In this document: positions 1-64,000 of the stretch, one piece after another
How positions within the stretch are numbered: position 1 is the stretch's first letter
How the letters are laid out: each line of letters opens with the position of its first letter
NCBI GenBank assembly: GCA_034620365.1
Contig: JAQGEQ010000192.1
Coordinates: 124,001-188,000 of the forward strand
DNA: 64,000 nt
DNA from: Pegea sp. RAD2-039
Lineage: Eukaryota > Chordata > Thaliacea > Salpida > Salpidae
Reading direction: 5' to 3'
Translations under genes and position numbers: made by a program
The notes under the pieces: generated by a model
Told to the model about the DNA's origin: nothing
Seen by the model: the letters and a program-made list of their open reading frames with translations, nothing else
Database searches by the model: none

Positions 1-286
1 TTTGATCATTTGATTCGAACCATTTTTAAATAATAAATTTCTCATTAGAAGTTTTTCCATTTTTAATAATTAATTTCAATTAACCAAATTAACAAACTGT
101 GAAAAAATGTTTATTAATCAGTTTTAAAGATAAACATTAAATTAATTATCATAAAGATCAAATAATAAAATATAATTAAACTAAACAGATTTTTATAATT
201 ATAAACATTGAATGAAGAATAAATTAATCATAAAATAACCAACTTATATATAACAACTAATCATGATTATCTATATTTTGAGATTC
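1..286. other. 3' flank of the fumarase gene, AT-rich
   Basis: AT-rich sequence downstream of the minus-strand fumarase. An AATAAA-type poly(A) signal can be read on the minus strand near 108-113. Nothing else is recognised. Confidence 0.4.
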
Positions 287-1777
287 TTATTTAGGTCCTA
301 ACATATTTTCAGGCTTGACCCATTCATCAAATTGACTTTCAGTTAAAATTCCAAGTTCAATTGCTGATTGCTTTAAAGTTAGATTTTTAATATGAGCATT
401 TTTTGCTATCTTAGCAGCAGAATCATAACCAATATGTGGGTTTAAAGCTGTTACTAGCATAAGAGATTCATATAATAAAGAATTAATCTTTTCACGGTTA
501 GCAATGATACCATTAACACAATTTTCAGTAAATGAAACACAAGCATCACCAATTAAACGACTTGAACGTAACACATTCGAAACCATCATTGGTTTAAAAA
601 CATTTAATTCAAAATGTCCATTTGAACCACCAACTGAAACAGCAACATGGTTTCCCATTACTTGAGCACAAACCATAGTAATAGCTTCACATTGTGTTGG
701 GTTCACCTTGCCAGGCATAATACTGCTACCAGGTTCATTTTCAGGCAAGGACAATTCACCTAAACCACATCTAGGGCCAGAACCAAGAAATCTGATGTCA
801 TTAGCAATTTTCATAAGTGAGCAAGCTACAGTGTTCAAACTTCCACTAACTTCAACTAAAGCATCATGAGCAGCTAATGCTTCAAACTTATTTGGGGCTG
901 TAACAAACTTTAAACCAGTTTCCTTAGATACATTTTCAGCAACCTTTTCAGCAAAACCAATTCTCGTATTTAAACCAGTTCCAACAGCAGTTCCACCGGC
1001 AGCTAATTCATAAAGCCTGGGAAGACAAGCCTCTACTCTTGCTATACCATTTGATACTTGTTGAACATATCCAGAAAATTCCTGGCCTAAAGTTAGAGGC
1101 GTGGCATCTTGAGTATGAGTTCTTCCAATTTTTATAATATCTTTAAAACTATCAGCTTTTTCTTGCAAAGCACATTTAAGAGTTTGAAGACCAGGTATTA
1201 GAGTGTTATGAATAGATCGAGCAACTGCTATATGCATTGCAGTTGGATAAGTATCATTTGAACTTTGACTTTTATTCACATGATCATTTGGATGAACTGG
1301 AGACTTACTACCTAGATTCCCACCAAGCATTTCTATTGATCTATTGGCTAAAACTTCATTTATATTCATATTTGATTGAGTACCACTACCAGTTTGCCAA
1401 ATAACTAATGGAAAATGCTCATCAAGTTTACCAGATATCACTTCATCAGCAGCAGCTTTAATAGTATTTGCTATATCTTCAGGTAAACCAAATTCTTTAT
1501 TAGCTTCAGCGGCTGATTTTTTCAGGATTGCAAAAGCATGAATAACTTCTATTGGCATTTTTTCAGATGGACCACCAATTTTAAAATTTATCATTGACCT
1601 AGCAGTTTGGGCACCATAATACTTTTCTACTGGTACTTTAAGCTCACCAAAACTGTCAGTTTCTACTCGATAACATTGATCACTAGACATTCTGTGAGAT
1701 AGACTTAAAATTTTACCTGAATTTTCAAAAAAATTTGAAATTCGAAAAGGTTTTAATCTAAGTAGAGAAAAAGCCAT
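287..1777 (-). CDS. FH: fumarate hydratase (class II fumarase), intronless
   Basis: This 496-residue protein reversibly hydrates fumarate to malate in the TCA cycle, in mitochondria and usually also the cytosol. It is a full-length class II fumarase in one uninterrupted frame. The family signature [11 protein letters not shown] lies at residues 350-360 with the catalytic Ser about 351, and the active-site His is His221 in [19 protein letters not shown] at 130-138 and [13 protein letters not shown] at 164-176 are also present. Residues 1-29 are basic and Ser/Phe-rich with no acidic residue before Glu18, which fits a mitochondrial presequence. Met30 ([10 protein letters not shown]) aligns with the start of the mature or cytosolic form. 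A T-rich acceptor-like site (TTTGTCTGTTTAG) lies roughly 70 bases before the ATG. The absence of introns among intron-rich neighbours is unusual but the frame shows no damage. The identification is secure. Confidence 0.97.
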
Positions 1778-3470
1778 AGCAAGTTAAAAACAGGAATTAA
1801 CTCTTGCAAAATACTGACGACAAACCTAAGCTTCTAAACAGACAAATTCGTCTTTCAGCCACTTTGGAAGGACTATTAAATGAAACGTGCTTATTGGACA
1901 AATTAAAGTAGCAATATAAAATATAATAAATAAAAATATTAAATAATTAAGACAAAATAGTATTCAGTAAAATTATTTTTATAATTAACCGAAAATAAAA
2001 TTGAATAAAAATTTTGCGCTAAAATTGCACAATTGGTTGAAATTTCAATAAAATTTTAAGTTAAGTTAGGAAAGTTTAATAAATTAAGTATTTCAGTATC
2101 TGAAATACTAATAAATATTTTAATACGTAATAATTAATACTTATTTTATTGATAATTCATTAGTTTAGAATACAAGAGATCAAACGGTGAGTCGATTAAA
2201 AGATACTTGTCTGCTTAATGTGCTGGGGCTACTTTGTTCAAAGTATCACAGCACCACGTTTGCTACACTTTATATAATATAGAATCAGATTTAAATTATA
2301 TATATGATAAATATAGTTATATATATATATATAATAATAAATAGTATTCTGTTGCGGACAAAAATATTTCGGAAATATATGATAGAATAAAAATATAAAA
2401 AATAGTTTTTACTCTGTCTTTCGCTGTTTGTTAGTACTGCTAGGAAATCTGTTGAAATCACTAAAAAAATTAGAAGTATTCTTAAATTATTTTATAGAAA
2501 AGTTTTCAAATTATTAGCATTTTCAATTTCAAACAAATTTAAGTTACTTTAAACTTTTAACATCGACAGCAAAAATAAATACCGTGATATAACAAAACTT
2601 ATGAATAGTTTCAACAAGAATTTCTTGATGAAATCAGATCAATCAAAGATTGCTTTTCAACATTTTTTCATCTCTTCATAATCTTTTCAAACAAGAATTG
2701 ACATCTCAACCCTTAAATTAGTCTGTAACCAAATATTTAAGGCTGATTAAATTGTTGTTTAGTCAAAATAAACCAACTTAATTGATTTATTGACTGTGGA
2801 ATTTTAGCTTTATTTTGGATGTCTGAGTTTTTCTCAAATTAAAATACTTTTTTTCTCAATACTTGAAGTTATTTCACATCTAGAAGATCATGAAGATGCA
2901 AACTTGGATTAGAATTTGCAATTGATTGATACAACTTTAATTTGTTACTTTTTATAATTTTTTTCGATTAATTGCATAAAACATCTTTAAAATAAGAAAA
3001 AAAGGTTTTTATAAAAGCAATTGAAATTTTCTGAAATAAAAACTCAGCTACTTTTGTAGATAACTAACATTTACATTAAATTTTTAAATCAATAAAACAT
3101 TTTGATAACTTTATTTGTGGACTAAAAAGATTTAGCAGAAAATTGAATATTATTAAATATATAAATGTGGTTTATTTGAAATGTGTAAGAGTAAAGTATT
3201 TTGTCGCTGACGTAAATACGTCTTTTCGTCTTAAACGGTTTTTCAATTGGAAATTTCCTTTGAGGTTGAAAGCTCGTATTAGTAATATATTTCTCGTTGT
3301 TTTTGATCATATTATTTGAACAAAGTTCTATATATAAAGTTGTTATTATTACAATTTAACCCATCAGATTTCACTCTGTGGCGAAATGTTGTCATCTGTT
3401 TTGGTGTTATTGGAGCTTAGTGTATTTAAAGTTTGGCAACGGTTAGTCTTTTTACTGTGAGAATTTTTTA
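1778..3470. other. intergenic, no gene recognised; one short hairpin
   Basis: Promoter side of fumarase followed by AT-rich sequence. The only structured item is a hairpin at 2220-2254: GTGCTG pairs with CAGCAC, and TACTTT with AAAGTA around a GTTC loop, in a locally GC-richer patch. The short open frame on the minus strand near 3122-3310 has no recognisable features and is probably chance. Confidence 0.4.
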
Positions 3471-4620
3471 AATGGATACAACGCTGAAACCTAAAGTAAG
3501 CTGTCTAGAGACACATATACTGGAAGAATACTTTTACAAATTACATGGAAGAGTGTGGGACGAATTGGAAAGGCCAGAGAAAATTGGCAGCGCTTGTTAA
3601 CAGCACAACCAAAAACGTGTACAAGTACTTTGAGATCTGTCAGACTTATGTAGAAGCTCATGCGACGCTAGAACGGTTTCATGTAAAGAAAATAAATAAA
3701 ATTTCTGTGCGTCCTCTACTAAGAACAAAGAAGCAGAAGACGAGTTAATCTATAAAAGACTTTCGATATACTTTAGGATGTCTGGTCAAGGACTGTGATT
3801 TTGAGAGTGTCATGGCAGCAGAACATATGGATGGTATGATCAGAGATTTATTTATAGATGGATTATCCTCAACAGATATAAGATAAAAGTTGATAGAATG
3901 TGAAAGTTTAACATTGGATGAAGTCTTTTACCAAGTCATGGTACTGGAAGATACCCAGTGGAACACAAATACTTCAATACTAGCAGATCAATTGAAGCTG
4001 CAGAAGAAGCATTAACTTCAATAAGACTCCAGGAGGACTTGTTCAGTTTGCAAGTCTTTGGAACAAGAGTTCCCTATAGTTCTTAAGTCCGTCGGAGACA
4101 CAAAAATGACCTTTCAGTATATGGAGAAGTTTATTTCTGAGGTTATTGAATGGAAAGAAATCAAATAAAGTCTGATCAGGAGAGTTTCAAACTTCTGATG
4201 AATCTTCAGTTGCTTACAAATCCAAGTCTTTGCAGAGAGCACAGGGACTTTTTTGGCTTATGAACATAAGTAAATGAGTTTTATTGTTGGATTTTGTATT
4301 CTTGGTTTATTCACTATCTATGATTTTAGTACAACAACTCTGTCAGTCGGCGACACATGACTTTAAACGGAACAACTAATACTTTGGTGATTGCAGATTG
4401 ATTGAAGCTGCAAAAGAAGCAGTGAAAAATGGGACTCAAAGAACAGGAAGAAGAGGAACCGACAGTAGCGGCCATCAAAAGAGTTTGTTTAAAATTTGGA
4501 GGTAACAAATCTAATGATTTTAAAAGATGCTGAGTTGGTTCAAGCGTATGTCTCGAATGTGGAAAGAAAGGGACACTATAATCGAGCCTCATCTTTACAA
4601 GAGACACAGTCCGGAAGACA
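3471..4620 (+). mobile_element. decayed Ty3/gypsy-type retrotransposon gag remnant
   Basis: Pieces of a metazoan Ty3/gypsy Gag can be read across several frames and stops. About 3545-3745 gives a segment ending in LLRTKKQKTS. After a frameshift, 3780-4010 reads CLVKDCDFESVMAAEH, then RDLFIDGLSSTDIR, a stop, and KLIECESLTLDEVFY, which matches the usual RDxFIxGL...IRxxLLE...LTLxxA layout of this Gag. Two zinc-knuckle-like relics follow: CLKFGGNKSNDFKRC near 4486-4530, then CLECGKKGHYNRAS near 4553-4595 after another frameshift. No protease, reverse transcriptase, integrase or LTR is recognised nearby. A segment around 3965-4010 is partly repeated near 4365-4415, bracketing about 350 bases of unrelated sequence, so the relic was itself interrupted or duplicated. 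It cannot encode a functional product. Confidence 0.75.
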
Positions 4621-7440
4621 GATTAAGGAAGTAGGAATTCAAAGTCTTTATTGATATCGTGTCTTAAAAGATCTTTAAGTGGAAAGGTTGCTTGGAGCTT
4701 GAAAGTTCTCAAAACTCAACTTTATTTAAAGTAATGGTTCAATCGTTTAATGTTTCCACGATGAATAAATTCTTCAGTAATAAAAATTATTAAATGAATT
4801 ATTCTTGGACTCATTTGGAAGAAAGATATTTGTCAACTATTTCATGATATTTAAATTCCCAACGATTTTTCAAATGAATTCTGAAATATCTTTGTAAATA
4901 ATATTTCTTTTTAATGATATTGATAAGAGTATAAATCTTTTGATGATAGCCATAAAAGAAATAGTTTGTTGTATTACATATCACACAAATATATATTTCA
5001 TAAATGTATTTATTCAACTTTGCTAACGTATCTTTTATTTAGCATTTAATTAAGTTTAGATAACCATCAAAAAAGTCAGGGAGTCTTCTTTTTTGAAGCT
5101 TTTGAAATGAATTCTTCTCTAAGCTTTATTTTATCAAATAACTTTTTAAAAAGTCATCATCTTCCAAATCTTGTTGACGAAGCATTTTTTCTTTTATTTG
5201 CTGACGCATTTTGTATCAGATGAAAATCCGACAGATTTTTTGTTTTCTTCTTTTTCTCGTCGACGTTTTTCTAGTTCTCGTTTTCTACGTATTGATTTGG
5301 ATTTTAAGTTCATTGAAGAAGTCGGTGCTTCTAGACTCCAGAACTGATCCAAACTTAATAACTAAATATACTCGAAAAAATACAGATTTAATTTCAATGA
5401 TTTTCACTAAATGTGAAAAGAAACTTTCAAAAATCGCTTCCTGCTTCGATTTCAAATCCATCAATTACTGAAAGTTTAAACTTGAAACTTTTTAAAGTTG
5501 AATTCCTCTTACAAATAACTTGATGTAGAAAAATATATTTTGCAAATGAGAAAAGTTAATAATTGATAATCTATTTATTAGTATCTTGTTATTAAAAAGG
5601 AAATTAGAAGTTTGAATGTTTGGAATTGAAATAGATTATCAGTTAACATCGATTTGTCTGTCTGATGTAGTTTAACTTGTCAAGTGTTAGTCGAAGTGAT
5701 TTGGTTTCAAAAACTAGACGATTTCGATCAAAGAAATGTTTGAATTGAAACTCAACCAGAAGAAATTCTAATCCGAAAGATTTGATCTTTTATAAAATCT
5801 CTCAAAGGATCTACAAATGAGAAATTTTGACTTAAAAGGTCGATGACAATTTTGGCTTCAGCTAAAAACCACTACTCAATAAAAGATTAAGAAAAACCGA
5901 ACAATTTACTGCTGAAGTTGAAATAAAAGTCCGCCAGAATTCACTCTTCTAAAGACCTTTTGAGATGAATCATTTATCTGATGATAAATTTCAGCTTTTT
6001 CAACATTCGAATCTTACAATTGGTTAGTTTGAAATGAGATAAATCTTGAATTTAACATTAAAATTTTATTACATGACAAAAAAACGAGATTCTGATTTAG
6101 GAGAAAAAACATCTGTTTACAATATGAGAAGAAAAAGATTTCAAGAACTCGATAATATACAATATATGCACAAGTTTCCACACACTTTATAGACCACCGA
6201 CAAAAAGGACACTAAATTCTTAAGCCGTCAGAAGCACTCTTGTTTTATTTTAAAGTCATCAACTTCTTCAAACTATACTTAAAGTCACAATCTGATGTTT
6301 TACAAGAATAAGAGAATAAAGTGATTCTCATAAATATTATATAGATAGCGTAACATCTATCTGATCTAATGTAACAACTTAATATTTAGTGATGTAAACA
6401 GCCTTTTCTGAGTTATAAACCAAATGGAAATTCAAGACTTTCTAGATTCAAGAAAAATATGATTTTATAAAAATGTATAATTTCTGTGTTTATTATGATT
6501 TGTTTAAATAAATTTAAAAAAATCAACATTTTATAATAAATTAATTTAATTAATTAAAACGTTTTAAAACTACTCAATTAGATAATTATTTATTAAGCTT
6601 GATTCAATTTAAAGAAATTATTAATTTTGTTACGTTGTAAGAACTTAATATTAAATGGTTTAAATGCTATGATTTTGATTAATTGTTAGAATTTTAAGAT
6701 TCAAAAATCATCAAAAATTGTTTGTAGTTCCTAAATATCTAAATCAAACTAATTCTGTTATTTTGAAGTTTTTATATTTTATAAATCAAAGTTTTATAAA
6801 TTATCAAGAAGATGATTTATAGAATAAAATTGAAAAAATTAAATTCTAAATCTGATAAACATTTTGACTGTCTATTGCTGCGTGAGAAACTTATTCAAGG
6901 AACTTTTTGCTGACTAATCACTTATCAATAAAGCCTTTAAAAGTACAAATTAAAATGTTGATTCTGTTTAAATCAAAACAACAAATTTGTTTTATGAAAG
7001 TTTCTAAAGTTTTCTAGAAATTTTCACAAACTTAAAATTAAACAATCATCCAAGCTTTTTGCTAAGTTTGAACAAATCTAATTTCAGATCATTTAGTATA
7101 TCTGTTTATTTGATTTATTATTCAATTTATATAATTATTTAAAATTTTATGCAATTGATTTGTGTAGAAAAATAGCGACATATGACAACTGAGCCGTTCC
7201 ACATTGGTCAAGAAAGTTTTATGAGTTTTCATATTAAATTGATATAAAAAATTTTTTAAGACATGTTTAGTATTCGAAGCAGAGATATTTTATAAATCAA
7301 ATATTTTCTAATAAATTTCATCAGTAATAGTTCACTCCTAATAATTCAGCATACTTTTAAATTTACTCATAAGTTACTTGAGTTCAAAAACGTTCTAAAA
7401 CAAACTTAATAATAAGATTTAAACAGGTAAAAGCTTTACT
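4621..7440. other. AT-rich intergenic region with a weak coding-like remnant
   Basis: No complete gene is recognised. On the minus strand, 5345-5114 contains a short open frame rich in Arg/Lys/Glu (RRKRELEKRRREKEEN) which ends in a stop just as a second frame (MRQQIKEKMLRQQDLEDDDF) takes over. It looks like the coiled-coil end of a degraded or unannotated gene, but no family can be named. The rest is AT-rich and featureless by eye. Confidence 0.35.
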
Positions 7441-7850
7441 AAATATTCACCAGAAATAGCTATTAATAAACCTGTAGGTCAACAGGAGTGATAAATAAGC
7501 TGTTAGCAACTTAACAGTAACGTCTCTGAGCTTTTTTCTCATGGAGATGTTGACAAGAAGGAGTTTATCTTTCTTTGGGAGTGATGATAACAAACCATGA
7601 TAATATGAATCGTAAAATTTTCTTCAATCGCTTAGCACAAGTTTCTAAGAGAATATTTTTTTGTAACCACTGCCATCTATCGACCATTTTTACGACGCTA
7701 AAAGTAAACCACTGAAATTTCATCAGTTGTTCATATTGTGATTATATGCGCGTCGTATTCAGACTCCCAAAGCTTCAGTTTGTGCAATAGATCAAGTGGG
7801 AGCTTTATTTTAAATTTACTCCATAGTTTTAGCAAGTGGTTGCCTTGACA
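7441..7850 (+). promoter_or_regulatory. probable 5' UTR/promoter of the zinc-finger gene
   Basis: More complex, less AT-biased sequence than the gap to its left leads into the ATG at 7851. A T-rich stretch ending CTCCATAG lies about 25 bases before the start and could be a 3' splice (cis or trans) acceptor. No core promoter element is identified with confidence. Confidence 0.3.
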
Positions 7851-10800
7851 ATGTGGCAACAAGTCGATCGGTGTATTACGTCACCAACAACAGGTTTAGG
7901 TTTACAGGGTTACCAGACAGAAGCAGAAATAGGAAGCTTGTGCCTTGAAAGGAGCGAGGTAAAGTCAGTTTCAGCTTTCACTTCGACTGAAGCTGATATT
8001 GAAAGAACAGAAAAGTTTACTGAAAATGAAAAGAACTTTTTGAATAGTGAACATCAAAAGAAGAAACAGTTCAACTTTGAACAGTCTTGTAATCAATTGA
8101 ATTGGGATTATCAACCATCATCTAACTTAGAATGTTTAGAAGTTCCGACTTATTACAATAATCATCAAGGAAATAGTAAACTTGTAGAAATCGGAAAACA
8201 TCTTAGCTCTTCGACATCTCATCTTAGCAACCAGTTAAAGAAACCAGAAACTTCACAAATCTTTCATTCAATCGCGCATGACTTCGATGATTACCATGGA
8301 AACAACTCTACAAATATGGCATGTAATGAAAATGCAAGTTGGTATGGCGACGACAGTCTTTCGTACCAACCAGCAGCAGTGGCGGGGTTTTCGGAACATT
8401 TTGTCGCTTCGGCGGGACAAGAAGCTCATATTCCCGGGGAAATGCAATTGGGAAGTTTTCAGAAGATCGCTGAAGGCAACGAGAACCATCCTTCGGTTAT
8501 TTTGCATGTTCAAACCTTTACAGACTGCAAAGTGGAACTACCTCAACGAAACGGGACTTCTTCATCTTCTTATTTGCCACTAACAACTGCTTTTGGTGCT
8601 AATTCAATCCAGTCATCTCCTCCTTTAAAGTTTGAAACTAACACTACAGCCGCAGCAGAATCAAATATTGGTGAGTGAGTGACTTTTACTAAACAATTTC
8701 GATAACTTGTCTTGTAGTTGATTCAAATTCTTGGAAAGGAATTCGTGAAGCAGGTCCGAGTTACTATAATGATGTTTCTAGTGATAAGGGAAGAATTTTT
8801 GAGGTTCCTCAGAAGATTCACAGCGATTCAAAGTTTCTACCTCACGACAAAAACTTCTCTTCGACTACAGCTACTCAAAGAGGTTGATTTTTAAATTGTA
8901 AAATTTGTCTTGAATAATTACTGTCGAAAAAACTTTAGAAATTTGCAAATTTTGCAAATACCTAACATTACTATTTAATTGTATCCTGTGGTTATAATCG
9001 TTGCTGGGAAACAAGTGAGGTATTGATCTCATAGAGCGGGGTTTCCCTTGACATTCTAATCATTTCGAATATTTAAAACGGAGACCTGAAAAAAATGCTG
9101 TTTGTCAATTTGAGTTTTCTAAGTTATCAGTAAAGCTCGAATGGTGAAAAACCAAATCTAAAAAAGTTAAATTCAGAAATTAAATTGATTAAAAACTGAA
9201 ATTTTTCGCTTAAAAACTATTTATCAATTTTAATAGATAGCTGAATAAATATATAAAGTTTATTCAGTTTTCAAATATATCAACAGTCATTAAGGGGCAC
9301 CTATTCAGTCAATAAGCATAAGTTTTATGAAAAGTTTTTTATTAGATGTAATATACTTCCTATTTCAATGTTTAATAAGTTTTTAGGTATCATTACTAAA
9401 CCATCAAAGATGTGTTCTTCCTTCTTCAGAAAGTCTTAAAATTTTACTATCTGAAACATTAGAAAATGTTTTTTTAAATCTTTAAACAAAAAGCAAAAGA
9501 GATCTATTATCAATTTTAAATCATTCACAAGACATTCACCTTAAACTTTAGTTTAAATTTGTTAACTAAGTTCTTCTTATGTAGAATCTTTACCAGATTT
9601 ATTTTAAACCAGCTAAAATGTATCACAACATTTTCATTTAATATTCTAACTATTGTTTTGTTAGCAAGTAGTTTCAAATCGTGAATATAAAAATATAAAA
9701 CTGTCATCCTTAAGTTTTATTGAAAATAACATTTTTTCATAAATTGATTTTTTAAACTTTCAATAATTGTCGAATTTTCTGGTTCACTTATCACCAATTT
9801 ATGTAATAAGCTACAGTTACAACTTTCTCAGCCTACAACTCAGCACGATACAATGTAATCAGTTTTTAGAAATTATTTTATAATCAACATCAATTTATTT
9901 TGATTTATTTTACAGATGGACAAAGGTTAGTGGTTAGAGAACAAAGACGGACTTCTATTTTTATTGACTATCCTGCAAATGAAGGTTTGTTTTTCAATTT
10001 TGTTTATTTTTTCACAAATTTGTTTCTTTTTCAATTCAACTCCCATTAATTTTATTTATAAAACTTTAAACAAATTATTTCAATTATTTTTTCTTGAGCT
10101 TTTCGATAAATTGCAAATATTTTTAAGCATTTTTTATTTATAAATTTCGATAATATAATATTTTATCTTCATTATCTTTATAGATGCTTATCTATTCTTT
10201 GAAAAGGAAAACCTTTTGTAAGCTATCAAGATAATAAATATAAAATAAAAACAATTTGAAACGTAATCTTTATTGCTTTTGTGGTTCATAAGTTCATTTG
10301 CTGTTTTCAAACAAAAACTTAAACTTTTTTAAAAACTAAATCAATCATTCTATCTTCTTGATGTTTCGAAGATTAGATGATTTTCTTAACATCCGACTTC
10401 AATCTTTCATCACAAATCCTAAATCTTGAATTTAAAAGATTATCTGTAGATTGTTCTTCTAATCGACAAACTTTTACAGGTTTCCAGCAAGTACCACCCC
10501 CTCTTCCAGCCTGTCACTGGTCCGGGTGCCCCGAAATGACCAACAACCCGCCATTATACCAACCTGGTTTCCAGTCCCGTCCTTGTGACTACCAATCAAT
10601 CCCACATAAAGCCGGACACGTTGAGGCAATCGGGTCCGAACATACCTTGTGGTCAACACAAAGCATGGACAAGACTAATTTAAATCCAAATGTTGAAGCA
10701 AGTCGTATACAAAGTGATGCAAAGGGGGAATACTCTGTAAGTAAACTTCAATTGATGTTGTTTATATAGATCCCTCAAAACCTCTCACTTGAGGTACAAA

Positions 10801-13702
10801 AGTCTGAAACAAATTTAGGATGGTTTGATGAGCAAATAATCTTTTTACCAAACAAGTTTTTAATTCTAATCTATTTTAGTAAAAAATTTATGAGAAAAAT
10901 GTTCAGTAATTTAATTGAGAAATTTCTAATTTCAATTTTACTTTGAAAGCAAAAGTAATATTATTTGAAGTCTTATCAGTGCAGCACAAGTTTCAATTGA
11001 TAAATATTGAGAAATAGTTTCTTTTAATCTTGTTAACTTTATCTAACATTTTTGTAAGCTTTGTAAACGATGTTTATATTTCAGATGAAATTTCCCATCT
11101 ACCATCATCATCAAGAACATCAACATTTTTCAGACAATCATCAAAACTGGAATCCAAATCTCCCTAACCCTGATATGAGGTCTCTAAACATCTTTCTTAT
11201 TCTAGCTTCACTAATTTGTAAAAGATTAGTTCAGTTTATTCAGTGAGATAAAGATTAAATAAGAAGAAACTTCTCTAAAAGCTTTTCTTGCTTTTATTTC
11301 ACAAATCAACTTTGATAAAGTTATTCCAATCAAATCTTAAAACTCTAAAGCAAATCAAAAACTTTTAAAAAGTTACTTTTTGTTAAACTAAGTGACGCTT
11401 AGATTGATGAATTATTTTCCAAACATAAACATAAGGTTCAGGCTAAAATTAATTTTTGTTAAACTATAGAAACTAAAACTCATAGCCATTTTTTTATATT
11501 TGATATATACTATATTGTGGTTAGCTCTTTTATTTGGTATTTTTCGAACGTTGTTGAAATGAACACAACCACATAAAGCATATATTCCAAACTTAAATAA
11601 TTTACAAGTGGGTACAAATTTCATATTTTTTTAACTAAAAAAGGATTTTGCTGAAATCATGATTACTTTCAAGTTAATAAAATAATTCAATCAATTAACT
11701 TAATTGAAATATAACTTTTTGATTAATCAAAATATTTTATTGTAAGCTTCATTAAGTGTTTGGCTTTTGTAGTTGATTATTAGAGGTTTTTTGTAACAGT
11801 TTTACTCATACTAAACTGATATTCTAAAATCTTTGAAAATGTAAACATGAATCATTATAAGAGCATTAAAATAAACAAAATGGTTTTAATAGTTTTTGAA
11901 ACTTATTAAAATCAAATTTAAATAAAAAAAACTAAAACTAAAAAAGAAAATTTAATAAAGTAACTCATAAAACTTTTGCTAGCTATTTCAGTCTTTACAA
12001 GCAGTGACGTTTTATGTTATAAAATTGTTTAGAGACTGTTACTCGAAAGAATGTGTAGCGATGAATGGAGCTCCAGAAAACGTGTTTGCTTCTCCTAGAA
12101 CAATCAGTTGGATTCCTAATGAATCTTATCTAAACTCTAATAATCCTTGCATCATTCCAAGTCCTTCTTCTATGCACTTTCATTCCTTGGCGCCAATGAT
12201 ATCTCGAACAGGTAGCAAAGTTTTTACGACCTAACCAATTGATATTATTTGTTGTAAATTATCTCAAAAACTAAATGTTTTAGTGGATAAGATTTACAAA
12301 AGGTTTTTCATCGATTTATTTATTTTATTTTGTATCAGCTTGTCAATTTTAATCGTTTTTTTGATAAGAACTATATAATTGACATGGTTTTATTGTTAAT
12401 ATATTATATTTTCAACACTAAACAATTTTTTTTGATTTTTCGATTTAATTTTAATAAGTCCTTTAAAGCTTGATTTCAAACTCTAAAAAATAAAATTAAA
12501 AAACAATTATGACTTTTTAAGCAGCAATAATTCTTATATGGTAAAATTTAAACACGAATCTTAAGGTTATGCAAGTGGAGAAATGAATAAACGAGGAAAG
12601 ACTTTAGGAAAATCTTCAGATAGCAAAAAAATTGCTTGCGGAGAACCTAACTGCACTAAACGCTTTTCAAGACAACAAGACTTACAAGTTCATATTAACA
12701 AACATCACCTTGGTAAGTTTAGAAGTTTTTCTACAAATTTGAAGTTGAACTTTAATTAATATGCCTCACATGATAATTACTTTAATTTCAAAGTTATTTC
12801 TAGCTGATGTAATTTTGATGAAGCATTTTGTTTGTAGAAATACATTTACTAGTTTTTAAATAAAACTTTATTATTTTGTTTTAGACAAACGAAAACATAG
12901 CAATAAAAATGTACCCTTCGACTCTACAATCTAATAACTTTGTTAAGATCTGTTATAGAGTGTTGTGTGGTGTAAGCACCCTGATTCAAAGTAGTCACTA
13001 ATAGCTTTGTTTTAATTTTTTTTCTGTAGTTGTTAGTAAAACTGAAAGTATAAATGTAAACTATTTCATAGAAATGTTGAAACCATATGTCTGCAATCAC
13101 TGCGAAAAGAACTTTAAGAGACCAGATCAGCTGAAGAGACATGAGAAGATACATACAGGTGAAAAGCCTCATATTTGTCGAGTTTGTGGAAGAGGCTTTG
13201 CTCGAACTGATCATCGAAATATGCACGAAAATAAACACTCAGATGGTAAATTGAAAAAGTGTTTGAAAAATAAAAACTTTAAATGAGAGTTACAGATGAG
13301 AAAGTGGCTTTGAACAAGTCATCTTGTAATGTTCCATTATCTAATCGCCACAATGGAAGAACTTCTCGAAAAAAGTTGAAAGATAAAAGTGTTACGATGT
13401 CTCGTCTTACAAATCCACACTTAGTCGATTTAGAAAGGTTAGTAAATATCACACAGTCATGTTGGTTTTGTAATTAACTCAGAAATAGTTCTTCACCTTG
13501 ATGAGATAATCTGATCAAATAAATGTTATTTGTTTTGTCACAAGAACCATATATCAAATGTTTCTCGATTAAATTTAGATCTGTGAACAAACAACATCTC
13601 ACAGCCAACATACAATCCATTGATCAGTCGTATATGAACGGATTTACTTCGAATCATCTTCCTGCGTCTACTTCAGAAGTTCCTCACTTCTCATCTTCTT
13701 AA
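7851..13702 (+). CDS. C2H2 zinc-finger protein, ten exons, 737 aa
   Basis: A probable DNA-binding nuclear regulator. Exons: 7851-8670, 8718-8882, 9916-9984, 10480-10736, 11085-11179, 12033-12211, 12566-12712, 13030-13245, 13296-13437, 13579-13702. All junction phases agree and the reading ends at TAA. The N-terminal 530 residues are low-complexity (Ser, Asn, His, Pro) with no known domain. Three C2H2 fingers follow: C553-x4-C (CGEPNCTKRFSRQQDL), C599-x2-C (CNHCEKNFKRPDQLKRH), and C627-x2-C (CRVCGRGFARTDHRNMH). Fingers 2 and 3 are joined by a standard TGEKP linker; fingers 1 and 2 are separated by about 23 residues. The finger helices (RPDQLKRH, RTDHRNMH) recall EGR/WT1/KLF-type fingers, but no orthologue is claimed. 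The start is the ATG at 7851; an upstream in-frame GTG is not used here. A poly(A) signal AATAAA lies at 13771. Exon 8 has a second in-frame acceptor ending at 13071. The donors after exons 2, 3 and 6 are weak. Confidence 0.82.
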
Positions 13703-14960
13703 TCTCCCTGAAATCTTTCAAAGCTTGAAGTTTTATTGTACTTTTCTGGCTCATGAAGAAAATGGGTCAGAATAAAAATAACTCAAAACTTTTTTTAATT
13801 TTTAGCAATCTTTTTTTAAACCAACTTTTATCAGATATTTTAATATTCAACTTTTAAATAAAATTTTAATTTTTACAATTACTACTTCTATGAAAGCATC
13901 GAAAACAGTATATTTGAAAGTGCTAGGAAATTACAGTCTCTCTAATTACAGGTTACAGTGAGAAAATCTACTGATTCTAATAAACTTTTTTTTTAAATAT
14001 AATTAATTGTTAGTCTGTTAAAGGCTTGGTACCCACAACCATATTTACATAACGTCACAACAAGAAAACTTATTTTATTGTGTTCAAACCATTGTCCTCA
14101 CTTCAACTAGCACTTCAATTATCTTGAAGCTAAGCAACCAATGTCTTTATATTCTGCTTTACGAGGCAATCTCTTAATTACTTTAATGTGAAAGTTGTCT
14201 ATTTTTATTCAGTGCTTTTAGTAAGAGAATAGTATGAAATAATCAAATACTTTGTCAGTATAATTTTTAGGGCTTTATTATGAGATGAAGTTAGATTTAT
14301 TTAGAATTGTTTATATCTACCAACTAATAATTTATTACTTTTAATCTTAAACTGATACAATTTTGTTAACTAATTCAGGTATAAAAAGAAATATAAAGAT
14401 TGTTTTTTCTTAATCTGTTTTATATAATTAGAAAAATCTTATTTTTAATTTTTTTAAACAAATTTTTGGAATTGAAAATGTTTAGAAATTGTTTCCATCT
14501 ATTTTGAAATGTTGTAAATAGCTACAAAGCATAATTTGAGGAGTTTTTGTTAGCTGAAGTAGCCTTCAACAAAATCTTTTGTACTTTTCATTCTATTGTT
14601 TACTTTTATAAAGAACAATTTTCTCTTTTAAGGCCTGAATGCAAACCAGAACAGTGATAAATAGCAAAGAATTTTTAAAAGCATATATATATAAATTAAG
14701 AATAATAAAATAATAATTATGTAGAAAGCAAACTAGCTAGAGATTGAAAAAGCTAAATGTTTTTTACTTGTTTAAACATTTTTAAATTGCTAAAGATAAA
14801 GGTTTAGATTTTAAAAAAGCTCTAAGACTATTTGCAAAAAAGGTTTATTCGATTTTTTGATTTCTAAATAAAAACAACTTTCAGTTTATAAGTTTATTAA
14901 AAAGTAACTTTAACTGATTTTTTAGATAAAATATTCGAAAAAATCTTCTTATAAATCAAG
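13703..14960. other. 3' UTR and intergenic sequence
   Basis: AATAAA at 13771-13776 probably ends the zinc-finger mRNA. The remaining sequence is AT-rich with no recognised gene. Just before 14961 a GATTTTTTAG acceptor-like site precedes the next ATG by about 36 bases. Confidence 0.4.
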
Positions 14961-15506
14961 ATGAGTTTCAATTACACAAATTTCTTAAACAAACAGAATG
15001 AAGTTTATTTATCAAAATATACAAACGATCCAATCCAGCTTCAGAAGACTTTAAAACCTGTTGCTGGGTACAGTGGATTCAAACCTACATACAGAGGGAG
15101 CACCCAACAACTCCGAGTCATCCGATCTTTACTTCGATGTCTTGATAAAGAAGAACTTCAAGCAAAAAACACTCGAGAACAAAATTCAGTTCCAAGTACA
15201 TCTTATAGCTGTGGATCAAAATCCACTAAAATTTCTTCCACATCTGAATCACCAGAATCTCGCACGTCTTCTTCCATCTCTCATAGATCTCTGACTCCAG
15301 AGAACTTTTCTGATCCTCCAAGAGGTAGTAGTAGAACTCTCTACGGACAGAGTTTTGGTTTTAATTGGTCTAATGAAAAGCAAACAGACTCAAATCATGA
15401 TCGAGTCAAAGAGGCTGAAAGAGAAAAGAATCTGAATTCGAATCACGGAATTATCTATCGAAAACATGGCTGCATCATTCCCAAATATCAGGGTCCATGT
15501 TCCTAA
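14961..15506 (+). CDS. small protein with GYxGF/PKYxG motifs, possible ciliary microtubule inner protein
   Basis: An intronless frame of 181 residues. It opens with MSFNYTNFLNKQNEVY and contains PVAGYSGFKPTYRGS at about residues 33-47. It ends with GIIYRKHGCIIPKYQGPCS. Short motifs of the form GYxGFxP and HGxIxPxYxG occur in several small ciliary/sperm microtubule inner proteins (FAM166/CIMIP, TEX37 and related families), and the length fits. The middle (residues 75-150) is Ser/Thr-rich and probably disordered. There is no signal peptide or membrane segment. It reads like a genuine protein rather than chance sequence, but the family link rests on two short motifs and is only a hypothesis. An acceptor-like TTTTTTAG lies about 36 bases upstream of the ATG. 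Confidence 0.6.
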   Translation: MSFNYTNFLNKQNEVYLSKYTNDPIQLQKTLKPVAGYSGFKPTYRGSTQQLRVIRSLLRCLDKEELQAKNTREQNSVPSTSYSCGSKSTKISSTSESPESRTSSSISHRSLTPENFSDPPRGSSRTLYGQSFGFNWSNEKQTDSNHDRVKEAEREKNLNSNHGIIYRKHGCIIPKYQGPCS

Positions 15507-16200
15507 TCCGAGGAGACATGGAGCTCTAACAGCTCTAACTTTCAAAAAGATCCTACGAATGAAGATCCAAAGAATGATTTCAAAGAGAAAAACTGACAAA
15601 ATTCACGAATTTTTTAACACATTTTCTGAGCAACAACCTTAATAATTGTTGTTAACTTATTGTCTATTACTATTGTTTTAATCCTTATAATTACTTTTTC
15701 ACTTTCAATCAGTTTCTTTTCAAAATATCATATCTTCCTGAAATTAGTTTTTTTTCAATTTAAGTTTTTAAGTGGTTTAGTTTGCATCAAAGATTTTTTC
15801 TTTAATTAAAGTAGCTGTAAGTGAAAATAGAATTTGATGTTTTTGCTAAATGCTAGTTGGTGTACTACTCAGTATTTAAAATTTTATTTTCAAACTGACG
15901 AGACCAACAACTCAAGCAGAAGCCTCAAAATTACCAACAAGCAAACTTTATGTTTAAAAACTGGAAATTTGAAAGTTTGATAAAAACTCAATATATAAAT
16001 GATTAAATTTTTAAATTCATTTTGTTTACTTAAAATGATATTTTTGAATTTAAGATCTTAAGTCCTAAATATCAGTTTAAAATAAAAGTTTAAAAAATGA
16101 TTTGTAAATAAAAATCAACAAAATTTTTATATCAACTGATAGACACCCAAGAAGAGATGATATATTTGTAGAGATTTAGAATTCTAGTAAAAATACGAAA
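15507..16200. other. 3' flank, AT-rich
   Basis: Sequence following the small gene's stop. Nothing recognisable other than AT-rich DNA up to the GATA-type satellite. Confidence 0.35.
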
Positions 16201-16228
16201 AAAAAATTTTGGAATTCTCAATAAGAAC

Positions 16229-16529
16229 AAATATGCTGATAGATAAATATTCTGATAGATAAATATTCTGATAGATAAATATTATGATAGATAAATATTC
16301 TGATAGATAGATAGATATGCTGATAGATAAATATTCTGATAGATAAATATTCTGATAGATAGATATTCTGATAGATAAATATTCTGATATATAAATATTC
16401 TGATAGATAGATATTCTGATAGATAGATATTCTGATATATAAATATTCTGATATATAAATATTCTGATAGATAAATATTCTGATAGATAGATATTCTGAT
16501 AGATAGATATTCTGATAGATAAATATTCT

Positions 16530-16608
<79 letters not shown>

Positions 16609-16657
16609 TCTGATAGATATTCTGATAGATATTCTGATAGACAAATATTCTGATATG
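16229..16657. repeat. GATA-type satellite with a pure (GATA)n core
   Basis: Tandem copies of a roughly 12-16 base unit built from ATTCTGATAGATAAAT and shorter GATA-bearing variants fill about 430 bases. A pure GATA run of about 79 bases sits at 16530-16608. Both long open frames on the minus strand here (repeating IYLS/EYLSI units) are products of the repeat and are not genes. Confidence 0.97.
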
Positions 16658-18257
16658 AAACCTATTTATTTTCTTTTTGTTCCACAAGACTTTATAAATA
16701 ATTTATTTGGTTTAAATGAAGTAAATGTTTACAAAAAGTTAAGAAATTTAATTCCTGATAAAATCAATAGATTTGTTTTTGTAGTCATCAGTTTAGCTGG
16801 TAAAAATTCATCTTTAAAATAACTACTATGTGATTAACAATTACTTTCATATAAACAATTTTATTGGTTTTATGAATACTGATTAATAAAAACTTAAGAT
16901 TTGGTATAAGCACTTGCTTTTAAAATGATAATTTATTTTGTAATAAAATATACTAAATTACAACATAAATATTATCACTTTGAAAAGTTGATAAAGTTTT
17001 TTTTTAATCTTAATATGATCCACAAATCAGTTAAATTTCAGTATTTCGAAACTCGTGAAGGCTTATAAGAAACTAACTTTGTCTCATATCATGCCACTAG
17101 TAGTAAAAGTATCATAAAAGTAGAAACAGTTTTCTTTTTCAGTTTTTGTTATAAATTGGCTTGATTGATTCCTCAGCAAACTTTCAATTGATTCATAAAA
17201 TGTTTTTACTTTTATTTGTGACATTAGTGAATATTTGAATATAGAATTTAGTACAGTTTATATTTTCTAAAGAAATTGCTAAAGTTGCTAATACAGATTT
17301 AATAAACTTTTATATTGATTACTTTAAATAATATTTCAGTAACTTAATTTAAATATTAAAACAGCAAAATGTTTTTTAATATTAAAGGTTTTAAATGTAA
17401 CTTTAACAAAAGATTGATATACTAACTGTTACAAACGAGATATGAATTATTATCATTACGTATTTTCTTGGTAAATATTACAAATCGTTTAGCAGCAAGA
17501 TATATGTCATTTCCGCTATAAAAGTAAAGAACCTATTTTTTATGTATGATTGTTGATATAAAAAATTTCATTTCCTTTATATCACAACAATTAGTCTACA
17601 ATTTATACTCTTAATCAAAATCATGCTGCTACTTGAATATTAAGTTTATGTTTTCGTGAACGAATGTCAAGTAGCTTGTCTTTTTGTTTATTATTTTAAA
17701 ATAATAAGTAAAAATATTCATTAAAACTAATTACTTTCTGACAGATGTTAAAATTTCAAGATTATTAGTTTGAAATTGTTGTTATCCTAAATTTTTTTTA
17801 TCTTGATAGCATTAGAAAAGTTTGCTATAAAAAATGTTCAGTTTAAAGTTTAATTGCTTATTAAACATGATTTAGAGTTATTTTTCGAGATACTTATTTA
17901 TTTTTTGACTTCAGTAAAGATTAAATGCTGAATACGAGTCCTTAAAATCTATTAACATCTTTGTAAAACATTTTCAGTATTTAAAGATTTCATTAACTTT
18001 TCTTTTAGTACAGTTAAGCTTATTTTGTTTCTTTAAACCATTCTAGCTGAATACCTTAAACTGTATAAGCAGTAATTAAGAAGTCCATAAACTTTTTGCG
18101 CTAATTTCATTAAAACTTTCGTAATTTAGATCTCAACGCTTTTTACATATACATAATCGTAAACTTACAGACTACCTGTATTATTCTAACATATATTTTA
18201 CTGTTACTGACAATTTTTCAGTTTATTAGTTAGTTTCAAGTGTTTGTACTTATTAAA
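16658..18257. other. AT-rich intergenic region and 5' flank of lectin-like receptor 1
   Basis: No gene recognised. At 18211-18221 ACAATTTTTCAG forms a good 3' splice acceptor 36 bases before the ATG at 18258. No upstream exon encoding a signal peptide could be found. Confidence 0.35.
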
Positions 18258-19297
18258 ATGATTATGGACGCTTGTAAAGAAATTAATAATGTTAAATACT
18301 GCTTATCTCGAAATTCAGCAACCTATTTGAACAGTTTACAAAAATGTAAAGAAATAAACGGACAACTTGTTGCTGAAAAAAGTTATGATTTATGGAACGA
18401 AATAAGATCATTGGCAAAACAACAAACAAACGTCTGGACTGGATTTGAATATTGTAGAAATCAAGAAAACATGTTTCGTTCTAAGCCATCTGGAAACATA
18501 TGTCAGCAACTTACAAGTTTTAAAATTGCTAAGAATCATGTTCCAAATACCAAAATAAAATATGTATTAGTTGTAGACCTAAAAAGCAAATGGAAAAACC
18601 AAAAGCCAAATGCGGCTGCGCGTTCAGAGAAATCGAAAAGACATTTTGTATGTCAAATGAGTGAATCTAGTAAATCATCAACACCTGTAAATAAACGAAT
18701 TCCGATATCTACTACAACTAGTTTCACTTCAACTCATAAAGCTACTGCAGTTGCCAATCATACAAACCCTGGACTAATAGTGTTTCTTGTTTTCTTTTTT
18801 CTTATTCTGTTTTCCTTGATTGCCTTTTTGTACTTTAATAAACGTGGAAATAGATGGTGCCGTCGAAAAAAAGACTTTCTCATGAGAAATTATGAATATT
18901 ATTTTGGAAAATTTGAATTTCCATCAAGAACCAGTTCAAATATAGAAAGAAATCCTCAAAAGTAAATCATTTCAGATTAATAATCTTCAAATTGTTTTAT
19001 TTAAACTGATTAAAGAATTTATTTTACAGTGTATCACCAGATGAAGCACCAATCGAACAGAACCTTCCTCATATTTCTCCTACTCTACAACGCCACTGTT
19101 CATTTGCATCTTTTGATAGCTTGACATCAGATGACCGCTCGGAAGATAATTGCATCGATAAAAAATCGATCACAGAATCAGAAAATCCTGAAGAAACTTA
19201 CAACGAAATCGATTTACAACAAAAGGAGCAATCTTCTGAAGTTGATATCTATGCAACAATCACAAAAACCTTGAAACGTGAACCAGCAGCAGATTGA
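18258..19297 (+). CDS. single-pass receptor with C-type-lectin-like ectodomain and ITAM-like tail
   Basis: A two-exon gene (18258-18961, 19030-19297; phase 2 intron of 68 bases) encoding 323 residues. Residues 5-134 look like a divergent C-type-lectin-like domain, with a NSLQKCKEINGQLVAE segment, the VWTGFEY core and a terminal RHFVCQM. A Ser/Thr-rich stalk (135-170) is followed by a hydrophobic segment at about 172-193 and a basic stop-transfer stretch (NKRGNRWCRRKK). The second exon encodes an acidic cytoplasmic tail with YNEI (Tyr292) and YATI (Tyr309), which are 13 residues apart, just outside the classical ITAM spacing. No N-terminal signal peptide is visible, and an in-frame TAG lies at 18231-18233. 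The protein may therefore start at 18258 and use its membrane segment as a signal anchor, or an undetected upstream exon may exist. It is paralogous to the gene at 23555, judging by architecture and intron position. Confidence 0.75.
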
Positions 19298-21628
19298 TTT
19301 CTTATTAAACTTTAGAAGTTTATCATTTCTTGTTATCGTAGATTTTCACATAAAGTTTTTAGTAACTATTTTTTAGTTTTGACTTTATATATAAATTGTA
19401 GCTCTTTTTTTTGAGATATTTTTTTAGTGAAGTGATTTATGTATAACTTAATTCAATTTATTCCCCTGACCCAATCCCACAGATTGAAATGAGAAAATCA
19501 CAAATATCTTTTCATTTTTCAATTTTAATGATTCAGTCTTTTTATGAAAAGTTTTCTTCTCTTGAAAACTCTACTTCTAATAAACAACTAGAAACTTCCA
19601 AATCTTCATCTTTAATTGAGTCTGCTGCTGACAAAATGGAAAAAGTGGTCGGATTCCAAACCATCAATTTATACCAAAATATATTCTCATGAAATTGTTT
19701 AATGTAAAAAATGTGAAAATGAATCAGAAGATTTGTGAAGATTTATTTATGAGTCATTTCGGTTAAAACCCATTTTATCTGTCTGTTTTTTGAAATCTCA
19801 AAAATGTTATTTGTTTGTTTGTTTTAGCATCAGTGCAATGATGTAAAAGGTGTTTTGATGCGCTACAAACAAGAAAACTTTGATAAGCTAAAATAATTTC
19901 TAATATTTTTATGACATCGTGTAATTGGTGAAGTAGAAAAGTCAGGCTTTTATGACTCTAGTGAGAAACTCACATCAACGTAGGCTAACGTGACGAAGGA
20001 AACGTTGATTAAGTAAGGAGATATACAACTGAAATTAAACCAAAACTACAGCAGAAATTAGGTAAACTCTATTAACTTCGTATTTAAGTTGAAGTGCTTA
20101 TAACAAGGTCCAAATAACAACTAGTTTGTAGATTCTTTAATCTCTAAAACTATTCTTCAAATAAAAAGAAATTTTGTTAAATTTTTAAACCTTTGAAACC
20201 TCTAACTTTTACATTATTAGCATTTTAATCAGCTTTAATAACAATCTAATCATTTGATGTCAAGTAAGTATCATCAACGTTTTCCAAACAATTTTAAGAA
20301 CACTTTTAAAACAAATATTTGAAAACTTTTTGTCATTTACTTTTTAACTGAAAGCTCCTTTTATAGGTTTTTTATTAATACAAACGTTAGTTTACTAGCC
20401 AAGCATATACAATATTTTTTTGAAATAGAAATTATTTGTTTTTTAGGAAATTTAAAGAAAGCATCTTTCATAAAATAACAAAAAGCGAAAAAGATACAAA
20501 TAATTTGTAAATATATCAGAACGTTTTCTTGGAATAACTGAAATTAGAGAAATTTATTTAGTGTGGGCTGTATTTTAAGAATTCACATAAAAATGGCTTA
20601 AAATTATAAATAAAAAATTTCAAGTTTAAAAATAAACAACTTGATGTTGAAAACTTTTAAATAAAAACCTGGGTTCCTTTGCAAAAAGTTCAATTCTAAT
20701 AAAAATTGAAAATAAATTTGAATAATTTTAAGTTGTATCAAGTTATTTATATGCCAGAGTGTTTTGGACTTAACTTTATATAAATTATTTTTGTAAATAT
20801 TCTTGAAATTTGGTTTAGATTTAGTAATTAGCAACGATTAAATAAAACAATCGATTTTTTTAATCAAAAATCTTTTAAAATTTTGTTATGCTTCATCACA
20901 AAATTCTTCTGCATTCATTAACTACAAACCAATTAAATGTCAAACTTTCAAATCAAATAATTTTAAGGTTAATATTCTTATCAAGTATTTAGTATTAGTT
21001 GTTTATTTATCAAAAAATTAAGTTCTAAAAAGTGTTCTAAGTTAATTCTAATCATTGATATTTAACTAATATATGTGAGATACTTTCATCTAACGCTTTC
21101 TAAATATAGACAAAGTGAGATCTTGATAGAAAACTGAAATGAAATTTTCATAGTTCTTGAAATAAGTTCTTGGAATTCTTAGAAGTAAAATTTTTCTGTG
21201 TTTAAATGATAAACAAACTCACAACAAATTGTTGAATCATTAATTGTTAGAGAACTTTTTTAACAATTTAAATTATTTTTATTCTAAACTACATTTGATA
21301 CTTCCAAATTATCTAAAAAGTATTTTCTAAAAGCTTAGAAAATGATTACAAGTTCAGAAAAAGTTTGTTTGAAATTTGATGAAATATTAGTGAAAACACA
21401 ATTCCACTCACTTGCTTATATATACCAGATCACATGCTACCAGGTTTTATGCACAATACTGGAACTGTCCTCCTTTTTAGCCAAATATATCTGTTTTTAG
21501 TTTTATGAGTTCTGGGTGCAATTTCTATTTTATTCAATTCTTTAGAAGCTATTTATTGTGATTGATTTGTTCGAAGTCTTCTTTCATTACAAGAAATTTC
21601 TTATTTCGATTTGTTGTCACTTTAGAAG
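19298..21628. other. intergenic region, one structured segment
   Basis: The open frame at 19489-19692 follows an acceptor-like CCCACAG but has no recognisable protein features. At 19961-20009 two stems abut: GTGAG/CTCAC with an AAA loop, then ATCAACGT/ACGTTGAT enclosing 20 bases. The segment is richer in G+C than its surroundings. The rest is AT-rich with nothing recognised. Confidence 0.35.
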
Positions 21629-22294
21629 ATGGACTCTTCAACTGAAACGACCTCAATTGGTAAGTGGTTTTTTAAATCTTTTATCTCCATCGTGGTTTTG
21701 GGACACAATTTCATGCAGATCAATCTGGGGGGCTGTTGTTGATCAAGCAGAAAGTCTGGAGATCAAATGAACGTTTTAAAACCATCTTCTGGGGTCACTT
21801 ATGTGATGGTGTGGTTAAATATCGTAATCGATATGATGGGGATCTCTACCATACCCAAATCGATTACAAAAATATTAAAATGTTGGTTACTCTGACTGGA
21901 AGTGATCTGTATCCACCTCATCATTTTCCGGATGGTGAAATCGATGAAAAACCAGATTCAGTGATTAAAGATTCTTTGAATTTCAGGGAATGACTTTAGT
22001 AGGATCGATTGGAAAGTGGGAGACTCCTGTTTTGTTGATGAGGAAGCAGGGAGCGGTTTTGGATGGATTCAAACTATCAATGATCATGTAGCTAGTGTGA
22101 GATGTCTTGATCCTGAGCTGGTGCAGATTGATGTCCCAGTTAAGAATCTGGTTCCTCGTTACGTCAGAGATGGGTCTCTTCAAACAAATGAAATTTTAAG
22201 TAAGAGTTTGAGAGAAGATGAAGATATGGAATTGGATGAGAGCGGCATGATACAGCGACAGGATAGCGATTCAGAAACCACATCCAGCGTCTAA
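21629..22294 (+). CDS. unrecognised 184-aa protein, possibly Tudor-like
   Basis: Three exons (21629-21659, 21719-21934, 21987-22294) with introns of 59 and 52 bases; all phases agree and the frame ends at TAA. The protein opens MDSSTETTSIDQSGG. It has two beta-rich stretches: FKTIFWGHLCDGVVKYRNRY near residues 32-51, and IDWKVGDSCFVDEEAGSGFG near 90-109 followed by WIQTINDHVASVRCLD. The phrase WKVGDxC followed by short strands is typical of Tudor-like barrels, but no specific family is recognised. The C-terminus is acidic (REDEDMELDESG, then DSDSETTSSV). An acceptor CACTTTAG ends 3 bases before the ATG. A poly(A) signal AATAAA is at 22427. The gene sits between the two lectin-like receptors with no clear functional link. 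Confidence 0.7.
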
Positions 22295-23554
22295 ACTTCT
22301 TTAATTCCCCTTTTAATTGATGAACTGTTAAAATTTTTATTTCAAAATCTTTTTTTCATAAATACTTTCTAAAGTGTCTGTTGATTTTCCTTCTTTTAGA
22401 CTGAGAGCTTTACTTAGTGAAGTGGAAATAAAGATTTCAAAAAAATATAAAAAGTTGTGAATTTATAAACATTTCAAAATTCTATTTTTAGGTCGTTGCT
22501 AAACTTTCACAAAAATAGTATGAGATTGTTTTTATAACATTTCTTGATTTTACAAAAGGATACTTTAGTGGACATCGCTTATTGGGAGCTGCAGAAGTCT
22601 TTAAACAATCCAAAACTAGTGGAGTTTGGACAAATTGATGGTCTATGATTCACATCAACCTAAATTTAAAAAATCGTTTGTCATAGTAAAGGAAATGACG
22701 CTTTATGCAAGTGAAAAATTAATGTGTACAGCCTCACTGCAGTTGCAATATTAAAACTTAGTACTTTAAATTTCTTAACAAAATATTTGTAGAAAAACCC
22801 GTTTGTGAAGAGAAAAGAAAACAACGGAATTAAAAAGTTGATTTCTAGTCTATTAAAAATATTCAGAACATTTCAGTTGATACAAAAAAGAAAGTTGGAA
22901 GAATCACTTGCGATTGAGTTTTAGAATTTCAATATTTAAATGTCAATAGACAATAGACTTTAGTAAACTTAAAAGGTTACAGACACTGTTTAAAAGTTTT
23001 TTTTTCTGTATTTTTGTGCATTTTGCTCAACATTAGAATTTTATTTCTTTAATAGAATTGCAAGAATATCATGAAAAAGTAAAAGTTGCGGAATAAATTT
23101 CAAATAACGTTTTTTTTTTTGAAAACAAAACTTTTTCCAACTTAGATATAAAAGTTTTTGTTTAGAAAATGCAAATTATTTCTTTAAAAAGTATTATTAT
23201 TGAATAAAAATAAGTCTTTTCTTAGAATTTAATAAATGGTGTTGAAAAATATAAGTTATTTGTAAAATTCTCAATTTTATGAGAAGTTTGTAAGCTATGA
23301 TTCAGAAATGAATTCTTAACTTATGTTTTGAGTAAATACTTTTTCTGTTAATCAAAGTTTTTGATTTCTCAAAGAGCTTTAAATCAAACTTTTCTTCTAG
23401 CTTTTTGATCCCCACAAAACTTAAGCTAATTTTAATTTAGCTTTTCTGCTATTGATTCCTTACAACTTTCTAGTGAAAAATGTTTAGTTTATTTTTTATA
23501 TTATTTTAAAATCAATTTTTTGTAGGACAAAGAAGGTTGTAGATTGAAACAAAA
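22295..23554. other. 3' UTR and intergenic sequence
   Basis: AATAAA at 22427-22432 follows the short gene. The rest is AT-rich. CAATTTTTTGTAG at 23514-23526 is a good 3' splice acceptor 28 bases before the next ATG, and no upstream coding exon is recognised. Confidence 0.35.
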
Positions 23555-24452
23555 ATGTTGTTACCTCTAACATGCTCAGTCAAAGGCAACTCGTATTTCT
23601 TTTCAAAGAAGAAATTATCTTTTAATGACTCAGTGGTTGCTTGTGGAAACAAAGGAGGAAAACTAACTGAAGTAGTTTACATGGAAACTTGGAATTTGTT
23701 GTCACAATGCCTTAAAGGTGGAAACTATAGATTTCGAACTGGTGTAACCGCCTGTTATAGAAATCAAAGCTTAGTTTCAACATTATCAAATGATGCAAGT
23801 TGTCAAAGTTCTAATTACAAGCTTGTAAACCCAATAACCAGTCAACCCTGTTCTTCGTTTGTCATAGATTTTGAAAGTAGGCTTTTAAATTCAACTGATT
23901 ACATAACAGCTTCATCTTCAAATTGTTCTGTAAAAGAAAAATATATTTGCGAAACACTTATGGAAGATAGTAGAGAGTTTGCACTAAAGTATTTGATCAT
24001 TATAGTAGTTGCTCTATTAATTTTTCTTTTAATTCTACTTATATATTGTTACAAGAAGTCCTCAACAAATGCTTGCTGCTGTGTGCTCACTATTAAACGA
24101 GATAGACCAAGTATAATTATTCGTAGACGCCGCGAAAAACTCAGTCAAATTCGGCATTATCGAGTGGACAGTCCAACGTATGATGTTCAAAAATAAATTT
24201 AAAATATTTAATTGAAACTCATTTTACAGGTTATCGTTTTGTCAAGCTAATCAAGCAGCTATTGATGCAATGAAAAGTAATTTTGAAGCGCCTTCAAATG
24301 ATGCTGTTGCACCACAAGATAGTGGTGTCGAATCTACAGTTAAGAATTCTGATGAAGTTTCAAGTGTAGAAAAATCAAAAAATGAAAGAATCAATATGTC
24401 GTTTGTTGTAGAACCAGAAGAGTCTTTGTATGAATCTAAGGAAGAATCTTAA
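23555..24452 (+). CDS. single-pass receptor with C-type-lectin-like ectodomain, paralogue 2
   Basis: Two exons (23555-24177 and 24230-24452; phase 2 intron of 52 bases) encode 281 residues. The ectodomain (residues 7-134) carries at least eight Cys, ends KEKYICE and contains N-glycosylation sites (for example Asn112-Ser-Thr), consistent with a divergent C-type-lectin-like domain. Residues 144-166 are a strong membrane segment (LIIIVVALLIFLLILLIYCY), followed by a basic, Cys-rich stretch (YKKSSTNACCCVLTIKRDR). The tail from exon 2 is acidic and Ser-rich with one Tyr (YESK) and no ITAM/ITIM pair. As in the gene at 18258, the single intron lies after the juxtamembrane region in phase 2, which supports common descent. 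No signal peptide is seen, and an in-frame TAG lies upstream (23538-23540). The lectin assignment is by pattern and fairly uncertain; the membrane topology is clearer. Confidence 0.72.
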
Positions 24453-25599
24453 TTCATGTAAAGTTTGGACTTTTTGTAAATATAAAAATTTAAACTTTCA
24501 CTTATATGAGATTTTGAATTATTAATTTTAAAATGGGCTTCTATAGAAAAGAAAATAACTTTTACTGTTTCATATGCTAATGAAAAGTGTACGTCATCTG
24601 CTGTATCTTCAACTCATTTATAAAGAAAGTATATTTGTATTTTACTAATTATCGAGGTTTTTTTTCACAAAGCATGTAAGATTGGAAAATGATTATTATT
24701 AAAAGTCTAAGAATTGATTTTTAGTTTCAAAGTTGTTGATTGTTTTTACTGTTATTCATTGTGTATTTTTAAAGTGATAAAACCTAAAACTTTAAAGTAT
24801 TTTTGATAAAATGAATATAATTTATGTAAGCAAGTGGGTTTTTTTCTCAGAATTTGTCTCATCACATAAAAACTCAAAAATATTTTATCAAGATTAACTG
24901 TTTGACTTTAAAAATAGATAAGTTTCAAATTCAATGAATAATTTAACTGATATTGTAAACAGCTCTACAAAAGTAAATACTGACTTAGCTTTTCTACTTT
25001 TGATTTTGTAAATGAACTATTATTGTCTATTTTTATGTTCAATTGTTAAAAACTAATTGTTGAAAGTAAAAGATTTACTTCAGAATGTAATCCCCTGACT
25101 TTGTTTGAGACAAACCTTTTGAAGTAAAACAACATGAGAAAAATGAAATGAGTCTTTATAAAAGTCTATCTAATTGTTCAGCCTGATATTTCAAAACTTT
25201 TGTTTTGAAAACTGTTTTTTTGTTGGCGTAATAAATAATAAATCTATTTTGAAAATGAAGATTTGATAAAACAATTTAGACTGATACCAAATACTTTGTA
25301 TCAATCGATAAAATTCTGAAATTTATTTTTTAAATTAATAAAAATGTTCAGTAAATTTATTCAATAATAAAACATTCATTATCTAAAATATTTGTTTATA
25401 GAAATAGTATCGAAGAAAATAAGAAATATTTCACAATTCGTCAACACATTTTGGAATTTAACAGTTGTTGTTTAATTAGTACATTTAAAAGAAAAATGAT
25501 TGCAAACTTCTAGACAAGACCAATTAATAAAAATTCGTAGAACTTAAAGTACAAAATGTGAATAATATACAAAGGATAATTTGATCATTAAACAGAAAC
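24453..25599. other. convergent intergenic region
   Basis: AT-rich DNA between two converging genes. No RNA gene or mobile element was recognised. Confidence 0.35.
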
Positions 25600-27162
25600 T
25601 CACCACAGCCCAATTGAATGATAAACTTTAGGGATTAAACAAGTAGCAAAAACAGCAGAAGTGAAAACAGATAGGAATTTGTAAGGCCATTCAACAGTTG
25701 GAACTTTTTTTGATTTATACAACTCTATGTGTGAAAGTCCATTTAAAATAATAAATAAATGACAACAACACTTTCTAAAAAGCAAAGTACCAGGCCCAAG
25801 TACCAACGCTCCAGTAATAAAACGAAAAAGAAAATGCAAGCAAACGTTATTTGAAGATAAATTATCTAAAATTGCTGAATTATTCAGAGATGGAATCGGA
25901 TTTAAATAAACCCATCGAGTACCAAACAAGAAACCTACAATTAAATAGTTGATAAGCTTCTGTTTTTATTCAAGTGACCAAAACTACAACCTGCACACCA
26001 GCCCAAGATTTCAGCTGTATCCCCTCGAGATGTGGTCCATCTTATTTGTGAAGTTTCAGGGTCAATGGTCCTGTCCAGAAAAAAAATCGAACCAGAAAGT
26101 ACGAATAACGAAAAGGTGGTGATCGCAGTTAAAGACGCATTCCCTTCTAGTTGAAGTTGATCAAAATAAATGATAAGAGGAGAAAGAAGAGCTAGTAGAC
26201 ATGACGGGATTGCTGCTCCACAGATAACTTGCTACAAAAGTTGTAAAGAAAGAAAAGAAGTAAATACTCAAGCTAATAATTATCGTTTTATTATATAAAT
26301 AAATAATAATTATTGTATTATTATTAAAGTATTCAATTAATATTATTTAAATAAAAGTATAAGCTCACCAGAATAGAGTGCATACCAAGATATATTCTGC
26401 TAAATATAACACAACTTGACCACAAAGTTGCACCAATATACCAACATTGTGGAACCTTTAACAACAATTTTATATAAAGTTTAAAACTGATCAAAAGGTT
26501 CGTTGGTCATATAAACGATTATGAAATTTTAAAATCAAACTTATTTTTGAATAATAATAATTTATCTTAAATATATTGTTCAATTTACTTCTTGTGTATG
26601 AGATAATAAATAAAGGAATGAAAATGGAACTGTAACTCCTAGTACTGTATGTGTTGAAGGCATTCCATATTCTGTAGCATAAGCAGCTTCTAGCCTAATT
26701 ACTGGAGGGGATACAGGGCGTGGGTGCTTAAGAATATCCTGGGAAAGATTAAAGATAGTTTATACCTCAAAATTCACTTAAAAAACTATAATAAAAGCAA
26801 TTAAACATGAAATATTCATCAGATTATTATTTTCACTTAGAATTATTCACCTTTAGACTTTGACCTATGAACATCATAAGAGTCAACATCATAATATTCT
26901 GTCTTGCAAAATGTACTTCGAATATCCAAGCACAAGCAGGATAAAAGATATGATAAAAAGGTTCTCCTGCAAGTTCTGAACTAGCTTTAACAAACCAAAA
27001 AAATGATCTGTTTGTTATTTTGATATCCTCCTCTAACAAATATCTTCCATTTTTAGGATAAATTTTATTCTCTGGTTGTGGATGTGACCATCTAACTCCT
27101 AAGTGATGTTGAACCCAAGCTACTGGTTTTGGATTATTTAATTGTTCAAGTATATAAGACAT
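25600..27162 (-). CDS. SGPP: sphingosine-1-phosphate phosphatase (PAP2 superfamily), 374 aa
   Basis: This is expected to be an ER membrane enzyme that dephosphorylates sphingosine-1-phosphate. Exons in transcript order: 27162-26851, 26738-26589, 26455-26369, 26231-25991, 25934-25600, all phase-consistent. PAP2 motif 1 is formed across exons 1 and 2 (K104 DILKHP RP, then PVSPPVIRLE). Motif 2 is EYGMPSTHTVLG. Motif 3 is SRIYLGMHSIL with His180. The SGPP-specific segment TSRGDTAEILGWCAG is present, and several hydrophobic segments follow as in the family. The length is slightly below vertebrate SGPP1/2. The motif 3 Asp (SRx5Hx3D) is Gln184 at an exon junction, which is unusual. TTTTTAG lies 5 bases before the ATG. 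The gene is divergent from RCC1L across a gap of about 2 kb. Confidence 0.93.
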
Positions 27163-29138
27163 CCCAACTAAAAATCTTTAGTTTTGTTACCATTAAATAT
27201 AAAAGTTTACAAGAAGTGTTTTGCAGACTATAAAGAATAAATATTAAATCTATTTTGTTAAATCATTAAAAAATAACCTTCTATAAAACCTAATTATTTG
27301 ATAATATTAAATAATTAATTGATAAATTAAAAAATATATATAATTAAATAGTTTATTTTTTAAGATGAACTGTAACAGAAGTATCTCAAGCTAAATATAA
27401 AACTTAAATTATAAATTTGTTAATTGTAATAAACTTTTTTATTACATAGCTTTTAAAAACAGTATGACACAAAATAATAGCTACTAGTATATAAAGTTTT
27501 GGGGATAGTTAACATCAAATAAACTAGTTTTTTATTTTACTTGAATTAAATTCTGGTTACGAATAAGTAAACATCAAATTAAACTGCTTCAGTTGTTTAC
27601 CTTTGATGACCTACAATCTTATTGTTTACTTTGATATTCGACTTTCAAAGAAAAAGTATTTTCACCTTAGTAAAGAGCAAAATTATTGAGAACTTTCTAA
27701 ATTGATTTTTATAAACTATAACCTTAAAAATAATTAAAGTATATATAAAATATATAAACCATCAAAATACTGTATATATTAATAATAATTACATTTATAA
27801 AGTTATCAATAAAAAATACACAAAATTTTTATAACGACTAAATAGTTTTTTATACAACAGTTAGTAATTGCAACATATTTCAGATGAAATTTTGTTTCTA
27901 TCACTCAGGTTTCTCAAATTATTTATTATGTTGTGTTTGCTTGACAGTTTCAAAAGCTTTGAGTTTATTAGAGTGAATAACTTGGTTATCTTTTCTGACG
28001 TTATTACCCAGCATTTCATTTGCATCTAATCATGTACAGCTTTTTTTGTATTGCAAAGAGTAAGTCCACAGGAGTTTTTTCATCTACTTTCTACATTTGA
28101 AATAACGACTTTAGCTTAGTATCGATGTTCTGCCGATGTTCGTAAACTTGAAGTAAGCCATGAAAGTAAGATATTATCAGGTATAAGGCTAATAGATTAA
28201 CCTCAGAAAGAATTATACCATTTGTTTTTGTTTGTTTAAGTAGCTTATTATTTTAGCTGTATATTTATAAGGATCTTATTTTGTTTATACGTGTTGCATT
28301 ATAGCCAGTATTTCAAATTTATTTGAAATCTAATGTATAATCACTAAAACAGTTTGTTTAAAAATATATAAATAGTTTTGCTTCAACTGTCTTACAAAAT
28401 GTTTGTAAAAATTTCATCAAAAATACGGTTTTATATTAGGGGCTTTTATAAGAAGTATGTTCTAAAATGCTTTTTAGTATGACACAATATAGATACAATA
28501 TTTAAACTTTATTTTGTTCAATTTGACAATATTTTATATAAAAGAATAAATTCTTTAATTATTTAATTAAGTTTAGAATTATTTTTTTCTAACTTTGCAA
28601 AGTTTATTTTCTTTTTAATAAGTATTTAATTTTTTTAATGAATGTTTTATTTTATAATAGATTATTTCATAGCTATAAGTAAAATAATTATAATAATCAA
28701 TTTTCTAACTTATATAAATATTTAAAAAGAATTATTTTGTTACTTATGATCTCAATTTTTAAATGTTTATAGAAATTTCAAAGTAAGTAAATTATCAAAG
28801 TTTGTTTATTTCATTTATTGTATTAATAAATTATTTAATTTTCTTTATCTATAAATCTACTAAATAGATTCCATTGGTCACCTTTTGTTTCAAATTAGCT
28901 AAAAAGTTTATGAACTTATAACAAATTTATCTAATTAACTTTTATCTTAAATTGTTAGTAAAGAGTATGTCACATAGAAAAAGTAATGATTTTGTTGGTT
29001 GACATTGATATAAAGAAAAAACTTTTGCTTTTATAGGTTTAAGTTTTTAATCAATATAAATCTTTTTGAATATGTTTCTCTAACTTATTAAACATCTCTT
29101 TTTTTTTCTTTAGTTATAAATTTGTTAAATATTATAAA
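27163..29138. other. divergent intergenic region between SGPP and RCC1L
   Basis: A very AT-rich bidirectional promoter region. A long T-rich tract ending TTTCTTTAG lies about 25 bases before the RCC1L ATG and is a strong acceptor-like site. Nothing else is recognised. Confidence 0.4.
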
Positions 29139-30542
29139 ATGTTTAATAATTCAAAGTTAGTATTAAAGTTAACCACAAATAATAGCAAAACATTTTCTTA
29201 TTTTCTCTTAAAAACAAGCAAAAACTCAAGTACAATTCATAATCCTCCATTTTGGAAACATTATGAACAAAATGAGTTTCAAAATATTAAGAAATATGTT
29301 GGAAAAAACCATAAACCTTTCAACTATATCTATGGATGTGGAATGCCATTAACTGGATCAATTGGTGTTCCTAATCTTGTGGTCCCACAAAACCCAAAGA
29401 GTGACCCTGTCGAGTCTTTAGATACTCCTCAAAGAATATATTTTCCAAATACTTCAAAACTAGTTGACTTTGATTGTGGATATGGCTTCAGTGTTTTTAT
29501 CAAAAAAGATAACTTTGGGCAACAAGTTTGGGGTTGTGGCGTGAATACAAGTTCACAGCTTGGTTATCAAACTGTGGTTAATAATAATCAAGAAAAAGAA
29601 GAACTTGCATTACTTATAAAACCAAATCCTATCACTTTACCATTGATTAGTCCCAAGAAAACTAATGTGATAAAAGTATCATGTGGTAGAGCACATACAG
29701 TTTTATTATCAGATAGAGAAGGTATTTTCACTTTAGGGAGTAATTCATTTGGTCAATGTGGAAGGCGAGTGGTTGAAGGTGAAGTTTTTGAAAGAAGCAG
29801 AAAAATTCATAATATTCCTCAAAATGAATTTTCAAGTCCAGTTCAAGATATAGTTTGTGGTATGGACCACACACTGTTTTTAACTACTAATGGTGAAGTG
29901 TATAGTTGTGGTTGGGGTGCTGATGGTCAAACAGGACTTGATTTAGATCAATGTGTAGAAACTCCAACAAAATTAAAAGGTGATCTAGAAGGGAAGAAAA
30001 TTGTCTGCTTGTCAACTTTTGCTGATACTAATCTAGCTTTAGCTGATACTGGAGAGGTTTTTGGTTGGGGAAACGCAGAATATGGACAATTTTCATGTGT
30101 TAGTTCATCTACACAGGTTTTATCTCCAACTTATCTACCTTTTGACCGTCAAGGAAAGATAAAACAGGTAGCTGCTGGTGGTTCAGCTTGTTTATTGCTA
30201 AATGAAAATGGTGAGGTTTGGGTTTGGGGGTATGGAATCCTAGGTAAAGGACCTGCTGTTGAAAAAACAATATGGCCTCTTAGAATACCACCAACCTTAT
30301 TCGGTTTATCAGATTTGAATAAAGATATATTTGTAACTCAAATAGCGAGTGGCTTAGGGCATTTTATGGCGATTAATAATAGAGGTGAACTGTTTTCTTG
30401 GGGGAAAAATAGTTATGGTTGTTTAGGTATACAACGAAAAACAGATCAATATTTTCCGTGGAAATTAATTGTAGGTTCTGAAGTTGTTCAAGTTAAACTT
30501 GGTGTTGATCACTCTATTTTTTGGTCAAAAAGTTCTTTTTGA
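29139..30542 (+). CDS. RCC1L: RCC1-like protein of mitochondria, intronless
   Basis: A 467-residue beta-propeller protein in one uninterrupted frame. RCC1 repeats are evident from the recurring G-W/C-G-x-N and G-x-x-H motifs: VWGCGVNTSSQLGYQ near residue 130, VSCGRAHTVLL then GSNSFGQCG near 182-208, VCGMDHTLFL then CGWGADGQTGL, GWGNAEYGQ, VWGYGILGKG, and SWGKNSYGCLGIQ near the C-terminus. The N-terminal 40 residues are rich in Lys, Ser and Asn, lack acidic residues and fit a mitochondrial presequence. The opening segment YIYGCGMPLTGSIGVPNL is characteristic of RCC1L/WBSCR16, which is involved in mitochondrial pseudouridylation and ribosome assembly. The family-level call is secure; the orthology is very likely. 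Confidence 0.92.
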   Translation: MFNNSKLVLKLTTNNSKTFSYFLLKTSKNSSTIHNPPFWKHYEQNEFQNIKKYVGKNHKPFNYIYGCGMPLTGSIGVPNLVVPQNPKSDPVESLDTPQRIYFPNTSKLVDFDCGYGFSVFIKKDNFGQQVWGCGVNTSSQLGYQTVVNNNQEKEELALLIKPNPITLPLISPKKTNVIKVSCGRAHTVLLSDREGIFTLGSNSFGQCGRRVVEGEVFERSRKIHNIPQNEFSSPVQDIVCGMDHTLFLTTNGEVYSCGWGADGQTGLDLDQCVETPTKLKGDLEGKKIVCLSTFADTNLALADTGEVFGWGNAEYGQFSCVSSSTQVLSPTYLPFDRQGKIKQVAAGGSACLLLNENGEVWVWGYGILGKGPAVEKTIWPLRIPPTLFGLSDLNKDIFVTQIASGLGHFMAINNRGELFSWGKNSYGCLGIQRKTDQYFPWKLIVGSEVVQVKLGVDHSIFWSKSSF

Positions 30543-30809
30543 TTTTATTTATAAATATATTTGTTAATAGAGAAATTTAATTAATTATTTTAGATTTAAG
30601 AAAAGACATTAAGTGATTCTGATAACTATTTTTTGTATTAAATATTTCGTCTGTTTCCTTTCTGTCAAGTTTTTTTTTTTGTATTTTTAAGTCAAACGTC
30701 AAAATATTTATGGCTTTTCTTGTAAAAAATTTCACAAGAAGGTTAGTTGACTAAATCCAATACATTCCATCACTAAATATCTTAAGATTTCAGATTAAAT
30801 CCACCATCA
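30543..30809. other. short spacer between RCC1L and ISCA2
   Basis: The two genes are about 267 bases apart on the same strand. AAGATTTCAG ends 16 bases before the ISCA2 ATG. No poly(A) signal AATAAA is obvious between them apart from variants. The spacing is compatible with a close tandem pair. Confidence 0.35.
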
Positions 30810-31331
30810 ATGTTAAGCAGACTGGTTATAAACAGAAAAACTCCTCGTTTATCAACAGCAACTTTTGTGGCGGATTTCCAAACCTCAACTGAAAGTTTTA
30901 ACAAAAATGATTTAATTTTGACGGAATCCTGTGTAAAGGTTCGAGTCTAAACATTTTTAAATTTCATAAAAATCGACTTTTTGTTCAGCGATTAAAGGAA
31001 ATTGTCGAAAAAGAAGAATTCCTTCGAGTGCTTGTTGAGGGCGGAGGTTGTTCTGGTTTCAGTTATAAGTTCGAAATTGACGACAAGATTGACGAAGATG
31101 ACAGGTAAGATGGTTATTTGAATCCTAACAAATCGATTAAATCATTGAAATGATAGAATATTCGAACAAGATGGAGTTAAAGTTGTGACAGATGAAATCT
31201 CCCTTGATCTGATCAAAGGTTCTCATGTTGATTATGGAGAAGAACTGATCAGAAGTTCTTTCAGACTGCTGAGTAATCCTCAATCAACATCCACTTGTTC
31301 TTGTGGGACCTCTTTCTCTATCGACTTATGA
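30810..31331 (+). CDS. ISCA2: iron-sulfur cluster assembly protein 2 (A-type carrier)
   Basis: Three exons (30810-30938, 30989-31104, 31157-31331) encode 139 residues; introns are 50 and 52 bases. It is the mitochondrial A-type carrier that, with its partner ISCA1, supports [4Fe-4S] cluster assembly. The three cluster-binding cysteines are present: Cys64 in [11 protein letters not shown] and Cys129 and Cys131 in [24 protein letters not shown] and [12 protein letters not shown] match ISCA2 rather than ISCA1. The first 25 residues are basic ([19 protein letters not shown]) and fit a presequence. It converges on PPP5C with about 216 bases between stop codons. The exon 1 donor (GTTCGA) is weak, but the phase and the alignment require it. 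Confidence 0.95.
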
Positions 31332-31547
31332 CAACTTTTTTTCTAAACTTTATTTTGTAATCTTTCAAATCTTGTAGAAATATATTTCGAAAACAAATGA
31401 AGTAATTTATTACTGCAAAAAGCAAAAAAAAAGAACATTAATTAAATGTAATTTCGTTTTCATCAATATTTTGGTTGTTTAATTTGTTGTCATTCAAAAA
31501 TCAATCTAACAGTGGTTAGGTCCACAGAGGTAGGAACCAACAAGTCG

Positions 31548-34099
31548 TTACATAAACCCAGAGCGCATGAAGTTATTTGCGTACTTCATCGGCTCAATAG
31601 GAGGGTGTTTCTGATGAAGATGAATTGTCAGCTGATGTTGAAATGGTTTTAATGAGATACTTACCACTGCTTCAAATTGTGTGAAGACTGGTTTGAGATC
31701 AGGTGGTCGAAGAGTTATAAAAGCTCCTTTATTAGCCATTTGATCACAATAATTAGGTGCAGAAAAGATAGTGATGCATTTGCCGTTGTGTTGGACATCA
31801 TACCCCTCATCCTAAGACATCAGACATAAAAATATTGAAAGATGTAAGCAGATAAAGACCTTCACTTCATGGCTTCGGATAATATAGTCAAGACCATTAT
31901 CCTGACAGAACTTTTGAGTAACATCCGGTCCGAACTGGTAGCTGATGCCTCGTTTACTAGGTCCTTTTCCATCCTTCAATAATATCTTAAATGATCAGAA
32001 ATTAAACATCAAAAGAGCAACTGACTGCCAGTTGAGGATCACTCCATAACATATCACACATCATTCCCGAGTCAGGAGGTTGCTGATCCCGGTCAACTTT
32101 CCTCATATCCTCGAGACTGATGCCGTCATTTTGACACAGCCCCCCATGCATCACCTACATCAAGATCGTGTCATCTGATAGATGAAGAGTCGAGTAGACA
32201 CTCACCAAGACTTTTTTATTGATACAATAAGCGAGAGGGAGCCAGTTAAAGACCTCGCTGAAGAATTCCATTGTCTTGCTGTCGTATTTGTGCCGGACTT
32301 CACCTTCAAAACCGTACATCTGATTCATATTATCTGTCTCGTGGTTCCCTGTGTTGTAGAAAAACGATTTTCACATTTAGAAGAGAAGAAAACAGTTTTA
32401 GACAACAACTTGCCTCTGACAAGATGAAATTTTGTAGGATAGAGGGTTTTATAACCAAATAAAATGAGAATAACTTCAACTGACCAAGAACCTCGGTCAA
32501 CAAAGTCACCATTGAACAACTTTAATTGGATAAAATTGTTAAGAAAATTTCACTTTTATTGAAGTAAATAAAAATATTCTGATCAAAAGTGATGATGACT
32601 ATCTCTTACAACAACTGAACTCATAATTGGTTCAACTGCATCCTGTTGAACAACCGAAGATCTAGCCAATTACAAATGAACAAAAAAGTTTTCTGAATAA
32701 GGATACATAAGGGTTTTCTTCTGAAGGTAAGCCATTTAAATCGAATATATTACATAAATCGAAATATTGGCCATGTATATCTCCACATACAGTTAGTTTT
32801 TCATCCTGCACGACAAACACTACTACTACATCTACATATATTTGATGAGACATACTTTCTGAACTGTGACGTCTACTAGAGATGGGAGGGAGGTAAAGGT
32901 CTTCTTCACTTCGAGAAGAATTTGATAAACATATCTAAATGAGAGCAACTTGTTATTACTACAAGTACATCATCTGAAAATACCTTTTATGTAATTTTTT
33001 CTCCTCTTTAAAAGCATCAATTAACTCTTTCATAAATTCAGCATTTATTCCACCTTCTGGTATAATTGGACCATTATACGAGCTTTCCAGAGCTGAATAA
33101 ATTTCGAAAATAAACCACTAAAAAAGTAAATGAAATTCAGAACTTACAGATAGCTTCTAAATTAACGGTTTCTGAAATTGGAGTTTTGTGATAATCGAAA
33201 GCAATTGCCCTTTCAAATGCTTTTTGTTTAATAATCTTACTACAATCAGCATATTTTGACAAAGCATCTTTATCAGAAGGACGTGCTTTCTTAACTGCTT
33301 CAAAATCTCTAAGAGCTGATTTGAATTTACCTAAAGACATATACGCAGAAGCACGTCTGTAATAAGCCTGTAGAAAAAGGTTTAATTAAACTTTAGTGGG
33401 TAGGATTTTGACAACTACTTTGATGTATTTTTTATCCAATGAAATTGCTTTTGAAGCGTCTTCAAGGGCATATCCAAAGCTCTCAACACGAAGATGAGCA
33501 AAGCTTCGATTTGCATAATAAACAGCTGAATTTCCATTTAAATTAATAGCATCAGTATATAATGCAATTGCTTCGTCATACTTCTTCTCTAGATATAAAT
33601 TGATAATTTATAAAAATCTTTCATACATTGGAAATATTCTTTGGTTAAAAATTGACTAATTGCTTTAAAGATTTTCTAATTAAAAAGCTAATGACTTCTA
33701 GTGAAATCAGTTGATAAAATTCCTTAAAAACATGAAGTGTTAGACAAACATCAGCTACTGAATTAGGTTCCACTAAATATTTAATTTTTCTAATTACTAC
33801 ATCAACATTTTTGGTTAACTTTTTATATTCTAACTTATTTTTACTGAAAGTTATAATTGAAATTTTATAAATGCCATGTGTTACATCTTTTACTTTCTAT
33901 ATTTTTGACTAAATAGATGTTATTTGTGAGAATGTGTGTTAGCGAGAGGTGCTCTTTTCAGGTACTTCACATTTATTGAAATAAATAAATATCTACCTTG
34001 AAAGCATTTGTTTGCTTGGTTTTTAAAGCCTTCAGCTTTCTTAATAGATTCTTCGTTTTGAGAACCATTTGAAACCAGATTATCTCCACATAGACCCAT
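31548..34099 (-). CDS. PPP5C: serine/threonine protein phosphatase 5 (TPR-PP5), twelve exons
   Basis: The 493-residue enzyme has three N-terminal TPRs (residues 18-130) and a PPP catalytic domain. In the family, TPRs bind HSP90 and restrain the catalytic site. Exons: 34099-33997, 33588-33419, 33367-33148, 33092-32984, 32934-32856, 32805-32707, 32519-32414, 32348-32206, 32154-32026, 31973-31860, 31811-31665, 31610-31548. Metal and catalytic motifs are all present: GDIHG, GDFVDRG, GNHET, HGG, SHEVK and APNYCDQM. The C-terminus ([19 protein letters not shown]) corresponds to the autoinhibitory helix. Intron 7 (32413-32349) begins GCAAGT, a GC-AG intron. Exon 10 could instead begin 12 bases earlier in frame at 31985. 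Intron 1 contains a LINE 3' fragment that ends about 6 bases before the donor. TATATTTTCAG ends 7 bases before the ATG. PPAN lies about 265 bases upstream on the same strand. Confidence 0.95.
33865..33990 (+). mobile_element. LINE 3'-end fragment in PPP5C intron 1
   Basis: From AAATGCCATGTGTTACAT through GAGAATGTGTGTTAGCGAG to the A/T-rich end AATAAATAAAT this matches the 3' untranslated end of the LINE at 38.1-39.0 kb, with substitutions. It lies antisense to PPP5C and runs almost up to the exon 1 donor site. Confidence 0.8.
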
Positions 34100-34363
34100 T
34101 TTAGGCTGAAAATATATAACCTAATCCTAAAAGAAATTTCATCAGTAAGATAAACAAATAATAATCAGAATTAATCTTCAGACGCAGTTAATAAAATAAA
34201 TTTAAATGATCTTTCATAGTAAAAAGGAACCAAGATATTTACTTCAAACTGTTAGAAGAAAAAATCTTTAAATAGAAGTTATTTACGATAAAATATAGGT
34301 GGCAACCTATCTTAATTTACTAAATTCATGATCATTTTACACAAAATTTCATTTTTTAGTAAG

Positions 34364-35641
34364 TTAATTTGATTTCAAAGAGTTCTTAGATTTCTTCAAG
34401 AAACTTTTTCCTTTCTTTGCACCCAGCATATTTTTAGAACCTTTAAAAGAGTTAGAAACCTTTTTCTGTGGAAATTTACTTTTTGACGTCTTATTTTTAA
34501 ACCCAACTTTTGGTTTCTTTGCATCCACAGCCTCATAATTCTCATCTTGTTTTCTTTTCATGGCTTGCATTGACTTTTCTTTATTCAATTCTTTCATCTC
34601 TTCTTTCTTTTTAATGTTTTCTTCCTGAATTGTTTTTCTAATTTCTTTTTCTTTAATTTTTTGTTGCTTGGCTTTTTCTAACTCTCTAACTTCCTCTTCA
34701 CTTTTATCAACATATCTATGATACAAAACACTACCTTCACAAACACCGTCTTGAATTTTAACCAATTCTAACGTCAACCTTGGTCCAATTTCTACCAGTC
34801 GAATAGCACTTTGATGGTTTTTCATATTGCCATTTCCTTTCAGTTTCTGTGACAACTTTACTTTGCTTACTTCATCAGGCTCAGCTTCTGATTCAGAAGC
34901 AGAACCATCACCTTGCTGCATCAGAAACTCATCAACATCATTCAACTTATTGAGATTTGGAACTTCTTTCCGAGTAACTAACTTCTTCATCCGTCTACTG
35001 ATACCAACAGGTTTAACAGTGATAGCATAATGTCTCATCTCTATCAACTTTTGGTCTTCTGTTACACTAAACTCTACACATCTCTTTACATTACTCAACT
35101 TCAACTCATGGACATTAATGGAAGGCAACATACCTTGCAACATTGTTGAACATAACTTATAAGGATCTACGTAATCAATATCTTTCTGTTTTTCATCACT
35201 TGTATTCTTCTGAAAATTATTCAGAACCAATAAGGGTGGTTCTTTGAATTGTTCTTGAGAAGCATGTGGTTTTTTAAGTGACGCTGCCACATCTTTACAC
35301 AAAGTATATTTATGGACTTTGAAGTATAAAGTAGGACCTTTAGGAAGACGCGCGATTCTTAGACTAATACTTTTTTCAGTTTTGCTGAGAGATAGTATGT
35401 TTGTGACACCAAGAAGACCTCCTACAGCTACAAAGTCTTTCCAAACGTTACTCTTCTTCACTTTAAGATTAGAAGCTGTGAATGGTTCCATCATTTGACG
35501 AAGATCCATCGTTAAATTGATTACATTCATGCCAACATCTCCTCGTGAAAACACAAAACTATGTGGAGCTTTTGAGAGCTTCTCATTTTCTTTGTTAGAT
35601 AAAACCAATTTATTCTCTTTGGTCTTTTTCTTTTTAGCCAT
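34364..35641 (-). CDS. PPAN: Peter Pan/SSF1-type ribosome biogenesis factor (Brix domain), intronless
   Basis: A 425-residue nucleolar protein required for 60S pre-ribosome maturation. The Brix domain spans about residues 28-320, with MEPFTASNLKVKKSNVWKDF near 51-70, then FVAVGGLLGVTNILSLSK, RLPKGPTLYFKVHKYTLCKD and PPLLVLNNF, all characteristic of PPAN/SSF rather than other Brix proteins. IRLVEIGPRLTLELVKIQDG near 280-299 is the conserved C-terminal Brix segment. The end is Lys-rich (nucleolar localisation) with a Glu/Lys helix (REIRKTIQEE-like) before it. It is 265 bases upstream of, and co-directional with, PPP5C. The identity is secure. Confidence 0.96.
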   Translation of the reverse strand: MAKKKKTKENKLVLSNKENEKLSKAPHSFVFSRGDVGMNVINLTMDLRQMMEPFTASNLKVKKSNVWKDFVAVGGLLGVTNILSLSKTEKSISLRIARLPKGPTLYFKVHKYTLCKDVAASLKKPHASQEQFKEPPLLVLNNFQKNTSDEKQKDIDYVDPYKLCSTMLQGMLPSINVHELKLSNVKRCVEFSVTEDQKLIEMRHYAITVKPVGISRRMKKLVTRKEVPNLNKLNDVDEFLMQQGDGSASESEAEPDEVSKVKLSQKLKGNGNMKNHQSAIRLVEIGPRLTLELVKIQDGVCEGSVLYHRYVDKSEEEVRELEKAKQQKIKEKEIRKTIQEENIKKKEEMKELNKEKSMQAMKRKQDENYEAVDAKKPKVGFKNKTSKSKFPQKKVSNSFKGSKNMLGAKKGKSFLKKSKNSLKSN

Positions 35642-38130
35642 TTCAAATTGTTAAATTGAATAAAACTAATAATACCTTAAAATAAAAGTAAAAAATATTA
35701 ATTTTATATTATAAAAAATCATTTTCATCAGCTAAGTTAGATTATAACAATCTTTTTATAGCTGGTATCAGCCCCAATCTGAATAAAGTTTATATTGATA
35801 TATTGATTTACTAATTACAAAATAAATTATTAAAATAAGCCATTTGCTTGTTTATGATAATCATTAAAACTTATTAAAAATGACAATTTTAAACAGTTGA
35901 AAAAAAGATAAGTTAATTTTGTTAAATAAAAACTACCAGATGATACAATAAATAAAATTATAAAGCAAAAACAAATCATTTATATAATATTTATGAAAGA
36001 TTTAATAAATATATAACTATAAGATGCTATATAGCACAACAAATACCATTATATCATCAATCATATAAACTAAATTTTATATATAATAATGTAATAAATA
36101 ATATTATAATAACTTAAAATATTGAGTAACTTTTATTTGTAAATGATACAATTTATAATTCATGAAAAAGTTTATATTGAATTATTTAAATAAAACTATA
36201 ATAGAAAACAAGCTATAGAAAACGAAGTTAATTTTTTTATTCTTAAAGTAATATTCTAAGACTCATAATAGTATAATACAAGATGATATATAAAAATAAA
36301 GTTTTTATAAAACTTTTAAAACAGATATACTGTTAATAATGAAAATTATTTATTCCTTCAAACAAAATACAAATTTCAGATAACAAGTATAAAAACTGAA
36401 AATAAACAAATATAAAATTAATTAAAAATTTGATCAAAATATTGAAAGTTTTAAAGTCTTGGTAAATAAAAGAATAATTTTCTTAAATATATTATAAGAT
36501 CACTGTCTTAATTAATCCAATTAAAATTATTTTATAACTTAGTAAAAAAGGCATTTAGCAAATTATTTGAGCTCATTATTAAAATTATTTTAGTTATAAA
36601 AATTAAATAAATATAAACCACAAGAAACTTTGACAACCTTCGTAAATTAGCTCAAAACTAAAAAACTAAAACTTTGAAAAGTATAAAATTAAACTGCAAC
36701 GAATTTTCTCTTTAATTAAAATATAAAAATTCAATTTATATTTATTCTAACGTTTGATTTCTGATTACATTATTTATAAAGGTTTACATATTAACATGAG
36801 TTAAAAAATCATAAAATATTTTGAAAATATGGTAGATAAAAAACATTTTTTTAATTTAAAATAAGTACTGACCCTACACTTAAGTAAAATTTCTTTAAAC
36901 TAACATTAAAAAAGTCCTAGACACTTAAAACATGTGTGGATAATGCGTCATTAATTTTAACTTTTCTAAAAGTGCGACCCAGTATTTCAGTAAAAAAATA
37001 CTTTTTTATCAATCCGTTAGCATAAAACAATTTTAAAAAAATAAAAATGTTTTCATAAAATAAATCAATTCATTCTTTGACTGGTATATTTATAAGTATA
37101 AAATTTTTAAAGGAAAAAAAATATTTTTTTGACTAAGTTTCGTAAACTAAGTCGTTAAATGAAAGGAAGTTGACTTTCTTCCTACCCGCTCAAGAAATAT
37201 GAATATTACGTAAAGTTTGCTGGATTAACTTTAGATTTACTGTTCGGTGATATAACCTAGTGACCTAGGAAAGTGAGATCGAGCTCAACGGGTTGAAAAT
37301 TTTCTGTCTAGATTTATTCTTATAGCCGTTACTGTTTATGAAATGGCAGTGGCACTATTCGTCCCCAACTAAGGAAGATACCTGCTGCACTAGTGGCGTA
37401 ATATAACTCAAACCCTAGCAATCAAAGTGCAAGTTATCTGTGGTTAATTGACTTAACCATTCTCGTCGCTATTACATCCAATATAAATATTTTATAAAAG
37501 GTAAATTGCTTCTTTTTTTCTACTTTTGATTAGTGCATTGATGTGCTTGGCAACCAAGCGTAGGACTTACACACAGTGATCAATATTACTTTACAAGACA
37601 ATGTGCTCGATTCACTTTTTTAAGTTTTATAACTAAGAAAATTAAAGTCAGAGTAAATGAAATGTAATGTTTAAAGCAGCAAGAAAAACCAACAGAACTT
37701 ATTATTTAAGATAGATGACTACTTCATCTTTTGTATAATCTTTTTTGGCATACTGATAGTATGATTTGACTTTAAATATTTCTAGCTACTGAAGCCTTGT
37801 ACTTACTGATTGCTTTGTCTGAAAGCAGCTTATATTAACTGGAATTTATTCATACGATACTAGATTCAGATAACTAAGCAATTACTTTGTTATACATCTT
37901 TGGGTAGTTTTATAACAGTAAATCACCCTTTGCACCACTAACATTTTTTATGGCTTTAAGTTTTGATATAATTACAGTTTTTCAGCTACAAATTTCTAAT
38001 TAAGCTTAAAATGTTAATATGTTTTTAGAACTTCAACTTTTACCTTGGAATATGTAGCGTATCAGTTTTAAAAAGAATATATCGGCAAAAATCTTGTTGT
38101 TTCATTTAAATTAAACAAAAATTGTAATGT
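35642..38130. other. AT-rich intergenic region with a GC-richer block
   Basis: No gene recognised. The block at about 37140-37480 is much less AT-rich than its surroundings, with several short repeats (for example ATAACCTAGTGACCTAGG). It could be part of a mobile element or an RNA, but nothing in it matches a pattern I know. Confidence 0.35.
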
Positions 38131-38137
38131 CCCAAAA

Positions 38138-38990
38138 TTGGATTTTATTTTTGCCGAATATTACATATATTGTAAGCAACAAGAAAATAGATTATATGCA
38201 AAATCAATCAACCTTGTCTTCCTTGTTATAAAGACCTTTATTTCTAATGACCCATGCTTCTTTATCTATCTTTTCAAATTTTACGTACGTCCAATTTTTG
38301 TATACAATGTTAGTGCATGGATGCCATATCAAGTTAGTGATATCAAAAAAATCGAATCTGTTCAGGCCACATTTACAAGATTAGTATGCTGGAAACTTAA
38401 TATTAAATATGATAGTTATAAACATCGTCTCAGTTTCTTCAATTTACATACTTTGGAAATTCGACGGATTAGATACAACTTAATTCTTATTTTTAAAATT
38501 ATTCACAATTTAGTTGACATTCAGTTTGATGATTTGTTTTCCATTAGTCCTTCCTTCATGTTATATCAGCTCAGACGACACCCATTACACCTTAATAAGC
38601 CCATATCACCTGGTACATTGGTCAGAGCAATTATTTTTCTCATACCGTACAATTAGTACATGGAACCAGCTGCCATCAGACATTGCCATGTCGAAGTCGC
38701 TCGCGTTGTTCAAAAAGAAGTTGAAGCGTTATAATATTGCCAACATTGTCATTTCTAAACTGTGATTTTTTTTTCTTTCTTATATTATTAACATTCCATG
38801 TAATTGTTCACTGTTTTATTGTATGGAGACTACTGAAATGCCATGTGTTGCATTTTTTTTTCCAAATTAATTATAATTGGTATTATTATACATAACATTA
38901 TTTGTGAGAATGTGTGTTAGCGAGAAGTACTCTTTCCAGGCACCCTCCTTTGCGTTTATTGTGATAAATAAATTAAAAACTTCATTATAT
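38138..38990 (+). mobile_element. 5'-truncated LINE (CR1/Jockey/L2-like) with 3' end
   Basis: 38200-38625 encodes the C-terminal end of a non-LTR reverse transcriptase: KFYVRPIFVYNVSAWMPYQV, IKKIESVQATFTRLVCW, FFNLHTLEIRRIRYNLI. After a +1 shift, 38600-38765 gives STWNQLPSDIAMSKSLALFK and KKLKRYNIANIV. These match the usual endings of CR1/Jockey-group elements (YVRPILEY..W.P, WN.LP..I...S...FK). The endonuclease and the YADD catalytic core are missing (5' truncation). The 3' untranslated part (38786-38985) ends with GAGAATGTGTGTTAGCGAG, CACCCTCC and an ATAAATAAATT tail. One frameshift makes it inactive. Related tails occur at 33.9, 46.3 and 50.65 kb. Confidence 0.85.
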
Positions 38991-40536
38991 CCTTATGAAA
39001 ACCATTAAAAATAAATACCTTCTTAATATAATTGCCTATATGAACCTATAATGTAGATAGATGAGTTCTCTCAAGATATTAAGTTAAAGATACAACAGTG
39101 TACCCAAAACAAAATCTTTGCCAAAGCTAGAAATTTAAATATTGCAAAAAGTTTGTACTGATCTGTATTTTCAAACTGAAGCTGATTTTGAGACTAAGCT
39201 AAACGTTTTACTCAAATAACTTTATAGGTTTTAAATCAACTCTAATAACTTTTCAATACACTATAGCTACAAAGCTGTAAGTTTGCCAAAAAATATTACT
39301 CAAATGCTGTCTAACAGGATTTTAAGCTTAATCATCGAAATCAATATTATATAAAAGTAGATTGTTTGAAAAATTCATTATTTTCAAGAAGTTACTGAAG
39401 TATTATTGATAAGAAACAAATAAAAGAAGTAACAGTATTTTCCTAGCTTGTGTTTGCAAAAGTTGTTTTTAGAATGTAGACTTTTATTAACTTGCATCAT
39501 TGATTTGTAAAAACTTTAGTAACTGCTTAGTAATTTCTAGGATATTAAGAGATATTTTCGAAATCCTTGGTAAGAAAATTAAGCCAAAAAAATCAATTTT
39601 CTAAAATTAAATATAAAAACAAAAGTGTAAAAAAAACTTTTATAATTAATTACAATGTTTCTTGAAAATGTAGAAACTAATGTGGTTGTGTTGATAAGTC
39701 TACCAGTTCTACACAGAAGAAACAGAAAAGTAGAAATTGAATAAAAATTGAAGAAGAAGAAATGGATTTTGTAAAATTCAATTAAAAACTGAAAGAATAT
39801 TCAGTAGAACGCTGAACGATCTTTGAAAAGAGGTTACAACTGATCTTCATCTGCTCATTGACACATATGAGATGTTTAGTTCATAAATTTTCTGCTTTTA
39901 AATCAACGATCTTGCTGTGATCACTAAAATGTTGAAAATATTGACAGCATCAAGAAGATATTTATTTATTACGCTGTATCTATACTATCGATGTTAAAAG
40001 AAAATTTATCAGATTAAAGGAAATCAGTTTTTATATCAGCAACAAAACACAAAACATCAACATACGTTTGGTTTGATCTCACGTAAGTCGGTGGAAATGT
40101 TAAAATCGCCAAAAAGAAGATCAAAAAGTCATCATCAACATCCGATATATACTTAAGTTTTCGTGATTCATCTTTACATTAAACAATGAAAAATCATGGC
40201 AAATACACACAAGCTTACATTTAACTAGAAGACATTGGAAGGAAAATTGTTACCAGATTTAGGTTTGTAGTAAACAAACAATACAAAGTAACATATATTT
40301 TACTGAATTCTCTAAATTTTATACAACAAATTCAAGTAAAAAAATTAGTAGACTTTTAAGAAATAGATAATTTGAGAAGAAGTTGATTTCTTCTCCCATG
40401 TGACTAAATGAAGAAAGACAATTATGAGAGAAATTGCAACAGATCTTGCATACAAGAAAATGTATCCTCGCATCTGTCAACGTTTACTGATGCCTGAAAA
40501 GATCTACAAGTTAGCGGTTTGAATGATACAAGTAGA
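38991..40536. other. AT-rich intergenic region and ubiquilin 3' UTR
   Basis: No gene recognised. The part from about 40380 up to the ubiquilin stop is less AT-rich and is probably 3' UTR. Confidence 0.35.
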
Positions 40537-43500
40537 TTACCGTAAAAGTATCTCGATGGCCGCATTGATGTCACCATTAGAAGCGTTCAGCGCGCGAAGA
40601 TTAGCTTCACGATCAACGAATCCCATATTAGAAAGTTCAACGAGTTGGGGACTGAATCGAGTTTCTGGGGAGTTCCCCATTAATGTCTCCATCATCCGTT
40701 GGATGTTAGAATCAACAGAAGGTGAAGTTGAGGTGGTTGTAGATGATGTAACAGTCGTGGTACTCGCTGTTGATATAGTTGTAGGAGCATTGGGTCTAGG
40801 TCTTTGTAATCCCATCCTAAAAGACATTAAGTTTGAAAAAATCCTAAAAAAAGAGATGAGAACCCTGTAAAAAGTCCTGGAGCTTCTTGTTCTAGAGTAA
40901 TCATTCCTCTTTCGACTTGCATCAGAGCCTCTCTTACTCGAGGATTACTCATCGCACGGAAGACTTCAGGTCGATTCGAGAGTTGTTGCATCATCTGCGG
41001 CATCATTTCTTGCATGTTTTGGTTCGACAGAAGTGGGTTTTGAGCGAGCTATCATCAGATGAAGATGTGAGAAAGAGAAGCAAGTGAAGATATGTCTTAC
41101 CTGTTCCATTATCTGTGGATTTGAAGTCATACTCTGCATCATGTCTTGAACGTAGGGACTACTCATCATGTTCTGCATCATTTCGGGATTAGCTTGAGCT
41201 TGATTCATCAATTGTTGGATTGCTGGGGTATTGAACATACCTAAAAAGTTTGTTACAAGTCAATCAAATCAACATCACCACAAACTCACTTGTGATTGAA
41301 GCTTGAAACGGATTCTCTTTACTACCCGAAGTTGACTTTGACTTTGTGGTGCTGGAATCAGTAGCAGCAGTTGTAGAAGTGTTTCTACCTCCTCCACTAG
41401 CCCAAGGATTTGGCAACGGGTTAGTATTCTCAGTATTTTGTGGTTCTTTCAAATAAATATCAGATTTGAATCAACTGCAGCTGTTGCTGTAGCAACAACT
41501 TACCACTTGATGCGTTCGAATCCGTAGCAAGAGCTGCAAACGGATTTCGACCAAACTGTTCTTGTGCAGCATTCATCATCGGCTCCTGATATTCAGTATA
41601 CATCCTTTGCAACGCGTTGTAACCACCAGGAATACTTTCAAGATTACTAAGAGCTCTACAAGAAATAAGATGTTACCAAGCAACCATCACATAATGTTAC
41701 CAACCATCACATGGTGTTACCAAGCAACCATCACAAGGTGTTACCAACCAACCATCACATGGTGTTACCAACCAACCATCACAAGATGTTACCAACAAAC
41801 CATCACAAGATGTTACCAAGCAACCATCACAAGATGTTACCAAGCAACCATCACATGGTGTTACCAAGCAACCATCACAAGGTGTTACCAAGCAACCATC
41901 AAAAGGTGTTACCAAGCAACCATCACATGGTGTTACCAAGCAACCATCACATGGTGTTACCAAGCAACTATCACAAGATGTTACCAAGCAACCATCACAA
42001 GATGTTACCAAGCAACCATCACAAGATGTTACCAAGCAACCATCATAAGATGTTACCAAGCAACCATCACATGGTGTTACCAAGCAACCATCAAAAGGTG
42101 TTACCAAGCAACCATCACAAGGTGTTACCAACCAACCATCACATGGTGTTACCAACCAACCATCACATGATGTTACCAAGCAACCATCACAAAGTGTTAC
42201 CAAGCAATCATCACATGGTGTTACCAAGCAACCATCGCCTCACCTATCCTGATTTCTCATCAATTCCTGAAGCATTGCCGGGTTTCTGACCATTTCAAGC
42301 GTCTGACGAAGAACTTGCGGGTTGTTAAGCATGTGACTAACTTCAGGGTTCCGCTGAAGACGAAGAACAACTTGTTGAAGTGGTTAAAATAGAGTTTTAT
42401 ATAAAAAGAGAAGTTTGTTTTTATCTCGTATTTCTGTACCTCCATCAGTTGCTGCATCTGAGGATTCTCAGTGATCATACTTCGGAGTGTGTCCGGATTC
42501 GACAACATGTTCTGCACTAAAGGAGTCTCTAACATATATTCCATCGCCTAGATGAAGATTTAAACATTTAGAAATCATTCAATTATCAATCTGAAAGTAT
42601 TTAGATGAAAAATTACTTGGGGGTTATTGAATAACTCTTGCTGTAGTTGTTCATGCATTGTTGAGAAATCAGGAAGACCTCTTCCAAAACCTATTCGGAT
42701 GAAAGAGCTTTTATTAGCCAAGAGATCTTTAAACTTCAGAATATTTTGGAAAGAGTAATGGACAGCTTTGATGCTGACAAACAGAAAACAAAAGACAGTG
42801 TAAAAGAGTTGTTTGCGGAGTAGAGAGCGCCGTTCGAAGCGATCTTCTATTTGCTTGTATCGCGGTTTTATGCATCTTTAGAACAAAGACAAGGACGACT
42901 GATGCTACCTTTTGACAGCTTTTCATATCCTTCTGTGAGCAAGCAATCTCAGCATTTTGTATATTAGCTTCCACGTTTGGTTTCTTTGTCATCATCACAA
43001 TTGCATCCTTGCTTTTTGTGCAATGTATTGAGACTTCGGTGTTTTGCGAAATGGCTTTGGTGAATTCTTCTCTTGTTAGTTCACAACTTAGATGGATTGG
43101 TAAACTTTCTGTTCTAACCAGGGCAGTGACGGTGTTTTGTTGGGACAACTGCTCAGTAGCTTGGACCATTGAGTTTTTAAGAAGCCAAAACTTTTTTACA
43201 ATTCTGCTAGTTTTATGTAAATTGCCACGTTTTTTGGGCTTGGTTCATGGTAGGTGTTTAAATGAATGCAGTGCTTCCGTTTTATCAAAGGTATTGATGT
43301 TTTCTTGGAACTAATCTCTGCTGTTATGAGTTCTCTTTCCAACAGCTTCTAGTGTATCATACAAATTTACCTTTATTTCAGACCAAGTCAGTGATTATTT
43401 TTAGTAGAAAATATTATATATTTGTAAATTTAATTAATAAAAATCTTGATACTAGAACCTGGAGTAGCTGCTGAAGATTGTGAAGTTGGGGTTTGAGCAT

Positions 43501-44246
43501 TTGTGGTAGGTGACTTTGTTGTTGACTTGTCAGAAGATGAAGCTGGACTTTTGGCAGCACTTACAGTTTTGACAACAACATGAACTGTATGTCCATCATG
43601 AATTGAATGTTGTTTCACAGTATCAGTGTCTTTGAGTATCTTACCAGAAAAAATCAGTACAATTCTTTCTGGTGGGGCTTTGAATACATCAGCAGATTGT
43701 GCCCGTAACTAAAACATCAAATTATATGATAGCATGTGAGAATCATCAAATATAAATTACTCAATAAATAGTTTGTTAAATTTAAAATAAATAAGAATCA
43801 ATTCAAGTTTAAATTGATTTATTTATTATTATTAATTCAAAATTTAGAATGTCTATAATATTATAGATGAAGTTAAAATAAAGTTTTAAAAGAATTTATT
43901 ATAATATAAATATCTATATCAGTTTATTTAAAAATATAAATAGGATTATTTTTCAGCTCATTCAACTTTATAATTAAAAATCTAAACTTTTAGGCAAAAT
44001 AAAAAAGTTTTAATCTTTTAATAAAAATTAAATAGATGACTATAACCAAACTTCATGAACATAATCATGTTAATTAGGTTGATTATCATTTAGGATATCA
44101 ATAAAAGGTTATAAATAAACATAGTAGGAAATATAATATATAAAAACAATAAAAACCTCTTTGATAGTAATTTCTGGTTTCACTTTAAAGACATGCTTTA
44201 GTTTAGGTGTTTTTAAAGTAACATTTATTTCACTATTTTCAGCCAT
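40537..44246 (-). CDS. UBQLN: ubiquilin, ten exons, 514 aa
   Basis: A shuttle factor that delivers ubiquitinated or misfolded proteins to the proteasome. Exons: 44246-44157, 43708-43459, 42690-42617, 42547-42440, 42353-42244, 41655-41504, 41445-41290, 41240-41101, 41048-40864, 40816-40537; all phases agree. The N-terminal UBL covers residues 7-80 ([20 protein letters not shown], then [12 protein letters not shown], and [11 protein letters not shown]). Four STI1-type segments rich in Met/Gln follow (LLETP/NPQ repeats such as [16 protein letters not shown] and [19 protein letters not shown]). The C-terminal UBA contains [19 protein letters not shown] and [10 protein letters not shown] 24-bp minisatellite lies in intron 5 and an unexplained insert in intron 2. 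TATGTTTTAG ends 36 bases before the ATG. The C-terminal region before the UBA is Thr/Ser-rich. Confidence 0.95.
41673..42240 (+). repeat. 24-bp minisatellite (24 units) in ubiquilin intron 5
   Basis: Units start at GTTACC every 24 bases from 41716 to 42220; the first two are at 41673 and 41695. The core is GTTACCAAGCAACCATCAC with a short variable end (ATGGT, AAGGT or AAGAT). Because 24 is a multiple of three and the unit has no stop, all six frames stay nearly open here, which gives false long ORFs on both strands. The array lies a few bases inside the intron from the exon 5 donor at 42243 and ends about 18 bases from the exon 6 acceptor at 41656. It therefore makes up nearly all of the intron. 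Confidence 0.98.
42700..43440 (-). other. unexplained coding-like insert in ubiquilin intron 2
   Basis: Intron 2 is much larger and less AT-rich than its neighbours. On the minus strand it contains [18 protein letters not shown] (near 43350-43300) in one frame and, after frame changes, [48 protein letters not shown] and [16 protein letters not shown]. This looks like a degraded coding sequence on the ubiquilin strand, perhaps a processed pseudogene or part of a mobile element. No family is recognised. Confidence 0.4.
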
Positions 44247-47200
44247 ATTATCAAATGTTTAACAGTAAAATACTAATTGACTGCCTAAAACATAATAATT
44301 GTTTACAAAATTACCATAAACTTTATAATAACAAAAACTAATTGAATCACAAATGCCAGACACTTTTAAATTTAATAAAATAAAAAACTTATTCTGTTAT
44401 GACTGATTAAAACTAAAATGAAAATGTCATAAATATTCAAAACAATAAAAGAATTTAAGAAAATTGTTCTTATAACTTTTAGAGATAAATTCTGTTATTA
44501 AAACTAATATCATTTATGGAAAAAAAACTTTGATTCAATTATTTCATTTTATAGAATAAAGTTTATAAATTTATATCTGTCTATTTACCATAAATCAAAA
44601 GAAAATGTAAAATATATTTATGCATGATATATATAAAGAATAAAATAATAAAAACAACATAAATAGTTAAATTAATATAATATGATTACTTTAAATATAA
44701 AACAAATAAAATATTTTAAGTCTTTTAACAACAATTTTAGCAAAAATTCATCTTAAAGTTAAAATGTTATACAAGAAAAACCTAGAAATAAATAAATTCT
44801 AAAGATAAAATTGGTAAGATAATAATAAATAACCTTTTATAACTTTTTTGAAACCTTTACAAAACTAATTCTGACAAAATACTTAAATTACCTAATTTAG
44901 GTTTTTTAATAGATGCATTTAAATAGATTAACCACCAAAAATTATCTTAATTAATTATGCTAGCTTACTAAAAGCATAAAAGTAAATATATTAATAATAA
45001 CTATTTTATCAAAGCAACATAGTTGGTGTGATATTTTTTTAAAGTAATATTTGGAAACATATTTTTTAACCAAAAAAGCAAACAATTTAAACATTTAAAA
45101 CTAAAAACTGAAAGAATATTCCAGAATAACAAACTTATACTTAACCATAAAAGTTTTATAGTCACATTTTTACAGACGGTAACAGATATATAACAGTTGC
45201 ATATGTTGATTATACAAAACAAATAAAATATTATTAATAAAATATAAACATAAATTAATGTTACTTTCATAAAATAAAAACTAGTCAAGCAGTTAAACTT
45301 AATATTTTAAAGATCTATCTATTAGTGATTATGTAAACGAAATAAATTAATAATAATAAATAAAGTTAGATGATAATGATCAAATAAAAATAACGGAAAA
45401 AGTAAACTATCCCAAATATCCTTACTTACCTATTAAAGGAACTGTTTTTACCTAATTTTACTTAACCCAAATTGGACTATTTTATAATTCTTATTTATTA
45501 CAAACTACACAGTCATCAATAAGTATTAGTTGATAAAAAATGTACATAAAAATATTATAGAAAATTCAAATTTGAATACAAAAAGATAATTTTTTTTACT
45601 AATGTGACGTACAATAATTTTAAAAATGTTTGTATGATTTTACATTTATGTGTATTTATATCTGGTTAATTTTTTTAAAATGTTTCTTTACCATTCTTTA
45701 TACTTTCAGACAAAATAACTTTGCTTGAGTTTTTAATTTATTTAGATTTTTATATAATTTTTTAGTATATTTTCAGATTTATTTTGAAGATTTATTATTT
45801 GTGTAATTAAAGTTTGCATTTTATGAAATAAACAAATAAAGAATTACTGAGGAATTTATTACACTTTATTAATAAAACTAATTTTGAAATTAAAACAGAA
45901 AGTTTTTGAGTTCAAAAAACTGTTAAAAATTGCTAAAGTAAAAATGATTGAAATTACAGCATTTTAATTAAACAGTAATCATGCATTTTAGCATTGAAAG
46001 TGCGTATACAAAGACTTATTATTCATCAAAACCAAATAAGCAAATGTGCAATTTAGTGGAAGAAATTATAAGCTGGAAAGTAAAAAATATTTTGGACTGG
46101 CTCCGATTAAGGATCAAGAAAGATTATTCTGACCGAGAGAAAGAGAAAAGTAAAAGAACCAACGAATTGATTTGAGTGTTTGTAACATCAGTGAGTTGCT
46201 TGAAAGTGGTTGTCAAGGGGTCAAGTAAATTTAATTTCATTGGTTACAATTTTTGATTTAGATTTTATGATAAATGAGAATGTGTGTAAGCGAGAGGTGC
46301 TCTTTTTAAGTACCCTCCTTCGCATTTATTGAAATGAATAAATAAAGTATCTTTACAAATATTACAAATAGTAAAACAAGCTGCACCTAAATACAAATAT
46401 TAATAAGTATTTCTTTACCTCTAAAAATCAAACCTGTTGCCCATCAGTTGAACTCATAAACATCAACTGTATCATTTGAGTAAAGTATATCCAAAACAGT
46501 TTGTATTTGTTGTTGTATTACACAAAGCAAAAGAAACTATTTGAAGCAAAATGCTATCATGTTAGATTATCTTCTATAAGAAGCAAATATATTAAATGAT
46601 TATTGAATTGAAATAGCTTCTAAACTGAAATAAATCAACTTAAAAATAAAAATCTTTTACCATTTATCATTTGCAATGTTTCATTTATATTTAGGGATAT
46701 GATTTGGTAAAATAACATATGATTACTTAGATTATTTAGATTTAGATTTAATTACTTTTATAGTAAATTACAGAATTGCATATTTTTTGCTAAATTAGAT
46801 GTCATTTTAGATATCATATATCATGGTTTCTGAAATTCTCTAATCAAACTACCTTTTTTTCTTCTAGACATCTTTAATTTGACTTTTTTAATTATTTAGA
46901 TACAATTATGCAAATCAGCTGCTGCTAAAAAATTGCTTTATTAATTTACAAATTCAGTTAAAAATATATATTTGTGGATGAAAACATGCTTAAAAATAGT
47001 TCATTAACATTTGTTTGTTTTTGACCGTTTGTATTAATCACTAATTAGCTGAACAACTGAAAAGTCAATCTCAAGCAATTTAAAAAAAGAAAAAAACTGA
47101 AGGTAATGGTTCAATAAAAACCTAATTACAGATTTGCTACTTTTATTCCCATTATATTGCTCAAGCAAAACCGTTTATACTTCTAATCAACTTTAAAAAG

Positions 47201-47844
47201 TCTTTTAAAAGAAATCTAAGTAGTAAGATCTAATCTAACTATTTGTCTATAACTTTTACTAGTTTTAATAATCCTTTAAACTAATATTTTAATCGTTTTC
47301 AGAATAAGATAAATAACAGTTTTACTTTTAAACATTTTAAGTTTCTAGTGATGCCAGCAGATAGTTTGAAAATAAAGCAACAAACTTTTAAACATTTTTT
47401 TAATTAGGTAACTTTGCTTTCAAATGTTCTGTGTTTCTGCTTTTTAATATTTACTTTTATTCTAAACCAAGATAAACTAAAAATATGATGATGGTATTCC
47501 TTTGAAATCTCAAAAACTGAACTTTTTAATGATATAAAATTACAATTTGTATCAAAACAGTAATAAAATTTACTAACTTGAATTATTATAAGATTTTAAG
47601 TTTAGAAGAAAATGTATTGAATTGATGACAAGTACAATATTTGAAAGTCAGCAGATTTTTGGAAACAAAATAAAATAAGATTTGTTTCAAGCAAAACTTG
47701 TCTCAAAGTAGAAAAATCACAAACATAGAAATAACGATTACTTTTAAAACAAATCAAATACAATAAAATTCATTAAAAGTACCGTTCATAGAAACAAAGG
47801 CAATATGTTAGTAAAAGAATCAGCTGTACTATTCAAGTTTGATT
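44247..47844. other. AT-rich intergenic region
   Basis: No gene is recognised. A 64-codon frame at 45981-46175 with an Arg/Lys/Glu-rich end could be chance or part of a repeat. A LINE 3' tail lies at 46265-46345. Confidence 0.35.
46265..46345 (+). mobile_element. LINE/SINE 3' tail fragment
   Basis: GAGAATGTGTGTAAGCGAG, then CCCTCCTTCGCATTTATTG and an AATAAATAAA end, as at 38.9 kb. Neither reverse transcriptase nor a tRNA-like head is seen upstream, so this is a short tail-only copy. Confidence 0.75.
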
Positions 47845-48827
47845 TCAAACTATACTTTTGACGTTTTCACCAAAATATCCTGGATTATTAACGTTACCAG
47901 GAGGTCCGTACCGACCGACTATATAAGCTGAGCCCGATTCATCGTAAGCAATACCTCCTCCAAACTCAATTGAACTTTTCCAAACAAGTTGTGTAAAGTT
48001 GCCTGTAATTTTATAGCGGTATATAAATGCTCAATATTTGTAATCGATTATGTTAGTATCATCTTTTTAAATAGCTCTAACCTGTACAAGATGTAAACCC
48101 AGGGTTTGAGAAGTTGTAATCTTCAATTTCATTGTACCAGGTATCAGCAACTGCTTGAGGAGACATATTAGTAGGGCACCATGCCAGATTCTCCCCAACG
48201 CTTTTGTCACTTGTAGGTTGAAGTTTTCCTAAGCGAGCTAAATACTCTGCCCATCTAAAGTATTAAAATATCCTTTTTTAAAAAATAGATATTTGTTGAG
48301 TATTTAAATTTTAAAAATTATTGAATTAAAACGAAAAAAAACTTTTATTGCAACAAAATAGTTAAACGAGATGCTATTTTTGTGTATTTTTTCAGCTAAG
48401 TATGAAATTAATAACTTTTGAGCGCCTTCACTTAAGGCATCACTTAATACAAACGGAGAGGAACCGTGCTTAAATCTATATCTATTTTGAGCCATCAATA
48501 ATTCTTGAGCAAAATGCTTTGATGAAATAATCGGAGCAGTTTCTGTCGGTCGGTTATTTGCTGCAACTCTGGTAAAAACAGTTGCAGGTCTGCGTTCTTT
48601 GAAAAGTCAAAATTTTGAAACATTAATAAATGAATTGATAGTAATAAGTATAAATGTAACTCTATTTAATCAAAAATTATCAAAAAAATTTTCTAAGAAA
48701 TATATATTTAACGTTCAAATAAATTATTACTTTTTTTTGCTATTTTAAATTATTTGAAATTTTTTTGGTAAAAAGTTGAAAAACCTGGTTGCCTTCTGGT
48801 TGTTTTTTTGGACAAGCAGCTACCCAT
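47845..48827 (-). CDS. GAPR-1/GLIPR2-like CAP-domain protein with N-myristoylation signal
   Basis: Four exons (48827-48785, 48596-48368, 48254-48082, 48002-47845) encode 200 residues. The protein starts MGSCLSKKTT, a plausible N-myristoylation plus palmitoylation signal, as in vertebrate GLIPR2/GAPR-1, which associates with Golgi and lipid-raft membranes. The CAP domain (residues 40-195) has LMAQNRYRFKHGSSPFVLS, VGENLAW, WYNEIEDYNFSNPGF, FTQLVWKSS and GRYGPPGNVNNPGYFGENV. The two His of the CAP cavity are replaced: the region of the first reads GKLQPTSD (Gln103) and the usual GHFTQ reads GNFTQ (Asn150). Glu112 of GEN remains. There is no signal peptide, so the protein is probably cytosolic-face and not secreted. 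Exon 1 is only 43 bases and was placed by phase and by the family N-terminus. Confidence 0.88.
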
Positions 48828-50640
48828 GCTTGTTGATTGTATTTCAATAAAAATGTAAACAAGCCTTAACAGGGTTTATGGAAAAAAAATAAGTGCGAAA
48901 TGGATTTTATGAAGCAGAAATTAATCTTAGTTTCGTAATTGGTTGGTTGTAATATTTTAAAAATAGTTTAAAAGTTCTTCAAAAGTTAAAAGAAACTTTT
49001 GTTTTCTAAACTAATATTATATTAAGTAATTTAATCTTACAACAAAAGCATAATAATATAATGTTTTCTTTAAATGTTTTCTTTAAGTTTTAAATATAAT
49101 TATTATTATATAATATATAGTATTTACTTTTGAATATTTTCCTATTCATAAAACTATTTATAAATCCAAAAAATTTAATTTTAAATGATAATTTTACAAA
49201 TAAAAGTTTCCATTTAGAAGTATTTAATGAGTTAGTATAGAAATTAATCAGTTTAACAAGAATACCTCTACAAAATTAAGTGAAATAATATTTATAAATT
49301 TTCTACATATATTTAACTCTAGAAATATTTCAGAAATTTTTTCTATTTTTAATATGCAAAGAAAATTGATTTTCAAACAGAAACTGAATCAAACTATCTT
49401 CTATTAAATTTTCTCATAAAATAACTGCAAATAATTCTTTAAACTTCAATCTCTCTAAACTTTTTAACATCTGACGTTAATATGCTGTACTTGAAACTCA
49501 CAAATAAAAAAGTAACATATCAAAAGCTGTGTGTGAACGCTTTTTAGAAAAACATTAACTTTTTTAGTCTCTCTTTTCTCTCATGTTTGCTCACAGTGGT
49601 GTGGCTGAAGTTAAATGAAAAGAAATCTACTTTTTCAGAAAACTTCTTTTCCATCTTATAAAATAGGGAAACTGCAACATTAAAACAAAACACTTTAGGT
49701 AATAAAAATAACGTAATGAAAACATTCATTTCTTTCAAATATTATTCATCTATGTGAATTTTTTTGGCTTTATGAAATGTCTGTAAACTATATTTCAGAA
49801 AAAAGTTTATTACAGAAACCTGAAGATACATTTTTAGTCGATGAGCACATTTATCTAGTTACTTATTATTTATAGTGACAAATATTTTGATAAATATAAA
49901 CATTTATGATTAATTTGAAGTTTATTTTAGAAAACTTTGGTTAAAAATAAGTTCAATTTTAAACTATTTATGAAAAAAACTAATCTAAATTAGTTAATGC
50001 TACAATAAAGGTTATTTCTCCTTAACTCTAATTTGTGTTTCAACAAAGTAAACACAATGAAGTAGTTGGAAAAATATCTGAAGAAAATTATAGTCATAAA
50101 ATTTTAATTATTTTCAGATTAACTCAAATTACCTTATCAAATTATTTCCTAATTTCTAAAACTAATCAGCTCATCAATTGACAAAATTATTTATTACTTC
50201 TACTCTTCAAAACTACTTTAAATATTCAAAAACCAAAAGTTTGTTTGTAACAACAAACCTGTAACTTGTGTAAGATATACTTCTAAAGAATTGACATTTA
50301 AAAATGTATTTTTTTTCTTTATAATTTACAATAAGCAGCCTTACAACAAATCTCAATATTTTTTCAATAATATTTGCAGTGAAGTAACAATCAAGTAGAC
50401 TTCACCAACAGCTGATAAGTAACTTTCTTTACACAACTGTTTCGTTCATCTCGATATTAAACTTTCATTCAAACAAACTTGACTGAATTATTATCATGAG
50501 CGACTAATATCATCAAAAAATGTTTTAAAAACTGTTAAATAATCTTTTAAAAATATCCAAATAGATTTCTATAAACTTTTATTCCCATTAAAACTTTTTT
50601 ATTAAACTTTTAACTTTCATAACTCATTCGAATCTATTTT
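48828..50640. other. AT-rich intergenic region
   Basis: No gene or repeat recognised. Short open frames here lack codon-like composition. Confidence 0.35.
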
Positions 50641-50813
50641 TTTTATATAAATGCGAAGGAGGGTGCCTAAAGAGAGCATATCTCGCTGACACAAATTCTC
50701 ACGAGTTTTTTTATGGTTTTTCTCAGGAGTTTTATATGTCTCCACCTGGAGTCGAACCCGGTACTTCCTAGCTAGAAGGTAAGTGTAGTAACCGCTTCGA
50801 CACCAAGCAGGAC
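50641..50813 (-). mobile_element. tRNA-derived SINE sharing the LINE 3' tail
   Basis: Read on the minus strand, the element starts with a tRNA-like head (50813 to about 50740). An A-box-like TGGTGTCGAAGCGG lies at 50805-50792 and a consensus B-box GGTTCGACTCC at 50758-50748. A short body follows and then a tail, GTGAGAATTTGTGTCAGCGAG ... GGCACCCTCCTTCGC, homologous to the 3' end of the LINE at 38.1-39.0 kb. This is the standard arrangement of SINEs mobilised by a partner LINE through a common 3' end. No target-site duplication was identified by eye. Confidence 0.85.
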
Positions 50814-52808
50814 AATTAAATGTCGTGCATCATGTAAGTCTTAGATTCAATCATTATTCATCTATTTTTAAGATATTAATCTGTGATTTGTAAGTAAATT
50901 ATTAGCGCATTTGCCAAATTGTTTTAAATTATAAAGTATTTGGTGTTATGCGGTTGCCAACCGCTACTACTAGATTGTCTCCATTAACTCTTAAATAGTT
51001 GGTTGTTATTCCTAATGCCTCTGTTCTTGTTAGAGCTAATCACAAACTACAGACTTCGTTGGCTCAGTCTCAAGAACAAGAAAAACTGTATTTCCAAAAT
51101 CGTAGTGCAAGTTCTCAGCTGGCTGTAGAAGCAACAGGTTACTTTGAACACCTAGTAAAATCCTCGTTAAGAAAGCTTTTTCTACTTTCAGCAAAATCGT
51201 CATCAATACCTTTCGAGAGTCAGAGCTGACGTTGTAGCAGAAAAGAGAATGGAAGGAAGATAAAAGCTCTACCATTCACTTGTGGAAAATGCAGCCAAGT
51301 CCATATCCCAGGCTTGTCTAGTGACACTAACAACTTTTTCTTTACATTTTAGGGTTTTTGATGTCAATATATTTCCTGATTGATTTTATAACTAGCTTCT
51401 CAGGTGCTTTTGAAGGTGGTGCTGACTGCTTGTTAGATTATTGTGATGTAAAGCTTTATTTAATGATGAATTGTCCGCAAAGCAAATAGTAACCAACACT
51501 GAAAGCTTTATACTGAAAATACTTGATGATGTAATTGACCATACTTATTTCAGATGCTTCTAGATATTGGTTTATGATTCGCTAGAAGTATCACTAATGA
51601 TACTAATAATCAATGATGATATTTAAGCTTTTGATACTATCTACTACTAAAAGAATTTTCTTAAAATTGAAATCACCTTTTTTCTACAAGTTAACACAAC
51701 TGAAAGTATTTAGATGTTTTAATCAAGAAATCAGTTGAAGTCAAACTTATTTACAAAGTTTTCAAACTTGAAAGAGTTAAAAATAACAGAGATATCATTT
51801 TAATTTAATTTGAAACAACCGTTTTAGCATCAATTTAACTTTCTTTTCAGCTAAAAATTTGATAAATTGATTAAGCTAAGATATTCTGTTGACATCTGTG
51901 GCTGATAAATCAAACCTTGCAAAAAAATTTAGTATTTTTTAAAGAGTCGTCTTTCTTGAAAGCGCTATCAGTGTGTACCCTGCTTTAAAATGTTCTTGTA
52001 ATTTTGCTGTGGTTTTTGAAATCTATATTTGATTTTCTTTATTCAACACTATTTTTTCTAATTACACAATTTTCATTTATTTACGAATCATTTTAAATAA
52101 TAACCAAATATACTGTGATAAAGCAACAAAAATAAAAGTTTTTAATAACTACATTTTAAACTTTAAAAACAGCCAATAATATATCTGTGTATAAATATCA
52201 AATATTAGTTAAAATGTAGTGATGAATAATAAGTCTTTAGAGTATTTTGTGAAGTTTAATAAGATACAAATTTATTTGCGCTTTTAAAATTCGTATCAAT
52301 TTTGAAGATGATAAGAAAAAAGGAGAATTTTTATTGTTTCTGTTTTTTAGGTTATGTACTCAAGACGATACTGGACCATATGCCAGCTTTCATATTTCTA
52401 AATTTACCAAATAATCATGTATGTCAATTTGCTTACTTCTACCAGATTACATATGTCAACGAACAAGCTATTATTGTACAAAATGAAATTGCTTTTTTAC
52501 AAAATGTTTAGTTGAAATTATTCAGTAAAAGCTGAATAAAGTCAGAATTTATAAAGTCAGTTAAATATTTTAAATAAAAGTTTAATTTTCAATAATTTTG
52601 CCAATTTTATGATTCGATTTCTTATAGAAAAAAGCTTTTTTAATTTTTTTAACTTTTATTGAAGTCTCATCACTTTAAAACTGTATCAATTTTCAAATTA
52701 AAAACTTTTTCCTGTGTTTAATAATTCAAAGTTTTTTTTGCAGATTTAAATCTTCAAAACTGTTTTCTTTTATTTCTAAACTAGTTTGTAGAAAGGTAAC
52801 TTAGTAAA
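50814..52808. other. intergenic region
   Basis: Two stretches (51000-51230 and 51350-51490, + strand) are less AT-rich than the surroundings and stay open over 45-75 codons, but no protein family is recognised. They could be remnants. The rest is AT-rich. Confidence 0.35.
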
Positions 52809-54414
52809 ATGATCAACTTAACAGGTTAGTTTAATTTACATTATTTGTACTTTAACTAAATCTGTGGGTCACAAAGTAATTTGCAAGATTTTAAAAAGAC
52901 CATTTTAGTTATGAGAATTATAAATTTTTAATTTAAAACTTTTCCAAATTGAAATTTTTCTTAAACTTCAAAAATATTTTTCCAAATTAAATAATCTTTC
53001 ACGGAAATGACGTCAGAAATCTTAATGAGTCTTCTTATATTTACAGAGAACTGTTTAACAACCGCTACTGACGTCATAAACACTACAGCGCCATCTAGCG
53101 TTATAAGTTATTCATCAAATGTATTGATAAGCGTCGTCATAGTGATCTTATTCTTTATCAGTACTATTGGTAACGTGTTGACAGTAGCAACGATCAGCTC
53201 AACAACTCAACTTCAAACTATCTCTAATTACTTCATCTGTAGTCTTTGTGTCTCTGATCTTTGCTCAGCCCTTCTTTGTTCACCTCTTTGGTTGTATCGA
53301 CGGACTTGGGGCTTTGCTGACTGGAAATGGGGCGAAGTTTTATGTGAGTCCTTTTTTTTCAGTATTTTAATCACTCTGAAACTCATTTTATTAATTTTTT
53401 TATCCTTTTTTTTTCAGGTAAATTTTATTGGGTTTCTGACTTTACGACGAACTACGTAACTGCGTTACACATCGCGTCTTTCGCAGCGTTTCGATATGCT
53501 GCAGTTCGAAAGCCTTTTAAAGTTTGGGATATTTCTAAAAGGAATATTTTGATCTACATTCTGATCTTATGGTTCTTCTCGACCGCTGTGAGTCTTCCAT
53601 TGATTATTTTCATGGGAGTAAGCAAGAACAAACAAAATGGTCAGTTTTGTTGCGTCACTGGGCCATTTTAGTAAAAAGTAACATTTCGTCTAAATACTAT
53701 TATGGATATTTTTCGCGAAAAATATTAAAAATTTGTGAAATAAAACTGAAAAAGGACATTTTATCCACAGTTGGAACACACGTTGGTGATTCTTGGCCGT
53801 CTTGTTCGATTCTACAAGAAAAAATAGAAGATTATCATAGCTACACAATCATCGTTTATCCGACTTTATTCATCATTCCACTAATCATCATCATCCTTTT
53901 CTCCTTACTCCTTTCACATCGATTAATTCAACAACAGAGGTACAAAAATCTCTCAATTGTTCCTCATTAATCGATCCCTTTAATTTTTAGATCTTTCTTT
54001 CGAATCAACCAATCACAGAACACCATCAAGACAATTTCTAACCAATTAAAAATGCACCAATACAACTGTTACCATGGTGATAACCAAAACGATAAACCAA
54101 ATCAATTTACTTTAGCTTCAAAAATGAAAAATGAAAGAAGCAGTCAACGACAACGGAAGACATTTCTTCAATTGATCTTAGTTGTCTTCTCGTTTATGAT
54201 TGGCTACATTCCAACTTCAGTTTATCTTATCTGGACCACTTCGACAGCTGAGTCCCCATCAATTGATTATTGGTTTGGAGTCACTTCTTATCTCTGTCTG
54301 CGTCTTAGTGAGTGTCTGAACCCTCTTATGTATAATCTTGGATCTAATAATCTTAGAAGAGGAACAAAGAATCTTTTGATGAGAGCTTATAAGAAATTTT
54401 ATTTAAAGAAATAA
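52809..54414 (+). CDS. rhodopsin-family (class A) orphan GPCR, 375 aa
   Basis: Exons 52809-52824, 53047-53343, 53418-53639, 53771-53939 and 53991-54414 join in phase. Residues 1-30 contain N-glycosylation sites (NLT, NTT). TM1 has the conserved Asn (STIGNVLTVA). TM2 has CVSDLCSALL (Asp of the L-x-x-x-D position). ECL1 has the conserved Trp (RTWGFADW). TM3 begins with the disulfide Cys at the exon 2/3 junction (CKFYWVSDF). The TM3 end reads ASFAAFRYAAVRKPF, so the Asp/Glu of D/E-R-Y is Phe. ECL2 has SWPSCSI. TM6 reads VVFSFMIGYIPTSVYLIW with Pro but Gly-Tyr-Ile before it instead of Cys-Trp-x-Pro. TM7 is SECLNPLMYNLGSNNLR (NPxxY intact). The ligand is unknown. The donor of exon 3 could lie a few bases away, but ECL2 fits best as given. 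Confidence 0.85.
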
Positions 54415-54690
54415 GATTTTGAGGAAAATTTTGTTGTAAAAATTGGATTTTGAAGAAATTAAATTGAAAACTTTTTATAATTTGATTTTTTAACAAGCTA
54501 ATTACTGTTAGTTGAAGAAATTATAAAGATTTACTTAAATAATCAATTCTTGAAAAATTGGAAAGCAAACAGGATTAAAAATAATTCAAAGTAAAAAAAA
54601 TACATGAAATTTTTACTTTAAGAATTTGAGTTATCTGAACACAAATGTAATTAAATTTTTTTCAAAGATTTGAAACAAAAAGTAATTTTC

Positions 54691-54808
54691 ATCAGTTTTC
54701 AAAATCTCTGTTTTTCCGAATAAATTTCAAATTTAACTGAAAAACGAAATCAGTTTTCAAAATCTCTGTTTTTTTCCGAATAAATTTCAATTTTAACTGA
54801 AAAACAAA
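54691..54808. repeat. tandem duplication of a 58-60 bp unit
   Basis: Two adjacent near-identical copies start at 54691 and 54749, both reading ATCAGTTTTCAAAATCTCTG through CCGAATAAATTTCAA. They differ by two extra T in a homopolymer and a few substitutions. Confidence 0.9.
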
Positions 54809-57800
54809 AACTTTATTCCACATAAACACCGAATTCTAGAGTAAAGTTTATTCTTATTATGTTATAATTGAAACATAAAAACAAATTATTTGAAAAATAA
54901 AAAGTCGAAAATATGACACGATTTTTTCCAAGTTTAAAATATCCAGAACTCAAAAATAATTAATCAATTTTAGATTGATGAATACTTATCAGATTTTTCT
55001 TAAAAAATTTTATTTTTTTTATTTTTCTTTGTTCTTGGAAATCTTTTTTTTCTTTCGTTTTTTTGCCATCAAAAATTTTCTACAGGAAAAAAACTGTTAA
55101 TGGAAAATAAGTTCTAGTAAAATATTTTAATCGTAATTTGATACCTCTCAAGTAAAAATTTTTGATATAACTGAACACAAAGTTCATTACGCAGTTTAAA
55201 TAAGCACAAACTTTACAAACACAATTGAAAGCAGTTTTTTACTGCAAATAAACGATTTCTAGGAATAATTATTTGTTTACAAAGCTTAATATACCTGATA
55301 AAGAAGGAATTTAATTTCAAAAGTAAACAGAATCCACAAACGAACAAACTGAATATTGGTATTAGAAATAGATTTTTGTTGAAAAGTGTTTGCTCCAAAT
55401 CACAGAAATCAGTACATTCATGGTTAGATGTATCTAAAAATTAGATTCAAAAAACTTTTATAACTAGATATCTGTGTTTCCAAACTAAATATTGATAAAC
55501 TGCATCTTGTTAAATTTTATTTTTAAAATAACTTACTGTAAACTGAAGCTATCATAATATCAGTTGTCATAAAATGTTTGATATTGAGTATTAACCAGAC
55601 TAATATGAGAATAAGTTCAATTGATTACTTCAAAAGTAATTGAACCAACTTTAAAACCCTTCAAAACTTTATTTTGTTTTTCTAATTATATTTAAAAATT
55701 GTGTATGATGTTTTTGGAAACATTAAAATAAAATTTGATAAAAAATTGAGATATTATTAGATATTATTTTTAGATTAAATAATTTATAAATATTTGAACG
55801 CAGAATAAAATTTTAAAACATTTTGTAATAAATCCAGACTTTCTATCAAACGATTGTTTCAAAACAAGAAAGTGAAATATTTTAAGCTTAAAAAATCTAA
55901 TCATGATTAAATTGTTTGAAAGCTTTACTAGATTTTGATTTAATGAACAAATCAATCACAACTTTAAGAGATTAACATTTGTCTTCAGATAACCTCAAAT
56001 CTAACCAGAAACATTAGTATTGACGTCATACAACTTTACTATAAGCCCAGAAATTTCAAAAAGTTTTTCTCTTAAGAAAAAATCGGTTTTATATGTCAAC
56101 TTTTTATTGAATTTTATTCTTTAGATTTATTTGTTTTTTAGTCATTTGATTAACAACCATCTAACTAAAAACAGAAATTTCTAAAATAGAACAACTTGAT
56201 TAATTCGGAATATTCTATTTGTTTTTCTGGTAAAAAACTGGCAAGGAATTTGGATTTTTAAACCATAAAATCGATTATATTCTAAATCTAGAGTTAACCT
56301 TTACAATCAAATCACTGTTTTATGTTTTAGATATTTTTTATGCAGATTGTATCTAATGATTAATTTATTTAAGCAAATTTTATTTGGTTTTTAGAGTAGA
56401 ACGTTTTTTTATTAAAAGGGGTTTGATTTATGAACTTGTATTTCTTAGAAATATTTCTAAAACTTTTTTAAATTCTTAATTTCCACATTTTCAAAAACCG
56501 TAATAAAACATTAAAAATTTTAAATTAATAAAAATCTGTTGATATAAAATAAAAAATGTAATTATTCTTAATTCGAAGTTTTCTCATTTTATACAAAAAA
56601 ATAACTTCAGTGAGATAATGTTGTATACAAAGACATTTTTTCTACATTTGAAAAAAGGTTAAGAGAAAAACTTTATAAATTCAATTCTTTTATAAAATCG
56701 GTTAAAAAATGCAAGTACTTCAAAGCTTAGGAAGTCTTATATTTCAATTGTTATAACTTTCAAATCAGCTGTTTTTATATTCAGTTAAAAACTATTTATT
56801 TCAGCTTAGATTTTAGCAAATAATTTATTGAATCTTTTGACTCAAGTTTTTGTCATTCACAATAAAAAGTGAAAATGATGAAACGGAAACAGTTAATAAT
56901 GATCAAGAAGTGACGTTATTAAGAGGAAAGGTTCAATTGGAAAATTTAAATTGCTTACTTTCTAGAATAATCAAAATTTTTCTAAATCCAATGGTGTCTT
57001 ATATTATCAAATATTATTTTTAGAACAACAACTATAAACTTTTAACTGAACTGTTTCATGTCTGAGAAGATTTTTTTGTAAATTAAAGTAACTTTAAAGA
57101 GCTGGGAAAATATGTTTACTTGAAAATCATTTCAAAATGAAAAATCTTAAAATTTTAATGGAAGTCTTAATTTATTTAATACATCTGTTTGCGAAACAAA
57201 AGTTTTTGTGGTTTGTTGTTACTAAACAGTATTATCTCCAATTCATTTTTCAAATTTATTTATTAAAATTTTATTTTTTAAATTTCTTAGATATCTTATT
57301 CGGGATTACTTCAAGACTTTCTAAATAGTTTTTAAATTTAATATATTTTTCACTTCTAAATTCCTTTTAAATAGTTTTTGTTTTCAGCAAGTTATTACTT
57401 CAATTACAACTAATTGTTTTCAATTTATATACCAACAGTAAACTTACAAGATTTGTATTCAGTTTTTTTAAATATACATTTTTTTATCTTATATACTCAG
57501 AACAATTGTTTAAAACATATTTTTACTTGCCATAAATTTATAAAACTGCCGCTAGATGGCGCTCTTTTACAAACCAAAACTGAAGCTTTTGAAATTTTTA
57601 GGAAAATGTAGAGTTTGTAATTTTTTTGTATAAAAGTAGTTTAACTGTGAGAATGTACTTTAATCTGAGTCGATTGCTTAATCAATACCAACTATAAAAC
57701 TGTATTTACTAGCATGTAACGTTGTAGAAAGGAATTTAGGATTTTAATGAACTTTTTATTTTTCAAACTCTGAAACCAGCTGATTAATTATCAAGTTCAG

Positions 57801-59887
57801 TATTTGCATTTTATGACAAATTAGAAATATTTGAAAGATCTTAATCAAGTTTATTTTTGTAAAACAGTCTTTAAACTGTTTTCAAGTTTTTAAATGTTTT
57901 TCAATATAAGCAACCAGAAAGTTCAATTAAACTTGCAAAAATTTACAAATACTTTTTTTTATTGGATTAGAAAAAAATTATCAAACTTCAAATTAGAAAA
58001 TATTATTTTATTAAATTCATTATTCACAAAGAAATAAATTAAAATAAATTTTATGTAATTTGTTCATTTCAATTTTGTATTGTCAGCTTTAATTGAGATT
58101 TTTTATCTAAAAATACTTTTGTAAATTCCAGTCAATCCATTTAAAGTTTTAATTTCAAGAATTTAATAAATTTGAAGTACTTTAAAGATAACTTAAATAT
58201 TTGCAAACTTATTAAATGTTTGAAAAATCACTTTTTTATCAATTTAATTTATCAGAAATATTAAAATATTTTTATTTTCACTTCAATCATTTTAAAATTG
58301 ATCTTCCTTATTCTGCATCTGATGTAGATTCTTTCTAATCAATTCAAGCTTGACTTCTCAGATTTGCTTCCAACTGACGGCTTGTAGATCAACTTAAATT
58401 CTTCTGAAGACATTTTTAAGATTTAAGTCACTTTTTTTTAAATATTTTTATCGTAAACATAAACAATTTTCTTAATTTTAATTTTATTTGTAGAAATTAA
58501 AATTAGAATGATACAAACATATTTCTCAACAAATACTTATTGTAATTTTATTTACAAAAAGATAAATAATTTATTTAATTATATTTATAAACGCTTTTAT
58601 TCAAATGTTTTAAAAATTGTTGTTAATATTTCAACTATTAAAATATTAACAACTTTATTTATTACGATTTTTTTAGTATTTGAACTTTGTTAAAACGTTT
58701 TGTTTTTCTAAATGAACTTTCTGTTCTATTATTGTAGCGATTAGTTTAAAATAATTCTTATCAGTAAGTTATATTTTAATATTATTATAAACTTTTTTAT
58801 CTTAGAATATAAAGTTAAGTAATATTATAGTTATGCTGTATAAAAGTAGATATAATAAAATATAATGTTTATTAATAAAATAGTAGTCTTGTAATATAAT
58901 AATTATAATAAATAATTTTGCACGAAAATATGATTTTATAGATAATATTATAATACTATTAATGGTAATAATAGTAATACTAAAAATATTTTTAATAATG
59001 ATTAATTAAAATTATTGCTTATTTATATACAAATGATTGTTAATAAATTAGTTTAAAAAATATCAAAATAATTAAATATTTTTAACTAATTTGAAATATT
59101 GTTATATCTTAATATTTAAGCAAAATAAATATTGGTTTATTTGATTTTTAGGAAAATGCGTTTCGTTTTATATATTATTTTAATTTAAAATAATTATTTT
59201 ATTTTTAATTTGATATAAATTTCCAGATTTAAAATTTAAGATAGAAATTGAAAAAGATACTTTGATAAAAACAAATACGTCAATCAAGCTTTTTTTATTT
59301 GTGACCTTTTAATACTGACCACAAAACTAGAAATACTTGTTTCTTATTAGAAATAATCTTACAGTTTTATGTTTAAACGTTTATAATCTAAAACATTTAT
59401 AAATTCTCCGGGTATTTTAAGCAATTGAACTATTAACGGCTTGTTAAAAGAAACTTGAAGCCATAAAAAATTAACCTTTTCTCAAAGTAATTCTTTTTTT
59501 GAGTAGATAATAGAACCAATGTCAATTCATTTATAAATAATATGGAAGGAAAAAAATTCGTTTCGCTTCACTGGTTTTTTCTTAGCAATAAATCTCCCTG
59601 TTTCGATAACCGTTTGCTGCATTAAACATTTCAGTATTTTTGCTTTTTCAGTCTATACATTTAGGTAGCTTAATTCAGGTTATTTTTTAAACTATATTTT
59701 CTTGTTTACTGCAATTAAATGAGTTTAGCTTTAAGAATTTTATTTCAATTTCGAAATTATTTTTTTCTATTTGTTTTTCCTTCTTGTGAAATTCCCAGGA
59801 ATTTTTTCAGTAATTTTCAAAAATATATTTCTGATAAAATATCGAATTTTTTTTTTAGAATTTAAGAAGATTTTAATAAAAATAATC
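54809..59887. other. gene-poor AT-rich region
   Basis: Five kilobases without a recognised gene or element. It contains a CTCF-like motif at 57550-57563, a CRE palindrome at 56021-56028 and a T-rich acceptor-like site (ATTTTTTTTTTAG) about 28 bases before the OATP ATG at 59888. Confidence 0.4.
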
Positions 59888-62800
59888 ATGAAAAGACCAA
59901 CTGAAGAATCTTGTGGGTTATATTTATGTTGTATCAATAAAAAAATAAGGTAATTATTAAGAAATTTATCAAAACTTCTATAATCTTTACAATAAAACTG
60001 TTTAGTTGATTATTTGAAGTTTATAAAACTTCTTCAAAACTTTCTGATATTATTATTGGGAGTTTAAATAAAACAGTTTAAAAGGTTGTTAAAGTTAAAC
60101 ATGTTTTCGTAACTAGAAATAAATCTATTTTTTTCGAAGTTCAAAAACTAATTTGCAAATATCAACTTATCAAAGAAAATTAAGAACCAAAAATTCCCAT
60201 TTCCAGGTTTCCTCTTCTTCAAAGGTTCGCGACTCCCGGCTGGGCGCTCTTCATCCTATCTCTCGGGTCTTTTGTTCAAGGATTTACAGTTAATGGATTA
60301 GTGAATGGAGTATTAGCTACACTAGTTCGAAGGTTAGATCCAAACTTCACGCGCGCTTCAAACGTCACTATGACGTCATCGACAGATTTCAAATGAAAGA
60401 GAGTCACGCAGGAATCATCTCTTGTGGGTATGACGTCGGATTCGCGCTGCTGATTCCTCTCTTCATATTTATGGGAGAAAAGTGCTCGAAACCGCGCGCT
60501 ATTGGTTACGGTATGATCATGATGGGAATAGGGACCCTAATCTTTTCCTTGCCCCATTTTATCGCCCCAAAACTTGCTGTCACCAATTACACTGACTCGA
60601 TCTGTAGCAACAATCATCTGAATACAACGAACGCGATCTGTGCGCGCGACGTTGACTTAGCTGATTACAGGTAGCTCTTCTTCTTCTTCTTAAAAGGATT
60701 CTTTCATCTCTCTTCTTTCAGATTTGTTTTTATTTTTGGTCAATTGTTAGTTGGAATGGGATCAACTCCCCTGTTTACTCTCGGAATAACTTACATCGAT
60801 GAGAACGTCAAAAGACATCAATCTTCGCTCTATCATGGTTAGTTCTGAAGATCTTTGTTCTTATCTTAATCTTTGTTCCTCAGGAATCTTTTATGCATCT
60901 GGGACTATAGGACCAGGAGCAGGGTACTTTGCTGCAGCTGCGTTTTTGAAAGTGTACACAAATATCGGAGAAAAGTTAGTGTCCCATCTAGTGATGATCA
61001 ACATCCAGTTTCAAAGACACAGATATCTGAAATCATTTGATCTTTTCAGATCTTCTTATCCTTCAAATCATTCTCTTTTCATTGGGGCTTGGTGGCTTCC
61101 TTTTATACTCGCTGGAGTAACGATCATAATCACGGGACTTCTTCCTCTAACGCTTCCGAGTATCTTACCAGGAACAGAAAGTTTTAGAATCAATCGCGAA
61201 GTTGAAGTTGATTGCAGAACAAGAATCAAATCGAAAGACTCTTCGAATCAGTTAGAGATGATTTTATGATTCAAATTTTTTTATTAAATTATTTTAGATT
61301 CAAACAAAGCATCAAGAAAATCTGGTTGACCCTCAAAGTCCCGGTCTATTCACTCACAACACTCCGAGCCAGTCTGGACTGTTTATTGAGTTTTGGTTTT
61401 GCTGCTTTTCTGCCAAAAATCTTCATCTCTTATTTTAGTATCTCTTACTCTTTAGCAGCAACTATTACAGGTTTTTACTTCTTGATTAGTATTTTTATTA
61501 ACTTGGTTTTGTTCTCTAGAAGTTTTTAATTAATTATTTTATTAGTTTGAAGTTTTTTTTTGCTTAATCATTATTTGTTTGTACTAACAACAACTTTTTA
61601 GATTTATCTAAAAAGCGAACAAAATTTTTTTTAAATTATCTTAAAATTAGTTTAAACTGTTGATGGTTAAAATTGATTTTAGATATTTTAAAGAGAACAA
61701 ATTTGTAAAATGGTTCAATCAAAAGTTTAATAAGTATCGAAATAACTGAACCAAGGTTACAATGAAACAAGAAAACTTGAAACTAAATTGTTTATCCAGA
61801 AAAAAACATGATTCATGCAGGCGTTCTAGCTTGATGAAATTAAGCAAATTAAGCTAATTGAAGTTGAACTTGCAATTTAAGGTTGAAATTTGTTTCTTTT
61901 ATTTCAGGAGCTGTTACTGTTTTTGGAGCAGCTTTTGGACAATTAGCCGGGGGTCTTATAATCACTAAATTTAAATTAAGCGTTCAAGGAATTCTCAAAT
62001 TGAATATATTTTTGACTCTGGCATCTGTTACACCTTTATTAATATTTCTAGTTCCATGTGGAAACCAAGGTAGATGATAAAGACTTGAGATTAAACATCT
62101 AGTACTTAGATATTTGCAGAATTTGCAGGCTTCAATATTCCTTACCCAGAAATGAATGAAACCAATTTTGCTTCAAATTGTTATTCCAACTGTAGCTGTG
62201 AAGATAAAACATTTGAACCAATTTGTGGATCTAACCAAGTGACCTACTATTCTCCATGTCATGCAGGATGTAGTGACAACTTAAATGGTGTTGTGAGTAA
62301 CATTTGACCATTTAAAGTACTTTCAAAGTCATATAAAGTTCAAATGCAACAGATGATTAAGTTGATTTTAAAAATAGAAATGAATAAGCTGAAACAGTAG
62401 ATTGTACATCTAAGAGAGAATCTAGGAAAGTTTGAAAACTAAATTTAGATTCTGTAAAGAACGATAGGAAGTAACTTGTTGAATAAAAACTTACCAATTA
62501 ATACTTTCAATTACAAAACTAGGAAATACAGAATGTTAACTAGTAAACGTTTTATCCTATAGTAACCTCATTGGTCAAATACCACTTCTTAGCATTTAGG
62601 ATAAATTAACATAAAAATATTTCAAGCAAAATTTATCTAAATTTCTAATAAAATTTTTGTTCCTCTTTCTAAAAATTTGTGTTTAGATTTTATAATTATT
62701 TACAAATTTTGATATTTTATTCAATTATCCAGTTCACTTCCTGTTCTTGTATCACAAACGGCTCCACAGCAACTCTTGGGATTTGTTCAACGAATTCAGA

Positions 62801-63532
62801 TTGTATTCAAGGTCACTATTGGTCATTAGGTGGGTTGTTTTTGTTCTGGGCCTTTTGTAGTTTTGCGACAGTTTCTCCCTCAATTCAAGTTGCAATGAGA
62901 GTTGTCCCGTTTGAGCAAAGAACTCTAGCTGTAAGCTTACAGGTAATTTAATTCTCTTTTTTTATCTGTTGTTTTTCTGCTTTTAAAATTGAATTAACAT
63001 TTTGTAAATTAATTTCAAATAAAAATATTTTAAATGATTCATTTTTCATTTTAAAAATATCAGACGATTTATCTGAAGTTATTTTAGCTAATTATAGAAA
63101 ATGTTCAACAAATTTGCGAACTTAAAAACAAATAATTAATCTTATCAGTATCCTAAAAACTCATCTTCTTTTCTTTAGATTCTTTTAATTCGTTTGTTTG
63201 GTACTTTACCTGGACCAGTTTTATTTGGTTTTCTTATCGATGGGACTTGTTTGATAAATGATAAGCTTTGTGGACTGGTTGGCTCTTGTCTTATTCTAGA
63301 TAACGATATCCTTCGTAACAAGCTCTTCATCTTATCATTCAGTCTTAAGGTGGTATGATTCTTCTTCAATTTCAGCATCATTACCAGATCTTTTTCCTAG
63401 ATTTGCTCCTTGATACTTGCGGTTGTTGTTTTGTTTTGTCATCGGCCAATAAAAGACGAAATAGTAGACGAAAGCGAACAAGTCGAACTGACAAATCAAA
63501 ATAAAGGAAATAATAATATAGCTGTCAGCTAA
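59888..63532 (+). CDS. SLCO: organic anion transporting polypeptide (SLCO/OATP), twelve exons, 633 aa
   Basis: A twelve-TM plasma-membrane uniporter/exchanger for large amphipathic organic anions. Exons: 59888-59949, 60207-60332, 60386-60670, 60722-60837, 60884-60974, 61050-61250, 61298-61470, 61908-62069, 62120-62292, 62733-62942, 63179-63349, 63401-63532. All phases agree and the length fits the family. Diagnostic segments are [55 protein letters not shown], and [10 protein letters not shown]. The large extracellular loop is a Kazal-like domain with ten Cys ([22 protein letters not shown]). The last TM and the acidic tail end in exon 12. The OATP signature, usually D-x-R-W-V/I-G-A-W-W-x-G-F, reads [15 protein letters not shown], so the leading DxRW and the Gly are changed. 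The exon 11 donor could be 3 bases later (GTATGA), adding one Val. The N-terminus is Cys-rich (CGLYLCC). Confidence 0.94.
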
Positions 63533-64000
63533 CTTTAACAATTAGTTGCAAAAATTTCTTAAATTTTCTAGAATTTGTGGCAATTTTATTTTATGATTCA
63601 GTAGAAATTCTTATTTTTATTTTTCTGTCTAGCCATTATTCTACAGCCAAATTTTCATTTTGCTTATTTGGTCAATATTTAAAAAATTTTATGGTTAATT
63701 TGGTGATTTTCGTGGTTACAAGAATGGTAGTGTTCATGGTTTTTTCATGGTTACATTCAATTACTTCAATTACTTTTGAAGATATGAAAACATGCCAAAA
63801 TATTCAAGGTTTTTTAACCACTTTATATGAAAATATAAATTTCTTACAAAAAAACGGTGCAAAAAACTGATTAATTTTTTTACTATTTGTGTCAAATCAA
63901 ATTAGTAAAATATTTTTCTACCAGTATTCAGAATTTTCAAAGCTATAAAAGATTAAATAAGCTAACATCGTTTTTGAATAAGTTAACTTTAAGTAAAGTT
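63533..64000. other. 3' flank of the OATP gene
   Basis: AT-rich. A 97-codon frame at 63577-63870 has a hydrophobic start but no recognisable domain and is probably 3' UTR. Confidence 0.35.

Follow-up and report, generated by a model that had tools for sequence, protein, structure and literature searches.

An X-box-like minisatellite in a ubiquilin intron of Pegea sp. RAD2-039, within a genome rich in the same palindromic word

Introduction

Tandem arrays of a palindromic or near-palindromic 24-base unit are known from C. elegans, where 75% of the CeRep25B family is intronic, with a possible link to splicing; this single family is clustered on chromosomes III and II (PMC4039745, excerpt). In cyanobacteria, HIP1 and other short palindromes occur far more often than expected, also in coding DNA, and are tied to DNA methyltransferases (PMC4390886, excerpt). 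HIP1 propagates via nucleotide substitutions, according to the title of a 1997 reference in the same article (PMC4390886). Minisatellites make up 2.4% of the Trichoplax genome, in which the pentanucleotide ACAGT is the notable motif (PMC2871265, excerpt). The X-boxes of RFX transcription factors that were tested in PMC2375033 are located 5' of the start codons of ciliary genes. The excerpt of that article also states for flies that an X-box in front of a gene was not sufficient to predict RFX-dependent expression.

The window analyzed here is a stretch of 64,000 nucleotides of Pegea sp. RAD2-039 (assembly GCA_034620365.1, contig JAQGEQ010000192.1, positions 124,001 to 188,000). It contains a 24-bp tandem array with X-box-like motifs in an intron of a ubiquilin gene. 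Compared with CeRep25B as described in the excerpt of PMC4039745, the arrays of this genome differ in period and spacer but have a 13-bp core in common, and single exonic and intronic copies of the core occur as well. The CeRep25B motifs given there, AGCAGAC and GGTCTGC, were by eye absent from the consensus unit. The cyanobacterial palindromes are bacterial and methyltransferase associated in the available part of PMC4390886, whereas the words found here are longer and occur in an animal genome. The abundance of minisatellites was similar to that in Trichoplax, at 2.6% of the 168 kb sampled (a non-random sample that includes the focal array), but no triple repeat of ACAGT, the motif highlighted in the excerpt of PMC2871265, was present in the sampled stretches. 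The likeness to RFX X-boxes is that 17 array units fit the consensus RTNRCC N1-3 RGYAAC (PMC2375033, excerpt). Unlike the upstream X-boxes tested in that work, those of the array stand in tandem in an intron of a housekeeping gene, and the motif is also present in exon-like open reading frames (ORFs) across the genome.

Results

The ubiquilin gene was recognized from Pfam matches to the ubiquitin family (43430-43708), UBQLN1 (42263-42547) and UBA (40540-40944). Its splice sites were read by eye from the sequence. The features of the gene and of the array are as follows.

40540..43708, minus strand: ubiquilin gene, the part looked at, with UBL, UBQLN1 and UBA domains
42244..42353, minus strand: ubiquilin exon 5' (sense) of the array intron, inside the full-length UBQLN1 match of the spliced piece
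41656..42243, minus strand: array-bearing intron of 588 nt, with donor GTGAGGCGATGG, the array and a short tail ending in TTATTTCTTGTAG
41667..42238, no strand assigned: minisatellite of 24 units, consensus AAGGTGTTACCAAGCAACCATCAC (plus strand), from Tandem Repeats Finder (TRF) and splitting into units
41504..41655, minus strand: ubiquilin exon 3' of the array intron, which continues the same frame when spliced
41446..41503, minus strand: following ubiquilin intron of 58 nt, which contains a related inverted repeat, GTTGCTACAGCAAC

Removal of five introns between 42547 and 41101 gave a single open frame of 222 codons that spans the array intron; without splicing, the ubiquilin frame reaches a stop just within this intron. 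In the spliced piece, the Pfam UBQLN1 match covered all 70 positions of the domain and stopped just short of the array junction. No Pfam match was obtained for the ORF of the downstream exon (41504..41655) taken alone. The PDB matches of the spliced piece were mitochondrial termination factors with weak, scattered stretches only and were discarded.

The array starts directly after the donor, in the sense direction, and ends directly before the acceptor tail. The first-pass annotation had described an array at 41673..42240 that fills a ubiquilin intron; the placement holds, and the intron (41656-42243) is slightly wider than the range given. Reduced to one unit, it would measure about 40 nt. 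Since the five other mapped ubiquilin introns are only 49 to 86 nt long (49, 52, 58, 69 and 86 nt), the array intron probably grew by tandem duplication, as judged from sequence. The stretch from the UBL exon to the exon at about 42617-42690 lies outside the mapped introns and is longer, at roughly 0.75 kb by eye; a further long intron may therefore be present in the gene, whose introns are not all short.

TRF reported a period of 24, 23.9 copies and 91% matches at 41667-42236. When the array was split at GTTACC, 22 measured units were 24 bp long and unit 2 (41691-41710) was 20 bp long; the last unit was taken as 24 bp. The head-to-tail arrangement, the high identity and a unit length within roughly 7 to 100 bp are those of a minisatellite. 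The units belong to 14 types in the order ABCDEFAACGHCIAAJAKHDELMN, and a 71-nt stretch of the array recurs 384 bp away, a pattern expected from block duplication. Another minisatellite of the window (16 bp, 26.8 copies, 16229-16655) overlaps a GATA microsatellite. No Rfam match was found in the 64-kb window.

The exact X-box consensus GTNRCCN{0,3}RGYAAC was present in 17 of the 24 units, each time as GTTACCAAGCAAC (GTTACC-A-AGCAAC). This reproduces the first-pass count exactly, and all 17 bear out its description of a perfect consensus match (GTNRCC N0-3 RGYAAC). These units are the only consensus matches in the window on either strand; in 100 dinucleotide shuffles of the window, matches with a spacer of 1 had a mean of 0.03 and a maximum of 1. 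Stem letters are lost in 6 of the 24 units, namely, four with AACC, one with AACA and the 20-bp unit. In the 23 units that remain when the 20-bp unit is omitted, 7 of 299 cells of the 13-bp core were variable, compared to 24 of 253 spacer cells (Fisher P = 0.0003), but this test exaggerates the evidence because array units copy one another and the cells are not independent. By column, 3 of 13 core positions and 6 of the 11 spacer positions were variable. The lower variability of the core may be regarded as the main result at the sequence level that favors a role of RFX; selection on the core would give this pattern as well.

The genome searched comprised 105.7 Mb in 387 contigs; the G+C content around the window is 28%. 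No COX1 match was found in the whole assembly, from which the mitochondrial genome seems to be omitted. The word family GTTRCCNAGCAAC occurred 393 times in the 105.7 Mb, compared to 5 times for the reversed control. For the exact word GTTGCCTAGCAAC, 150 genome-wide occurrences were counted versus 0 for the control, and 898 versus 33 when up to one mismatch was allowed. The related pattern GTTGCCN{0,3}RGCAAC gave 503 versus 10 genome-wide, with palindromic matches tallied on both strands. Among the 100 of these 503 matches listed, the spacer was 1 in 61, 2 in 21, 3 in 16 and 0 in 2, and 42 were GTTGCCTAGCAAC. The 20-letter form of the unit, with up to two mismatches allowed, was found outside the array in just two places, each with two mismatches.

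Other palindromes were iterated as well. The palindrome ATGACGTCAT occurred 11,048 times in the genome, and the reversed palindrome of the same letters 121 times. In 78 kb of loci, a set picked for an X-box or RFX domain and thus not random, the top overrepresented 8-mer was TGACGTCA, with an excess of 92-fold over second-order expectation. In 84 kb including the window, the excess of TGACGTCA was 13-fold, a value that rests on 4 sites. In the window it lies at 53008, 53069, 56021 and 60371; other examples are L042:5453-5678, L062:1020 and L075:347. It is present in introns and in open frames, such as the tandem repeat of L042. A third iterated palindrome, TTGTCATGACAA, was counted 133 versus 7 times genome-wide (e.g., in L013, L026 and L031). 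As in the HIP type of palindrome, these words lie far above chance and occur in both coding and noncoding DNA. As TGACGTCA is also the CRE target of bZIP factors, a regulatory reading of the iterated words is conceivable, but the copies in exons make it less probable as a general account.

The 30-base flanks beyond the 13 bp were compared for the first 22 loci listed (21 on contig C1 and one on C3) and were unrelated except in one duplicated pair, indicating that the dispersed copies are words and not insertions of a transposon family. Three dispersed copies are located in exon-like ORFs with protein matches. The copy in INTS2 (Pfam INTS2) encodes LLGN where the solved subunit in 7cun has LLGT, and the one in carnitine octanoyltransferase (Pfam E = 2e-152) encodes VARQ; both local alignments are gap-free. 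The third, in L019, lies inside an ORF bearing a MIF4G domain (Pfam). Of the two near-matches of the 20-letter unit form, the one on C23 follows closely after the conserved GKPT(S/A)K segment encoded by a prolyl endopeptidase exon and lies in what by eye is an intron of about 51 nt; the one on C80 is inside a stretch open over 476 residues. By eye, the copies in L022, L023, L024, L026, L030, L032 and L041 appear intronic, and those in L027, L029 and L042 appear exonic. The exonic copies fit a word that spreads by point change, without proving it. In a loose screen for short introns, 9 of 21 word loci scored, compared to 34% of 365 random positions; with a strict score, the values were 3 of 21 and 3.3%, respectively. 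The data are thus only suggestive of a preference of the word for short introns.

A doublet pattern of the word gave 115 matches genome-wide versus 0 for the control. Ten X-box arrays were read, namely, the focal array, those in L062 and L069 and seven more, so that the genome has at least this number. One of the 10 has just 2.8 copies. The TRF period is 24 bp for the focal array and 21, 21, 22, 20, 24, 20, 20, 34 and 15 bp for the other nine, and the spacers differ. Of the 393 GTTRCCNAGCAAC hits, 102 are inside or border the 10 arrays, which leaves at most 291 dispersed copies. The largest array read, in L075 (757-2103, contig C21), has 61 units of 22 bp; an ORF with a match to a P-type ATPase is nearby, and a 16-bp minisatellite lies alongside.

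Three arrays lie in open frames: those of L062 and L077 read as GYQAT-type repeats, and that of L069 reads as VARQ heptads. L062:1483-1674 and L077:716-1113 are minisatellites on GGTTACCAAGCAACC with differing periods, and both read GYQAT. L062 is presumably Sec31-like and L077 presumably cortactin-like; the L062 protein had neither a PDB nor a Pfam match. The 21-bp word array at L069:1516-1724 reads VARQ(R/Q)DD-like heptads that are coiled-coil-like.

Under a rough null of random capture, 0.4 X-box arrays are expected, or 2 if the local density is fivefold, compared to nine seen with at least three copies. The baseline of this null is 10 arrays hand-counted in 147 kb, a small and non-random sample without the focal array and without the seven arrays of L041 and L042, two loci that had been chosen by hits. 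This seed-based estimate replaced a first null, in which the array share of X-box loci was set against the minisatellite share of bases and which was wrong because an array is one seed but many bases. The nine arrays versus 0.4 to 2 expected indicate either that tandem duplication readily affects the quasi-palindrome or that such arrays are favored. The excess over random capture could thus reflect selection in place of a duplication bias.

Discussion

The array is probably a neutral minisatellite, formed in a once-short intron by amplification of a palindrome that is iterated throughout the genome, and not a product of selection for RFX. The ancestral ubiquilin intron would have been short, with one copy of the X-box-like palindromic word GTTRCCNAGCAAC, and repeated tandem and block duplication would have expanded this word into the array. 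The quasi-palindromic nature of the word may favor tandem duplication. Flanked by a donor and an acceptor that are both intact, the array would be tolerated and presumably neutral. Its resemblance to an RFX element would be inherited from the iterated word, in which the genome is rich, and would not have been built by selection for RFX binding at ubiquilin. The first-pass suggestion of a chance motif spread by repeat expansion is supported as to the expansion but not as to a single chance occurrence, since the word is iterated genome-wide.

If the array were an RFX cis-element, it would act as a clustered enhancer or an RFX sink, with ubiquilin or a ciliary gene nearby as the target. Binding to the array is possible on sequence grounds and is made plausible by an encoded RFX1-like DNA-binding domain (62 residues, gap-free against human RFX1 in 1dp7); a second RFX-type domain is also encoded (RFX_DNA_binding over the cut-off at two genome places). 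The consensus fit of 17 of 24 units and the less variable core are consistent with such a role, and the spacer of 1 in 61 of the 100 GTTGCCN{0,3}RGCAAC matches listed fits RTNRCC N1-3 RGYAAC (PMC2375033, excerpt). These points make binding, as supposed in the first-pass RFX reading, plausible and even selection conceivable, but RFX control is not expected at the exonic and intronic copies. Beyond the arrays read, the word has up to 291 copies, some of which are in exon-like ORFs and in introns of various unrelated genes; other palindromes show a comparable excess. The ORF at 14955-15503, at 14.96 kb, which had been proposed as a possible ciliary gene, has no Pfam match and is about 26 kb from the array. 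The enhancer or sink reading is therefore weak, with little in its favor over expansion, and we consider it unlikely.

The array might instead function in RNA, with the quasi-palindromes folding the 588-nt intron and thereby bringing donor and acceptor together or modulating ubiquilin splicing. The predicted fold had -198.7 kcal/mol, compared to a mean of -166.5 for 100 dinucleotide shuffles (z = -5.0), none of which was as good. CeRep25B, 24-base palindromic and 75% intronic, is enriched near multiple splicing decisions (PMC4039745, excerpt). Given this precedent and the self-complementary intron RNA, splicing is a sensible alternative among the functional readings. However, stable folding is trivially expected when a partly self-complementary unit is repeated in tandem; four single units gave z values of 0.22 to -2.57, and stem letters are missing in 6 of the 24 units. 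We regard this function as improbable. That the word generally serves as a splicing hairpin in short introns was rejected, as three word-bearing short introns folded little better than shuffles (z of -0.72 to -0.86). It is very unlikely that the repeated donor-like sequence serves as a set of recursive or alternative splice donors. The 24 copies on the transcribed strand, noted by the first-pass annotation as GGTAAC, were all recovered as GGTAACA, two of the six mapped ubiquilin donors (GTAATT and GTACAG) likewise have no G at +5, and one candidate intron elsewhere (L032) begins with GTAACT. A G at +5 is absent from GGTAACA but present in four of the six mapped donors, including the GTGAGG of the array intron. 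The core that the 10 arrays have in common would also be expected if a mobile or dispersed repeat family, ancestral to all X-box arrays, had inserted here. This is highly improbable: array periods and spacers differ, the dispersed copies compared showed no relationship beyond the 13 bp apart from one pair, and the 20-letter unit form occurs elsewhere only twice, with two mismatches each.

Apart from the probable origin of the array as a neutral minisatellite, the presence of iterated palindromes in an animal genome is a more surprising result than the array itself. We suggest tentatively that a sequence-specific process may have propagated TGACGTCA, GTTGCCTAGCAAC and TTGTCATGACAA by point change in exons and introns and that these words may also have seeded minisatellites. 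Candidates for such a process would be, for example, biased repair or conversion under the guidance of a protein that binds or modifies DNA. Among the matches listed from the open PMC literature, there was no report of an X-box minisatellite or of these iterated palindromes in animals, and an exact-word search of the same literature returned nothing relevant by title.

The locus carries a warning that a perfect transcription factor consensus, even when repeated 17 times, can stem from a genome-wide word and minisatellites and not from regulation. It also provides a lead, namely, a compact animal genome in which palindromes are about 20- to 90-fold over matched controls in exon-like ORFs and introns. 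If the spread by point change is true, these words would be an animal counterpart of the cyanobacterial HIPs, and the ubiquilin array would be one visible outgrowth. To our knowledge, the question of what spreads and keeps iterated palindromes has so far been posed for cyanobacteria; a genome such as this one would allow it to be asked for iterated words in eukaryotes.
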